From positions 1 to 43,588 of the IMG/VR virus record IMGVR_UViG_3300031952_000036: DNA of 43,588 nt, one strand, 5' to 3'. The translations under genes were made by a program, and so were the position numbers. Within the stretch, counting starts at the first letter, position 1. Every line of letters starts with the position of its first letter. Positions 1 through 43,588 of this stretch are shown piece after piece. Origin of the DNA: a virus. Below the pieces are notes generated by a model. It was not told where the DNA came from. It did no database searches and was given only the letters and a program-made list of their open reading frames with translations.

Positions 1-167
1 GCCAATAACTTCATTCATTATACATCCGTCCTAAACCATAGTCTTCCAGTTTGTGTACACCCAGTATCATCCGTCCTATTCTCCACACACATCCCCTTAA
101 TTTGCATATTCTGCATATCCATATCATCCGCCGTCTTCATCTCCGTATCCCCACCATCCACCTCCCA
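1..167. repeat. Terminal direct repeat, left copy
   Basis: These 167 bases recur at the right end of the window (43422-43588). The only difference seen is G at 41 against A at 43462. Genes 18-518 and 42636-43439 join in TAATG fashion across the repeat, so the molecule is most simply a circular or circularly permuted genome whose assembly was cut open with an overlap. The mismatch may be strain variation or a read error. A true fixed terminal repeat of a linear virion genome cannot be excluded, but the cut lies inside a coding region, which argues for an assembly overlap. Confidence 0.9.
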
Positions 168-518
168 CAACATAGTCGCCACTTGTGTTCCCACATATGT
201 CTTAGTCGCTTTCTGTGTGGCTATCTTCGAGTCGGAGTTGGCTGCCAACGTCCCATCCGTATCCAATGCAGATGTCAACAATAGGGCTGTCTTCGCTATC
301 CCCCCATCCTCTATCTGTCCATCTTCATTCAACGAAGCAATATGTCCATCCGTCGGTGTGTCTGCCGTCTCCGTCACTCTACTAAACAATCGAAGGAGGG
401 ACTCTTCTATCACATTCCCCATCCTAAATAGATATTCCTCCAACTGTCTATCCTTCTCCTCCTGACTACCAGACAAGAATTGAAATCGTGGAGGTAGTTG
501 TATATTAAACTCTCCCAT
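18..518 (-). CDS. Fibre/virion-associated protein with ATQKATKTYV motif
   Basis: 166 aa. The middle (about residues 75-115) reads ALDTDGTLAANSDSKIATQK followed by ATKTYVGTQVA. This segment is widespread in phage tail-fibre and baseplate-appendage proteins, where it precedes distal fibre domains. The N-terminus (PPRFQFLSGSQEEKDRQLEE) is predicted helical. There is no enzymatic motif. The ATG at 518 overlaps the stop of the upstream gene (518-2821) by one base (TAATG), and its own stop overlaps the ATG of the next gene, which lies at 43439 across the circular junction. Function as a tail appendage is inferred from motif and context; the exact role is unknown. Confidence 0.6.
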   Translation of the reverse strand: MGEFNIQLPPRFQFLSGSQEEKDRQLEEYLFRMGNVIEESLLRLFSRVTETADTPTDGHIASLNEDGQIEDGGIAKTALLLTSALDTDGTLAANSDSKIATQKATKTYVGTQVATMLWEVDGGDTEMKTADDMDMQNMQIKGMCVENRTDDTGCTQTGRLWFRTDV

Positions 519-2821
519 TACGCCACCCCTCTATCAGATGCTTCTAAATATCCAAGTTCAACTTGGCGGAGACTAAACGTCTCACTTAATTGGTAGTTGC
601 GGAAACGAAACCTAACTTGAGACGAATTGATGTTGAGGTCATACTTATACTCTTTCCACTCCTCAGTTAGAGTGAATGTGACTGGAACTGAGTAAGTACT
701 TCCTAAATCAGTGGAATACGATACCATAACAGTATCTCCTGTCGCCTCAAATCCAAGTGACATCCAATTAGTCACTCCCCTTCTATAACTGTCCCCAACC
801 ACAAAGTCTTTAGTATCCCAATATCCGTCTATGGCGACACCTGCATTATTTAGTATCGACTCATCATCTTTATATACAATTCCATTTGCATCTCCATATA
901 TATTGAAGGAAGAGAGAGTCTCATTGGTGGTGTCATTCCACCTAATCGCTACCTCATCCCACGTCGTTGTAGCCGTCCCTATAGTGTCCCACGTAAACGC
1001 CCCCTCCACCCTCTTATATTGACCAAAGGCGGTGTAGGAACGGCTACCTCTAGACCAACTTCCATTGTCTAGACTGTAGGTGAAGTAACAATTGGGGGTG
1101 GAGGAACCGATGAGGGGGAAGTAGACACGAATCTCGTGCTGTTCTTCTAAATACACTGTGAATGAGAGGTGGATGTAGGTGGGGTTGATGAGAGAGAAGA
1201 TTTCTTTACTTACTCTATCCCCTATCGACTCCACATCTGTCCCCCCTCTATATAGATAGATGTCATCCCACCCTAAGAAGATGTGTTTATCACCTAAATT
1301 AGCAACCCCTCTTTCTGATGGCACTCCCTTCCCATTCACTCGAGTGTAGAAAGCGAAAGGTCTGCTAGTAAGTCCTATATATTCCTGCATAACTATCGTC
1401 TTCTTCCCATATAGCACAACATAGTTCCCTAGTTTATGTGCAGTCTGTATTACATCCTCACCAAAAGTGGAGTCTAAGTCGACATCTCCAGCGCCTGATG
1501 CGTCGTCTGTCCAATCTGTCGCCACAGGCGGAGTACTCACCCCTCCAATAATCGTCCACATCACTCGTCTAGGAGCGTCTGCAGCCAAGATGTGATAGAT
1601 ACAGAGGCGTTCACCTAACATCGCCATCGCCTTACAACCTAAATTAGCTCCCCCAGTCACCTTCACGAAAAGTCCAGCCCCCATATCCCAATAGAGGAGG
1701 GGGTCTTCAGTGCCGTTACTGAAGATGTAGTAGTCGTTAACAACTGCTGCAACTACATTGTTGTCTACATCACCAGTAGACTCTATAGTGCACATAATGT
1801 CATCTAAGTTCACAATCTGTGCCCCTATATCAGACACCACCACCAACGAAACAGACTCGATTGCAGTCAAGTCGGTGGGACACGTAACCCCAGCATGTGT
1901 AGCGGCTGGAGACGCTAAAGCTACACTTACCTCTTTCCACACCCCAGCCGTTAAGGCAGGGACGTTGTATTCTGCCCACACATCTCCACCCGTCCCCATA
2001 GATGGACTATAAGATGCACTTGCAGATGGAGAGGCAGATGGACTGCCACTGAGAGAGGCAGATGGACTTGCACTAATAGAAGGTGAGGGACTGGCTGAGA
2101 GACTCTCACTTGGACTTGCACTAACTGAGGCAGAGGGAGATGTAGATGGACTGGCACTTATCGATGCGGATGGACTTGTACTAGATGATGGACTTCCACT
2201 AACAGACGCGGATGGAGAGTGACTAACCCCCTCATCTATCCTCTTATCACTCAACCTAATACGAAGTTGACCAGCCACCACTGTCACACTACTCTTGATG
2301 TAGAAATGGAGATGGTCATACGTATGCAAGTCCTTGACCGCAAAGTCTTTATATGCAGCTATATCATCCGTGAATGCAGCTGGGATGGTGACTGCTATTG
2401 AATACGTTCCTTTCCTTGCATTAGTAGATGTTGCACATGTCACCGCTCCTTCTACTGCCCAAGCAGCCTCACAGTCATCTATCACCACCCCTTCAGTTAT
2501 ACATTCTAGGAGGTCGGAGGAAGTATTGTAGTCATAGACGTTAGTGGTGGTATGTACAATTAACTTCTCATTCTCATTATTCTTAACATATTGTCTAGTC
2601 AACATTACTGTTGAAGTGAGAGGAGTTGTGGAAGTGCCAGCAAAGAAGTCAGTTCCACGTGCCTTCTCCACCACTTTATCTCGAAACGTTACTTCCTCGC
2701 ACTCTGGCGTGTATGTCTCCGCAATCATTGTTGAGGGAGTGGAGTAGTCGAGACCACTATCTAACCCAACAATGGAATGGTATTGTCGTTTTTGAGTAGG
2801 TAACTTTCTCTTCTTATTCAT
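518..2821 (-). CDS. Tail hub/nozzle-like beta-propeller protein with Ser/Pro/Ala repeat insert
   Basis: 767 aa. The N-terminal segment (IVGLDSGLDYSTPSTMIAET) and the long C-terminal beta-rich part resemble the propeller-type tail hub or nozzle proteins of short-tailed phages (P22 gp10-like in pattern). That C-terminal part has repeated blades such as LGNYVVLYGKKTIVMQEYIG, NLGDKHIFLGWDDIYLYRGG and the SIGDRVSKEIF segment. Residues about 201-276 are an inserted low-complexity run of [17 protein letters not shown] units, like that in gene 5208-6737. Start ATG at 2821 overlaps the upstream stop as TAATG. The propeller assignment is by pattern only; an adhesin or other tail protein is possible. 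Confidence 0.5.
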   Translation of the reverse strand: MNKKRKLPTQKRQYHSIVGLDSGLDYSTPSTMIAETYTPECEEVTFRDKVVEKARGTDFFAGTSTTPLTSTVMLTRQYVKNNENEKLIVHTTTNVYDYNTSSDLLECITEGVVIDDCEAAWAVEGAVTCATSTNARKGTYSIAVTIPAAFTDDIAAYKDFAVKDLHTYDHLHFYIKSSVTVVAGQLRIRLSDKRIDEGVSHSPSASVSGSPSSSTSPSASISASPSTSPSASVSASPSESLSASPSPSISASPSASLSGSPSASPSASASYSPSMGTGGDVWAEYNVPALTAGVWKEVSVALASPAATHAGVTCPTDLTAIESVSLVVVSDIGAQIVNLDDIMCTIESTGDVDNNVVAAVVNDYYIFSNGTEDPLLYWDMGAGLFVKVTGGANLGCKAMAMLGERLCIYHILAADAPRRVMWTIIGGVSTPPVATDWTDDASGAGDVDLDSTFGEDVIQTAHKLGNYVVLYGKKTIVMQEYIGLTSRPFAFYTRVNGKGVPSERGVANLGDKHIFLGWDDIYLYRGGTDVESIGDRVSKEIFSLINPTYIHLSFTVYLEEQHEIRVYFPLIGSSTPNCYFTYSLDNGSWSRGSRSYTAFGQYKRVEGAFTWDTIGTATTTWDEVAIRWNDTTNETLSSFNIYGDANGIVYKDDESILNNAGVAIDGYWDTKDFVVGDSYRRGVTNWMSLGFEATGDTVMVSYSTDLGSTYSVPVTFTLTEEWKEYKYDLNINSSQVRFRFRNYQLSETFSLRQVELGYLEASDRGVA
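1995..2220 (-). repeat. Ser/Pro/Ala-rich degenerate repeat inside hub-like gene
   Basis: This stretch encodes about 75 residues built from SASPSxSx octads (24-base period). Serine, alanine and proline codons vary freely between units, so the repetition is strong in the protein but weak in the DNA. It separates an N-terminal domain from the propeller-like domain and probably forms an extended surface linker. Confidence 0.85.
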
Positions 2822-3561
2822 TACGCCGTCCTTTTCCAGAAGTAGACTACAATATAAGGTTGAAGATTGTTATGAGCTGTTCCACCTCCAGTTGACTCAC
2901 TTGTTACAGTCTCACTTGTTCCAGATGTATATCTTGGTCCGCCATCAGCATAAGCAGCACCTGTTCCAAACTTAATGGGATGCGTATGTGCAGGCATCTC
3001 AGCAGTAATTAAAGTATGTGTGGACTCACCACCTGTCGCACCTGCCGCATATGCAGCGTCTGACGTACCATTCCCCACTAACACACGACCATCTCCAAAC
3101 GCCACCCAAGTCCCAAACCCAAATACAGTTGCTGGATTGGTTGCAACTATCGTTGTATATATACATCCAATGGGATAGATGAAGGCTAGCATAGTTATCA
3201 TAGTTGCTAAAGTGGCAGGATACACTCCCCCTAAAGCTAGAGCGTTTAACTTCCCATCTTTAGTTATCTGTACATCAACGTTATCTTCTCCTGTGTATGT
3301 CAATTCGGGTATGACGCCAGAGAGTTGAGCTCCTAATATAGGCACACCATCAGCTCCCGTCCCAATATCCGCCGCCTCAATCAACGTCATCTGCTTATGT
3401 CGACCACACGCTGCGTTCTGCCCACTACTAGGAAAATAATGGTCGACTTCTAGTATTTCACGGACTTGTTTCTTATACTCCTTTATCCTATCATCCCCAT
3501 CTCTAACGTAAGATGTACCTGCAGGAGTAGCTTCATTTAATGCAACTGTCGGTATAGCCAT
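2821..3561 (-). CDS. Tail fibre/receptor-binding protein with phage collar domain
   Basis: 246 aa. The C-terminal half has the hallmarks of the phage tail-collar (T4 gp12-like tip) domain. PIGCIYTTIVATNPATVFGF is followed by GTWVAFGDGRVLVG, the histidine motif MPAHTHP, and a terminal HNNLQPYIVVYFWKR. In characterised phages these domains trimerise at the fibre tip and can coordinate metal through the HxH motif. The N-terminal 120 residues (VALNEATPAGTSYVRDGDDR onward) form an attachment region typical of short environmental-phage fibres. It lies directly upstream (in transcription) of the hub-like gene, with a TAATG overlap. A receptor-binding or appendage role is well supported; the receptor is unknown. 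Confidence 0.82.
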   Translation of the reverse strand: MAIPTVALNEATPAGTSYVRDGDDRIKEYKKQVREILEVDHYFPSSGQNAACGRHKQMTLIEAADIGTGADGVPILGAQLSGVIPELTYTGEDNVDVQITKDGKLNALALGGVYPATLATMITMLAFIYPIGCIYTTIVATNPATVFGFGTWVAFGDGRVLVGNGTSDAAYAAGATGGESTHTLITAEMPAHTHPIKFGTGAAYADGGPRYTSGTSETVTSESTGGGTAHNNLQPYIVVYFWKRTA

Positions 3562-3981
3562 CTATCCCTCCTTCACCACCTTAGCCTTATTCAACACATC
3601 GTCCAATCTGATAAGAATACGGTTCACTTCTCGTTGGACGGAGATTTCAGCTTGGTGAAACTTCCTATCCATAAAGTCGAAGATGTCGTCATCCATCTCC
3701 ACCATCCCATCTTTATGTCCTTCCAATGCATCCATCATCTTTCCATACGTACGATGAACTGCCATCGACACCTCTACTGTCGGCACCAATCTCCCTGTCC
3801 TTATATCCACCTTCGGTTTATTTATCGCTCTCTCCACCATCACGCTTATCCACTGTATAGCGACATCATAGGCTGGTACCACTTCCTCTTTAGTCTTTGG
3901 TGTCCCATCTTTATTGACGCCATCCTCAACCTGTCTCATCACTTTCTCGTCCAATTTAATGTTTAAGTCTATCTTCTTCAT
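3562..3981 (-). CDS. Hypothetical helical protein in tail module
   Basis: 139 aa, charged and mostly helical. No domain recognised. The N-terminus (KKIDLNIKLDEKVMRQVEDG) is followed by helices rich in M, R and D. Ribosome binding site GGAGAAG lies just before the ATG at 3981. It sits between the lysis-like cluster and the collar protein. It could be a small assembly chaperone or structural adaptor; nothing in the sequence decides this. Confidence 0.6.
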   Translation of the reverse strand: MKKIDLNIKLDEKVMRQVEDGVNKDGTPKTKEEVVPAYDVAIQWISVMVERAINKPKVDIRTGRLVPTVEVSMAVHRTYGKMMDALEGHKDGMVEMDDDIFDFMDRKFHQAEISVQREVNRILIRLDDVLNKAKVVKEG

Positions 3982-4010
3982 CTTCTCTCCTTTAGTTAAG
4001 GTTAGTTGTA

Positions 4011-4217
4011 CTACCGTAAATTAACCGCCTTTATCTTAGCATCCATCACCCTACCAACCGCCCTGTCTGATAACAACCACCCATCATACTTAGCAGTTAT
4101 AGTCTGGTCTTTCTTCACCCTAATGAGTTCAGTCTGGTCTAATACGTAGACAGATGTTCTAGCGCAGCCTACCAAAACCATCGATAAAATCAGAAGGACT
4201 ATCATTCTTGTTCGCAT
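4011..4217 (-). CDS. Small lipoprotein, outer-spanin candidate
   Basis: 68 aa from the ATG at 4217. A longer frame exists, but this start gives a clean signal peptide: MRTR, a hydrophobic stretch, then lipobox LVGC, predicting lipidation at Cys18. The mature 50 residues include a KYDGWLLSDRAV segment. The gene begins inside the 3' end of the preceding membrane-protein gene (4159-4341) in another frame, an overlap typical of two-component spanin (Rz/Rz1) genes. A lipoprotein implies a host with a periplasm and outer membrane. An unrelated phage lipoprotein is possible because the mature part is not proline-rich like classical Rz1. Confidence 0.55.
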   Translation of the reverse strand: MRTRMIVLLILSMVLVGCARTSVYVLDQTELIRVKKDQTITAKYDGWLLSDRAVGRVMDAKIKAVNLR

Positions 4218-4341
4218 TATCCAAATCCTTTCGTGCCAGTTCTGCCTGTCTTCTCCTCTCAGCATTCTTCCTACCAAAGTGCCTCCACAATCCAATTATT
4301 ATGGCTAGGACAGAACTTACTATGACAAGGAGAGAATTCAT
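4159..4341 (-). CDS. Small N-terminally anchored membrane protein, possible inner spanin
   Basis: 60 aa. One N-terminal membrane segment (LLVIVSSVLAIIIGLW) is followed by a basic, then charged helical tail (GRKNAERRRQAELARKDLD). Its ATG overlaps the stop of the holin-like gene by four bases (ATGA), and its 3' end contains the start of the lipoprotein gene. This position and topology fit an i-spanin, but it is much shorter than usual (typically well over 100 aa). The assignment is contextual. Confidence 0.5.
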   Translation of the reverse strand: MNSLLVIVSSVLAIIIGLWRHFGRKNAERRRQAELARKDLDNANKNDSPSDFIDGFGRLR

Positions 4342-4559
4342 TTGAGTAAGTACCCCTTAATCTTCTCAATCAACTCATCCACGAAATTCATTGCGTTCCT
4401 AACAGCCGCTACCAACTTCTCCGCAATAGCCTTCGTCATAAATAGACTGAGAAGGTTGACTACACCTGTAAGCAACTCTTTAATAGCCTTTACTATAGCT
4501 TGTAGACAGCCGAGGAGAGTTGCACCATTAACCAAAACCCAAGTAATAATCTTCCCCAT
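4338..4559 (-). CDS. Holin-like amphipathic membrane protein
   Basis: 73 aa. Two moderately hydrophobic helices (IITWVLVNGATLLGCLQAI and ELLTGVVNLLSLFM) are followed by an amphipathic helix and a lysine-rich end (EKIKGYLLK). Size, charge and position next to a small membrane protein and a lipoprotein fit a holin. A strong AAGGAGGTG site precedes the ATG. No endolysin is adjacent, so the lysis role is inferred from the cluster only. Confidence 0.45.
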   Translation of the reverse strand: MGKIITWVLVNGATLLGCLQAIVKAIKELLTGVVNLLSLFMTKAIAEKLVAAVRNAMNFVDELIEKIKGYLLK

Positions 4560-4576
4560 TTAAATCACCTCCTTAT

Positions 4577-4771
4577 TTAAGTTTTACTCTTCTTCAACAA
4601 ACTAATGTAGTTGTCCACACTGCCCATAAAGTCGTCGATACGCTTATTGGTGTCGGTAAACTTCGCGTCCAGATATTTCTCTAAGTTGCTATGAACTTCA
4701 CGACAATCCTTTCGTTTAACGTACTTTCCATTAGAGTTGCTAAACTGAATCTCCACTCCAAAGACGTTCAC
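4577..4771 (-). CDS. Small phage protein with predicted coiled coil
   Basis: 64 aa, GTG start at 4771 preceded by AGGAGGAG. It begins NVFGVEIQFSNSNGKYVKRK and continues with a helical EKYLDAKFTDTNKRIDDFM segment. Small proteins of this type commonly sit just before holin-like genes in environmental phages. No function is known and no membrane segment is visible. Confidence 0.6.
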   Translation of the reverse strand: MNVFGVEIQFSNSNGKYVKRKDCREVHSNLEKYLDAKFTDTNKRIDDFMGSVDNYISLLKKSKT

Positions 4772-4826
4772 TTCTACTCCTCCTGTTTAGATTTACTCGC
4801 TTCCACTAAATTTTCCATAGTCTTTC

Positions 4827-5036
4827 TCAAGTTAACGCCACCGTCTTCACTGTCCCCGATTGGTTATAACATAAATATAATGTGCTGTCTTTAGAGTCTA
4901 TCCAGAAGCACATCTCCTCATCATCTATCTGTGTATCTCCAATCCCTGCGCCTGGCTCAGTAGATGAAGTCAACACTCTTGGATAGAATCCTGCTGTGCC
5001 TGAAAATTCTAAATCAGCGTATAATGTTTTAGACAT
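4827..5036 (-). CDS. Small virion-type beta protein
   Basis: 69 aa. Includes the pattern DEEMCFWIDSKDSTLYLCYN, a short beta motif that recurs in tail-appendage and decoration proteins of environmental phages. The ATG overlaps the preceding coiled-coil gene by 8 bases, suggesting coupled translation. No catalytic motif. Probably a minor structural component. Confidence 0.55.
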   Translation of the reverse strand: MSKTLYADLEFSGTAGFYPRVLTSSTEPGAGIGDTQIDDEEMCFWIDSKDSTLYLCYNQSGTVKTVALT

Positions 5037-5175
5037 CTGTCTCCATTTCCTTTATAGATTGCTGTGCCTTGCGTAAACTCTCATTTATCTTATCTCTCTC
5101 TATCAATAATCTATAACAGAGAGCTTCCTTCTCCACCTTCGACAACATCTCCAATTTCTCAGACTCACTATCCAT
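5029..5175 (-). CDS. Short coiled-coil protein
   Basis: 48 aa. The start at ATG 5175 is chosen because AAAGGAGGTAGG lies immediately upstream; a longer in-frame extension would overlap the previous gene's ribosome-binding region. The sequence is almost entirely charged heptads (ESEKLEMLSKVEKEALCYRL and on). It lies between the LamG/repeat protein and the small beta protein. Function unknown. Confidence 0.55.
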   Translation of the reverse strand: MDSESEKLEMLSKVEKEALCYRLLIERDKINESLRKAQQSIKEMETDV

Positions 5176-5207
5176 CCTACCTCCTTTCATAAACCTACTC
5201 ATTCTGT

Positions 5208-6737
5208 TTACCATTTATTCCTCTCGAATAGTATACCATCTATATATAGATCTAAAGTATCATTCCCACCTCCATCAGTGTTGTTTATGAAGTAAGTGTT
5301 CTCATCTCCTACTAAACCACTGGGGCTGGCTGAGACACTTGCACTTACAGAAGCAGATGGACTCCCAGAGATAGATGCGCTTGGAGATGCTGATGGAGAT
5401 GCAGAGATACTTTCACTCGGACTCGCCGATAGTGATGCAGAGACAGAAGCAGAGGGACTAGCTGACACTGATGCTGAAGGAGAGGCACTTATTGATGCAC
5501 TAGGAGATGCAGAGACACTAGCAGATGGACTAGCCGAAACGCTGGCACTAGGTGAGGCGGATATAGATGCGCTTGGACTAGCAGATACACTTGCAGAAGG
5601 GGATGCAGATATAGACTCACTAGGACTTGCACTGATACTTGCGCTGGGTGAAGCTGACACACTAGCCGATGGAGATGCAGAAATACTAGCAGATGGACTG
5701 GCTGAGATAGATGCACTTGGACTTGCCGACACGCTTTCAGATGGACTTGCGGATATTGATGCACTAGGAGAAGCTGATATACTCTTAGAGGGACTTGCAC
5801 TCATCGACTCAGAGGGACTAGCTGAGATAGATGCAGAAGGACTCTCGGATATAGACGCTGATGGAGACGCACTAACACTCGCACTTGGTGATGCGCTGAT
5901 ACTGGCAGAAGGAGATGCAGAAGGGCTAACACTAGGCGAAACACTTGGAGATACAGAGGGAGAGACGGAGGGACTGGCGGATGGTGAACTTACTACTCCA
6001 CTTATCCATATCTTTCTTGGTTGAATGAAACAATAAGGTTCGGCGTAGAGTTGTTGGATTTGATTAGCAGTTAGATCTACATTCCAAACTTGAACACTTG
6101 CAATTACTCCAGGAAAGAATAAATCAGGCGTTCCATTATTGTCTCTACATCCTATATTAAATGTTTCTGGGGTTCCTGTATTCTGCAAATTTCCTGTGGC
6201 AGCAGCACTTATCACAAATTTTCCATTTATATATATCATAACTAATGCGCCATTATAAACTCCAATAAGATGATACCATTTTCCTGAAACTAAAGGAGAA
6301 GTTGTGGTTTTTGCAGAAACATATCCACCATTGTATATTTCAAATCTCACTTCGTCTGCGTCTAATTGAATGAGATTATAATGGCCTCTATCTTTTCTTA
6401 CTATATTAAATTCTGCCCAACTTGTAGAACCAATTTTTACTATTGCACTTACAGTTAATTTGTTTCCTAATATGTCTAATCTTTTTCCATCAACGTTCCC
6501 ACAAGTTAGATAATCATTCGTTCCATCAAAATTAAAAGCTCTACCTTTTACAGTGGAAACCCAACTAGCCCCATTTATAGCGGTTGCGTTATAATTGTGA
6601 ACTAAATCTCTTGTAATGAGTCCGTATCCCTCATTCATCAGCCAACAGCCGACAAGCCCTTTTGATAGAGAATGTCCCCAATTTATCTGAGAACCTAATG
6701 GAGGTTTACTAACCCAAGGAGATATTATTCGTCCCAT
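5208..6737 (-). CDS. LamG/concanavalin-like virion protein with long Ser/Pro/Ala repeat
   Basis: 509 aa in three parts. Residues about 25-240 form a LamG/concanavalin A-like lectin fold: [49 protein letters not shown] and a final [20 protein letters not shown] are signature strands. Residues about 249-474 are roughly 28 degenerate octads ([17 protein letters not shown]). A short C-terminal piece ([20 protein letters not shown]) ends the protein. In the family, LamG domains bind carbohydrate or mediate adhesion, so this is probably a stalked surface appendage. The repeat is a good candidate acceptor for sugars made or transferred by the glycosyltransferases at 7656-9823. Confidence 0.75.
5316..5990 (-). 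repeat. Long Ser/Pro/Ala octad repeat tract
   Basis: About 675 bases coding for roughly 225 residues of SASPSASx units (24-base period) with occasional E, K, L or G substitutions. Synonymous codons are shuffled between units, so direct DNA repeats are short. The opposite strand is also open through the tract (an Ala/Asp/Glu/Leu-rich mirror frame), which is a by-product of the composition. Confidence 0.9.
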
Positions 6738-6756
6738 AACTTATCCTTAAACTATC

Positions 6757-7389
6757 TTATACAGCCGTAACATTTGAAATTCTGCAACGAGTGAATATGT
6801 CAGCACCTGTGGAATTCTTATTATTGTATACAACTCTCACCCTGTTTGTAGACATCGGTATAGCCACAACATATTGAGCTACTACTGAAGAAGGAGGAGC
6901 TGCGTCAATTTCCCATATATCGCTTGCAGCAGCAGTCTGCTGATATTTAAGCCCGTCTAATATGGTTATGCTATCTCCAGCGTCTCCTTCATTTGATACT
7001 TGAAATACAATCTCTGAACTTGCTGGAGTGCTATTCTCAATGAATAGAAATTTAGCAGGATGGTCAAGGTTGAGGGTATCTGGGTTTGTAATAGGTATTA
7101 CTGTTTCTCCTGCATTAACCGTTCCTGTAAAGTCTGCTTTGATTGCTGTGCCTGTCGGGCCGCCAAGAGTAGTTAACACCGACCAGTTTTCATCATTTGC
7201 TGTCTCACTGCAAACCTCCACATATATAGTCGCACCCACCGTCTCCGCAGTTGCCTCAGCTAAACAAGCGTCTATATGAAGCATAGCCTCATACATACCT
7301 GCACAATCTGTTGTTGCACCTTCCCTTGTAGTTCCTGCTGTTACTTCTGCCCACGCATCTACCGCCGCTACTGCCTTAGTTAATGCCAT
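6757..7389 (-). CDS. Virion-associated beta-rich protein
   Basis: 210 aa, Ala/Thr/Val-rich with no charged helices. Begins ALTKAVAAVDAWAEVTAGTT and ends with a strand series (VVAQYVVAIPMSTNRVRVVY, then FTRCRISNVTAV). Composition and gene position match small appendage or decoration proteins. A good ribosome binding site (AGGAGG) precedes the ATG at 7389. No named family can be assigned with confidence. Confidence 0.6.
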   Translation of the reverse strand: MALTKAVAAVDAWAEVTAGTTREGATTDCAGMYEAMLHIDACLAEATAETVGATIYVEVCSETANDENWSVLTTLGGPTGTAIKADFTGTVNAGETVIPITNPDTLNLDHPAKFLFIENSTPASSEIVFQVSNEGDAGDSITILDGLKYQQTAAASDIWEIDAAPPSSVVAQYVVAIPMSTNRVRVVYNNKNSTGADIFTRCRISNVTAV

Positions 7390-7399
7390 GACATCCTCC

Positions 7400-7678
7400 T
7401 TACAATACTAATCCATTTTGGATGTTTGTTACCGCAGTATTTAACTGTGAACTATCAAATATAACTTTTTCTGATTTGTATTTATCTATTTCATCTTGCA
7501 TCAACCCTGTTACCAATGCTACCTTACTAGATATAGAATCCCCAGCAAGGAATTGAATTTGAATATCCCTGTTTAATACTTCAACCGTATCTTCTTTCAA
7601 TACTAAATTGAATGTAATGTTATGAAGTTTAGGTTGACCATAACTGACTGACTTTTTACTTACTATTGCTGTTAACAT
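7400..7678 (-). CDS. Hypothetical small protein of the glycosylation/tail cluster
   Basis: 92 aa. Contains beta strands (HNITFNLVLKEDTVEVLNRD) and a C-terminal helical part (MQDEIDKYKSEKVIF). The ATG at 7678 overlaps the end of the glycosyltransferase-like gene by 23 bases and has AGGAGGGG upstream, so the two are translationally linked. Function unknown. Confidence 0.6.
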   Translation of the reverse strand: MLTAIVSKKSVSYGQPKLHNITFNLVLKEDTVEVLNRDIQIQFLAGDSISSKVALVTGLMQDEIDKYKSEKVIFDSSQLNTAVTNIQNGLVL

Positions 7679-8450
7679 TTTCCCCTCCTATAACTGTCTT
7701 CCACTCTCCCCAATACGGGATACTGTAGCACTTATCCCTTCCGTGTCTTGTCCCACTAAAATTATTTCCGTGTCTTATATCTATGTTAGGTATCTCTGTT
7801 CTAAATGCAATCGCCCTCCTCAACCCTATATCCTTCCCAAAGTCTTTCAAGGATGCAAGATATCTCAAATATTCAACCCTGTGGTCACACACTCCAAACT
7901 CACACACTTCTATACCATTCACAAACGCTTCCTCTGGCGTACACACCCCAAACTCACACGCCCCTGGTTGACCTTTTCTAATCATCCCCCCAGCCGCAAT
8001 CATCTTCACCTTATCTATAGCTGACACTCTCGTTAATTCAGTATTCGCTATCATCATCGAAAGTATTTTACGTCTGGCGAATGTATACTTCCCATCTGAC
8101 GCCCTAACTAACCAATGATTGACGTTGTAGAAGAAACGCTCATCCCTCACTTTATAATCTAATGGAGGTAACCAGTTAAAATGTTCTTTAGTATATAGAC
8201 AATCGTGTTCTGCAAGAGCAACATATTTAGTCTTCGCTCTCTCCACCCCAGCCAATATCTGCTTATACAATGAGAGGTGACTTCTCCCTATCTCTCCAAC
8301 ACAGATGTTCTCCCCAAAGTCGATAGGTTTCTGGGACACAGAGATGATAGGTTTCCCATCTGCCGCCTCTAGTATGTTCTTCTGACAGAACCTAAACAGT
8401 TTCTCATCTATAAAGTTATCAGTATAGTAAACTATTGTCGTATCAGCCAT
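7656..8450 (-). CDS. Glycosyltransferase-like protein
   Basis: 264 aa. It begins TTIVYYTDNFIDEKLFRFCQ, followed by a nucleotide-sugar-binding-like fold. It has a acidic YVALAEHDCLY segment at about residue 98 that occupies the place of the DxD motif in GT-A enzymes, and a conserved FFYNVNHWLVRA segment. Related phage proteins are annotated as glycosyltransferases, acting on phage DNA, virion proteins or host envelope. It overlaps the adjacent GT2-methyltransferase gene by 19 bases. Substrate unknown; serine-rich repeats in neighbouring virion proteins are a plausible acceptor. The family match is by fold pattern, so activity is inferred. Confidence 0.6.
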   Translation of the reverse strand: MADTTIVYYTDNFIDEKLFRFCQKNILEAADGKPIISVSQKPIDFGENICVGEIGRSHLSLYKQILAGVERAKTKYVALAEHDCLYTKEHFNWLPPLDYKVRDERFFYNVNHWLVRASDGKYTFARRKILSMMIANTELTRVSAIDKVKMIAAGGMIRKGQPGACEFGVCTPEEAFVNGIEVCEFGVCDHRVEYLRYLASLKDFGKDIGLRRAIAFRTEIPNIDIRHGNNFSGTRHGRDKCYSIPYWGEWKTVIGGENVNSNSK

Positions 8451-9823
8451 CCATCCCTCGTCATTATTGGGTCACCAAATTGTTTATCCACTTCTGTCCG
8501 TATAAAATTCTTATGCGTGTTTAGAAACCACTCAACTGCAGGACCAGGTCCATCTTCATAAACTCTCGTCGACCTAGATAGCCACCAGCTGTGAATGTCC
8601 TCTACAACCAAGTATTGTCCAACCGAAACCATTGGAGAATAGAAGTGTAACTCACGTTTAACGTGAACTCTAGTGTGGTCGGAGTCTAACACAACCATTA
8701 CCACTTTCCCTTTCACCATCTCTCCCACCTTCATTAACGTATCTGTCGCTGTCGTCCTCCCCACTATCTGTCTTATCCTCGAATGCTTGGGTCTAGGTAA
8801 ATCATTCTTATCAATAGTTATCACTTCCCCCTTCCCAATGATGTCGAAGATGTGGGCGAAGAATAGTGCAGACCCACCTAAATCTGTCCCACATTCAATC
8901 AAGATGTCAGGTTTCTTATTAAACAGAACTTGTTCATACATTACCAAATCGGATGGATACTTAGTTACACGTGTGTTAGCCCAATACATAACCCCCGGAA
9001 TATCCTTCACATTCTTCTCCCACGTCGGGGGATTAAACTTCTCTATCATCCATTCGAACTTCCTAGTCGCCTTCTCCCATTTATTCTTTAACCAGAGGTC
9101 TCGTGAGTAGGCTCTCGCACCCTCCACCGCCTTCCCACTAAGATGATAAGGAAACCCTACACCTCCCCTAAAATAATGTGCAAACCAAGTCTTCTTATTA
9201 ACTTTCAATGCCCCACCCGACAGCCACGCCTTACACGCCACCTCCACCCCCATCTGTCCCCACCCGCCATGCTTCTCATCCATCCCGCCTAGTTCGAGGA
9301 ATCTGTCCTTATGCATAAACCATCCAGGACCCATACAGCACATAGTGTCGTCGATGAGGTCGAGTTTAGCATGTTGTCTGCGATACTCATTACCTGTGTA
9401 GTATTCAGCCCTCAGAACCTTCCCGACAGCGTTACTGATGAACATGTAGTCGGTGAGTTTATGGAGTTTAGGTTTCCACCTCTCCACATCTAGATTATAC
9501 ATCCTAGGAACGACTGTCCAGTTTGGCTCACAATCTACCTCCAACTTAACATCAAATCCTTTATCTACAGAACAGTGAGCATCCAACTTCATAATATATT
9601 TACCTTTCGCTATACTAACTCCATGGTTGACACACTGTCTCTGTCCAATATTTTCTTTATGATATATGAACGTCACTCTTTTATCTGTAATTATTTGAGG
9701 GTCGGGAACATACCCATCTAGCTCAACAATAATCTCAATCTCCCCCTCAGCATTAGAGAGAATGTCGTTGATTGTTTTCTCTAAGTAGATTTCATTCCTC
9801 GCAGGTATGATTACACTAAGCAT
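8432..9823 (-). CDS. Bifunctional GT2 glycosyltransferase / CmcI-type methyltransferase
   Basis: 463 aa fusion. Residues 1-230 are a family 2 glycosyltransferase. MLSVIIPARNE starts the Rossmann-like core, ENIGQRQCVNHGVSIAKGKY is the classic second motif, LDAHC at 80-84 supplies the DxD-like metal site, and GMDEKHGGWGQM is an acceptor-side motif. Residues about 285-463 match the cephalosporin hydroxylase/rhamnosyl O-methyltransferase (CmcI) family: ECGTDLGGSALFFA at 310-323 (SAM loop), ITIDKND, LDSDHTRVHV at 379-388 and YLVVEDIH. The fusion suggests transfer of a sugar and its O-methylation by one polypeptide. The next gene begins immediately after its start in the same operon. The acceptor is unknown. 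Confidence 0.85.
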   Translation of the reverse strand: MLSVIIPARNEIYLEKTINDILSNAEGEIEIIVELDGYVPDPQIITDKRVTFIYHKENIGQRQCVNHGVSIAKGKYIMKLDAHCSVDKGFDVKLEVDCEPNWTVVPRMYNLDVERWKPKLHKLTDYMFISNAVGKVLRAEYYTGNEYRRQHAKLDLIDDTMCCMGPGWFMHKDRFLELGGMDEKHGGWGQMGVEVACKAWLSGGALKVNKKTWFAHYFRGGVGFPYHLSGKAVEGARAYSRDLWLKNKWEKATRKFEWMIEKFNPPTWEKNVKDIPGVMYWANTRVTKYPSDLVMYEQVLFNKKPDILIECGTDLGGSALFFAHIFDIIGKGEVITIDKNDLPRPKHSRIRQIVGRTTATDTLMKVGEMVKGKVVMVVLDSDHTRVHVKRELHFYSPMVSVGQYLVVEDIHSWWLSRSTRVYEDGPGPAVEWFLNTHKNFIRTEVDKQFGDPIMTRDGWLIRQ

Positions 9824-10408
9824 CTACGCTCCATCAAAAATTAACTTATGCCCACTTTTAATGACAATATCTCTATTCGCTCGAATGGCAGGTTCATCAG
9901 AAGCAGGGGAAGGATAGTAGGTGTCTGTAAAAGATAGTGTACCTGTCATTGTATCTCCAGACTTAAGTACGTAAGCGTCTCCTCCCGCCTCCATCCACCC
10001 ACCAGAGAAGAAAACGTAAAGTATAAGTTCGAATAAAGCCCATACCATCCACCCTTCTTCAGGTTCTGACTCTACCCAACTCTCTCCATCCCATTCATAA
10101 ATGTATCCATCTATCCAACCACTCCCACTTCCATCAGCTCCATATCTATCACCAACCTCTGGGTCTGCTGGTAATCCTACTGTAGGGTCATACCATTCTA
10201 CTATAGGTGGTAGTAACCACGTGCCACCATCAATATAGTCTTTATTAACTAATTGGTCTCCAGAACCATACTCATCTACTGGTGTGGTCATCAATGGGAC
10301 GCCATTGATTATAGTTTGGACAGTGGTTTGGTCAAGTAGAAGATAACGAACGTCTAGTAAGTCGTATAGTTCATCATCCGTAAAGAAGTCTTCTATACGT
10401 ATACTCAC
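9824..10408 (-). CDS. Tail fibre-like protein
   Basis: 194 aa from the GTG at 10408, chosen because it overlaps the upstream stop as GTGA and has GGAGAT six bases before it. The C-terminal part contains AYVLKSGDTMTGTLSF, the GDTMTG motif typical of phage fibre shafts and fibre-tip regions, and ends IVIKSGHKLIFDGA, another fibre-like strand repeat. The central part is rich in W, Y, D and G (YIYEWDGESWVESEPEEGWM). A structural fibre role is supported by the motif; partners are unknown. Confidence 0.65.
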   Translation of the reverse strand: MSIRIEDFFTDDELYDLLDVRYLLLDQTTVQTIINGVPLMTTPVDEYGSGDQLVNKDYIDGGTWLLPPIVEWYDPTVGLPADPEVGDRYGADGSGSGWIDGYIYEWDGESWVESEPEEGWMVWALFELILYVFFSGGWMEAGGDAYVLKSGDTMTGTLSFTDTYYPSPASDEPAIRANRDIVIKSGHKLIFDGA

Positions 10409-10947
10409 TCTATCTCCTTCCCACACTTCCCACACCGTTCTCGTGGGACGTCCTTCCACACCACTCTCTCCACCTCCGTCGGAACATATTGTATCTTAGG
10501 CACCTTTATAATCTCTTCCACCAACTTATACGTAATCACCTCTACAACCTTCTCCTCCACCTTTATCTTCTCCACCACCTTCAGCACCTCTTTCACTATC
10601 TCTTTCTCAACTATAACTGGGGAGATGATGTCTTTGGAGATGAATTTCGGAACCTCCACTATCACTTCCTTATACATCGGTTTATCCACTTCAACTACAT
10701 TCTCTTTCAACTTAAAGGTTTGTGTCTCCACCTCTCTCTGCACAACCTTCACATCCGTCACAACTATCTCTTTATTCTTGTATACTGGAAGTTCCACAAT
10801 CTTATCTATAAACTTAGGAACCTGTATCTCCACCACCTTCGTTCTAATCTCCACATCCTCCAGCACTATCTTTCCCTTCAGCTTCTCTTCCACCACCTTC
10901 ACCCCAAGGTCATCTCCCCCAGTCCCCATCATCCCTTGTCCCATCAC
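10405..10947 (-). CDS. Val/Lys/Glu repeat protein (alveolin-like pattern) with CxxC tail
   Basis: 180 aa. After a Met/Gly-rich start, nearly the whole protein is an irregular repeat of VEVPKFIDKIVELPVYKNKE-like segments, alternating valine/isoleucine with lysine, glutamate and proline. It closes with ERCGKCGKEIE, a possible zinc knuckle. The pattern resembles alveolin-type or other filament-forming charged repeats, but homology cannot be claimed. Its ATG overlaps the preceding gene by four bases (ATGA). It lies among head and fibre proteins, so a structural role is likely. Confidence 0.55.
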   Translation of the reverse strand: MMGQGMMGTGGDDLGVKVVEEKLKGKIVLEDVEIRTKVVEIQVPKFIDKIVELPVYKNKEIVVTDVKVVQREVETQTFKLKENVVEVDKPMYKEVIVEVPKFISKDIISPVIVEKEIVKEVLKVVEKIKVEEKVVEVITYKLVEEIIKVPKIQYVPTEVERVVWKDVPRERCGKCGKEIE

Positions 10948-11336
10948 AATCCTCCATCTTTTGTGGTTAGACGCTCTAGATTGATGTATACGTTCATCGC
11001 TATCCCCGCCACATTCGTATACGTTAACCTAAGTATATCTCCCGCATCCATCAACTCCATTGCTGGGAAGTCGAACATCCACGCTATATGTGCCCCAACA
11101 TTATACACATTATCCGCAATCAACGCCACCACCGTCCCAGATGAGTTGACGTGCTCTAATTTAAAGTGGTCGCTAGCACCATACTTATCTGGCACAATAG
11201 TTATCCCGTTGATGGCGCATGATTTATCCGCCATCACCATCAAGTTGAGGATGTGGTCACCAGGACCTGCACCTACAGCTAAGACGTATCCTTTGTAGTA
11301 CGCTCCCCCAACCATCACCCGTTTAGGTAGTGCCAT
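10944..11336 (-). CDS. Putative virion decoration protein
   Basis: 130 aa. Begins MALPKRVMVGGAYYKGYVLA and continues with short strands and a SCAINGITIVPDKYGASDHF segment. The composition (Gly, Ala, Val, few charges) and the small beta layout match capsid decoration or appendage proteins. No catalytic motif. GGAGAGAAG precedes the ATG. Confidence 0.55.
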   Translation of the reverse strand: MALPKRVMVGGAYYKGYVLAVGAGPGDHILNLMVMADKSCAINGITIVPDKYGASDHFKLEHVNSSGTVVALIADNVYNVGAHIAWMFDFPAMELMDAGDILRLTYTNVAGIAMNVYINLERLTTKDGGL

Positions 11337-11356
11337 CTTCTCTCCTATCTTTTAGG

Positions 11357-11656
11357 TTATGCATCCACCGCCCCATCAAACTCATCTAGTTTCTTTAACG
11401 CGGCATACACCTTATCTATCTTCTCACTGGCAGGAGACTTGAGAGCGGACTTTAAGAAGTGATATTGTTTAATGCGGAGACAGTGTTCAGCGTTGTCATC
11501 TCTCTGCGCAACATCTTTAAATAACGCTACCTCTACATCCATCTTCGTATACGTATCAGAACCAGGAGTGTTAGAGTAGAACTCCACATTTATTCGAACT
11601 ATTTTGTGGTAGTTGCAAGTAATACCTTTGAAGACTATTTCTTTAATTAGTGCCAT
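11357..11656 (-). CDS. Hypothetical structural protein
   Basis: 99 aa. N-terminal beta strands (ALIKEIVFKGITCNYHKIVR) and a C-terminal helix (KSPASEKIDKVYAALKKLDE). A GGAGGTGTAG site precedes the ATG at 11656. Its promoter-proximal gap contains one of the genome's 23-bp palindromes. No family recognised. Confidence 0.6.
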   Translation of the reverse strand: MALIKEIVFKGITCNYHKIVRINVEFYSNTPGSDTYTKMDVEVALFKDVAQRDDNAEHCLRIKQYHFLKSALKSPASEKIDKVYAALKKLDEFDGAVDA

Positions 11657-11672
11657 CTACACCTCCAATTTA

Positions 11673-11695
11673 GTAAGTTCAATAATTGAACTTAC
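11673..11695. promoter_or_regulatory. 23-bp palindromic site, copy 1
   Basis: Perfect dyad: GTAAGTTCAAT, central A, then the reverse complement arm. It is flanked by TTTA on the left and GAC on the right. It lies in the 47-base gap between the genes at 11357 and 11704. No promoter -35/-10 pair is seen next to it and there is no U-tract, so it does not look like a simple promoter operator or terminator. Confidence 0.85.
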
Positions 11696-11703
11696 GACTT
11701 CAT

Positions 11704-12396
11704 CTACACCGACCGTCCAGTAAATGGATTAAGCCACCACTTCCCAGTCAGTGAAGCTTGACTTCCCGCCCCAAATCCCCTAGCTATAGGAGTCCAGTCC
11801 TCCGCACTATGGTCACCAGTCAGTGACGCCTCATATAAAACTGGAACTATCTCCCCTCCCCAATACGCCGCATCCTCAATCTCCCTCAACGAATAGAACC
11901 CAAACACGGTAGCCATCGCCGATATAAGCGCATCTTTCCGAAGAAGTGCGGATGATGTGCCTGCAGCTATGTCTGCTGGATATTTACTAATACGAATGTA
12001 GACGGAGTAGATAGCATCTGGCATAGGGAATAGTTCAAATGTGGAACCAAAGTCGACATACCAAGTGGGGATTTTTTTGGAGTAAGTAGCAGGACGGGGA
12101 ATAACGGTGTCAAAATCTCTAGCCACCACATAAGTAAGTTTCTGTGACCTCGCTCCATCTTGAACGGTTGACGAATACAAATCTTTCATTCGGTCAGGCC
12201 AAGTGAGAGAGTTATCTGTAGCATTCGTAACTTTCGATGTATCTTTATACCGCATTTCCTCATAGGAATGCAAGTCCGCTAGATATCCCTGTGCCCAATT
12301 CACCCACCTCAACACCCTCGCATCCGACACCCCTGTCGTATCCCTCTTTATATTCTCTCTAACTTCCGATGTGAAGTCTGTCCCTGTCATAGCCAT
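11704..12396 (-). CDS. Head-tail connector (adaptor) protein
   Basis: 230 aa. The N-terminus TDFTSEVRENIKRDTTGVSD followed by RVLRWVNWAQGYLADLHSYE matches the helical entry of phage SU10-type adaptor proteins, which bind beneath the portal and continue the tail channel. The later WTPIARGFGAGSQASL region is also usual for the family. It lies downstream of the capsid genes as expected. Family assignment rests on motif pattern and gene order. Confidence 0.65.
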   Translation of the reverse strand: MAMTGTDFTSEVRENIKRDTTGVSDARVLRWVNWAQGYLADLHSYEEMRYKDTSKVTNATDNSLTWPDRMKDLYSSTVQDGARSQKLTYVVARDFDTVIPRPATYSKKIPTWYVDFGSTFELFPMPDAIYSVYIRISKYPADIAAGTSSALLRKDALISAMATVFGFYSLREIEDAAYWGGEIVPVLYEASLTGDHSAEDWTPIARGFGAGSQASLTGKWWLNPFTGRSV

Positions 12397-12399
12397 TGT

Positions 12400-12774
12400 C
12401 TACACCCTTCCTATAGCAGATGCGGTGGGAGACAGACTAACTAAGTTTAGCCGCTCCCACTCTGCATACTCTTCTTTCGTCAACCTCTTCTTTAACGCTG
12501 CACGAACATTTCGAGACCAATTCTTATTCTTCCCCTTGGGGTCGTTGCTTGCACCAATAGGTGCCCATCTCTTCTGCATGAAGTCCACAAACTTGCCTGG
12601 ACTCCCCGCCTTCTCCCACCTTAGTCGGTTGTTACGGACACTATTATCCAGAACCTGTTGTGCTTCCGCCCTCGACTTCACTTTCACACTTCTCACCCCA
12701 AATCGTTCTGGGTCGTTCTCCGCCACCTTAATCGCTTCCCCTACATGAGAGACGAACTTGTCTTTATCTGCCAT
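12400..12774 (-). CDS. Conserved phage protein with WAPIGASNDPKG motif
   Basis: 124 aa from the ATG at 12774 (GAGGGGAAG just upstream). An in-frame upstream extension is rejected because it overlaps the preceding gene and lacks a ribosome binding site. The distinctive block KFVDFMQKRWAPIGASNDPK followed by NKNWSRNVRAAL is shared by several environmental phage proteins whose role I do not know. The N-terminal part is helical (FVSHVGEAIKVAENDPERFG). It lies in the head-completion region. Confidence 0.6.
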   Translation of the reverse strand: MADKDKFVSHVGEAIKVAENDPERFGVRSVKVKSRAEAQQVLDNSVRNNRLRWEKAGSPGKFVDFMQKRWAPIGASNDPKGKNKNWSRNVRAALKKRLTKEEYAEWERLNLVSLSPTASAIGRV

Positions 12775-12784
12775 CTTCCCCTCT

Positions 12785-13036
12785 TTAATATGCTGTGTAT
12801 AGGTGCCCCTTCTCTGATGCATCATAAACAAGAGACCAAGCAGTAGCACCATCCGTATTGATGTAGATGTCATCATCCGTAACCTGTCCATTATAGTCGA
12901 TACAACAGAAAGTCCCTATCGGTGCTGTCAACGATGCGTTAGGTGTCCCACTCCCACCTGCCCTCTTCACTATTCGAGTAAGCGGGTCCCTGTTACCTCC
13001 AAACAAAGTATCGATTACTTGTCTTCGCAAACTCAT
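12785..13036 (-). CDS. Small head-module protein
   Basis: 83 aa from the ATG at 13036, preceded by AAAAGGAGAACGAAA; the longer frame upstream covers an intergenic hairpin and is not credible. It has a basic N-terminus (SLRRQVIDTLFGGNRDPLTR) and a beta C-terminal half (TFCCIDYNGQVTDDDIYINT). The latter resembles short virion beta motifs. Function unknown, probably structural. Confidence 0.6.
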   Translation of the reverse strand: MSLRRQVIDTLFGGNRDPLTRIVKRAGGSGTPNASLTAPIGTFCCIDYNGQVTDDDIYINTDGATAWSLVYDASEKGHLYTAY

Positions 13037-13066
13037 TTTCGTTCTCCTTTTGTTTAATCGATTAGG

Positions 13067-13096
13067 GAGATGGGAGACATCTCTGCCTCCCATCTC
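13067..13096 (-). terminator. Perfect 10-bp hairpin between head genes
   Basis: GAGATGGGAG at 13067-13076 pairs exactly with 13087-13096 across a 10-base loop. On the minus strand it follows the gene at 13104-13901. It has no U-tract after the stem (CCTAATCGATT instead), so it may be a weak terminator, an mRNA-stabilising 3' end or a processing site that adjusts expression after the capsid genes. Confidence 0.5.
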
Positions 13097-13103
13097 GATT
13101 GTG

Positions 13104-13901
13104 TTAAGGTGCAACTTGCAAGAAAAGAAATGGAGCACCTTGTGTATTATTCTGTGCATGACACATAACAACTCCTGCTGTCTGCCCATTTATAGTGTAG
13201 GCAGTACCACCAGGGGCAGTAGCATCAGTCCTTAGACCAATAGACCCATCATCTCTAAACACAGCCTCTTGTGCATGAGCACCAAGACCTACAGTTGGTT
13301 GTGATGCTAACCACGACGGTCCCCATGTCTGTATCCATCCGTAAGGAGCAGCTGCTGTAAGTAACCTCATCGATACTCCCAGACACATAGCAAATCCACC
13401 CATATCACCATGTCTTACATCAGAGTAGATAGATGCATGAGCTTCCGCATAACTGGATGTAGTCAATGCTACAGGTAACTCTCCATCCAAATATATCTTT
13501 AGAGTTCCTGCTGCAGCTAACGCGTCATTGCCTGTAATCATGAAGTTAAATATCTCTCCATATCCACTAGTCAATGCGAGTAAGATACTTCCACCTGCTA
13601 AATCGTCTTTAGCGAAGACTCCACTATTCGCTAGACCTTCACTACCCCCAACAGTAACATATACATAGTTCTGTCCTGCTGGAGCTGCTGCTTGAACTGA
13701 ACTAGATGCGATAGTTTGATTATAGATACTCCAACAAGCTACAGCATTACTAGTCATCGCTGCACCAGCCTTCACATACCTATATACTCTATCTCCACGT
13801 TGTACTCTAGTCCCTAACCTATGCTTCTGCGTCGCCGATATCTCATAGATGTCTTGGTTAAGAACTATTGCTGCACTATCTGCTCCTAATACTCTAGCCA
13901 T
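13104..13901 (-). CDS. Capsid-associated (decoration or minor head) protein
   Basis: 265 aa, starts ARVLGADSAAIVLNQDIYEI and continues with QKHRLGTRVQRGDRVYRYVK. It is Gly/Ala-rich and uncharged with no enzymatic motifs, and is encoded directly after the major capsid gene. This position and composition are typical of head decoration or minor capsid proteins. No named family is certain. Confidence 0.6.
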   Translation of the reverse strand: MARVLGADSAAIVLNQDIYEISATQKHRLGTRVQRGDRVYRYVKAGAAMTSNAVACWSIYNQTIASSSVQAAAPAGQNYVYVTVGGSEGLANSGVFAKDDLAGGSILLALTSGYGEIFNFMITGNDALAAAGTLKIYLDGELPVALTTSSYAEAHASIYSDVRHGDMGGFAMCLGVSMRLLTAAAPYGWIQTWGPSWLASQPTVGLGAHAQEAVFRDDGSIGLRTDATAPGGTAYTINGQTAGVVMCHAQNNTQGAPFLFLQVAP

Positions 13902-13943
13902 TTCTTCTTTCCTTCCATCCCCTCAGGGAGATGATGATATCCA

Positions 13944-13980
13944 ACCTAACTGGACATCGTCAACATTACCCTCGTTAGGT
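13944..13980 (-). other. Hairpin after major capsid gene
   Basis: ACCTAAC at 13944-13950 is complementary to GTTAGGT at 13974-13980, enclosing 23 bases, in the 90-base gap between the major capsid gene and the next gene. There is no U-tract. It may be an mRNA processing or stability element. Confidence 0.35.
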
Positions 13981-13991
13981 GAGGTTCCGCC

Positions 13992-14975
13992 TTATTCGGC
14001 GATGGTGTGTATAACCCCTAAGCGCTTGCAGTTGCCAGTACAGAGGTTACCAACTGTCATACTATGTGCAACCACATCACGAGGTTGATTCACAATAGGT
14101 AACCAATCACCTAACGTGAAGTTCTCGATAGGGTCAGCCACCCACTCCATTACACTCGTGTTGAGGAAGTACATGTATCCAGCGGTGCAAGAAGGTGACC
14201 AAGTAATAGGTCGACCTTTAAATGCGAGGTCTCCAAACCCTAAGTCAGCCATCTTCCTATCACCAATCAGGATACGTGCAATCTCCAGACATTCTGACTC
14301 ATACATCTCATACACCGTTTGGTCAGTCACAATTATGTCTGGAAATCTCGACACTCCCTCCCCCTGCTTCCCACAATCATTAAACATCGTGTTCATCCTC
14401 TTTCGAAGATAGATGGAAGCTGCCTCAGTACTCATACTCTTGTAGTTATTTCTCCACCAAGTATAAGTTGCTCGGTCTAAATTAGCAACCGTCCCAGTCG
14501 TAGGTAATATCGCAACGATATTGGCTAGACCGTCAGTCGCCATATTCGCGTCCCCAGTCCCATTACTGAATAGACTCGACTCCAACTTGTCTATAAGACT
14601 AGACTGTAGGTTGTCTATATCCGCATTCACCTTCTTAATCAGCTGAGCCTGTCCTCTGTTCATCTGAAAGTCAGCGAAATAGCGGATGATGTGACCAGTT
14701 AAATACTTCCAATTCCAATGACACACAGTCAGAGGGTCAGTCGCTTCAAGTTCTACGGTCCCACCTCGACCGATGAATTTGACTGTCTCATTCTTTGCGT
14801 ATTGGAGAGGTATTTCTATAGAACGACCACCTGTTTGGGTTGACCTCTTCCCTTTCTTCGACAATAAGTACCAAAAAGGAGTGGCGTTAAAGATCTGGTC
14901 TACCACCTCTTTGCGTCGAAGATACCAAGTAGTCGTGTACATCGTATTGAGTTGCTCAGTCAAAGTATTAGCCAC
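13992..14975 (-). CDS. Major capsid protein (HK97-type)
   Basis: 327 aa. N-terminal TWYLRRKEVVDQIFNATPFW, the GGRSIEIPLQYAKNETVKFI strand and the later LAFKGRPITWSPSCTAGYMY to FLNTSVMEWVADP stretch match the P-domain and A-domain of phage major capsid proteins of the HK97 fold. Gene order (portal, small proteins, scaffold, this gene) supports this strongly. It lacks an obvious N-terminal delta domain, which is consistent with a separate scaffold at 14991-15752. It should be the most abundant virion protein. Confidence 0.88.
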   Translation of the reverse strand: MANTLTEQLNTMYTTTWYLRRKEVVDQIFNATPFWYLLSKKGKRSTQTGGRSIEIPLQYAKNETVKFIGRGGTVELEATDPLTVCHWNWKYLTGHIIRYFADFQMNRGQAQLIKKVNADIDNLQSSLIDKLESSLFSNGTGDANMATDGLANIVAILPTTGTVANLDRATYTWWRNNYKSMSTEAASIYLRKRMNTMFNDCGKQGEGVSRFPDIIVTDQTVYEMYESECLEIARILIGDRKMADLGFGDLAFKGRPITWSPSCTAGYMYFLNTSVMEWVADPIENFTLGDWLPIVNQPRDVVAHSMTVGNLCTGNCKRLGVIHTIAE

Positions 14976-14990
14976 AATAGGCTCCTTGGT

Positions 14991-15752
14991 TTACTCTTTA
15001 TTTCCAAATGCCTTCCTGTACGCAACCGCAGCAGCCTCTTCTTTAGTCAACTGCTTGCCAGTCACTGTAGAGCCAGGCACTCCAGCCCTCTCCGTCGCCG
15101 CCTTCTCTTCTTCCTCAGCTTTCTTCTTCTCAGCTTCCGCCTTATCATCTGCGTCCACCTTAGACTGAAGGATGAATTGTTGGTAACACTTTTCAGCATC
15201 CCATCTCGGGTTCGCTTTCGCTATCTCAAAGATAGCCTTCTGGTTAGCCTCAAACCCAGGCTTCCCATCCCGACCGTCGTGCCTAATCGACGTTAAGGCT
15301 ACATCAAACTGGGCAGCCATCATCCCGATTTGCTGCCTCGTAAGGTCATTCTCCTTCTTGATGTCCTTCACCGCCGCATCGATGTCACCTTTGTACTTCT
15401 TCTCTATGAAACCTGCGATTTCACGATTAGAAGCCCTATCCAAATCAATCTCGTCAGTCTCTCCTCTACCTTTCACTGTGGAGTCACCCTTACCTCTCTT
15501 CTCTTTGAAGTCTAGGTATTCATCGCTGAGTAGTTCCTTATCAGCTTCGTCGAGTCGCTGTTCAAGGTCAACCTTCGCGTCCTTTAATGTTTTCGACTCA
15601 CTCTCCAACGCAGCCAATTTAGTCTGCATAGTGGTGAGTTGCTGCTGAACGTCACTCGCAGCATCTTGTCCGTCGCCTTTGTCTCCGCTCTCATCTCCTT
15701 CAGCAAAACTAACATATAGTTTTGGGATGAAAGACTTATACAACATAAACAT
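14991..15752 (-). CDS. Capsid scaffolding protein
   Basis: 253 aa, very acidic and Lys/Glu-rich. A long predicted coiled coil (QQQLTTMQTKLAALESESKT onward) is followed by a helical C-terminal half with an AEAEKKKAEEEEKAATERAG tract and a basic end. Position directly before the major capsid gene and composition are those of a scaffold that is removed or degraded on maturation. No protease gene is adjacent. The ATG overlaps the preceding stop as TAATG. Confidence 0.75.
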   Translation of the reverse strand: MFMLYKSFIPKLYVSFAEGDESGDKGDGQDAASDVQQQLTTMQTKLAALESESKTLKDAKVDLEQRLDEADKELLSDEYLDFKEKRGKGDSTVKGRGETDEIDLDRASNREIAGFIEKKYKGDIDAAVKDIKKENDLTRQQIGMMAAQFDVALTSIRHDGRDGKPGFEANQKAIFEIAKANPRWDAEKCYQQFILQSKVDADDKAEAEKKKAEEEEKAATERAGVPGSTVTGKQLTKEEAAAVAYRKAFGNKE

Positions 15753-16171
15753 TATCCACCTCCACTAGTTTTCGCATCAGTTTCTTTTTTATAAAGATTA
15801 TGCTTCCACACCCTATATTCCTTCATCATCGCCTTCCACGCAATATCCACTTCTGACCCAGTAACCACTCCACTAAACTCCACCTCATACGGACTGTTCT
15901 CGAATACCTTTATTACAATAACCCCTTTTGGTTTCGCATCCATCTCCACATCAATCTCTGGTAAGTTAGCGTCACTCTGTTCCAATATCTGGTCTTCAGT
16001 TACCTCTACCTCTCTCCCCTCTACATCCACTTTCGCAATCGGCTCAGGTGGTTTCGGTACCATACTCATCCTCACCTGACTTGGAATGTAAGGTGGAGGT
16101 ATCACTGGATTTCCTCTCACCCTCTCATCTTTTGTGTTTTCCACATTCTCCTCCTCTACATCAATCGACAA
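15752..16171 (-). CDS. Hypothetical acidic protein between portal and scaffold
   Basis: 139 aa. An acidic, Pro-rich first half (NPVIPPPYIPSQVRMSMVPK) is followed by a compact C-terminal domain (VIVIKVFENSPYEVEFSGVV, then helix AWKAMMKEYRVWKHNLYKKE). The gene order suggests a head-assembly accessory factor. No family recognised. Confidence 0.6.
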   Translation of the reverse strand: MSIDVEEENVENTKDERVRGNPVIPPPYIPSQVRMSMVPKPPEPIAKVDVEGREVEVTEDQILEQSDANLPEIDVEMDAKPKGVIVIKVFENSPYEVEFSGVVTGSEVDIAWKAMMKEYRVWKHNLYKKETDAKTSGGG

Positions 16172-16389
16172 GCGATGACGTTGTGTTTCTTACACTCTTC
16201 CTTCAACTGCCGCTTCGACTCTATCCACAATGGTTCCTCACATATATCCGTATACATCATAGGTTTGAAGATGTGGATAGCCGCCCCTTCTCCTACCTCT
16301 TGCTTACACTCTCCACAATGGTCACCTTTAATAAAGCCATGCTTTGGACACACCATCGCTATTGTCTTCCCTTTCAATCGATGTCGCAT
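16156..16389 (-). CDS. Small zinc-binding head-module protein
   Basis: 77 aa from the ATG at 16389, which overlaps the portal stop as TAATG; a longer frame inside the portal gene is a shadow. CPKHGFIKGDHCGECK (about residues 14-29) supplies Cys/His ligands for one zinc. The C-terminal half ends ESKRQLKEECKKHNVIACRL. Short proteins of this type recur next to phage portals. Role unknown. Confidence 0.65.
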   Translation of the reverse strand: MRHRLKGKTIAMVCPKHGFIKGDHCGECKQEVGEGAAIHIFKPMMYTDICEEPLWIESKRQLKEECKKHNVIACRLM

Positions 16390-18128
16390 TAAAAGAACCT
16401 CCCCACCATCTCCGCATTCCCACTCGCTCTCTTCTGCAACTCTGCCGGATTGTTCATAAGTCCTTGCTGTTGCTGCTGAAACTGCTGTTGTTGCATAGGC
16501 TGTCCCATCGTCTCTTGAGCTGGAGGTAGAACTTGCAATGCATCCACCCACTCATACTCCCTCAACAACAGTCTCATTAAATAGTCGATGTTCGCACGCG
16601 GGTTCTTAGCTAGTGCCTGTATCAACTCCACAATCTCCCTCTTCTTCATCATCTTCGTCTTAGGCGTCATCGACTCCACATCCACCCTCAAACTATACTC
16701 CCCTCTATTCTCCGCCCCTTTATACGCCACCCAATATCTAGCCGCATCTATCCCCACTACCTGCACTACCTTCTCCCCAGTCCATCTCTCAAATATAATC
16801 TGATTTATCTTCCTCATCATCGACACCAGTGCATCCGCCACTATATCCCTTCGTTCATCCATCCTGATGTCGGACGCCATCTGCACATTCCTCATCTCCT
16901 CCGCTGTCCTTCTCCCTGCTGGCGCCTCCCCAAGTTGTTGTCGACCCTGACCGAGAAGTTCACGGACATCTGACCTTATCAACTCCGACCATTGAGTTAA
17001 GTCTGCTGGGATGTGTGGTTGCAGTAAAGCGACCGCTTTGTTAGGGTCTCCCTTCGTCTTCACCACAGGCCCCACCTCTTCCGATATCATCTTCATTATC
17101 TCCGTATCGTCTATCATGTTAGCCTCTACAAGGAACTTCACCAACGCTATCCTTCTATGAAGCATAGCTTGCGTCCTCGCCTCATTGATTTCTAGTTGTT
17201 GGGGTTCAATAATCTGGACGTCAGAAGGACCCCAATAGTATTCTCCATCCTCATTAAACGTGAAGTCTACGAAAGGCAGACCTTCAATCTGGAGGACGTC
17301 CTCAGTCGGTGGACGTATCCACTTATCATATCCTGGGACGAATGCTTTAATTTCCTTGCGCTTAAAATCACGGATTTCATGTATTTCCACAATATCCGCA
17401 TAACCTGACAACTCTTTATAGAAGTCTGCACGAGTTGGGTCTTTGTGAAGTACTTCTAGATGCGTCCCCTCTAACTCCCCCGTATTCTTATACTTTCGGT
17501 CAGCCTTCACGTCAGCTAGAGAACGAAGAACAACGTGGTCAACCCACGGACAGTCATCTAAAGTACGGACACCGAATGGGACGATAAAGACATCTGGAAT
17601 GATACGAGCCGCCCACGGCATCCCTGGCTTCACATTCACATTATATTCTACTCTCTCACGTTTATCCTTCGACATATGAGATAGTGGTATCCCCAAATCC
17701 TCTGCCAGTCTCTCATCTTCAGGAGTCACCTTCTCACTCCACAACCCATCATATCCAATCTTACATATCCCTCTATCCGTATAATATGCATCCTGTACCA
17801 TCGTCTTAAACGTCGCCTTCACCCCCAACTCCCCAAGTAACCAATTGTCGACCGCTTCAACGACGCGAGCTTGAATGTCGATGCCAGGTTTGCTGGTAGG
17901 CGTGACGTTGATGTAGGGGTTACGAAAGTATACATTCGGTACCATCCCCCTCTTCATACTATGTACTAGATTGTATGGAAGTATACCTCCACTAGACCCT
18001 ATGTATCCAGAGAACTTCCCCCTCCCATAATCTCTATACGTCGACCATCTCTTGGAGTTACCGAAGTTCTCCTTATACCTAACCCCTTGCTGTATTAACT
18101 CTGTCCAATCCTCAATCTCGCCTTTCAC
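16389..18128 (-). CDS. Portal protein
   Basis: 579 aa from the GTG at 18128 (GGAGATAGA upstream). Typical features: an N-terminal region with GGILPYNLVHSMKRGMVPNV, a central domain where the clip region would fall (FVDFTFNEDGEYYWGPSDVQ to IIEPQQLEINEARTQAMLHR), and a Gln-rich C-terminus (PMQQQQFQQQQQ). It would form the dodecameric vertex ring through which TerL packages DNA. It sits directly between the terminase and the scaffold/capsid genes. Confidence 0.88.
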   Translation of the reverse strand: MKGEIEDWTELIQQGVRYKENFGNSKRWSTYRDYGRGKFSGYIGSSGGILPYNLVHSMKRGMVPNVYFRNPYINVTPTSKPGIDIQARVVEAVDNWLLGELGVKATFKTMVQDAYYTDRGICKIGYDGLWSEKVTPEDERLAEDLGIPLSHMSKDKRERVEYNVNVKPGMPWAARIIPDVFIVPFGVRTLDDCPWVDHVVLRSLADVKADRKYKNTGELEGTHLEVLHKDPTRADFYKELSGYADIVEIHEIRDFKRKEIKAFVPGYDKWIRPPTEDVLQIEGLPFVDFTFNEDGEYYWGPSDVQIIEPQQLEINEARTQAMLHRRIALVKFLVEANMIDDTEIMKMISEEVGPVVKTKGDPNKAVALLQPHIPADLTQWSELIRSDVRELLGQGRQQLGEAPAGRRTAEEMRNVQMASDIRMDERRDIVADALVSMMRKINQIIFERWTGEKVVQVVGIDAARYWVAYKGAENRGEYSLRVDVESMTPKTKMMKKREIVELIQALAKNPRANIDYLMRLLLREYEWVDALQVLPPAQETMGQPMQQQQFQQQQQGLMNNPAELQKRASGNAEMVGRFF

Positions 18129-18136
18129 TCTATCTC

Positions 18137-18319
18137 CTATTTCATCTTCTGTTTAATAGCTGCTGCTACTGGACTCTCTCCAGATGGAGATTTCGACTTA
18201 ACCTCTCCCTTATACGACTTCCCATTCAAGATGCAGATGTGCATATACTTTCCACCACCCATCTGTTTAGTCCTAATCTTTCCTCCACCTTTACGACACG
18301 CATCAAATGCAGCTGGCAT
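18137..18319 (-). CDS. Small conserved phage protein
   Basis: 60 aa, basic. Begins MPAAFDACRKGGGKIRTKQM and includes GGKYMHICILNGKSYKGEVK. This Gly-Gly-Lys...Tyr-Met-His...Gly-Glu-Val-Lys arrangement is common in short phage and prophage proteins of unknown role. AGGAGGATGAG precedes the ATG. It could be a small DNA-binding or virion protein. Confidence 0.65.
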   Translation of the reverse strand: MPAAFDACRKGGGKIRTKQMGGGKYMHICILNGKSYKGEVKSKSPSGESPVAAAIKQKMK

Positions 18320-18328
18320 CTCATCCTC

Positions 18329-18640
18329 CTAATCTTCTATCTCTACATACGCAACATACACCACAGTTCCCGTCCCAGTGGTGGTGACAAAAATATCGGT
18401 GGAGAATACAATAGGAACAGGAAACGTCATAGTTCTCCACACATCTCCTGCAGCTGTCACTGCTGCCCACCCATCTCCCCACCTAACCGCACCACTAGTT
18501 CCACCATCCTTAAACAAAACAGATGCGTTAGCTGCAGTACCACACTTTATTGAGTATCCATACAGAAGTCCAGCCTTACCTACTGTAGTAACAGCCCCTG
18601 TCTTTGCTTCTGCGATACAACTTGAATGATTTCTTGACAT
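18329..18640 (-). CDS. Small beta-sandwich virion protein
   Basis: 103 aa, Gly/Ala/Thr/Val-rich, with regularly alternating strands (AVTTVGKAGLLYGYSIKCGT, later FSTDIFVTTTGTGTVVYVAY). It looks like a decoration or head-fibre protein. A palindrome at 18660 lies 20 bases before the start. GAGGAGAGG is the ribosome binding site. Confidence 0.6.
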   Translation of the reverse strand: MSRNHSSCIAEAKTGAVTTVGKAGLLYGYSIKCGTAANASVLFKDGGTSGAVRWGDGWAAVTAAGDVWRTMTFPVPIVFSTDIFVTTTGTGTVVYVAYVEIED

Positions 18641-18659
18641 CCTCTCCTCCTATATTTTA

Positions 18660-18682
18660 GTAAGTTCAATTATTGAACTTAC
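18660..18682. promoter_or_regulatory. 23-bp palindromic site, copy 2
   Basis: Perfect dyad with central T. Flanks are TTTA on the left and AAC on the right (GAC in the other copies). It sits in the 48-base gap between the TerL stop (18689) and the ATG at 18640. Confidence 0.85.
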
Positions 18683-18688
18683 AACATC

Positions 18689-20194
18689 TTATACTGATGC
18701 CATCTCCATCTGTCTCTGGAATGGATATGGTGTTCGACTTCTCTGTCTGCAACTCTGTCTTATCTCATCCAAAGTAAACACTCTCCGTCCTGTAGGTAAT
18801 GCAGGTCTCTTGTATGGTTCCTTCTCATATTCCGTCGATGTCCTATCACCCACCTGCCACGACAGCGCATCGATAAGGTCATCATGTCGTCCATATGGGA
18901 ATGTAGTTAACTCCGCCTCCAATTCACGCATCCCCCTCTTTAGGTAGATGACACCATTCTCAAACAGTGGTGACAGTCTATTTTTAATTCTCGCTTCCTT
19001 GTTGATACGCTTCGCCTTCACCTCATCAATCGCATAGTACTTATTCCTCTTCTTCATCTCTTCCCTAAACGCCGCTGCTAAGTGAGCGTATCTATTCACC
19101 TCTATCCTAATCTTACTATATCCATCCATATCCGCCATGTCGAACGTCTCATCTATCATCTGTTTATCTGACACTCTAATATGTTTATACCTTCTCACGT
19201 ATAGACCGCGCTTCGTATGCTTCACCGATATAATCGCCGAATAATCCTGACTCGCCTTCCCAGTGGGTGGGTCTGCTGGGTCTACCGTCACCAACCCATC
19301 CCCATCCTCAGGTAACTCCCCTTCCTCATAGTATTTGAAGAAATCTGGATTAAACGCCATAAACTCCTTGGAGAGAGGTTTGTTCTCATACAACATCGAG
19401 AACATATACACCCCCATCCCTGCCCTTATCAAATCCAATCTCTCCTGACTAAACCTTTTATATAATGGAGTCCCATCCTCTTTATGGCATGGTCTATTAT
19501 ATGTGTCGAACTTCTCATTCTCACTAACATAGTTGATTAGGTCGTACGATGCCCACCTAGTCGCAGTTATTATCCTCTCATCATCTTCCTCTATCAACAG
19601 CGGAATAGTTAACTTATGAAACCCAATCGCCTTCTCTATATCATCCTTACTTGGCATCGCTTCCTCACCTGTCAACTCATCCTTCTTCGGTGCAACAGTG
19701 TCATCTTCAAAAATCAGGTTGTAATGCCTTCTTATAATGTTACTCCCAATCCCCGCTGACTCAAACGTCCCCTCTGGATAATCGACAGGTCTAGCTAAAC
19801 ACGCGCAGGAGTCACTCCATCTTACTTTAGAGAAGACGGGGACGAGTTCTGGAAAGAATAGGTGATAAAATGGATTCTGCTCCACAATCGACCGGATGGA
19901 ACGAACCGTCTTCGCCGCATTCGGAGTCGTATTCGACGTAAACAATATACGTTTAGATGGGTCTTTAGTCGCCCTCCACAACCCATACAATGACGCCATC
20001 GTCGTCTTCAAGTAAGTTCTAGGTAGGACAACCATCTTATCTTTCTTAGAGTGTTGCAGGAACCTACATAGGTCTGTATGAAAGATGACATCGAAGAAAG
20101 CGGGGTCAGTTAACAACTGTGCAAAGTAACTGAAATCATCCAACAGCCACTCCCTCGTCCTCTTAACCTCTTGCGTCGTCATCTGGCTTGACAT
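18689..20194 (-). CDS. terL: Terminase large subunit (ATPase/nuclease)
   Basis: 501 aa from the ATG at 20194; AGGAGAAGC just upstream decides this start over another ATG 15 bases further upstream. Packaging ATPase motifs: adenine/Walker A-like LPRTYLKTT at residues about 57-65 and Walker B LIFEDD at about 160-165. The nuclease domain shows VTVDPADPP (first Asp) and HDDLIDALSW (last acidic pair). It pumps DNA into the prohead through the portal. The gene overlaps TerS by 32 bases. The Walker A is the deviant arginine-led type usual in terminases. The packaging strategy (headful or site-specific) cannot be read from the sequence. Confidence 0.92.
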   Translation of the reverse strand: MSSQMTTQEVKRTREWLLDDFSYFAQLLTDPAFFDVIFHTDLCRFLQHSKKDKMVVLPRTYLKTTMASLYGLWRATKDPSKRILFTSNTTPNAAKTVRSIRSIVEQNPFYHLFFPELVPVFSKVRWSDSCACLARPVDYPEGTFESAGIGSNIIRRHYNLIFEDDTVAPKKDELTGEEAMPSKDDIEKAIGFHKLTIPLLIEEDDERIITATRWASYDLINYVSENEKFDTYNRPCHKEDGTPLYKRFSQERLDLIRAGMGVYMFSMLYENKPLSKEFMAFNPDFFKYYEEGELPEDGDGLVTVDPADPPTGKASQDYSAIISVKHTKRGLYVRRYKHIRVSDKQMIDETFDMADMDGYSKIRIEVNRYAHLAAAFREEMKKRNKYYAIDEVKAKRINKEARIKNRLSPLFENGVIYLKRGMRELEAELTTFPYGRHDDLIDALSWQVGDRTSTEYEKEPYKRPALPTGRRVFTLDEIRQSCRQRSRTPYPFQRQMEMASV

Positions 20195-20660
20195 GCTTCT
20201 CCTGTGCAATCCTCTCTATCACATCTATCAACGATTGACTTGGCTCCACCAACACCTTCGCCTTTATCTTATCCTCTTTAGCATACCCAGTTCGGTCGAG
20301 AATATCCTTCGCCGCCGACACTCTCACCATCGGGTTCTCATCACTCATAGCCCCCTTCAGTGTCTTCGCAGCCATCTCACTACTTTCACTCAACACCATC
20401 CTAGTAGGGTCGGTGGGACGATTAGCTTCCGCCTCCGCAAACTCTTTCGCCACTTCCCCCTCCATCATCTTCATCTCTTCCTGGAATAGAGGGGAGTTCA
20501 CAATAAGTGACGCTCTCGACACCGTAAACCCTATATCCGCGCACGCATCTGACAACGTCATCCCCGCCACCAATCGTCTCATCAACGCCCTATGTCTAGG
20601 CGTCACTTTATCTGGCTGTGCGTTAATCGTTGAGTCTGCCTTCTCTTCTTGTGGTAACAT
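20163..20660 (-). CDS. terS: Terminase small subunit
   Basis: 165 aa. An N-terminal helix-turn-helix region (RRLVAGMTLSDACADIGFTV) is followed by a helical oligomerisation part and HEAT-like MSDENPMVRVSAAKDILDRT. It would recognise the packaging initiation site and load TerL. It directly precedes terL with a short overlap and has AGGAGATGTAG before its ATG. The strong hairpin at 20682-20749 lies just upstream. Confidence 0.8.
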   Translation of the reverse strand: MLPQEEKADSTINAQPDKVTPRHRALMRRLVAGMTLSDACADIGFTVSRASLIVNSPLFQEEMKMMEGEVAKEFAEAEANRPTDPTRMVLSESSEMAAKTLKGAMSDENPMVRVSAAKDILDRTGYAKEDKIKAKVLVEPSQSLIDVIERIAQEKHVKPDDDARG

Positions 20661-20681
20661 CTACATCTCCTATACATAAAT

Positions 20682-20749
20682 GAAGCCTACACTCCGTACT
20701 AACCCCTTCGACTTGTCAGACTGCTTCGTGTTCGGGAGATGCAGGCTTC
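20682..20749 (-). other. Long-stem RNA/DNA hairpin upstream of terS
   Basis: GAAGCCTACACTCC at 20682-20695 pairs with 20735-20749 over 14 base pairs, with one bulged base (20739) and one G-U pair in the minus-strand RNA. The apical part is 39 bases. It occupies the gap between the zinc-finger gene and terS. No U-tract follows on the minus strand. It could control terS translation or be part of the packaging initiation site (pac), which often lies in or near terS. Confidence 0.6.
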
Positions 20750-20765
20750 TACTTTTTAGATTAGC

Positions 20766-21089
20766 CTAAACTGCTACTGTCTGTCTCTTCGGTTTCCACC
20801 CCTCATACTTCTCCACCTCAATCGCTGCATCCCCTTCACTCATTCCCTCTTCCATCATCTTATCCTCATGTTCCATCGCACATAGTTTGTTACAGAACCC
20901 ACCTATCGTTCCATCATAGTTGCGATTGTGAATAGGATTTAAAACTGACCTGCAATACACACACACCCTCTCCACTCCATTCACATCCACCTGCGATGGC
21001 ATCCACTCCAATCTCCATTGCCTATCCGCTTCTTGCCACTGTGCCATCTCCTCAGGTGTAGGTTGCCTCTGCTGTCTACCCTCCCCCAT
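20766..21089 (-). CDS. Zinc-finger protein preceding terminase genes
   Basis: 107 aa. A CVYC (about residues 43-46) and FCNKLC (about 65-70) pair form a treble-clef-like zinc site. It is not an HNH nuclease, since no catalytic His-Asn-His pattern is present. Flanking regions are acidic helices (GEGRQQRQPTPEEMAQWQEA). Its ATG overlaps the upstream gene by 14 bases and has AGGAGGG before it. Function unknown; small HNH-like or zinc proteins before TerS often assist packaging. Confidence 0.6.
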   Translation of the reverse strand: MGEGRQQRQPTPEEMAQWQEADRQWRLEWMPSQVDVNGVERVCVYCRSVLNPIHNRNYDGTIGGFCNKLCAMEHEDKMMEEGMSEGDAAIEVEKYEGWKPKRQTVAV

Positions 21090-21270
21090 ATTGCCCTCCT
21101 TCTATTAAGGTTGTTGTTGAATATGGTTTAATGCACCAATTCACGTGACATGTGTTAACGACTCCATCCGCAAAGTTCAGCTCTAGCTTTCCGTGGAACT
21201 TAATCTGCTTCAAGTTAACGATTAGTTGATTTCCGCTAAACTTCTTCTCAAACTCCTCTATCCAATCCAT
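21076..21270 (-). CDS. First gene of the leftward structural operon, hypothetical
   Basis: 64 aa. Begins MDWIEEFEKKFSGNQLIVNL; the rest is beta-rich. It starts about 95 bases after the -10 box of the leftward promoter at 21369-21397, so it is the first gene on that transcript. Its ribosome binding site is weak (GGTG). No family recognised. Confidence 0.55.
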   Translation of the reverse strand: MDWIEEFEKKFSGNQLIVNLKQIKFHGKLELNFADGVVNTCHVNWCIKPYSTTTLIEGGQYGGG

Positions 21271-21368
21271 ATTCTACACCATAAAGTCTGCATAGTCCTT
21301 CAATTCAATTATAATTTCAGGTCATATAGTTTATAATCATTATATCTGGTATCACATTCATCATCAAA

Positions 21369-21397
21369 ATAATATCATACAATATGAATTTTGTCAA
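21369..21397 (-). promoter_or_regulatory. Leftward promoter P1 for structural operon
   Basis: Minus-strand TTGACA (21392-21397), 17-base spacer, TATTAT (21369-21374). Immediately upstream of the -35 is the TAAAATAA-type element shared by all four promoters of this region. No terminator lies between it and the gene at 21076-21270, so it should read into the terminase/portal/capsid genes. Confidence 0.75.
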
Positions 21398-21416
21398 GTT
21401 TTATTTTAGGTTTATT

Positions 21417-21439
21417 ATAATTTCAAAGATTGAACTTAC
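21417..21439. promoter_or_regulatory. Degenerate palindrome upstream of P1
   Basis: The right arm ATTGAACTTAC is identical to the genome-wide palindrome; the left arm (ATAATTTCAAA) matches 8 of 11 positions. It is centred about 30 bases upstream of the P1 -35 box, a position suited to an activator or to a repressor acting by looping. Confidence 0.55.
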
Positions 21440-21660
21440 TTAAAAATTTGGCGGACTATAATTCGCCACTTTATAATTATACCTATGGGCTTGGGGGGAT
21501 ACATAGGTCTATTTGGGCAAGGGAAGGGCAAGGCGAGGCGATTACCTTTTAGGCATAGTCGGATATGGCTTGACGGGCAATCGTGGATATTCGCTGGATA
21601 AAATAGGGCTAATTCAAGGATTGAACTTGTGATATGGCAGGCCAGAATTGGGGCAAGACA
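21440..21660. other. Intergenic region with small hairpins, no gene seen
   Basis: No credible open frame with a ribosome binding site. It contains GGCGGA/TTCGCC (21450-21467) and ACCTATG/CATAGGT (21481-21508) hairpins, a G-rich run on the plus strand around 21525-21540, and another degenerate palindrome at 21608-21630 with right arm ATTGAACTTGT. It lies between a terminator and promoter P1. It may be a non-coding RNA or only a spacer. Confidence 0.4.
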
Positions 21661-21666
21661 AAGAAA

Positions 21667-21698
21667 ACTCCCGACTACCTTTGAAGATAATCGGGAGT
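21667..21698 (-). terminator. Intrinsic terminator T1
   Basis: ACTCCCGA (21667-21674) and TCGGGAGT (21691-21698) form an 8-bp stem. On the minus strand TTTCTTTG follows. It lies 15 bases after the stop of the gene at 21713-21955, so that gene is a monocistronic unit. Confidence 0.8.
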
Positions 21699-21712
21699 AT
21701 TGCGCGGAGTGA

Positions 21713-21955
21713 TTACTTATATTCCTTCTGTAATTTACAACGAATAAGGTATTGAGTGCGTAATTCTAAACCATTATTAGCGTCAATATCTTTTTGTATA
21801 TTGTTAGTTTTATAAAGAGTATAGACAGAAGTATTACACACAATAGATTTGCCAATAGAGATATAGCCAAAAGTCATTTTTGTTGTGTTGTGCGTCAAGT
21901 TATACAATAAGCACTGTTGTATTATTATTATTAACCTTTTTTCTTCACTTAGCAT
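21713..21955 (-). CDS. Control-region small protein A (paralogue of 22103-22333)
   Basis: 80 aa from the ATG at 21955 (GAGGGGGTG six bases upstream; a GTG nine bases earlier overlaps that site and is rejected). The C-terminal 35 residues align with the product of 22103-22333: both share a LY segment, then DANxGLxLRxQ and IRxxLxxxY. It has its own promoter (P2) and terminator (T1). Its AT-rich codon use fits early, self-contained expression. No known domain. A DNA-binding role in regulation or replication is plausible from position but unproven. Confidence 0.65.
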   Translation of the reverse strand: MLSEEKRLIIIIQQCLLYNLTHNTTKMTFGYISIGKSIVCNTSVYTLYKTNNIQKDIDANNGLELRTQYLIRCKLQKEYK

Positions 21956-21978
21956 TATTATCACCCCCTCTCATTATA

Positions 21979-22007
21979 AATATACCACACAATTACTATC
22001 TTGTCAA
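21979..22007 (-). promoter_or_regulatory. Leftward promoter P2
   Basis: Minus-strand TTGACA (22002-22007), 17-base spacer, TATATT (21979-21984). It is preceded by the CTTAAAATAATAC element that P3 and, in variant form, P1 and P4 also carry. It drives the gene at 21713-21955. Confidence 0.7.
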
Positions 22008-22036
22008 GTATTATTTTAAGTATTCCTATAATTAAA

Positions 22037-22071
22037 ACGGGAGTATATCTATACTACCAATATACTCCCGT
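22037..22071 (-). terminator. Intrinsic terminator T2
   Basis: ACGGGAGTATAT (22037-22048) and ATATACTCCCGT (22060-22071) form a perfect 12-bp stem with an 11-base loop. Minus-strand TTTTAATTAT follows. It ends the transcript of 22103-22333 just before P2. Confidence 0.85.
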
Positions 22072-22102
22072 CGTGTTTCTTGGAGTGATTACCTAACTAC
22101 TC

Positions 22103-22333
22103 TTATACTGTTTCTACTGCGGACAAGTCAACGCTTTCGCCACCGCTCAAGACTGCCTTCAAACCATACTTGACTTTTAGTGCATCTCTGATTTGTCTTT
22201 GAACTCTCAAAGTCAAACCGACGTTTGCGTCAGCAGTCAGTTGGTCATCACCATCATATAACTTGACTTCACGTTTCCCGACATATTCCTTACCTTCGTG
22301 TGTCATTCTTGCAACGATAACTTTCTTTGCCAT
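22103..22333 (-). CDS. Control-region small protein B (paralogue of 21713-21955)
   Basis: 76 aa, basic. It begins AKKVIVARMTHEGKEYVGKR, followed by the block shared with protein A: VKLYDGDDQLTADANVGLTL and then RVQRQIRDALKVKYG. A ribosome binding site (AAAGGTGGTG) precedes the ATG. It is transcribed alone from P3 and ends at T2. Two related genes in duplicate promoter-gene-terminator cassettes in the divergent control region suggest regulators, possibly of the dispersed palindromes. No known family. Confidence 0.75.
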   Translation of the reverse strand: MAKKVIVARMTHEGKEYVGKREVKLYDGDDQLTADANVGLTLRVQRQIRDALKVKYGLKAVLSGGESVDLSAVETV

Positions 22334-22407
22334 TATATTTCACCACCTTTCCGCGTCAGAATTGATATACTACTTTCAGTAATATTTTATCACCGCTTAC
22401 ATTAAAA

Positions 22408-22436
22408 AGTATATCATACCTATATGTAAATGTCAA
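22408..22436 (-). promoter_or_regulatory. Leftward promoter P3
   Basis: Minus-strand TTGACA (22431-22436), 17-base spacer, TATACT (22408-22413), again preceded by TAAAATAATAC. It drives the gene at 22103-22333. Confidence 0.75.
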
Positions 22437-22468
22437 GTATTATTTTACTTATTTTATCATCAATCTTT

Positions 22469-22491
22469 ATAATTTCAAACCTTGAACTTTC
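22469..22491. promoter_or_regulatory. Degenerate palindrome upstream of P3
   Basis: ATAATTTCAAA followed by C and CTTGAACTTTC. The left arm is identical to the one upstream of P1, and the right arm matches the genome-wide arm at 9 of 11 positions. It is centred about 44 bases upstream of the P3 -35 box. Confidence 0.5.
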
Positions 22492-22606
22492 ACAAACACC
22501 GTCGGACAATGCCGTAAAGTGTTACAGAATACCACTTACAACACAATTTTAAAGTTTCCATATTTTATGGAACGCAATATAAGCATAAACCGTTGGTATA
22601 TATTGA

Positions 22607-22803
22607 AATTATGGAATTATGGACTTTTAGGGGGGTGTCTTCCATTCTTGACTGTTCGTTTATTTTTTTTTTTTTTTTTTTATTATATATAAAGACAAAC
22701 CCCGCCAGCCAAGAAAACAAGACATACCCCATTTCATCCATAATTTCCATACTATAATCATTTTATATAGGGTTACGTCCATAATTTGCGTCCATAATTA
22801 TGG
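22607..22803. other. Candidate replication origin: TCCATAATT repeats around a T19 tract
   Basis: Five copies of TCCATAATT are visible. Two are in reverse orientation at 22607-22615 and 22615-22623, and three are forward at 22737, 22778 and 22791. The last lies in a perfect palindrome CCATAATTATGG (22792-22803). Between the two sets is a run of 19 T (22663-22681) followed by TATTATATATAAA, an easily melted tract. This arrangement is origin-like (iterons plus AT-rich unwinding element), but no initiator gene is identified. The homopolymer length may be imprecise. A 61-codon frame across the tract is not credible. Confidence 0.4.
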
Positions 22804-22843
22804 TGAAGAAAATTGAACTTATGAAAAATATCATCACCCGACG

Positions 22844-22866
22844 ACAATTTCAATCTTTAAAATTAT
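22844..22866. promoter_or_regulatory. Degenerate palindrome near rightward promoter
   Basis: ACAATTTCAAT, C, then TTTAAAATTAT. In reverse orientation it resembles the ATAATTTTAA...ATTGAAATTGT variant of the dyad. It is about 30 bases upstream of the P4 -35 box. A separate single arm ATTGAACTTAT is at 22812-22822. Confidence 0.4.
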
Positions 22867-22894
22867 AATCAGAAAATATATTTTAAAATAACTC

Positions 22895-22923
22895 TTGACA
22901 AAATTCGCAATTTCAATTATAAT
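22895..22923 (+). promoter_or_regulatory. Rightward (early) promoter P4
   Basis: Perfect consensus TTGACA (22895-22900), 17-base spacer, TATAAT (22918-22923). Upstream TTTTAAAATAACTC resembles the element of P1-P3. A palindrome half-site (GCAATTTCAAT, 22907-22917) fills the spacer, so a protein bound there would block RNA polymerase. This is the only strong rightward promoter seen before the plus-strand gene block. Confidence 0.85.
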
Positions 22924-22989
22924 AATTTCATATCCAGCGTCGGCAAACCTAAAGTTTTTAAGGTCAACCGCAAAATCAAAATGCAAATT

Positions 22990-23012
22990 ATAATTTTAAT
23001 CATTGAACTTAT
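22990..23012. promoter_or_regulatory. Degenerate palindrome in P4 leader
   Basis: ATAATTTTAAT, C, ATTGAACTTAT: the right arm matches 10 of 11 positions. It lies about 65 bases after the P4 -10 box and just before the leader terminator. Confidence 0.5.
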
Positions 23013-23021
23013 AAAGAAGAT

Positions 23022-23054
23022 ACTCCCAATTTACAACGTTGGGAGTTTTCTTTT
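23022..23054 (+). terminator. Leader terminator/attenuator T3
   Basis: ACTCCCAA (23022-23029) and TTGGGAGT (23039-23046) form a stem followed by TTTTCTTTTG on the plus strand. It lies between P4 and the first plus-strand gene, so a transcript from P4 would end after about 120 nt unless readthrough occurs. The stem sequence is of the same ACTCCC type as T1 and T2. Confidence 0.75.
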
Positions 23055-23120
23055 GTATACTTTACTAAAGATTAGTAATGAGAATGTATCGGAAATGGGG
23101 AGAAAAGGAGGTGAGTAGGA

Positions 23121-23294
23121 ATGAGAGCATTACCAATCATCAAATTGGGTAAGAAAAGATACTTTGTGGATGAGCGACTTCAAGAGATGAGGAATATACT
23201 AAACCCCCACGATGTTGAGAAGATGGGAGGGAGTGAAGAATTCTATATCCGACACTTTGGATATAGTGCATTGGATACATTAAAGAAAGGTTAA
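23121..23294 (+). CDS. First early gene, small hypothetical protein
   Basis: 57 aa. AAAGGAGGTGAGTAGGA precedes the ATG. Begins MRALPIIKLGKKRYFVDERL and ends DTLKKG; it contains NPHDVEKMGGSEEFYIRHFG. It is the first gene after the leader terminator. No family recognised; it looks like a small early phage protein. Confidence 0.65.
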   Translation: MRALPIIKLGKKRYFVDERLQEMRNILNPHDVEKMGGSEEFYIRHFGYSALDTLKKG

Positions 23295-23317
23295 TAAATA
23301 GTGGAAGGAGATACTAA

Positions 23318-23413
23318 ATGTGGACTTGGATAGTTCTAATCGGAGCAACAGTCCTAGCTGTGATGATAGTGTATGCGGATTGGGTGTATAGAGAGAGGAA
23401 GGAGTGGTTGTGA
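23318..23413 (+). CDS. 31-aa single-pass membrane protein
   Basis: MWTWIVLIGATVLAVMIVYA then a charged tail (DWVYRERKEWL). GGAAGGAGATACTAA precedes the ATG, and the stop overlaps the next ATG as TGATG. Orientation N-out/C-in is likely from the positive tail. Unknown role. Confidence 0.55.
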   Translation: MWTWIVLIGATVLAVMIVYADWVYRERKEWL

Positions 23414-23634
23414 TGTATACAGATAAGGACTTCAATACTAAGAAGGAACTGAAGGAAGCAGTGGCTAAGTTTGTGGAAGTTAGAGTGTATCAACCGAATG
23501 ATATGTTTGGTATAACAGCACAGATAAGTCAGGGTAAACATACAGTATCATTGGAAGGTCCTCATTACCCAAAACCTCATAGATGGTATGCATCAGCGGA
23601 TGTGGTAGATGGGAGAGTGGTGAAGGTGAGATGA
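23413..23634 (+). CDS. Hypothetical early protein
   Basis: 73 aa from the ATG at 23413 (TGATG overlap with the membrane-protein gene). N-terminal helix (KDFNTKKELKEAVAKFVEVR) followed by beta strands (GKHTVSLEGPHYPKPHRWYA). The fold resembles small alpha-beta early proteins. No known domain. Confidence 0.6.
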   Translation: MYTDKDFNTKKELKEAVAKFVEVRVYQPNDMFGITAQISQGKHTVSLEGPHYPKPHRWYASADVVDGRVVKVR

Positions 23635-23789
23635 GTGAGTATTGGCATCCTAAATTTAAGTATCAGTTAGTAGATTGGTTCCATCTATATCGTCCAGAGG
23701 TGCCGATATGGAAGTGGGAACGAATGAGTAAGAGACAGTTGTATGGGAAGTATACTGAAGAGAGAAGAGGGGAGGTGAAGAATGCCTAA
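23631..23789 (+). CDS. Small aromatic-rich early protein
   Basis: 52 aa from the ATG at 23631 (ATGA overlap). Contains WHPKFKYQLVDWFHLYRPEV and SKRQLYGKYTEERRGE. The SKRQLY block with helical context recurs in short phage proteins. Unknown role. Confidence 0.6.
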   Translation: MSEYWHPKFKYQLVDWFHLYRPEVPIWKWERMSKRQLYGKYTEERRGEVKNA

Positions 23790-24048
23790 GCAGGTGTGTG
23801 TAGAGTGTGAGACGAGTCTGAAGGTGGAGCAGAATGGGGTGATTGTGGTGGAGATGTTTAATGAGAACTGTTCTATATATAGACTATGGTCGGCGGATAT
23901 GTGGAAGTGTCCGTTGTGTGGGGTGGAGATAGTGACGGGGTTTGGGGCGATACCTATTACAGAGCATTTTATGGAGAATGTGGAAGAGAAGTTGGAAGAG
24001 TTTAGAAAGAGTGGACATAAGGTGGTGTATGATAGAGAGGTGAGATGA
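23782..24048 (+). CDS. Zinc-ribbon protein
   Basis: 88 aa. CVEC near the N-terminus and CPLC at about residues 43-46 form one zinc-ribbon site. The C-terminal helix is amphipathic (ITEHFMENVEEKLEEFRKSG). It overlaps the previous gene by 8 bases and the next by 4. DNA or protein binding is likely; the target is unknown. Confidence 0.65.
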   Translation: MPKQVCVECETSLKVEQNGVIVVEMFNENCSIYRLWSADMWKCPLCGVEIVTGFGAIPITEHFMENVEEKLEEFRKSGHKVVYDREVR

Positions 24049-24365
24049 TGCAGAGCATATACAAGATAGTTGGAGGTGGAGGAGGTAGGTGTAGTTGTGG
24101 ACATAAGCAGAGGATAAAGAGTGCATATTACTTGATAGAGACGGGAGGTAGAACATATACTGTATGCGAGGGATGTGGGAAGAGACAGGGGTTGAATGAG
24201 TGGTGGGGGGCTAAGAAAGAGATTACGGCGGAGGAGATGAAGAAGATGTGGTTTGGGGCAGAGCCAATAAAGGAGGTTGTATGTTCTCAGCTACGAAAGT
24301 ATACGAAGAGGTTGAGAGAAGGGTCAAAAAGGGAAGAAGCGTTAAGAGTTGCTGTAGAAGTGTAG
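24045..24365 (+). CDS. Zinc-finger early protein
   Basis: 106 aa. CSCG (residues 16-19) and CEGC (41-44) make a zinc site around a short beta hairpin, followed by EWWGAKKEITAEEMKKMWFG. The last 28 codons overlap the next gene in a different frame. Both frames look coding because the downstream gene has its own strong ribosome binding site. Confidence 0.6.
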   Translation: MMQSIYKIVGGGGGRCSCGHKQRIKSAYYLIETGGRTYTVCEGCGKRQGLNEWWGAKKEITAEEMKKMWFGAEPIKEVVCSQLRKYTKRLREGSKREEALRVAVEV

Positions 24366-24469
24366 CGAAGATGATGGGGTTTGAAGAGGGGGAGATTGAG
24401 GTGTTGGTAGTAGGAGTGAATGAGAAGTGGTATAGGATGTTGGGGTATGATGTGAGGGATAAGATATGA
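24281..24469 (+). CDS. Small basic protein, overlapping gene
   Basis: 62 aa from the ATG at 24281, chosen for the AAAGGAGG placed at the right distance inside the previous gene. Sequence FSATKVYEEVERRVKKGRSV then a CCRSVAKMMGF helix. It could be DNA-binding from its charge; nothing specific is visible. It ends in ATGA with the next gene. Confidence 0.55.
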   Translation: MFSATKVYEEVERRVKKGRSVKSCCRSVAKMMGFEEGEIEVLVVGVNEKWYRMLGYDVRDKI

Positions 24470-24723
24470 CTATATGGACACTGTTTTCAATAGCAAATGA
24501 GTATGACCAACCTGATAATAATCTAGAAGCTTGGTGGAGTAAAAAACCTACTTTCATCGAGTTAGCAGAAGTCATAGGCATTACGGTTGATGTGAAGAAA
24601 GGAAATAGAGAGTTAGGAGAGCTATTAAAAGGCAAAGAAGTTAGAATAGAGTGGGCTGACTACCGTCTTGAAGAAATTACGGAAGGAAAATACAGTACAG
24701 AGAGGATGGGAGATGGAGTTTAG
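24466..24723 (+). CDS. Conserved small phage protein
   Basis: 85 aa. TIWTLFSIANEYDQPDNNLE, AWWSKKPTFIELAEVIGITV and a final YRLEEITEGKYSTERM. This arrangement recurs in small phage early proteins from environmental genomes; no function is known. ATGA overlap with the previous gene. Confidence 0.7.
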   Translation: MTIWTLFSIANEYDQPDNNLEAWWSKKPTFIELAEVIGITVDVKKGNRELGELLKGKEVRIEWADYRLEEITEGKYSTERMGDGV

Positions 24724-25066
24724 TGGGTATCAAAATGAGTTGGAAGTAGTATTCAGTCTAATGTCGGATAGTGAGTTGATGATAATGAAGGATAAACTAG
24801 AGGAGATGATTAAGGGAGAGGTATATAAGAGTGAAGGTTTCCCTATCAGTTGTGGGGGGTTGAGGTTCTTACAGGCATCTATAATGTTTTCATTCTGGGT
24901 GAGAAAAGGGAAGGGTGTGAAAATGGAAGAAGGGAAGATTGTGATGTGTGAGTTGAAGGAGAGTCCATTCTGGCAGAGGTATCAACCGAAAGAGGTGATG
25001 TATGAGCCAGATAGTCCTGAACACGAACGTGACCAGAAGGAAGAAGAGGAAGGTGAATTTGTATGA
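24713..25066 (+). CDS. Hypothetical early protein
   Basis: 117 aa from the ATG at 24713 (11-base overlap with the previous stop, GGATGGGAG upstream). Helical first half (SDSELMIMKDKLEEMIKGEV) and an acidic C-terminus (EHERDQKEEEEGEFV). No domain recognised. Confidence 0.6.
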   Translation: MEFSGYQNELEVVFSLMSDSELMIMKDKLEEMIKGEVYKSEGFPISCGGLRFLQASIMFSFWVRKGKGVKMEEGKIVMCELKESPFWQRYQPKEVMYEPDSPEHERDQKEEEEGEFV

Positions 25067-25248
25067 AAGACGCTAAAGAAATGACAGTCGAAGAGTTGAG
25101 GGCGGAGGTGGAGAAGATTAGGATGGAGAGGTCGGGGAAGGGGAGGGTGAGGAGAGCGGAGTCGAAGTCGCGTCGAATACAGGGACAGATGAGTGATAAG
25201 AAGAGGAAGGAAGATGCGGAGAGGGTAGAGAGTGCAGAATGGATATAG
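25063..25248 (+). CDS. Highly charged small protein
   Basis: 61 aa, almost wholly charged helix (KEMTVEELRAEVEKIRMERS), then basic (GKGRVRRAESKSRRIQGQMS). Overlaps both neighbours (ATGA at the start). Probably nucleic-acid associated; inferred only from charge. Confidence 0.55.
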   Translation: MKDAKEMTVEELRAEVEKIRMERSGKGRVRRAESKSRRIQGQMSDKKRKEDAERVESAEWI

Positions 25249-25415
25249 ATGAGAAGATAGTTAGAGATACGGTAGTGGAGGTGTTACAAGAAGTGTTAGA
25301 CTCTGGATATGATTTAGGTGGGATGGGAGAGTATGGAAGTGGATGGAATGATAGAGGGGTGCAGATAAGAATGAAGGTGAGGGAGATGATGAGGAGGTGG
25401 AGGGGTGAAAGCTAA
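25239..25415 (+). CDS. Small helical early protein
   Basis: 58 aa. DIDEKIVRDTVVEVLQEVLD then a Gly-rich turn and a basic C-terminal helix (QIRMKVREMMRRWRGES). Starts 10 bases before the previous stop. Function unknown. Confidence 0.55.
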   Translation: MDIDEKIVRDTVVEVLQEVLDSGYDLGGMGEYGSGWNDRGVQIRMKVREMMRRWRGES

Positions 25416-25662
25416 ACCGATAGCAAAGAAAGTCGTAAGTTCAATTATTGAAATTACTAAAGTTACCAAAAACAATGGTAAGCCGAGTATGGACGCTAGG
25501 TCTCTATCTCTTCAGCAGTATCATACAGGAGTGAATGAGATGGGGAAGAAAGTGGAGGTGTTTGCACTGTCCTTATCTAATAATTTACTGAGTATTAAGA
25601 TGGCGTTGATGCAAGCGGTGGAGAGTGTAGAAAGGAAGATGAGGGAGAATAAGGAAACTTAA
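25405..25662 (+). CDS. Small protein whose 5' end contains a palindrome
   Basis: 85 aa from the GTG at 25405 (GAGGAGGTGGAGGG upstream). The palindrome at 25435-25457 lies in codons 11-18. If the site is regulatory, a later start such as the ATG at 25540 (GGAG nine bases upstream) is possible and would leave the palindrome in an intergenic gap like the other copies. The C-terminal helix is LSIKMALMQAVESVERKMRE. Start uncertain. Confidence 0.5.
   Translation: MKAKPIAKKVVSSIIEITKVTKNNGKPSMDARSLSLQQYHTGVNEMGKKVEVFALSLSNNLLSIKMALMQAVESVERKMRENKET
25435..25457. promoter_or_regulatory. 23-bp palindromic site, copy 3
   Basis: GTAAGTTCAAT, T, ATTGAAATTAC: one mismatch in the right arm (A for C). The flanks are GTC on the left and TAA on the right, so the asymmetric TTA/GAC flanks are inverted relative to copies 1, 2, 4 and 5. 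It overlaps the 5' end of an annotated frame. Confidence 0.8.
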
Positions 25663-25688
25663 ACTCTTGTAGGGACTAAAGGAGAGGG

Positions 25689-25916
25689 ATGCAAGAAAAA
25701 GATAATAAATATTCTTATGCAAGAAAAGTAAAATCATTTTGTATCAAATGTGATAAAGTATTAGATACCTATCCCAAAAAGCAAGGAAAAATATATGCGG
25801 TTGTTTGTAAAGAATGTATAAAAAATATTGCAAGATATATGAAAAGTTTATTATTACCTCATTACTGGACAGGAACTTTTAAAAAGTCAAAAGATATAGA
25901 TAACCCAAAGGGCTAA
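25689..25916 (+). CDS. Zinc-ribbon protein
   Basis: 75 aa, AAAGGAGAGGG before the ATG. CIKC (residues 18-21) and CKEC (36-39) form a zinc ribbon; the remainder is basic and aromatic. It is more AT-rich than neighbouring genes, as are the next three genes, which may mark a separately acquired segment (25680-26900). Confidence 0.65.
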   Translation: MQEKDNKYSYARKVKSFCIKCDKVLDTYPKKQGKIYAVVCKECIKNIARYMKSLLLPHYWTGTFKKSKDIDNPKG

Positions 25917-25929
25917 AGGAGAGAGAGAT

Positions 25930-26052
25930 ATGCATGAGAAAACAAGATTAGAAGCATTGGCTAAATGGATTAGAGAATATTTTGGGACAGAAAGTGCAAA
26001 GGTAATGATTAAATATTTAAAAGTAGAGGTGAAGAAATGCAAGAGAGTATAA
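25930..26052 (+). CDS. 40-aa basic protein
   Basis: AAAGGAGAGAGAT precedes the ATG. One helix (RLEALAKWIREYF) and a lysine-rich end (KYLKVEVKKCKRV). Overlaps the next start by 16 bases. Unknown function. Confidence 0.5.
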   Translation: MHEKTRLEALAKWIREYFGTESAKVMIKYLKVEVKKCKRV

Positions 26053-26411
26053 TTAAATCAGGTCTTTCTATTCATTGTCATCATAATATTTTAGTTGAGC
26101 ATTGCTATAATTATGACGAGAGAGTAGAAGCGATAAAAAGAGATAAACCCCGGAACGAACAAGAAATAAGATTGCGATTGTTTAAGCTTTTGCCAAAAGA
26201 AGCAATAGAAGAGTTACCGACTGCTTGGCGTAAGGCAGACGCTGAGTGGGATAAGGCATGCGCTGAGCGGGATAAGACATGCACTGAGCGGGATAAGGCA
26301 TACGCTGAGTGGTGTAAGGCAGACGCTGAGTGGTGTAAGGAAGGCCAAGAAATCTGGCATAAGAAATGGTGTGGATGTACGAATTGGAATGGAAATGAGA
26401 TTATATTTTAG
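26037..26411 (+). CDS. Protein with tandem AEWxKA heptads
   Basis: 124 aa. An N-terminal domain (SGLSIHCHHNILVEHCYNYD; LRLFKLLPKEAIEELP) is followed by five or six heptads of the type KADAEWDKACAERD (residues about 66-103). It ends in a compact CGCTNWNGNEIIF motif. Proteins with this layout, variable numbers of the same heptad and a Cys-rich tail are common in environmental phages. The 21-base DNA repeats are nearly identical, so the repeat number should vary between strains. Unknown role. Confidence 0.7.
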   Translation: MQESIIKSGLSIHCHHNILVEHCYNYDERVEAIKRDKPRNEQEIRLRLFKLLPKEAIEELPTAWRKADAEWDKACAERDKTCTERDKAYAEWCKADAEWCKEGQEIWHKKWCGCTNWNGNEIIF

Positions 26412-26443
26412 GGATTAACCCAAAGGACTAATGAGGTGAAGAA

Positions 26444-26677
26444 ATGCAAGAGAGATTAAGGGAAAAAATAGAAGAAGAAATAGAAAGAATAATAAGAATT
26501 TATGCTCCACACACAGAGATTGCTTTAATAGATTTAGAGCAAACTAAAACCCACATCCTCCAGTTATTCAGAGATGAGGTTATTAAATCACTAAGAGTAA
26601 AATATACTGATTATGAAGGTCGAGCGTGGAATTCTGCATTAGATAGTGTATTAAAGAAATTAGAGGGGAAGGGATGA
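26444..26677 (+). CDS. Helical early protein
   Basis: 77 aa. Helix MQERLREKIEEEIERIIRIY followed by a second helical part (ILQLFRDEVIKSLRVKYTD). Its upstream GAGGTGAAGAAATGCAAGAG is the same as that of the gene at 26037, a small local duplication of the translation start. Function unknown. Confidence 0.6.
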   Translation: MQERLREKIEEEIERIIRIYAPHTEIALIDLEQTKTHILQLFRDEVIKSLRVKYTDYEGRAWNSALDSVLKKLEGKG

Positions 26678-26769
26678 AACCCCATAACTATTTCAATGAT
26701 ATTTGTCTATACTGTGGACACAGGTTTATCGTAGCCCAGAGGACAGCCAGCCCATGCGATGATTACTAA
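26674..26769 (+). CDS. 31-aa Cys-rich micro-protein
   Basis: ATGA overlap with the previous stop. Sequence has CLYCGHRFIVAQR and a third Cys near the end (ASPCDDY), a mini zinc knuckle. Too short for a family; similar micro-proteins are frequent here. Confidence 0.5.
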   Translation: MKPHNYFNDICLYCGHRFIVAQRTASPCDDY

Positions 26770-26896
26770 GTTAATTGGCATTATCCTTATATTCGATGGC
26801 ATCTTATCTATAATGTGGGCTTACGAACCTCGTCTTCTATGGCAGATGGGGAGGATAGTGAGAATTGGGTGTGGTATTATACTGCTAATTGTATGA
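26759..26896 (+). CDS. 45-aa two-helix membrane protein
   Basis: Two hydrophobic segments (LIGIILIFDGILSIMW; IVRIGCGIILLIV) separated by a short AYEPRLLWQMG loop. Overlaps the preceding micro-protein by 11 bases in another frame. Membrane location predicted; role unknown. Confidence 0.55.
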   Translation: MITKLIGIILIFDGILSIMWAYEPRLLWQMGRIVRIGCGIILLIV

Positions 26897-26909
26897 AAGG
26901 AGGTGAAAA

Positions 26910-27719
26910 GTGACAGAGAACTTTAGTCTAGAGAAGTCGATGTTCAATAGTAGTTGCATCGCTGATTATATGGGGTGTCCGAGACTGTTCTATTATAGTT
27001 ATATTAGAAGGTTGAGGATGAAGGAAGAGAAGCCAGCGCTGACGTTTGGGCGAGTGTTTCACGAGGTGTTGTTGGAGTGGTATAAGAGTGGGAGTCAAGA
27101 GGAGGCGATGAAGAAGTTCGAACAGTTGCCTTCTATGATTACTATGGACACGTTGACGAAGGAGTGGGGAGAGGCGATATTTAAACAATATGTGGAGAGG
27201 TATAAGAATGAGGTAGGGAAGACACTGCATTTAGAGGTGAAGTTTAGGGTGGAGATTGGGGAGCGTATATATGCGGGCACCATCGACCGCATTGAGGAGT
27301 GGGGAGGACAGGTGTATGTGGATGACCATAAGACGAGTGCGACGTTGCAGTTGTCAGACTGTTCGCATAGACCAAGTCCACAGATAGATGGGTATTGTTA
27401 TGCGTGTCGTGAAATAGTCGGTAGATGTCAGGGTGCGGTCATCAACGGGATATCGACTGCGAAGAACCCGAAGGAGAGGTTTATAAGGTTTCCATCGAGT
27501 AGAACAGAGAAGGAGATGGATGGGTGGAAGGTGATATTCACGGATGTGACGGACGAGATAGTTAGAGATGCGGAGAGAGGACACTTTCCGATGTCGACTG
27601 TGTTCTGTAATAGATGGGGGAAGTGTAAGTATTGGGAACTCTGCGTTTATGGAGAGGATGAGAAATACATAGAGCAGAACTACAAAGTGGAGGAGAAAGG
27701 AGAAGGGGAAGGTGAGTAG
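26910..27719 (+). CDS. Cas4/RecB-like 4Fe-4S PD-(D/E)XK exonuclease
   Basis: 269 aa from the GTG at 26910 (AAAGGAGGTGAAAA upstream). Nuclease motifs: GRVFHEVL (His51), GTIDRI (Asp126), VDDHKTS (Asp138/139, Lys141) and a QIDGYCYA motif (Gln158, Tyr162). Four cysteines in the Cas4/AddB arrangement: Cys23 (in GCPRLFYY) and CNRWGKCKYWELC (Cys233, 239, 245), which would hold an Fe-S cluster. It probably works with the Sak4-like ATPase and ssDNA-binding protein just downstream in recombination-dependent replication or DNA end processing. No CRISPR genes are nearby. Confidence 0.85.
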   Translation: MTENFSLEKSMFNSSCIADYMGCPRLFYYSYIRRLRMKEEKPALTFGRVFHEVLLEWYKSGSQEEAMKKFEQLPSMITMDTLTKEWGEAIFKQYVERYKNEVGKTLHLEVKFRVEIGERIYAGTIDRIEEWGGQVYVDDHKTSATLQLSDCSHRPSPQIDGYCYACREIVGRCQGAVINGISTAKNPKERFIRFPSSRTEKEMDGWKVIFTDVTDEIVRDAERGHFPMSTVFCNRWGKCKYWELCVYGEDEKYIEQNYKVEEKGEGEGE

Positions 27720-27804
27720 AGAGTGGTTGACTGTGATAATTGGAGTGTTAGTGTGTATTATATTAGGGATAGTGTTTATGAAAGGGGGGATGGGAGATGC
27801 TTAA
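27712..27804 (+). CDS. 30-aa membrane micro-protein
   Basis: GTG start at 27712 (AAGGGGAAG upstream), overlapping the nuclease stop by 8 bases. SREWLTVIIGVLVCIILGIV is a clear membrane helix. Unknown role, similar in kind to 23318-23413. Confidence 0.5.
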   Translation: MSREWLTVIIGVLVCIILGIVFMKGGMGDA

Positions 27805-28492
27805 TGCGAAGGATATGGATGTAGGTAATATTAAGTTGAATGTGTTGATATATGGGAAGTCGGGGACGGGGAAGACTACATTCGCATGTTGTTTCCCGAA
27901 GCCATACATATTCGATTTCGACAAGGGGATGTTGTCGCAGAAGGGGAGAGATGTGGCGTATGATACGTATACATCTTACCTCTCGTTTGAGGGGAAGTTT
28001 AAGGAGATGGAGACGAATTGTCCATATGACACCATCATTATAGACTCGATTACGACGATGGAGGAGTATTGTATGGATATGGTGTTGGCGGCTAATCATA
28101 AACCGATGCCGACGATGCATGAGTGGAATGTACTTATAGCGACGTTGAAGGATTTGTTTATGAGGTCGACGAAGATGGCGAAACATCTGGTCGTGATTGC
28201 GCATGAGCAGATGATACAGGATGAGATTACGGGAGAGGTCATTGTCCGTCCACAAATCGTGGGGAAGAAGTTACCAGCTCAGTTGCCGTTGTGGTTTGAT
28301 GAGGTGCATAGAGCACAGGTGTCGAGGAGTAAAGATGGGGTGCCAGTATATAGTCTGTTGACGGCAGCCGACCTAAAATATACGGCTAAGTCGAGGTTGA
28401 ACTGTCTTCCATCGGTGTTGGATTGGAGTAAGGATGGGAAGATGTTGAATGCGTTTGAGTTGATAATGGAGAAGGTGAAGAATGTTAAATAA
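27797..28492 (+). CDS. Sak4-like RecA-fold ATPase
   Basis: 231 aa. Walker A GKSGTGKTT (residues 20-28), Walker B YDTIIIDSIT (about 77-86), and a sensor-like HLVVIAHEQM. This matches phage ATP-binding proteins of the Sak4/AAA_24 type, which promote single-strand annealing together with an SSB-like partner. Such a partner (28890-29303) and a Cas4-like exonuclease (26910-27719) are in the same operon. It overlaps its neighbours by 8 and 11 bases. Confidence 0.82.
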   Translation: MLNAKDMDVGNIKLNVLIYGKSGTGKTTFACCFPKPYIFDFDKGMLSQKGRDVAYDTYTSYLSFEGKFKEMETNCPYDTIIIDSITTMEEYCMDMVLAANHKPMPTMHEWNVLIATLKDLFMRSTKMAKHLVVIAHEQMIQDEITGEVIVRPQIVGKKLPAQLPLWFDEVHRAQVSRSKDGVPVYSLLTAADLKYTAKSRLNCLPSVLDWSKDGKMLNAFELIMEKVKNVK

Positions 28493-28748
28493 CTATTGTC
28501 CTGAGTGTCAGGTGTTGTGTAGTGGTAAGTTCTGTTGGAGGTGTGGGAAGAGGAGTGTAGTGGCGATGGTGAAGTGTCCGTATTGTGGGGAAGAGGTAGC
28601 GATTGTGGCTAAGTTCTGTGGGAATTGTGGGAAGCCGATACAGGAAGCGATTAAGATGCATATAGAGAAAGGGAGAGGAGGTGAAAGAAGTGGAACAGGT
28701 AGTAGAGATGGTGTTAGAGAAGGAGACGAAGGGAGCGGTGAGGTATAA
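28482..28748 (+). CDS. Double zinc-ribbon protein
   Basis: 88 aa. Four CxxC pairs (CPEC, CWRC, CPYC, CGNC) form two tandem zinc ribbons in the first 50 residues. The tail is Gly/Arg/Ser-rich, and the next gene starts inside it. It may bind ssDNA or bridge replication proteins. Confidence 0.7.
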   Translation: MLNNYCPECQVLCSGKFCWRCGKRSVVAMVKCPYCGEEVAIVAKFCGNCGKPIQEAIKMHIEKGRGGERSGTGSRDGVREGDEGSGEV

Positions 28749-28863
28749 GGAGAAAGGAGACCCAGTTGGGCATATATTTGGGACGATATATGTGAGGAAG
28801 ACCGCTTTCAAAGAGACACCGTTCCCAAAGGAAGTGCAGGTAACGATAGAGAGTCAACAGTAA
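28681..28863 (+). CDS. Conserved small phage protein
   Basis: 60 aa from the GTG at 28681 (GAGGAG upstream). The core GAVRYKEKG, GTIYVRKTAF, PFPKEVQVTIES follows a pattern seen in many phage early proteins of unknown role. It overlaps the double zinc-ribbon gene by 68 bases in another frame. Confidence 0.65.
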   Translation: MKEVEQVVEMVLEKETKGAVRYKEKGDPVGHIFGTIYVRKTAFKETPFPKEVQVTIESQQ

Positions 28864-28889
28864 CCAACGTAAATAGAGGAGGATGTAAA

Positions 28890-29303
28890 ATGCTTATTGA
28901 TGCACAGCTTAATGATTTTGAAGATTTTAGTCCAGTGAAGCCAGATATCTATGACTTCGTGATTAGGGAACCATTGGAGATAGTGCCAGTGGTTGGGGAG
29001 TCGACGGATATTGGGGGACAGGCGTATACGTTTGTTATCCGACCAGAAATCGTGGGAGGGGAACAGGCTGGGAAGAAAGTGAGACGACAGTTTAGCAATA
29101 AGACGAAGGCAACTAGATACTTTCTGAGGTCGTTCCTGGAGAAGGTTGGAGTCAACATCAACGATGGGGGAGGGTTTACATCAGAAGACCTATTAGGAAG
29201 ACGATTTAGGGGAGCAGTAGGAGAGAGGTCGTATACGGATAAGAATGATGGGTCGATAAAGAAAGCGTCAGACTTAGACACAGAGTCGATAGTGGCACTT
29301 TAA
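28890..29303 (+). CDS. DUF669-like ssDNA-binding protein
   Basis: 137 aa. An OB-like pattern with PDIYDFVIREP, YTFVIRPEIVGGEQAGKKVR, RYFLRSFLEKVGV and a final GRRFRGAVGERSY resembles the phage DUF669 family, proposed as single-stranded-DNA-binding partners of Sak4/annealing proteins. AGAGGAGGATG precedes the start. It ends just before the palindrome at 29316. Confidence 0.65.
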   Translation: MLIDAQLNDFEDFSPVKPDIYDFVIREPLEIVPVVGESTDIGGQAYTFVIRPEIVGGEQAGKKVRRQFSNKTKATRYFLRSFLEKVGVNINDGGGFTSEDLLGRRFRGAVGERSYTDKNDGSIKKASDLDTESIVAL

Positions 29304-29315
29304 CTAAAATGGTTA

Positions 29316-29338
29316 GTAAGTTCAATAATTGAACTTAC
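29316..29338. promoter_or_regulatory. 23-bp palindromic site, copy 4
   Basis: Perfect dyad with central A, flanks TTA and GAC. It sits in the gap before the ParB-HTH-methyltransferase gene and is immediately followed by the hairpin at 29342-29369. Confidence 0.85.
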
Positions 29339-29341
29339 GAC

Positions 29342-29369
29342 GGGGGACTAGCGTGGATGTTAGTCCCCC
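29342..29369 (+). terminator. Hairpin next to palindrome copy 4
   Basis: GGGGGACTA (29342-29350) and TAGTCCCCC (29361-29369) form a 9-bp stem with a 10-base loop, followed by TCCACTTTATC. It lacks a good U-tract, so it is a weak or conditional terminator at most. It separates the recombination genes from the ParB-HTH-methyltransferase gene. Confidence 0.55.
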
Positions 29370-29397
29370 TCCACTTTATCAACAACAAGGAGAGAAG

Positions 29398-30675
29398 ATG
29401 AGGGTTAAGGTAGAGGATGTGAAGGTTGCGAACGAGAGGTTTCGAGAAGATTATGGGGAGATAGAGGAGCTGGCGGTGTCGATACAGAGGTATGGATTGC
29501 TGCATCCAATAGTCGTTGATGGTGAACTTAACTTGATTGCTGGTGAGCGTAGACTGAAGGCTCATCGTCTGCTGGGGATTACGGAGATTGAGGTGAAGCA
29601 GTTGAAGGAGACGACGGAGTTAGAACGTAGGGAGATTGAGATTGAGGAAAACCTTAAACGAAAGGACTTTACGTGGCAAGAGGAAGTGAAGGCGAAGAAT
29701 GAGATAGACAAGATAAAGAGGGAGCTATATGGAAGTGCTATTAAAGGACATGGGGGAGGGTGGAGTATACGGGACACCGCTGATAGTGTTGGTGATTCTC
29801 TTGGCACTGTTAGCCGTGATCTCCGACTTGCAAGGGCGATAGAGGAGTATCCAGAGATAGGGAAGGAGTTGTCGAAGGATGCGGCGTGGAAACGATATCA
29901 GAAGATGAAGGAGAGGGTGTTGGTGGATGAGTTGGCGGACAGGGTGAAGATTGAGATAGATACTAAGTGTATAGTGTGTGGGAATAATGAGGTGGAGATG
30001 AGGAGGTTGAAGTCGAACAGTGTTGACCTTGTGTTCACTGACCCTCAGTATGCAATCAATCTAGATAAGGACTTTAAGTCGATTGATGCGTGGGCAGGGA
30101 AGGTGTATAAACAGGATGATGAGGTGGAGAGGGTGATGAACAATATCTCCATCGTGGTGAGAGAGTGTTATAGGGTGATGAAGGATGACCGTCACATGTA
30201 CTTATGGTTTGGTATACAACATTACGAATATTTGTTGAAGATGATTAGGGATGCAGGGTTTAATGTTAATCCTGTGCCATGTATGTGGTATAAGACAGGA
30301 GGGGGAGGGGCGGGAGGAAGTGAGTATGCATATGCGAGTAACTATGAGGCGTTCTTCTTCTGTATGAAGGGGAGGCGTCCACTGAATAGGTTGGGGCAGA
30401 GTAATGTGTGGATGGAGCCGAGGGTGGCGCCTCAACGAAAGGTACATCCGACGGAGAAACCTCGCACTTTAATACGGAAGATTATTGAGCAGAGTACACA
30501 ACCAGGCGAATTGGTGATTGACCCGTATGGAGGGTCGTTCTCGACGGTGATTAGTGCGTTGGAGGTGAAGAGGAATGCGTGGGCGTGTGATATAGATAAA
30601 GAGTATTGTAGTCAGGGAATACTGCGTTTAGAAGAGTTGAGGAAGGGGGAAGTAGAAAGTGGAGAGGAAGTATAG
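29398..30675 (+). CDS. ParB/HTH domain fused to a DNA methyltransferase
   Basis: 425 aa from the ATG at 29398 (AAGGAGAGAAG upstream; a longer frame runs into the hairpin and palindrome). Residues 1-90 are a ParB/Spo0J-like nuclease fold with GERR (49-52) and an EIEENLKRKDFTWQE box. Residues about 122-145 are a helix-turn-helix (WSIRDTADSVGDSLGTVSRD). CIVC follows at 191-194. The C-terminal half is an N6-adenine/N4-cytosine methyltransferase with TDPQY (usual DPPY) and IDPYGGSFSTVI for SAM binding. It probably binds and methylates DNA at specific sites; the adjacent palindrome is a natural candidate. Confidence 0.85.
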   Translation: MRVKVEDVKVANERFREDYGEIEELAVSIQRYGLLHPIVVDGELNLIAGERRLKAHRLLGITEIEVKQLKETTELERREIEIEENLKRKDFTWQEEVKAKNEIDKIKRELYGSAIKGHGGGWSIRDTADSVGDSLGTVSRDLRLARAIEEYPEIGKELSKDAAWKRYQKMKERVLVDELADRVKIEIDTKCIVCGNNEVEMRRLKSNSVDLVFTDPQYAINLDKDFKSIDAWAGKVYKQDDEVERVMNNISIVVRECYRVMKDDRHMYLWFGIQHYEYLLKMIRDAGFNVNPVPCMWYKTGGGGAGGSEYAYASNYEAFFFCMKGRRPLNRLGQSNVWMEPRVAPQRKVHPTEKPRTLIRKIIEQSTQPGELVIDPYGGSFSTVISALEVKRNAWACDIDKEYCSQGILRLEELRKGEVESGEEV

Positions 30676-30816
30676 ATGAATGAATTTCCAATTATAATTG
30701 TCTGCCTATTTGTATTTGCAGCTATAGTAGAAGGGATAGGTGGGAATGTGGGGAAGATGTGGTTCTATATACTATCTGCGTTAATTAACCTAAACGTGAT
30801 GTGGTTGAAAGGATAG
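30676..30816 (+). CDS. 46-aa membrane protein
   Basis: Begins one base after the methyltransferase stop, with AGAGGAAG upstream. Two hydrophobic stretches (PIIIVCLFVFAAIVEGI; FYILSALINLNVMWL). No family. Confidence 0.55.
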   Translation: MNEFPIIIVCLFVFAAIVEGIGGNVGKMWFYILSALINLNVMWLKG

Positions 30817-30823
30817 GTGGGGG

Positions 30824-31087
30824 ATGAGAACGATAGCGAGGTATGAGTTAAAAGAAGGGGAGAATAGGGTGACGGTTCCAGATTTGTCAGTGATTGTATG
30901 CGCAACGGACTTGGGGGAGAAGGTGTGCGTGTGGATGGAGATAGATGCGGAGGCGAAGGAGTTTGTAGATATGGCGTTCCTAGTAATTAGAGAGGGAGCA
31001 GAGATAGAGGAAGAGATGGTGTTGAATTATGTGGGATATGCTAGATTGATATCGGGTGAGGTGGTGATAGTGTTTGAAATACTATGA
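30824..31087 (+). CDS. DUF7352-like phage protein
   Basis: 87 aa, all-beta. RTIARYELKEGENRVTVPDL followed by VCVWMEIDAE and a final LNYVGYARLISGEVVIVFE. Strand order resembles the phage DUF7352 family, whose function is not known. Moderate confidence in family, good confidence that it is a gene. Confidence 0.65.
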   Translation: MRTIARYELKEGENRVTVPDLSVIVCATDLGEKVCVWMEIDAEAKEFVDMAFLVIREGAEIEEEMVLNYVGYARLISGEVVIVFEIL

Positions 31088-31136
31088 TTATAGAGAGATA
31101 AGAAGATTGTATTGTGAATATTGGAGGATAGCTACT

Positions 31137-31202
31137 ATGAGGATGGTGTGGGTGGGGTTTATGCCACCTATATTCAGCACTATATATTGGGTGTTGAATT
31201 GA
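31137..31202 (+). CDS. Possible 21-aa micro-protein
   Basis: MRMVWVGFMPPIFSTIYWVL then N, with GGAGGATAGC upstream at a slightly long distance. It is the only candidate for the 130-base gap between two genes. Very uncertain; could be a spacer. Confidence 0.25.
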   Translation: MRMVWVGFMPPIFSTIYWVLN

Positions 31203-31221
31203 TGAGAGGAAGGGAGAGGAG

Positions 31222-31446
31222 ATGGAAGTGAGAGTGAGGGATGTGATAATAAATGTGGATAGAGTAGTAACAGAACAAGATAAGGCGTTTTTGGAACATC
31301 AGGCGAATATAATCATAGGTTACTTTCTATCTAATGAGAGGTTGAAGAAGGTGGCGTATATAATGATGGCGGATGCGGGGGTGACGTTAGCGAAGTTGGC
31401 ACTGATGGAGGAGATGAGAGGAGAAGAGAATGGGAAGGGTGGTTGA
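31222..31446 (+). CDS. Small helical early protein
   Basis: 74 aa, GGGAGAGGAG before the ATG. EVRVRDVIINVDRVVTEQDK then helices. It overlaps the polymerase gene by 17 bases. No domain recognised. Confidence 0.6.
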   Translation: MEVRVRDVIINVDRVVTEQDKAFLEHQANIIIGYFLSNERLKKVAYIMMADAGVTLAKLALMEEMRGEENGKGG

Positions 31447-33820
31447 GTTTGAGGGACCGAGAGATGCGAAGATATATATTGTGGGGGAGGCACCTGGCTC
31501 GACGGAAGAGTTAGAGGGAAAGCCGTTTGTGGGTGGAGCGGGGCGGCTGTTGAATAGATTGTTGATGGAAGCGGGGTTGGTGAGGACAGAGTGCCGCATC
31601 GGTAACGTGATGAGAGTGAGACCTCCAGGTAATGATTTTGGTTACTTTTATGTGGATAAGCAGAAGCATATACCGAAACAGGAACTCCTTGATGGCATAG
31701 CATATTTGAAAGCAGACATTATGAGGTGTAATCCGAATGTGACGGTGGCGCTTGGGAATGAGGCACTTCGTGCACTGACAGGTGAGAGAGGGATAACGAA
31801 TTGGAGGGGGTCGATATTGTTCAACAAGGGATTAGGATGTAAAGTGATACCTACCATCCATCCTGCCGCTCTTCTCAGGTCTTGGAACAATATCCCTCTT
31901 GTTATGTTTGACTTTAAACGCATCAGAGAAGAATCGATGTCTGCTGAATATAGTTTAAGGAATAGAGAGTTTACTATTAGACCATCATTTGAGAGGGTGG
32001 TGAGTGAGTTGAAGACGTTTATGGAGATGAAGCCGAAGCTATCGTTTGATGTGGAGACGGATGAGGATGGACATATAACTGCTATTGCGTTTGCGCCTAA
32101 TCCGTGGTATGCGTTATCGATACCTTTCACTAATTCGACAGGGGCACCATATTGGAGGATAGAGGAGGAGATAGCAATATGGCAAGCTATTAAAGAAGTG
32201 ATGGAAGATGAGAAGGTAGAGAAGATTGCACAGAATGCACAGTTCGACATTATCATGCTCAAGATAAACCCATACCACACTGAAGTTAGAGGATTGGTGT
32301 TTGATACGATGTGTGGACATCACACGGTCTATCCTGAGATGGCGTCGAGTGAGTCGCAGGCGACGGGGAAGCATAGGATAGGTGGAGGCAAATCATTAGG
32401 TTTACTATGTTCTATATATACTAGACAACCATACTATAAACATTGGGGGAAGAGTGGGACGGATGAAGTGTTTTGGAAGTATAATTGTATGGATGCGTGC
32501 GTGACGTATGAATGTGCGGACGTCATCATTAGGGAGATGGAGGAGTTTGGGGTGAAAGGGTTCTATTATAAGTTGGTGCACCCATTGATAGAGATATTGT
32601 TGGAGATGCAGATAAGAGGGGTGAAGATTGACCAGACTGTGAGGGTGCAGGCGATGGAGATGTATGAGAAGGAGACGGTGGAGTTGCAGGCTAAATTGGA
32701 GGGGGCGTTGGGGAAGGTTATCAATGTGATGTCGCCAAAGCAACTTAAAGAGTTGCTGTATGATGAGCTTAATCTCCCACCTCAGTATAAGAAAGGGACG
32801 GCACAGTTGACTACAGATGAGGATGCGCTGGATACGCTGTCGACTAAGTTCAACTCACCTATATTCGACCTCATTTTGTCGATTAGGGGGAATAAGAAGT
32901 TGATAGGGACGTATTTGAATGATAAGGGAGGGGAAGATGGAAGGATGCGATGTTCATACGTCATTGGAGGGACTGAAACTGGCAGACTTTCTAGCAGACA
33001 ATCTGTTTTTGGAAGTGGAACAAATCTGCAGAATATTCCAAAAGGGGTGTGTAGGAAGATGTTCGTGGCTGATGACGGAAAGGTATTTGTTGAGGCTGAC
33101 TTATCACAAGCAGAAGCCAGGGTCGTTGCATATCTATCCGAGGAAGAGAGACTAGTCGATTTGTTTAATAGAGGAGTTGATATACATAAGCATGTGGCGG
33201 GGTGGATATTTAATAAACCTATTGAAGAGGTGACAACTGGGGATAAGGAGTCGGAGAGGGAGATAGCGAAACATCTCATCCACGCATCCAACTATGGTAT
33301 CGGTCCTAGGACGTTTAGTAAGGTGGCGGGGGTGAGTGAGAGTGAAGCGAAGGTGTTGTTGCAGAAATACTTTGATACATTCCCCCGGATTAAGGCGTGG
33401 CATATGAAGATACAGGCGGGATTGGGGAAGAATAGAACGATGGTGACACCGATGGGGAGGAAGAGGACGTTCTTTGGACTGTGGGGAGACCAGCTGTTTA
33501 GGGAGGCGTATGCGTTCGTGCCACAGTCTACAGTAGCGGATGTCCTCAATCTAGCGATGATTAGGTTCTGTAAGTTGAAAGAAGATGGGAGGTTGAATGC
33601 ACCTCCATATCAGGTGGGACATGGAATAGAGGTGATGTTGCAGGTACATGATGCGTTTGTTGTGCAGTGTAATAAGACGCATGTACAACATACGGTAGAT
33701 TGTATGAAGGAAGCATTCGACATCCCTCTGTTGATATTTGGGAGGAAGTTAAAGATACCTGTAGATTTGAAGGTGGGGGAGAACTGGGATGAGATGCAGA
33801 AAATTACCACCGATAGATAG
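31430..33820 (+). CDS. Uracil-DNA glycosylase / DNA polymerase A fusion
   Basis: 796 aa. Residues 1-170 match family 4/5 uracil-DNA glycosylases: GEAPGSTEELEGKPFVGGAG from residue 19 and HPAALLR at 144-150; the Fe-S cysteines of family 4 are not evident. Residues about 200-365 are a 3'-5' exonuclease (DVET 207-210, NAQFD 269-273, YNCMD 351-355). The polymerase domain has motif A EADLSQAEAR, motif B R610/K614/Y622 with His618 at the E. coli F762-equivalent position, and motif C VHDAF (usual HDE). It should be the replicative polymerase. Confidence 0.9.
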   Translation: MGRVVEFEGPRDAKIYIVGEAPGSTEELEGKPFVGGAGRLLNRLLMEAGLVRTECRIGNVMRVRPPGNDFGYFYVDKQKHIPKQELLDGIAYLKADIMRCNPNVTVALGNEALRALTGERGITNWRGSILFNKGLGCKVIPTIHPAALLRSWNNIPLVMFDFKRIREESMSAEYSLRNREFTIRPSFERVVSELKTFMEMKPKLSFDVETDEDGHITAIAFAPNPWYALSIPFTNSTGAPYWRIEEEIAIWQAIKEVMEDEKVEKIAQNAQFDIIMLKINPYHTEVRGLVFDTMCGHHTVYPEMASSESQATGKHRIGGGKSLGLLCSIYTRQPYYKHWGKSGTDEVFWKYNCMDACVTYECADVIIREMEEFGVKGFYYKLVHPLIEILLEMQIRGVKIDQTVRVQAMEMYEKETVELQAKLEGALGKVINVMSPKQLKELLYDELNLPPQYKKGTAQLTTDEDALDTLSTKFNSPIFDLILSIRGNKKLIGTYLNDKGGEDGRMRCSYVIGGTETGRLSSRQSVFGSGTNLQNIPKGVCRKMFVADDGKVFVEADLSQAEARVVAYLSEEERLVDLFNRGVDIHKHVAGWIFNKPIEEVTTGDKESEREIAKHLIHASNYGIGPRTFSKVAGVSESEAKVLLQKYFDTFPRIKAWHMKIQAGLGKNRTMVTPMGRKRTFFGLWGDQLFREAYAFVPQSTVADVLNLAMIRFCKLKEDGRLNAPPYQVGHGIEVMLQVHDAFVVQCNKTHVQHTVDCMKEAFDIPLLIFGRKLKIPVDLKVGENWDEMQKITTDR

Positions 33821-34061
33821 AAAACCCTGTCTGTGGTGGAGAGGGATAAAAGTTGTGGAGGATGAGGATGCTAAAGAAGCTATCGGTTATGCATGTAATA
33901 GTAAATTGCTTGCCTCACTTAATCAAGAGTTACGTATAGCAGAAGTTTGTATGCGTCACAAGTTTGATTATGCATTGCGTAAACAGAAGTATAGGATGTA
34001 TAGAAGGGGGAAGGGTAGGTGTAAATTGTGTGGAGTTAAGGTAGTGAAGGAGATGGTGTGA
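33789..34061 (+). CDS. Small zinc protein, first of a related pair
   Basis: 90 aa. Start ATG 33789 lies inside the polymerase end (32-base overlap). The C-terminal block YRMYRRGKGRCKLCGVKV is repeated, in diverged form, in the next gene, and CKLC supplies zinc ligands. The two genes probably arose by local duplication. Confidence 0.6.
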   Translation: MRCRKLPPIDRKPCLWWRGIKVVEDEDAKEAIGYACNSKLLASLNQELRIAEVCMRHKFDYALRKQKYRMYRRGKGRCKLCGVKVVKEMV

Positions 34062-34339
34062 CTACTATAGGGGCTAGACTCAACAAACTATATACCAAAG
34101 TATGGATAACTAAAAGGTGGCGTAATATAGGGCAGTTCTGTGATAGAAAATACCACCCATTCGTTTATACATACAGAGTATATAGGAGAGGGAAGGATAG
34201 GTGCGTATACTGTGGTGCTAAAATAGGGAAGAGAGAGTTAGTAAGAGACAGTCCTAGAGAGCAACTGATTGACTCCGTGTATTCTTCTAATGAAACATTA
34301 CTGGGTTTACTAAGAGAGAAAGGAAAAGTGAGTGGCTAA
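34058..34339 (+). CDS. Small zinc protein, second of a related pair
   Basis: 93 aa from the GTG at 34058 (GAAGGAGATG upstream). YRVYRRGKDRCVYCGAKIGK parallels the previous protein, with CVYC as zinc ligands. Extra C-terminal helix (EQLIDSVYSSNETLLGLLRE). It sits just before the helicase-like gene and may interact with replication proteins; unproven. Confidence 0.6.
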   Translation: MTTIGARLNKLYTKVWITKRWRNIGQFCDRKYHPFVYTYRVYRRGKDRCVYCGAKIGKRELVRDSPREQLIDSVYSSNETLLGLLREKGKVSG

Positions 34340-35522
34340 TGATAAGAATGGACGCAATGGTAGTCGCCTTTTAGATGATTGGTTGTCGACGTATGCGGAC
34401 TATACGGAAGGGCAGGAGTCACCCTCTCTCTTCCACTTCTGGGTCGGCACCTCAGTAATAGCCGCCACCTTAGAGAGGAGATGTTGGATACACCGAGGGT
34501 ACTATACACTTTATCCAAATCTTTACGTGGTGCTGATAGGGGCGAGTGCAAGAGTCCGTAAAACGAGTGCCATCAATATGGGGTTTGAGGTGTATAGGGA
34601 GGCGATACCGACAGGGGTGATGGTGAGTCAGAAGACGACGCCAGAGGCACTCATCTCCATATTTGTTGATGGATATAAGGAGAGGGGGGTAAGTGGAGGG
34701 GTGATAGTTAGTGATGAGTTGGGTGTCTTCTTAGGGGGGCAGGCGAAGAATATGGATTTGATGCAACTGTTGACGAAGTGGTATGATTGCCCGAAGCATT
34801 TTGAATATCATACGATGATGAGAGGGAAGGAGACGATGGATTTGGTATACTGCAATATGATAGCGGGGACGACACCACAGTGGTTGAAGGATAGTATGCC
34901 ACCACATGCAGTTGGAGGTGGATTTACGAGTCGAATTATATTTGTATATCAAGATAAGCCAGAGAAGTTGGTGGCGTTTCCTGAGATGACGGATGAGATG
35001 GCGACATTGAAGGGGAAGTTGATGCATGACCTGAAGGTGATAGGGAAGATGAGTGGACAGTATACGTTGACGGGGAAGGCGAGGGAGTGGTTTGAGGATT
35101 GGTATACGCAAGTATTCAAACCAGAGACGACACCATATGCATCGTTGGATGGATACTTCGGTCGCAAGCACGATACGTTGTTGAAGGTGGCGATGTGTCT
35201 ATCGGCGTCGAAGTCGTCGAGTTTGGTAGTGGATGAGATTGAGTTGAAGATGGCGTTACGGGCGTTGAATAAGAATGAGCAATACTTACCCGACACATTG
35301 AGGTTGATACAGATGACGGATGTGGGGGAGAATATGGAGAAGGTGTACCGCACAATATGCAGAAAGGGGGAGATGGAGTTTGTGCAACTATCAAGGCAGG
35401 TGTCATACTGTATGAATACTAAGATGTTGGAGGAGATACTGACGGATTTGACGTCGGGGGATAGAGTGGTGCAGTATATGAAAAATGGGAAGAGGTGGTT
35501 TAAGATGAAAGGGGGAGGGTAG
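34332..35522 (+). CDS. DUF3987-type replication helicase-like ATPase
   Basis: 396 aa, GTG start. Walker A-like GASARVRKTSA (residues 70-80, with Arg in place of the usual Gly-Lys-Thr Gly) and Walker B GGVIVSDELGVFLG (about 122-135) are the DUF3987 signature; family members are thought to act as helicases or primase-helicases in phage replication. The C-terminal 60 residues look like a winged helix (MEFVQLSRQVSYCMNTKMLE). It is the last large gene of the early block. Confidence 0.72.
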   Translation: MANDKNGRNGSRLLDDWLSTYADYTEGQESPSLFHFWVGTSVIAATLERRCWIHRGYYTLYPNLYVVLIGASARVRKTSAINMGFEVYREAIPTGVMVSQKTTPEALISIFVDGYKERGVSGGVIVSDELGVFLGGQAKNMDLMQLLTKWYDCPKHFEYHTMMRGKETMDLVYCNMIAGTTPQWLKDSMPPHAVGGGFTSRIIFVYQDKPEKLVAFPEMTDEMATLKGKLMHDLKVIGKMSGQYTLTGKAREWFEDWYTQVFKPETTPYASLDGYFGRKHDTLLKVAMCLSASKSSSLVVDEIELKMALRALNKNEQYLPDTLRLIQMTDVGENMEKVYRTICRKGEMEFVQLSRQVSYCMNTKMLEEILTDLTSGDRVVQYMKNGKRWFKMKGGG

Positions 35523-35666
35523 ATGATGGGGACGTGTAGGGAGTGTAAACATTTTATGGACTGCTACCCAGATGCGAACTACATAGAGATACAGTTGAAC
35601 GCTCAGATTATGAGGGACTTGTGTGTGAACAACGATAAGGAAGGGTGGGAGCAGAAAGACGGCTAA
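35523..35666 (+). CDS. Small Cys-rich zinc protein
   Basis: 47 aa. CREC (residues 5-8), Cys14 and Cys34 could bind one zinc; the rest is acidic (VNNDKEGWEQKDG). It is followed by palindrome copy 5. Unknown function. Confidence 0.55.
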   Translation: MMGTCRECKHFMDCYPDANYIEIQLNAQIMRDLCVNNDKEGWEQKDG

Positions 35667-35682
35667 CTGTGTAGTGAGGTTA

Positions 35683-35705
35683 GTAAGTTCAATTATTGAA
35701 ATTAC
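35683..35705. promoter_or_regulatory. 23-bp palindromic site, copy 5
   Basis: GTAAGTTCAAT, T, ATTGAAATTAC with one arm mismatch, flanks TTA and GAC. Placed in the 52-base gap before the last rightward gene. Confidence 0.85.
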
Positions 35706-35718
35706 GACGGAGGTGGCT

Positions 35719-35898
35719 ATGAGAATGGTATTGATAATGTATGATAATTGGCTTTCGAAGGCAAGTGAGAAGATAAGTGTAGATGGGAAGCTTAGACCAA
35801 GGATGAGTAAGACACAAGTTAAGGAGATATTGAAGTTATGTACGACAGCTGATGAGACGAAGTTTTTGTCGAACGGGATATTATATCAGTTTAGGTAG
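35719..35898 (+). CDS. Last early gene, small hypothetical protein
   Basis: 59 aa from the ATG at 35719, chosen for GGAGGTGGCT upstream; the longer frame reads through the palindrome. Helical (TQVKEILKLCTTADETKF). Its 3' end overlaps the end of the oppositely oriented gene 35886-36980 by 13 bases. Function unknown. Confidence 0.6.
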   Translation: MRMVLIMYDNWLSKASEKISVDGKLRPRMSKTQVKEILKLCTTADETKFLSNGILYQFR

Positions 35899-36980
35899 TT
35901 CCATTCAATAAGTTTTCCTTCTTCTAATTGATAGCGGGTGGTGGGGTCGACTCTATACTGGACGTCGATGATGTCTAGATTGGAGATGGTCTTCATCACC
36001 CTTTTCTTTGCCTCCCCCACATCCCTCCCTCTAGCACTCACCATCATCAATCTTCCATTCGAGCCTGCACTCTTATAGCCTGCCCCATTTTTACAGACAT
36101 CCATAAAATAGATGTGTCGAAGATTGGACGGACTTACACCTTTCACTGCAGTATTTGTAGACTCTGTTGCGGAATTGGGGAAGGGAGAAACGGAGAGGAG
36201 AAGGGAGAGAGCGTAGTCCGTCGTCATCTCACCTGTCGACTTTCGTCCGGTCGACACAGCCAACAACAAATCAGTGACCGAACCTTTATATAGTTCTAGT
36301 AGAGAGCTGAGGTATAGAGTGAAGGTTGTAAAAGAGACACCATACACTTTACTCTTCGTCACCACACACTGCAACGAAATCAAACCTCTAAATTTGGATT
36401 TCTTCAGCAATCGCTCCATCTTTCCTACACCTTCCACTATCAGACGATGATTAGATGGAAGGGACGTGATGATGTTGCTGGCACTGTCCACTCTGCATCC
36501 GAGAGAGCCGGTGAGAAAGCGGTCTTCGTTCCAGACTATAAAAGGAAACAGAGATGAGAGACCATTCCACCACACTCCTACCTCCACTTTTACTCCCTCT
36601 TCTCCTTTCCATTGGTCGAGACCCACTCGTCGAAGAATGTCTCGGACATAGGTGGGGTCGGTGGAGAGGGTGTCTGTCCAATGGGAACTGCCGAACACGG
36701 GTAAGTTCTGTTCTCGAATGTAGTCAGCGACCTTGCCTAGACCGTATCCGTCGATGATGACTAGGTCTGGTTTAGTCTCGGAGAGAAGTTGATTAGTATT
36801 CGATGCTATGCAGTCGCCAGCTCGATTGATGACGTGACGACTAAAGGAAGGTCGAGATATAATACCGTCCCCAGATAGGGTTGGGTTTTCGGTGAAGATG
36901 AAAGTAGAGTAACCTTCGCTCTGACAGCGCATAGCTAAACCGAGACTGTCGCCGAATTGACTGATGAATAAGATGGTCAT
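35886..36980 (-). CDS. PurD-like ATP-grasp protein
   Basis: 364 aa. The N-terminal Rossmann-like part (TILFISQFGDSLGLAMRCQS; LVIIDGYGLGKVADYIREQN) and the VEVGVWWNGLSSLFPFIVWN, GSLGCRVDSASNI region resemble phosphoribosylamine-glycine ligase (PurD) and related phage proteins. The usual lysine-containing ATP-grasp lid segment is shortened, so it may not be a purine enzyme; a ligase that attaches an amino group or amino acid to DNA or a virion component is imaginable. It is the last gene of the leftward block and converges on the early block without a visible terminator. Confidence 0.5.
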   Translation of the reverse strand: MTILFISQFGDSLGLAMRCQSEGYSTFIFTENPTLSGDGIISRPSFSRHVINRAGDCIASNTNQLLSETKPDLVIIDGYGLGKVADYIREQNLPVFGSSHWTDTLSTDPTYVRDILRRVGLDQWKGEEGVKVEVGVWWNGLSSLFPFIVWNEDRFLTGSLGCRVDSASNIITSLPSNHRLIVEGVGKMERLLKKSKFRGLISLQCVVTKSKVYGVSFTTFTLYLSSLLELYKGSVTDLLLAVSTGRKSTGEMTTDYALSLLLSVSPFPNSATESTNTAVKGVSPSNLRHIYFMDVCKNGAGYKSAGSNGRLMMVSARGRDVGEAKKRVMKTISNLDIIDVQYRVDPTTRYQLEEGKLIEWNYLN

Positions 36981-37087
36981 TTAACGCCTCTTATAATTCT
37001 GTCCATACACCTTACCAATATAATAGAGAAAGACACCAAACAAAGAACTAGAAATAAACCTGTGAGTGCTATACAAATGGTTGTCAT
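36977..37087 (-). CDS. 36-aa membrane protein
   Basis: It overlaps both neighbours by ATGA. Membrane helix LTGLFLVLCLVSFSIILVR then a basic end (CMDRIIRGVK). AAGGTGGAC upstream. An alternative frame over the same bases has no ribosome binding site and is rejected. Unknown function. Confidence 0.6.
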   Translation of the reverse strand: MTTICIALTGLFLVLCLVSFSIILVRCMDRIIRGVK

Positions 37088-40000
37088 TGTCCACCTTGTA
37101 GGTCTTTCTCAAAGTACTCTCTAAGAAATCGAGCTTCAGCTTCTGGGTAGAAGCGTCTAATTTGCCGCATCTGTTTCGGCTCGAGTCGACGGTGCATAAA
37201 CTCATCTAGAATATGACGAATGTCTAACTTGTTCTGTAGAATGACCTTCTTCGCCTCTTCCATTTTATTCTGGTGCATTAGACGATAGACTCGATTGTAG
37301 GCATCGGTTCTACTAAGTCTCTCTTCATATATTTGCTGACCCATCTGTCTACGTTCATTGGAGGTGGGTGTTTCGACACCGAGAAGCCAAGCTATCTGTT
37401 CAATAGCGTTACTCTTATACATTAGATTGCCTTCATCATCATAGACTAACCATCCTCTCTCACTGGCATCGAATACTCTCTGCATTTTATCAGCATACCT
37501 AAGAGGGAAGGTTCGAGAGAAGTGGTTACGGAACTTGTCCATCTCACTCTTATCACCTGTCAGCGCTCTAACCAACATATCCATCTCTTGAATTGGAGGG
37601 GAGATACCGAGGAGACCTTCTCGAAGTTGTCGATACTTAGGAATAATTTGACCGAATACATAATGACAGATGCCAGCCGTCACCAACATCTTCACTCCTC
37701 TCCACGCAGTCTGGTTCCATTTGGTATCGTGTCGTCCATATAATTGGTAAGACCAGAACTCTATTGTCTTCAAGGGGAAGGAAGTGAAGGGAAAGAGACC
37801 TCGATAGATGGGGTTTTGTAGGTAGGGTGAGTTACCGAACGTGCCATATTCATATTGGGTATGGAGTTCGATGAGTTTGGCGAAGTTGGACACTGATTGG
37901 TTGGAGATGTCGAAAGCAGCCTGGAGAGATTTAGTTGGAAGCGCGCCTCCTCTTCTCTGATATTCAATAGCCGCTAGATACGACGCACCTCTATTCACAT
38001 ACTCTGCCATCTTGAAGGGGGTCATAAGGATACTTGATGTAAGGTTTAGAACTTTGTCCAACGACTCCTTCCCTACCAATGGTCGAACATACTCTTGTAT
38101 TAACTTCTCATACTCCCTCATAACTGCATCTTCGTGTATCGTGTGGCGACCTTCTTTTGTTAGCAATTGTAGATAACCGATGGCTAGGTTTTTAGGTCCT
38201 ACTGTCGGCAATGTTGTCAATAACGTTTGGGAGAGGTTGCGAACTGAAGAGTCGATGGCAAAACCGAGCATCCGTATATAATACATAAAAGATAAGTCCA
38301 TAGACAGTCTAGATGGTTCGAGGATACGGAGGAGACTAGCTTTGTTACCGAACCTTGCGTAAGAATTGTTGAGCATATCATTGAAAGCTTTCTGGACGAC
38401 CCCTTTCTGTCCCATCACCTTCTGTGTCCATCTCACCGCATATGATTTCTTCCTCTCTGGCAGAGCTGCAATATATCGACGAGTCTCATCGAGAGCGGTG
38501 TCCATATGATACTTACGAAGTCCACCATACAAGTATGAACGAACAACACCCCAATAATCGGTGCGATATCCCTTTGTATTGTATAGTCTCGGTTGGAGAT
38601 GTCTCCACCATAACTCTTTCGGCACCAATCTCAACATTTCGTCTGGTATTGTCAACGTGTTCGCTATCTCTTTGATGGCTTGCCATCCAGACTGATTTAT
38701 CATTGCGTACGACTTTTTGGATAGGGAGCCATCCAGATAATCAGCGACCAACTGTTTCTGTTGATTGTCTAGTCTAGTTGTCCATCTCTGCCACACCCCT
38801 TTATCTTGATAGAAGATGTGGGGGAAGTAGCGAGAAATTATTCTCTCCTTAGGTATATCTAGTCGTTTGACCATCGGGTCGAAAACAAGTTCGTCGACTC
38901 TCTTTGCTATAAACTGTTCATCAGCAGATAGTTCATTGATGTCGATTAAGCCATCGGAATACTTCTGCAACATATCTGCTCGATGCGGTCTAGTCCGCAA
39001 TTCATTCAACTGTGCAGCTATCCCTTCCGCCTCCCTAATGAAGGTATCGTGGGCGGAGGAGAAAGGTTGCCAAACTCGAGGGATGACGTTACGAGGACCT
39101 GCTAATTGTTCCCACAAATAGATGTCACGTTCAGGACCTATCGGTTTATCTGTGGTTAGAGTCGATGGAGGTCCAACCTTTCCAGACAGTCGACGAATGA
39201 TGAGGAGGGCTTCGGAATAGGAGATGTCTTTGACGGAGTCTGTTCGTCCACCTGTGGTTTCACTGACTATTGTCCTGTAATCGGCGTCACTTATGCCATC
39301 TCTTTTCTTGATGATGTGGATGGCGGCTCGTTGTTTGCTACTAAGTCTAGGTTCGTTGACATCTTTCACTGGCTCACCTACATCGACTCCTTTAGAAGGG
39401 GTAGGGAGGACGGGAGGTTTGTCAATGACTTCCATAATGATGTCGCCTGGAAGTTCTGCTGGTGGCAATGGTTGGGAAGGTTGAGCGGGAGCGTCTCCTG
39501 CTTCTCTCATTATTGCACATTCTTCTCTAATAGGTCTGACAACGACGTCGAAGAGGCGCATTGCTCTCTCTTCAGCTAATCTATCATAGAAACTTTGTGG
39601 ATGTTGTGCTCGGCTACTTAATGCTCGAAATTCTGGTAACGCGTGTATAAATTCGTGAACTATCGTACCTTTTATAGAACCTTGACTACTTGACCATTCA
39701 GCAACAGGGTATTTTCCTGAACCTTTCCAGGCTTTCTCTGGTTCTACTCCTCTTGCAATTGCTGCTTTAGCTAAACTCTCTCTTGTTCCAGAAGGACCAA
39801 CTGAAAGGTTAATATAAATTCTACCTAAACCTCGAGGAACTTGAATTGTTGCGCCATGACCCATCTTGCTACTTTTATGATATCTCCACGTAATAGGGTG
39901 TATAATCCCCATCTCTCCCGCAATCGCATTCCCAACCTCTTCCAGAGATTTCTGGTCGACTATTCGCTGAGGATATTTGGAGACTATTTTGGAGACGGTT

Positions 40001-41154
40001 TCTTCTGCTATTGGTTCAGTCACGGTTGGAACCTCTTCTGGATAGATTTCCCTTAATGCCTCTCTTCCAGCCTCTACAGGATGAAGTGGAACCTCTTCCT
40101 TCGCCCTCATCTGTTCCTGCAACTTCTTCCCCAACTCTGTCTTAGCCGCCAACTCCAACACATCATCTATGTCATCTGCCTTCGATATAATCTGGTTCTT
40201 CACCGCATCCTGCATCACCTCTATCTCTTGCGGCGTCACTCCACTCTTCATTGCGTCGTCTATAACCTTATCTAGTTGAATGCCTCGACCAGACGTCAAC
40301 CCGCCCATTATCCCACCACTTCCAGCTCCAGCGATGAACCCTTCCACCATTCCTTCCGTCAACTGTCTCGTCTTGTCATATCCTAATTTGGCTATAGTAT
40401 TAGTCCACAGTGCTTGTAGCACTTCCTCGCTACCTTCTTGGACACCACCTATAAATATGTCTTTTACTAGTGTCTTAGAGCCGCCTCTCATAAACCTAGT
40501 CAACGGAATAACCTCTAACAGTGTATTTCCTACTGTCGATAACCCGCCTAAAGCAGATGACAATGCTACACTCTTTCCAGACTGTCTCGCTTCTCTATAT
40601 TGGAATGCTCCCTCAGGCAGACCTAGAGATGCAGCTCCAATGACTGGATTACCAGTTGCTATCGACACAACTGTCGCTGTAGCGAGGGATGGTATCGCTC
40701 CTGCTATTGTAGCGACTGCTCGTGTCCAAGATGGGTTCTGCATAAACGTTCCAGCAAACACGGTCGGGTCAGGCGCCTCCATCCCTTTCATTGATTGTTC
40801 CTGCCACCAATCTGCCGCATATCCTCCCCAATCCGCTATCTTCTTCGACACTCTATCATTGATGGACTTCATCTTGTCATTCCAAAGAGGATGTCTGAAC
40901 TGCCCGCTGGTCTCTCCTATCCACTGTGTCATCGCCCCTAATCCAGCCAGACTCTGTTCAATTCCGCGGAGAGGAGCTTTAGCGACTTCCTTTATAAAAG
41001 ACGGCTTTGGAATAGGAGTGGGTAGAGCACGACTACCTTCTATTTCTTCAGAATAGAAGTCTTGGGGCGTGGACTTCTTAGTAATCTCTTCTTCGTAATA
41101 GTCCTTTACACCAGTCGACTTTCCAATTATCTCCTCTTCATAGAAGTCTCTCAT
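37084..41154 (-). CDS. Giant internal virion (ejection) protein with metalloprotease motif
   Basis: 1356 aa. It starts with three repeats of a DFYEEEI-GKST type unit (residues 1-40). Next comes an Ala/Gly-rich hydrophobic region (about 140-290, membrane-interacting as in ejection proteins) and then GTIVHEFIHAL at about residues 496-506, a HExxH metallopeptidase motif, with a downstream AEERAMRLF that could supply the third ligand. Residues about 605-658 resemble the Mu GemA/gp16 type helical domain (KQRAAIHIIKKRDGISDADY). The long helical C-terminal half ends in charged repeats. It is probably carried in the capsid and released into the host at infection. Confidence 0.75.
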   Translation of the reverse strand: MRDFYEEEIIGKSTGVKDYYEEEITKKSTPQDFYSEEIEGSRALPTPIPKPSFIKEVAKAPLRGIEQSLAGLGAMTQWIGETSGQFRHPLWNDKMKSINDRVSKKIADWGGYAADWWQEQSMKGMEAPDPTVFAGTFMQNPSWTRAVATIAGAIPSLATATVVSIATGNPVIGAASLGLPEGAFQYREARQSGKSVALSSALGGLSTVGNTLLEVIPLTRFMRGGSKTLVKDIFIGGVQEGSEEVLQALWTNTIAKLGYDKTRQLTEGMVEGFIAGAGSGGIMGGLTSGRGIQLDKVIDDAMKSGVTPQEIEVMQDAVKNQIISKADDIDDVLELAAKTELGKKLQEQMRAKEEVPLHPVEAGREALREIYPEEVPTVTEPIAEETVSKIVSKYPQRIVDQKSLEEVGNAIAGEMGIIHPITWRYHKSSKMGHGATIQVPRGLGRIYINLSVGPSGTRESLAKAAIARGVEPEKAWKGSGKYPVAEWSSSQGSIKGTIVHEFIHALPEFRALSSRAQHPQSFYDRLAEERAMRLFDVVVRPIREECAIMREAGDAPAQPSQPLPPAELPGDIIMEVIDKPPVLPTPSKGVDVGEPVKDVNEPRLSSKQRAAIHIIKKRDGISDADYRTIVSETTGGRTDSVKDISYSEALLIIRRLSGKVGPPSTLTTDKPIGPERDIYLWEQLAGPRNVIPRVWQPFSSAHDTFIREAEGIAAQLNELRTRPHRADMLQKYSDGLIDINELSADEQFIAKRVDELVFDPMVKRLDIPKERIISRYFPHIFYQDKGVWQRWTTRLDNQQKQLVADYLDGSLSKKSYAMINQSGWQAIKEIANTLTIPDEMLRLVPKELWWRHLQPRLYNTKGYRTDYWGVVRSYLYGGLRKYHMDTALDETRRYIAALPERKKSYAVRWTQKVMGQKGVVQKAFNDMLNNSYARFGNKASLLRILEPSRLSMDLSFMYYIRMLGFAIDSSVRNLSQTLLTTLPTVGPKNLAIGYLQLLTKEGRHTIHEDAVMREYEKLIQEYVRPLVGKESLDKVLNLTSSILMTPFKMAEYVNRGASYLAAIEYQRRGGALPTKSLQAAFDISNQSVSNFAKLIELHTQYEYGTFGNSPYLQNPIYRGLFPFTSFPLKTIEFWSYQLYGRHDTKWNQTAWRGVKMLVTAGICHYVFGQIIPKYRQLREGLLGISPPIQEMDMLVRALTGDKSEMDKFRNHFSRTFPLRYADKMQRVFDASERGWLVYDDEGNLMYKSNAIEQIAWLLGVETPTSNERRQMGQQIYEERLSRTDAYNRVYRLMHQNKMEEAKKVILQNKLDIRHILDEFMHRRLEPKQMRQIRRFYPEAEARFLREYFEKDLQGGQ

Positions 41155-41744
41155 TTTATTCCAGCTCTCCTCTTAGCTTCCTCCATCGATATCCCTTTGA
41201 CTCTTAATGCATTATATGCCCGTCTCTTCCCTTCCTCCGATTTTCCGTAGTGAGCATAACCAGGCAAGACACGGAGAGGGTTGAGAGGGCCTGTTGGAGA
41301 TGGAGCAGCAGATACAGATGGGAATGTAGTTGTAGTTTCTCCAAACACAGACCTGAATATACCTGCTTCTAAATCAGTGTCGGGTGTAATAGGTATCTGC
41401 GACAACTGGTCTATCACAGTGTCCATAGGTCGACCTCTCGCCTTAAAAAAATCTTTCATCAGTAACCACGCTTGCGACTGTTTATCAATAGGAATGCGTT
41501 TCATTGTGTCTGTCATATCTTTTATAACATCTGCATCTGATTGCTGTTGCATAAGTTCTAGCTTCTTCTTATCCATCTCTTCCGACGCTAATGCCTTTCG
41601 CTTCTCTTCTGCCTGTTCTATACGTTTCTCTCTTGTTCCCACATACGTCTGCAATCCTGTCGAAATTCCGCCTCCTAATGCTTTCGCCAGATATCCACCA
41701 CCTGTCTCTTTCTCTATATCGCCTAACCATTGTAACTGTGGCAT
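41151..41744 (-). CDS. Internal virion-like helical protein
   Basis: 197 aa. Charged coiled-coil region (EKRIEQAEEKRKALASEEMD) with a Pro/Ser/Thr-rich stretch and a final YNALRVKGISMEEAKRRAGI. Its stop overlaps the start of the 1356-aa gene by four bases, indicating coupled translation. Proteins in this position are normally internal or ejection components. Palindrome copy 6 lies just upstream of its ATG. Confidence 0.6.
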   Translation of the reverse strand: MPQLQWLGDIEKETGGGYLAKALGGGISTGLQTYVGTREKRIEQAEEKRKALASEEMDKKKLELMQQQSDADVIKDMTDTMKRIPIDKQSQAWLLMKDFFKARGRPMDTVIDQLSQIPITPDTDLEAGIFRSVFGETTTTFPSVSAAPSPTGPLNPLRVLPGYAHYGKSEEGKRRAYNALRVKGISMEEAKRRAGIK

Positions 41745-41762
41745 ATTATCCTCCGTCTTGTC

Positions 41763-41785
41763 GTAAGTTCAATAATTGAACTTAC
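41763..41785. promoter_or_regulatory. 23-bp palindromic site, copy 6
   Basis: Perfect dyad with central A. Flanks GTC on the left and TAA on the right, so the asymmetric flanks are oriented along the leftward genes. It lies in the 45-base gap between two internal virion genes. Confidence 0.85.
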
Positions 41786-41789
41786 TAAA

Positions 41790-42623
41790 CTAAGCACCCC
41801 CAGCCATCGCCATACCTGCTCCTTGTCCAGCTCCACTTGCTGCTGCTGTTAGTATCTGCATAAAGGGAGAGGGACGATAAGGTTGGTTGTAGGCTGCAAC
41901 TGTGGATATTCCTAAGTATCCTAACATCTTATCAATTAGAGGAGACATCTCAGGTGTTGTCCTCTTAAATTCCTCTATCTTCGCTGTCAGTTCTGCCTGC
42001 TCTATCATCCGAGGTAACTGTCCATATTGGAATGCAGCTTCCATCTGTGGCACTCCACCTTCTATCCCCGCCATCGTCGATAATTGGGGGATTAGAGATG
42101 CTGCTCTAGTTTTTGCTGACTCTATCGTCTCCCCTATCCTCCCCAACTGTCCTTCACCAAACTTAGATATAATGTCTCCTATACCTCTCTCCGTCCCTGT
42201 CGACCTAAGCGTTCCCCCTGGAACCATCGACTCTTTGAATGTCGGTATCGATACCTCTTTCAAATATCTCTGTTCTGATGGGGCGGTGTATTTCATATAG
42301 TTTGCAGCTATCTGATTAGGGTCTACCTGCATCATCTGATTATACGCCCCTAATCCAGTCTTCGCTGTCTCTCCAACTCCCCCTCCCACATATTGATTAA
42401 GTAGTCCCATCCCAGCTTGTTCAGTGCTCGTCATTGGAGCTGTGAACGCTCCTGTCCAAGGGGTCGCTCCCTTCCCCATATTCGCCTGTAAGTACTCTCC
42501 TAACCCCTTCATCAAGGCTTCTTGTTCAGGAGATAAGGTGGATGTCTTCTTTATCCCACCCTCTTCATCCTGAAACCACTCTTCTGGTAAGGGCCAAGTT
42601 AACCATCTAGGTACATCAGCCAT
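41790..42623 (-). CDS. Internal virion/ejection protein
   Basis: 277 aa. Begins ADVPRWLTWPLPEEWFQDEE, continues helical, Gln/Met/Gly-rich (MQVDPNQIAANYMKYTAPSE) and ends with a Gly/Ala-rich hydrophobic tail (LTAAASGAGQGAGMAMAGGA). Such tails and gene position before other internal proteins are typical of podovirus ejection proteins. Family not certain. Confidence 0.65.
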   Translation of the reverse strand: MADVPRWLTWPLPEEWFQDEEGGIKKTSTLSPEQEALMKGLGEYLQANMGKGATPWTGAFTAPMTSTEQAGMGLLNQYVGGGVGETAKTGLGAYNQMMQVDPNQIAANYMKYTAPSEQRYLKEVSIPTFKESMVPGGTLRSTGTERGIGDIISKFGEGQLGRIGETIESAKTRAASLIPQLSTMAGIEGGVPQMEAAFQYGQLPRMIEQAELTAKIEEFKRTTPEMSPLIDKMLGYLGISTVAAYNQPYRPSPFMQILTAAASGAGQGAGMAMAGGA

Positions 42624-42635
42624 ATTGTTCCTCCT

Positions 42636-43439
42636 TTATATCTTAGGTAACGCTTTAACAGCACTTCCATCATATATTCTCACTCCACTATCATCAGCCC
42701 CTCCCGTGGCGATGAGTGGGATACCGTATGTGGTAGCGCCATTTCTAAACCTTAATTTATGTGTTGCTTCTAAGGGTAGAACTCCAATATTTGTTACTGC
42801 TCCACTTTTATATATACGTAAACCTTTATCTAAATAATATACTATAGTTAATTGATTATAGTAACTACTACCGTAGTCTAAGAAGTCGACAAGAGAGTTC
42901 TTTGCTTCTTGAGGAGGCCAATCCGCATACTTAATTCTATGGTCAGATAGTATAAACTGCATATCGTTTCCACTTACCCAACTTCCTCTATTTACTATCT
43001 CTTGAACTATAGTCTTTAATTCAGGAGTATCTCTTTCTACATTAGTGCCCCATTCTCCTGAGAGTTGCCACCTAACAGTAGCAGTCGTCTCCGCGAGAGC
43101 TATAAATGTTGTGACATCTGTGGGGGCTACAGCATCATCTACATCATCACCATGGATGTCAAAATCTATATCTACCCAAGGCATCTCTGGAGCACTACCA
43201 CCAGAACCTTTCATTGTAATATAAGCACTTATAATAGTAACTCCTTGGGGGATATTGACTCCTGTGTAACGCAAAGATAAGTTATATGTATCTTGTATGT
43301 AGTTGTCACCCTCAAGAGGATATGAAAAATAACCAAGGGACAAATAGTCATTTACCCAACCTTGAGTCCAAGGTATAGTTCCATAATGTCCCCAGTAGAG
43401 GCTAGTATCATCTGCTTCAGCGCCAATAACTTCATTCAT
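42636..43439 (-). CDS. Tail-associated beta-sandwich protein
   Basis: 267 aa. Contains TIISAYITMKGSGGS, a WVDIDFDIHGDDVDD segment, TPELKTIVQEIVNRGSWVSG and a final strand pair (LTIVYYLDKGLRIYKSGAV; GVRIYDGSAVKALP). The domain pattern is shared with many environmental phage and bacterial surface proteins. The ATG at 43439 overlaps the stop of the fibre gene (18-518) through the circular junction (TAATG). Confidence 0.62.
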   Translation of the reverse strand: MNEVIGAEADDTSLYWGHYGTIPWTQGWVNDYLSLGYFSYPLEGDNYIQDTYNLSLRYTGVNIPQGVTIISAYITMKGSGGSAPEMPWVDIDFDIHGDDVDDAVAPTDVTTFIALAETTATVRWQLSGEWGTNVERDTPELKTIVQEIVNRGSWVSGNDMQFILSDHRIKYADWPPQEAKNSLVDFLDYGSSYYNQLTIVYYLDKGLRIYKSGAVTNIGVLPLEATHKLRFRNGATTYGIPLIATGGADDSGVRIYDGSAVKALPKI

Positions 43440-43588
43440 TATACATCCGTCCTAAACCATAATCTTCCAGTTTGTGTACACCCAGTATCATCCGTCCTAT
43501 TCTCCACACACATCCCCTTAATTTGCATATTCTGCATATCCATATCATCCGCCGTCTTCATCTCCGTATCCCCACCATCCACCTCCCA
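43422..43588. repeat. Terminal direct repeat, right copy
   Basis: Second copy of bases 1-167 (A at 43462 instead of G at 41). Confidence 0.9.
43439..43588 (-). CDS. Partial second copy of the fibre-like gene 18-518
   Basis: The repeat carries the last 49 codons of the 166-aa fibre-like protein, cut at the window edge; its 5' end is absent here because it is the same gene seen at 18-518. Not an extra gene. Confidence 0.85.
   Translation of the reverse strand, partial: WEVDGGDTEMKTADDMDMQNMQIKGMCVENRTDDTGCTQTGRLWFRTDV

Follow-up and report, generated by a model that had tools for sequence, protein, structure and literature searches.

The window, by which we mean the whole stretch of DNA analysed here, is a virus record of 43,588 bases. 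Its two ends (1-167 and 43422-43588) form a direct repeat of 167 bp at 99% identity, which is consistent with terminal redundancy or a circular assembly and would fit a complete tailed-phage genome. Among its products are a P22-type portal, a large terminase, a fusion of uracil-DNA glycosylase (UDG) with a family A DNA polymerase (PolA; 31430-33820), a DUF3987 primase-like protein, a Sak4-like protein and a PD-(D/E)XK nuclease. In relatives the UDG-polymerase lies near the gene that is the subject of this study. A late protein of 1356 amino acids (37084-41154, minus strand) weakly resembles a virion RNA polymerase family (1e-4), and proteins of 1000-1850 amino acids occupy its position in relatives. 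Long repeats with a period of 12/24 nt are found in the gene for a Laminin_G_3 protein (5208-6737, minus strand) and at 2010-2200 within the open reading frame (ORF) 518-2821, and 21-nt tandem repeats lie at 26220-26360, inside ORF 26037-26411.

The gene of interest begins with an ATG at 29398, with AAGGAGAG upstream, and yields a product of 425 amino acids combining a ParB domain, a helix-turn-helix (HTH) and a DNA methyltransferase domain. This architecture had been put forward in the original prediction and is borne out by Pfam matches over cut-off, by an ORF with a ribosome-binding site and by an AlphaFold2 model. Its parts are as follows.

29398..30675, plus strand: ParB-HTH-methyltransferase gene (P0001, 425 aa); ORF with ribosome-binding site, PF02195 and PF01555 over cut-off, family alignments
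29410..29655, plus strand: ParB CTPase-fold domain, residues 5-86; Pfam, alignment of 53 relatives, matches to solved proteins
29734..29847, plus strand: ParB-type HTH, residues 113-150; AlphaFold2 model, weak alignment with the Thermus Spo0J HTH, covariation with palindromes
29968..30657, plus strand: beta-class N6/N4 methyltransferase domain, residues 191-420; Pfam, sequence and fold matches
30037-30051, plus strand: TDPQY motif, residues 214-218; sequence
30520-30543, plus strand: DPYGGSFS (motif I), residues 375-382; sequence

The N-terminal domain matches ParB_N (PF02195) at residues 5-86 with 34 bits against a cut-off of 26.3, and this part of the protein also gives profile matches to the sequences of solved Noc, ParB and KorB proteins; the score with the TIGR00180 parB_part model, 40.2 bits, is below its cut-off of 58.45. 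Across 53 relatives the residues R14, R16, R51, R52, E81, E84, N85 and R88 are invariant, and the majority of invariant residues belong to the ParB nucleotide boxes (box II, GERR; box III, ENxxRK). In the AlphaFold2 model, which has a mean pLDDT of 85.7, the recognition helix of the HTH spans residues 135-150, and the HTH of Thermus Spo0J can be aligned to this region weakly and locally.

The methyltransferase domain is recognised by N6_N4_Mtase (PF01555) at residues 209-406 with 95 bits against a cut-off of 26.7. Motif IV precedes motif I, the order of the beta class, and residues 191-420 resemble CcrM, M.HpyAVI and M.BceJIV in both sequence and fold. The TDPQY that had been pointed out in place of DPPY is present, and motif I is changed as well: the window protein and its nearest relative have DPQY for DPPY and DPYGGSFS for DPFAGSGS, whereas DPP[YFW] is found in 48 of 53 family sequences. 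The catalytic motifs DPP[YFW] and FxGxG are thus absent from the window copy, which has DPQY and YGGSF instead. Comparison with the nearest relative, G003, gives dN/dS values of 0.07-0.08 in both domains, with about 0.08 for the methyltransferase. Since both are under purifying selection, the methyltransferase domain must still be needed, though perhaps not as a normal enzyme. DNA methylation, one of the three functions offered in the original prediction, is plausible for the family, while in the window phage, with its altered catalytic motifs, it is uncertain. A CxxC noted earlier is indeed present at residues 191-194, but it is confined to the window protein and its nearest relative, so that we regard it as incidental and have dropped it as a candidate zinc site.

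Upstream of the gene, the perfect palindrome and the hairpin reported in the original prediction are both present. Counting this one, the window has six dispersed 23-bp palindromes of its kind, where shuffled sequences lead to an expectation of 0. The heptamer GTTCAAT is also enriched (18 against 7.1 expected), an excess due mostly to these palindromes. The palindromes (no strand assigned), the hairpin and four degenerate sites are listed below.

29316..29338: perfect 23-bp palindrome GTAAGTTCAATAATTGAACTTAC, 59 bp upstream of the gene
11673..11695: 23-bp palindrome, intergenic, immediately upstream of a minus-strand ribosome-binding site
18660..18682: intergenic 23-bp palindrome located downstream of the large terminase gene; position shared with G005, G006 and G012
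25435..25457: 23-bp palindrome with 1 mismatch, apparently within the 5' end of ORF 25405-25662
35683..35705: 23-bp palindrome with 1 mismatch, past the primase gene
41763..41785: 23-bp palindrome, intergenic, upstream of a minus-strand ribosome-binding site; same position in G005, G006 and G012
29342..29369, plus strand: strong GC-rich hairpin located after the palindrome and before the gene, lacking a U-run (region z -5.05)
21417..21439, plus strand: degenerate site in the early region, TATAAT box in left arm
22469..22491, plus strand: degenerate site, TATAAT box in left arm
22990..23012, plus strand: degenerate site, TATAAT box in left arm
22844..22867, minus strand: degenerate site with TATAAT box

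All four degenerate copies fall in the AT-rich early region, with the TATAAT built into one arm of each. A terminator-like hairpin, ACTCCCAATTTACAACGTTGGGAGTTTTCTTTT, lies at about 23014-23050, right after one of them. Two further ideas about the palindromes were set aside. They were considered as promoters for a phage polymerase, but they face both ways with respect to genes and no conserved downstream box is apparent by eye. An asymmetric outer flank, TTA on one side and GAC on the other, was considered as part of the element, but at two sites of the relative G003 the flanks are symmetric, with TTA on either side.

An exact-pattern search showed that the palindrome of the window recurs in other phages. 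Gene and window-type palindrome occur together in G003, G012, G014 and G015, the last of which was found through its protein. Two palindrome-rich contigs, G005 and G006, have no copy of the gene, and both are fragments missing exactly the gene segment; the expectation that relatives should not keep the palindromes while lacking the gene has therefore held. More distant gene-bearing phages (OP947158, G017-G020 and G021) are without the window palindrome and have odd-centred 23-bp palindromes of their own, that of OP947158 being CTATGTCCCAAWTTGGGACATAG. De novo scans of additional loci and full contigs revealed more dispersed palindromes, such as CTATGGGGAATTAATCCCCAAAG in G038 and the 20 copies in G033, with shuffled sequences at 1-3. 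Genomes with such palindromes have 4-20 of them, whose sequence differs between lineages. Sites are well conserved inside genomes, and half-site positions 1, 3, 4, 5 and 8 vary most between genomes. Counts by palindrome length reach their maximum at 23, and nearly all lengths are odd. The finder responded to 1 of 70 chromosomal control loci, these being bacterial contigs that were mostly ParB-domain matches from a profile search of genome contigs. As a positive control, a replicon carrying genes for ParA and ParB showed five dispersed 20-bp palindromes. This replicon (ON073792, labelled Aphanizomenon phage Yong-DA) also has a replication protein and polysaccharide genes, its palindromes are GTGTTCAGACGTCTGAACAC with one copy within parB, and it resembles a plasmid that carries parS-like sites in dispersed positions. 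Two long-branch relatives, L425 and L398, have dispersed 23-bp palindromes, of the GAAAGGTCAATAATTGAC type in L425, which may represent additional site classes.

The association between gene and sites was also apparent when loci were anchored on the polymerase gene. At least three palindromes were found at 15 of the 54 loci with a full gene and at none of the 14 without it (p 0.03), one of the 14 (L433, from G006) being incomplete and belonging to a palindrome-bearing phage. The remaining 39 of the 54 gene-bearing loci were under the three-copy threshold within about 12-22 kb. Scans of the cultured phages Mel-JY34 and VS-ABTNL-3, distant members with the same gene order, gave no dispersed palindromes, and counts in G031, G035, G045, G048, G052 and G054 were at control level. 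As several distant members have no site family, the sites are not claimed for the entire fusion family.

Analysis of 59 non-redundant protein-palindrome pairs proved informative as to which part of the protein may read the sites. Palindrome distance correlates with HTH distance above that of any other region of the protein, and the partial correlation, controlling for the ParB domain, the methyltransferase and the polymerase, is 0.364 (n=55; 0 of 2000 permutations); methyltransferase distance adds almost no prediction. In an unbiased scan of 382 columns, residues 139, 136 and 134 ranked near the head of the list for the inner core of the palindrome, and for the outer half-site 10 of the 20 top columns fell within residues 113-150 (p 3e-6). 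The inner core alone gave a weak enrichment of HTH columns (4 of 20, p 0.13). His135 is found in 9 of the 10 genomes whose half-site position 6 is G and in 1 of the 49 others (Fisher p 8e-9), a value that is uncorrected for kinship and is descriptive, since the residue was picked after inspecting the covariation table. On a tree from which the HTH was excluded, residue 135 and position 6 show about four concordant switches and none that is discordant, and an independent-pairs sign test gave 4 of 5 concordant (p 0.125), the switches being too few to reach 0.05. A pairing of half-site position 1 with residue 141 offered too few informative pairs. Through the weak local Thermus Spo0J alignment, residue 135 is equivalent to Caulobacter ParB position 173, which has been found experimentally to contact base 1 and which differs between ParB and Noc (PMC7383237). 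This match with a proven specificity residue is the strongest single piece of evidence for palindrome reading by the protein. Because palindrome sequence tracks the HTH and His135 pairs with G6, we consider that the ParB-HTH-methyltransferase very probably reads the dispersed 23-bp palindromes through its HTH. The original pairing of a reader protein with dispersed palindromes thus gains support, as palindromes are found in gene-bearing relatives and their sequence covaries with the HTH.

The placement of the sites is not random. In 15 genomes 87 of 110 sites were intergenic against 12.3 expected (p 4e-61), fractions that are approximate because genes were called by a simple script. Spacing was evener than under uniform placement (combined p 4e-9) and than under random intergenic placement (1e-19), combined values that overstate independence because the genomes share ancestry. 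Even spacing is not universal, G038 and G039 being exceptions under the uniform null. Gaps between sites are often 4-10 kb, and sites are denser in the early region.

It could be argued that a different phage protein reads the palindromes and that the ParB-HTH covaries with them through gene linkage only. The UDG-polymerase gene is indeed present in 41 of 41 gene-bearing contigs tested, and almost every one has the primase; however, the HTH-concentrated signal survives control for the polymerase and for the protein's other domains, and the top columns lie in the HTH and include a known ParB/Noc specificity position, which makes this explanation improbable. The palindromes might instead act as RNA, forming hairpins, terminators or processing sites, since they often lie in 5' leaders and the site can fold as a hairpin. 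Against this, 64% of arm mismatches (AA, TT, CT, AG, GG and CC) are beyond wobble rescue on either strand, so that the half-sites vary in the manner of a DNA site; there are no U-runs, and the covariation partner is a DNA-binding helix. We give a role as RNA hardly any credence.

The segregation role offered in the original prediction would imply a plasmid-like prophage with a partition (centromere) system, in the manner of phage N15, and a ParB reader, dispersed palindromic sites and a terminally redundant genome are all in keeping with it. No match to PF13614 (ParA) over cut-off was found in 20 contigs, the controls being positive in 14 of 14 and a single sub-threshold match of 39 positions occurring in G033; no tyrosine integrase was detected in 21 records in which positive controls were detected; and the canonical ParB model stays under its cut-off. 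Since ParA and tyrosine integrase are missing from these sets, segregation is unlikely and a prophage centromere very improbable. Greater weight attaches to a pure transcription regulator, similar to KorB or to the stoperators discussed below, with the methyltransferase domain as a dimerisation scaffold or vestige. In its favour, TATAAT boxes are fused to the degenerate early-region sites, several sites lie directly upstream of ribosome-binding sites, the methyltransferase motifs of the window are altered, and KorB, a clamp of the ParB family, silences promoters across distances above 1 kb (PMC11790492). Promoter control as a function, also offered originally, is plausible in view of the TATAAT boxes. 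As the whole explanation, a regulator seems rather unlikely: DPPY/F/W is kept in most relatives, the methyltransferase is under purifying selection even in the window, the majority of strong sites are away from recognisable promoters, and operators would not be expected to be evenly spaced across late operons.

Comparison with known systems helps to define what is unusual here. As in ParB-parS and Noc-NBS, there is a ParB fold with boxes II and III, a ParB-type HTH, palindromic sites, and a residue, 135, in the place of R173/Q173. The sites of ParB-parS and Noc-NBS are 16 bp long, whereas those of the window family are longer, at 23 bp, odd-centred, genome-wide and subject to fast turnover; in addition, the window protein has a methyltransferase replacing the C-terminal dimerisation domain, and no ParA was found in the 20 contigs. 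KorB with its OB operators on plasmid RK2 is a ParB-family clamp, as the window protein probably is, with operators both near and away from promoters (PMC11790492), but the window protein adds a methyltransferase domain and its site is 23 bp. The stoperators of cluster A mycobacteriophages are also numerous dispersed sites for a single phage-encoded protein, but they are asymmetric and are bound by a monomeric immunity repressor (PMC9283540, PMC6550527), whereas the window sites are palindromic, their predicted reader is of ParB type and no integrase was found; nor do they share the one-orientation asymmetry of stoperators, the TTA/GAC flank occurring in both orientations relative to genes. 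From CcrM, M.HpyAVI and M.BceJIV, which it otherwise resembles, the window enzyme differs in its fusion to a predicted sequence-specific ParB reader and in its altered catalytic motifs. Close counterparts are also the phage fusions of a ParB CTPase fold with N6_N4_Mtase, having the same PF02195 and PF01555 combination in one protein; the accessible text of Kaljevic et al. 2025 (PMC12704722) presents them as phage-enriched, of unknown function and perhaps anti-defence, and describes no cognate DNA sites for them, where the window family adds a ParB-type HTH and genome-wide palindromes. The union of reader and enzyme in one protein is consequently not the unusual coincidence it had been taken for, such fusions being already known in phages. 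We found no prior report in the open-access literature of dispersed DNA sites for them, and genome-wide cognate sites are apparently unreported.

Relatives of ParB serve as sliding clamps during segregation and, in the form of KorB, for silencing at long range (PMC11790492). A similar course of events can be proposed for the protein described here. The HTH would read the 23-bp palindromes, presumably as a dimer with one HTH per half-site. Nucleotide binding would then close the ParB domain and free it to move off its docking site along several kb of DNA; with a site every few kb, the entire phage genome could be covered. We think closing and spreading of this kind probable, because the residues of ParB boxes II and III are invariant, although the nucleotide of a ParB-fold protein may be ATP or GTP rather than CTP, and there may be no detectable nucleotide binding at all (PMC12704722). 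In most relatives the methyltransferase may finally modify the phage DNA passed over, so that modification would be addressed to the phage's own genome, a step for which the chances seem slightly short of even. The window phage, in which two catalytic motifs are changed, may depend chiefly on coating and on promoter control; the TATAAT boxes fused to degenerate sites suggest that early promoters are occluded by the protein as well. Taken as far as spreading, together with at least one of these final outcomes, a ParA-less ParB-family clamp joined to a methyltransferase is the reading we lean towards, if only modestly. The most specific version, in which a nucleotide-gated ParB clamp loads the methyltransferase at the palindromes and slides it between them, the sites target the modification instead of the short recognition motif of the enzyme doing so alone, and specificity switches jointly in reader and site as the phages diverge, is put forward tentatively.

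The joint change of reader and palindromes over dozens of related phages points to self-contained recognition by these phages of their own DNA, probably for marking or control. A cognate set of DNA sites can now be proposed as the substrate of phage ParB-fold/methyltransferase fusions that had been reported without a known function, and in many phages of the group the docking sequence can be read from the genome alone. The dozens of natural reader-site pairs offer material on how ParB-type specificity evolves, including a candidate rule of one residue and one base. A clamp that does carry the methyltransferase along DNA would represent a novel means of directing DNA modification to self.
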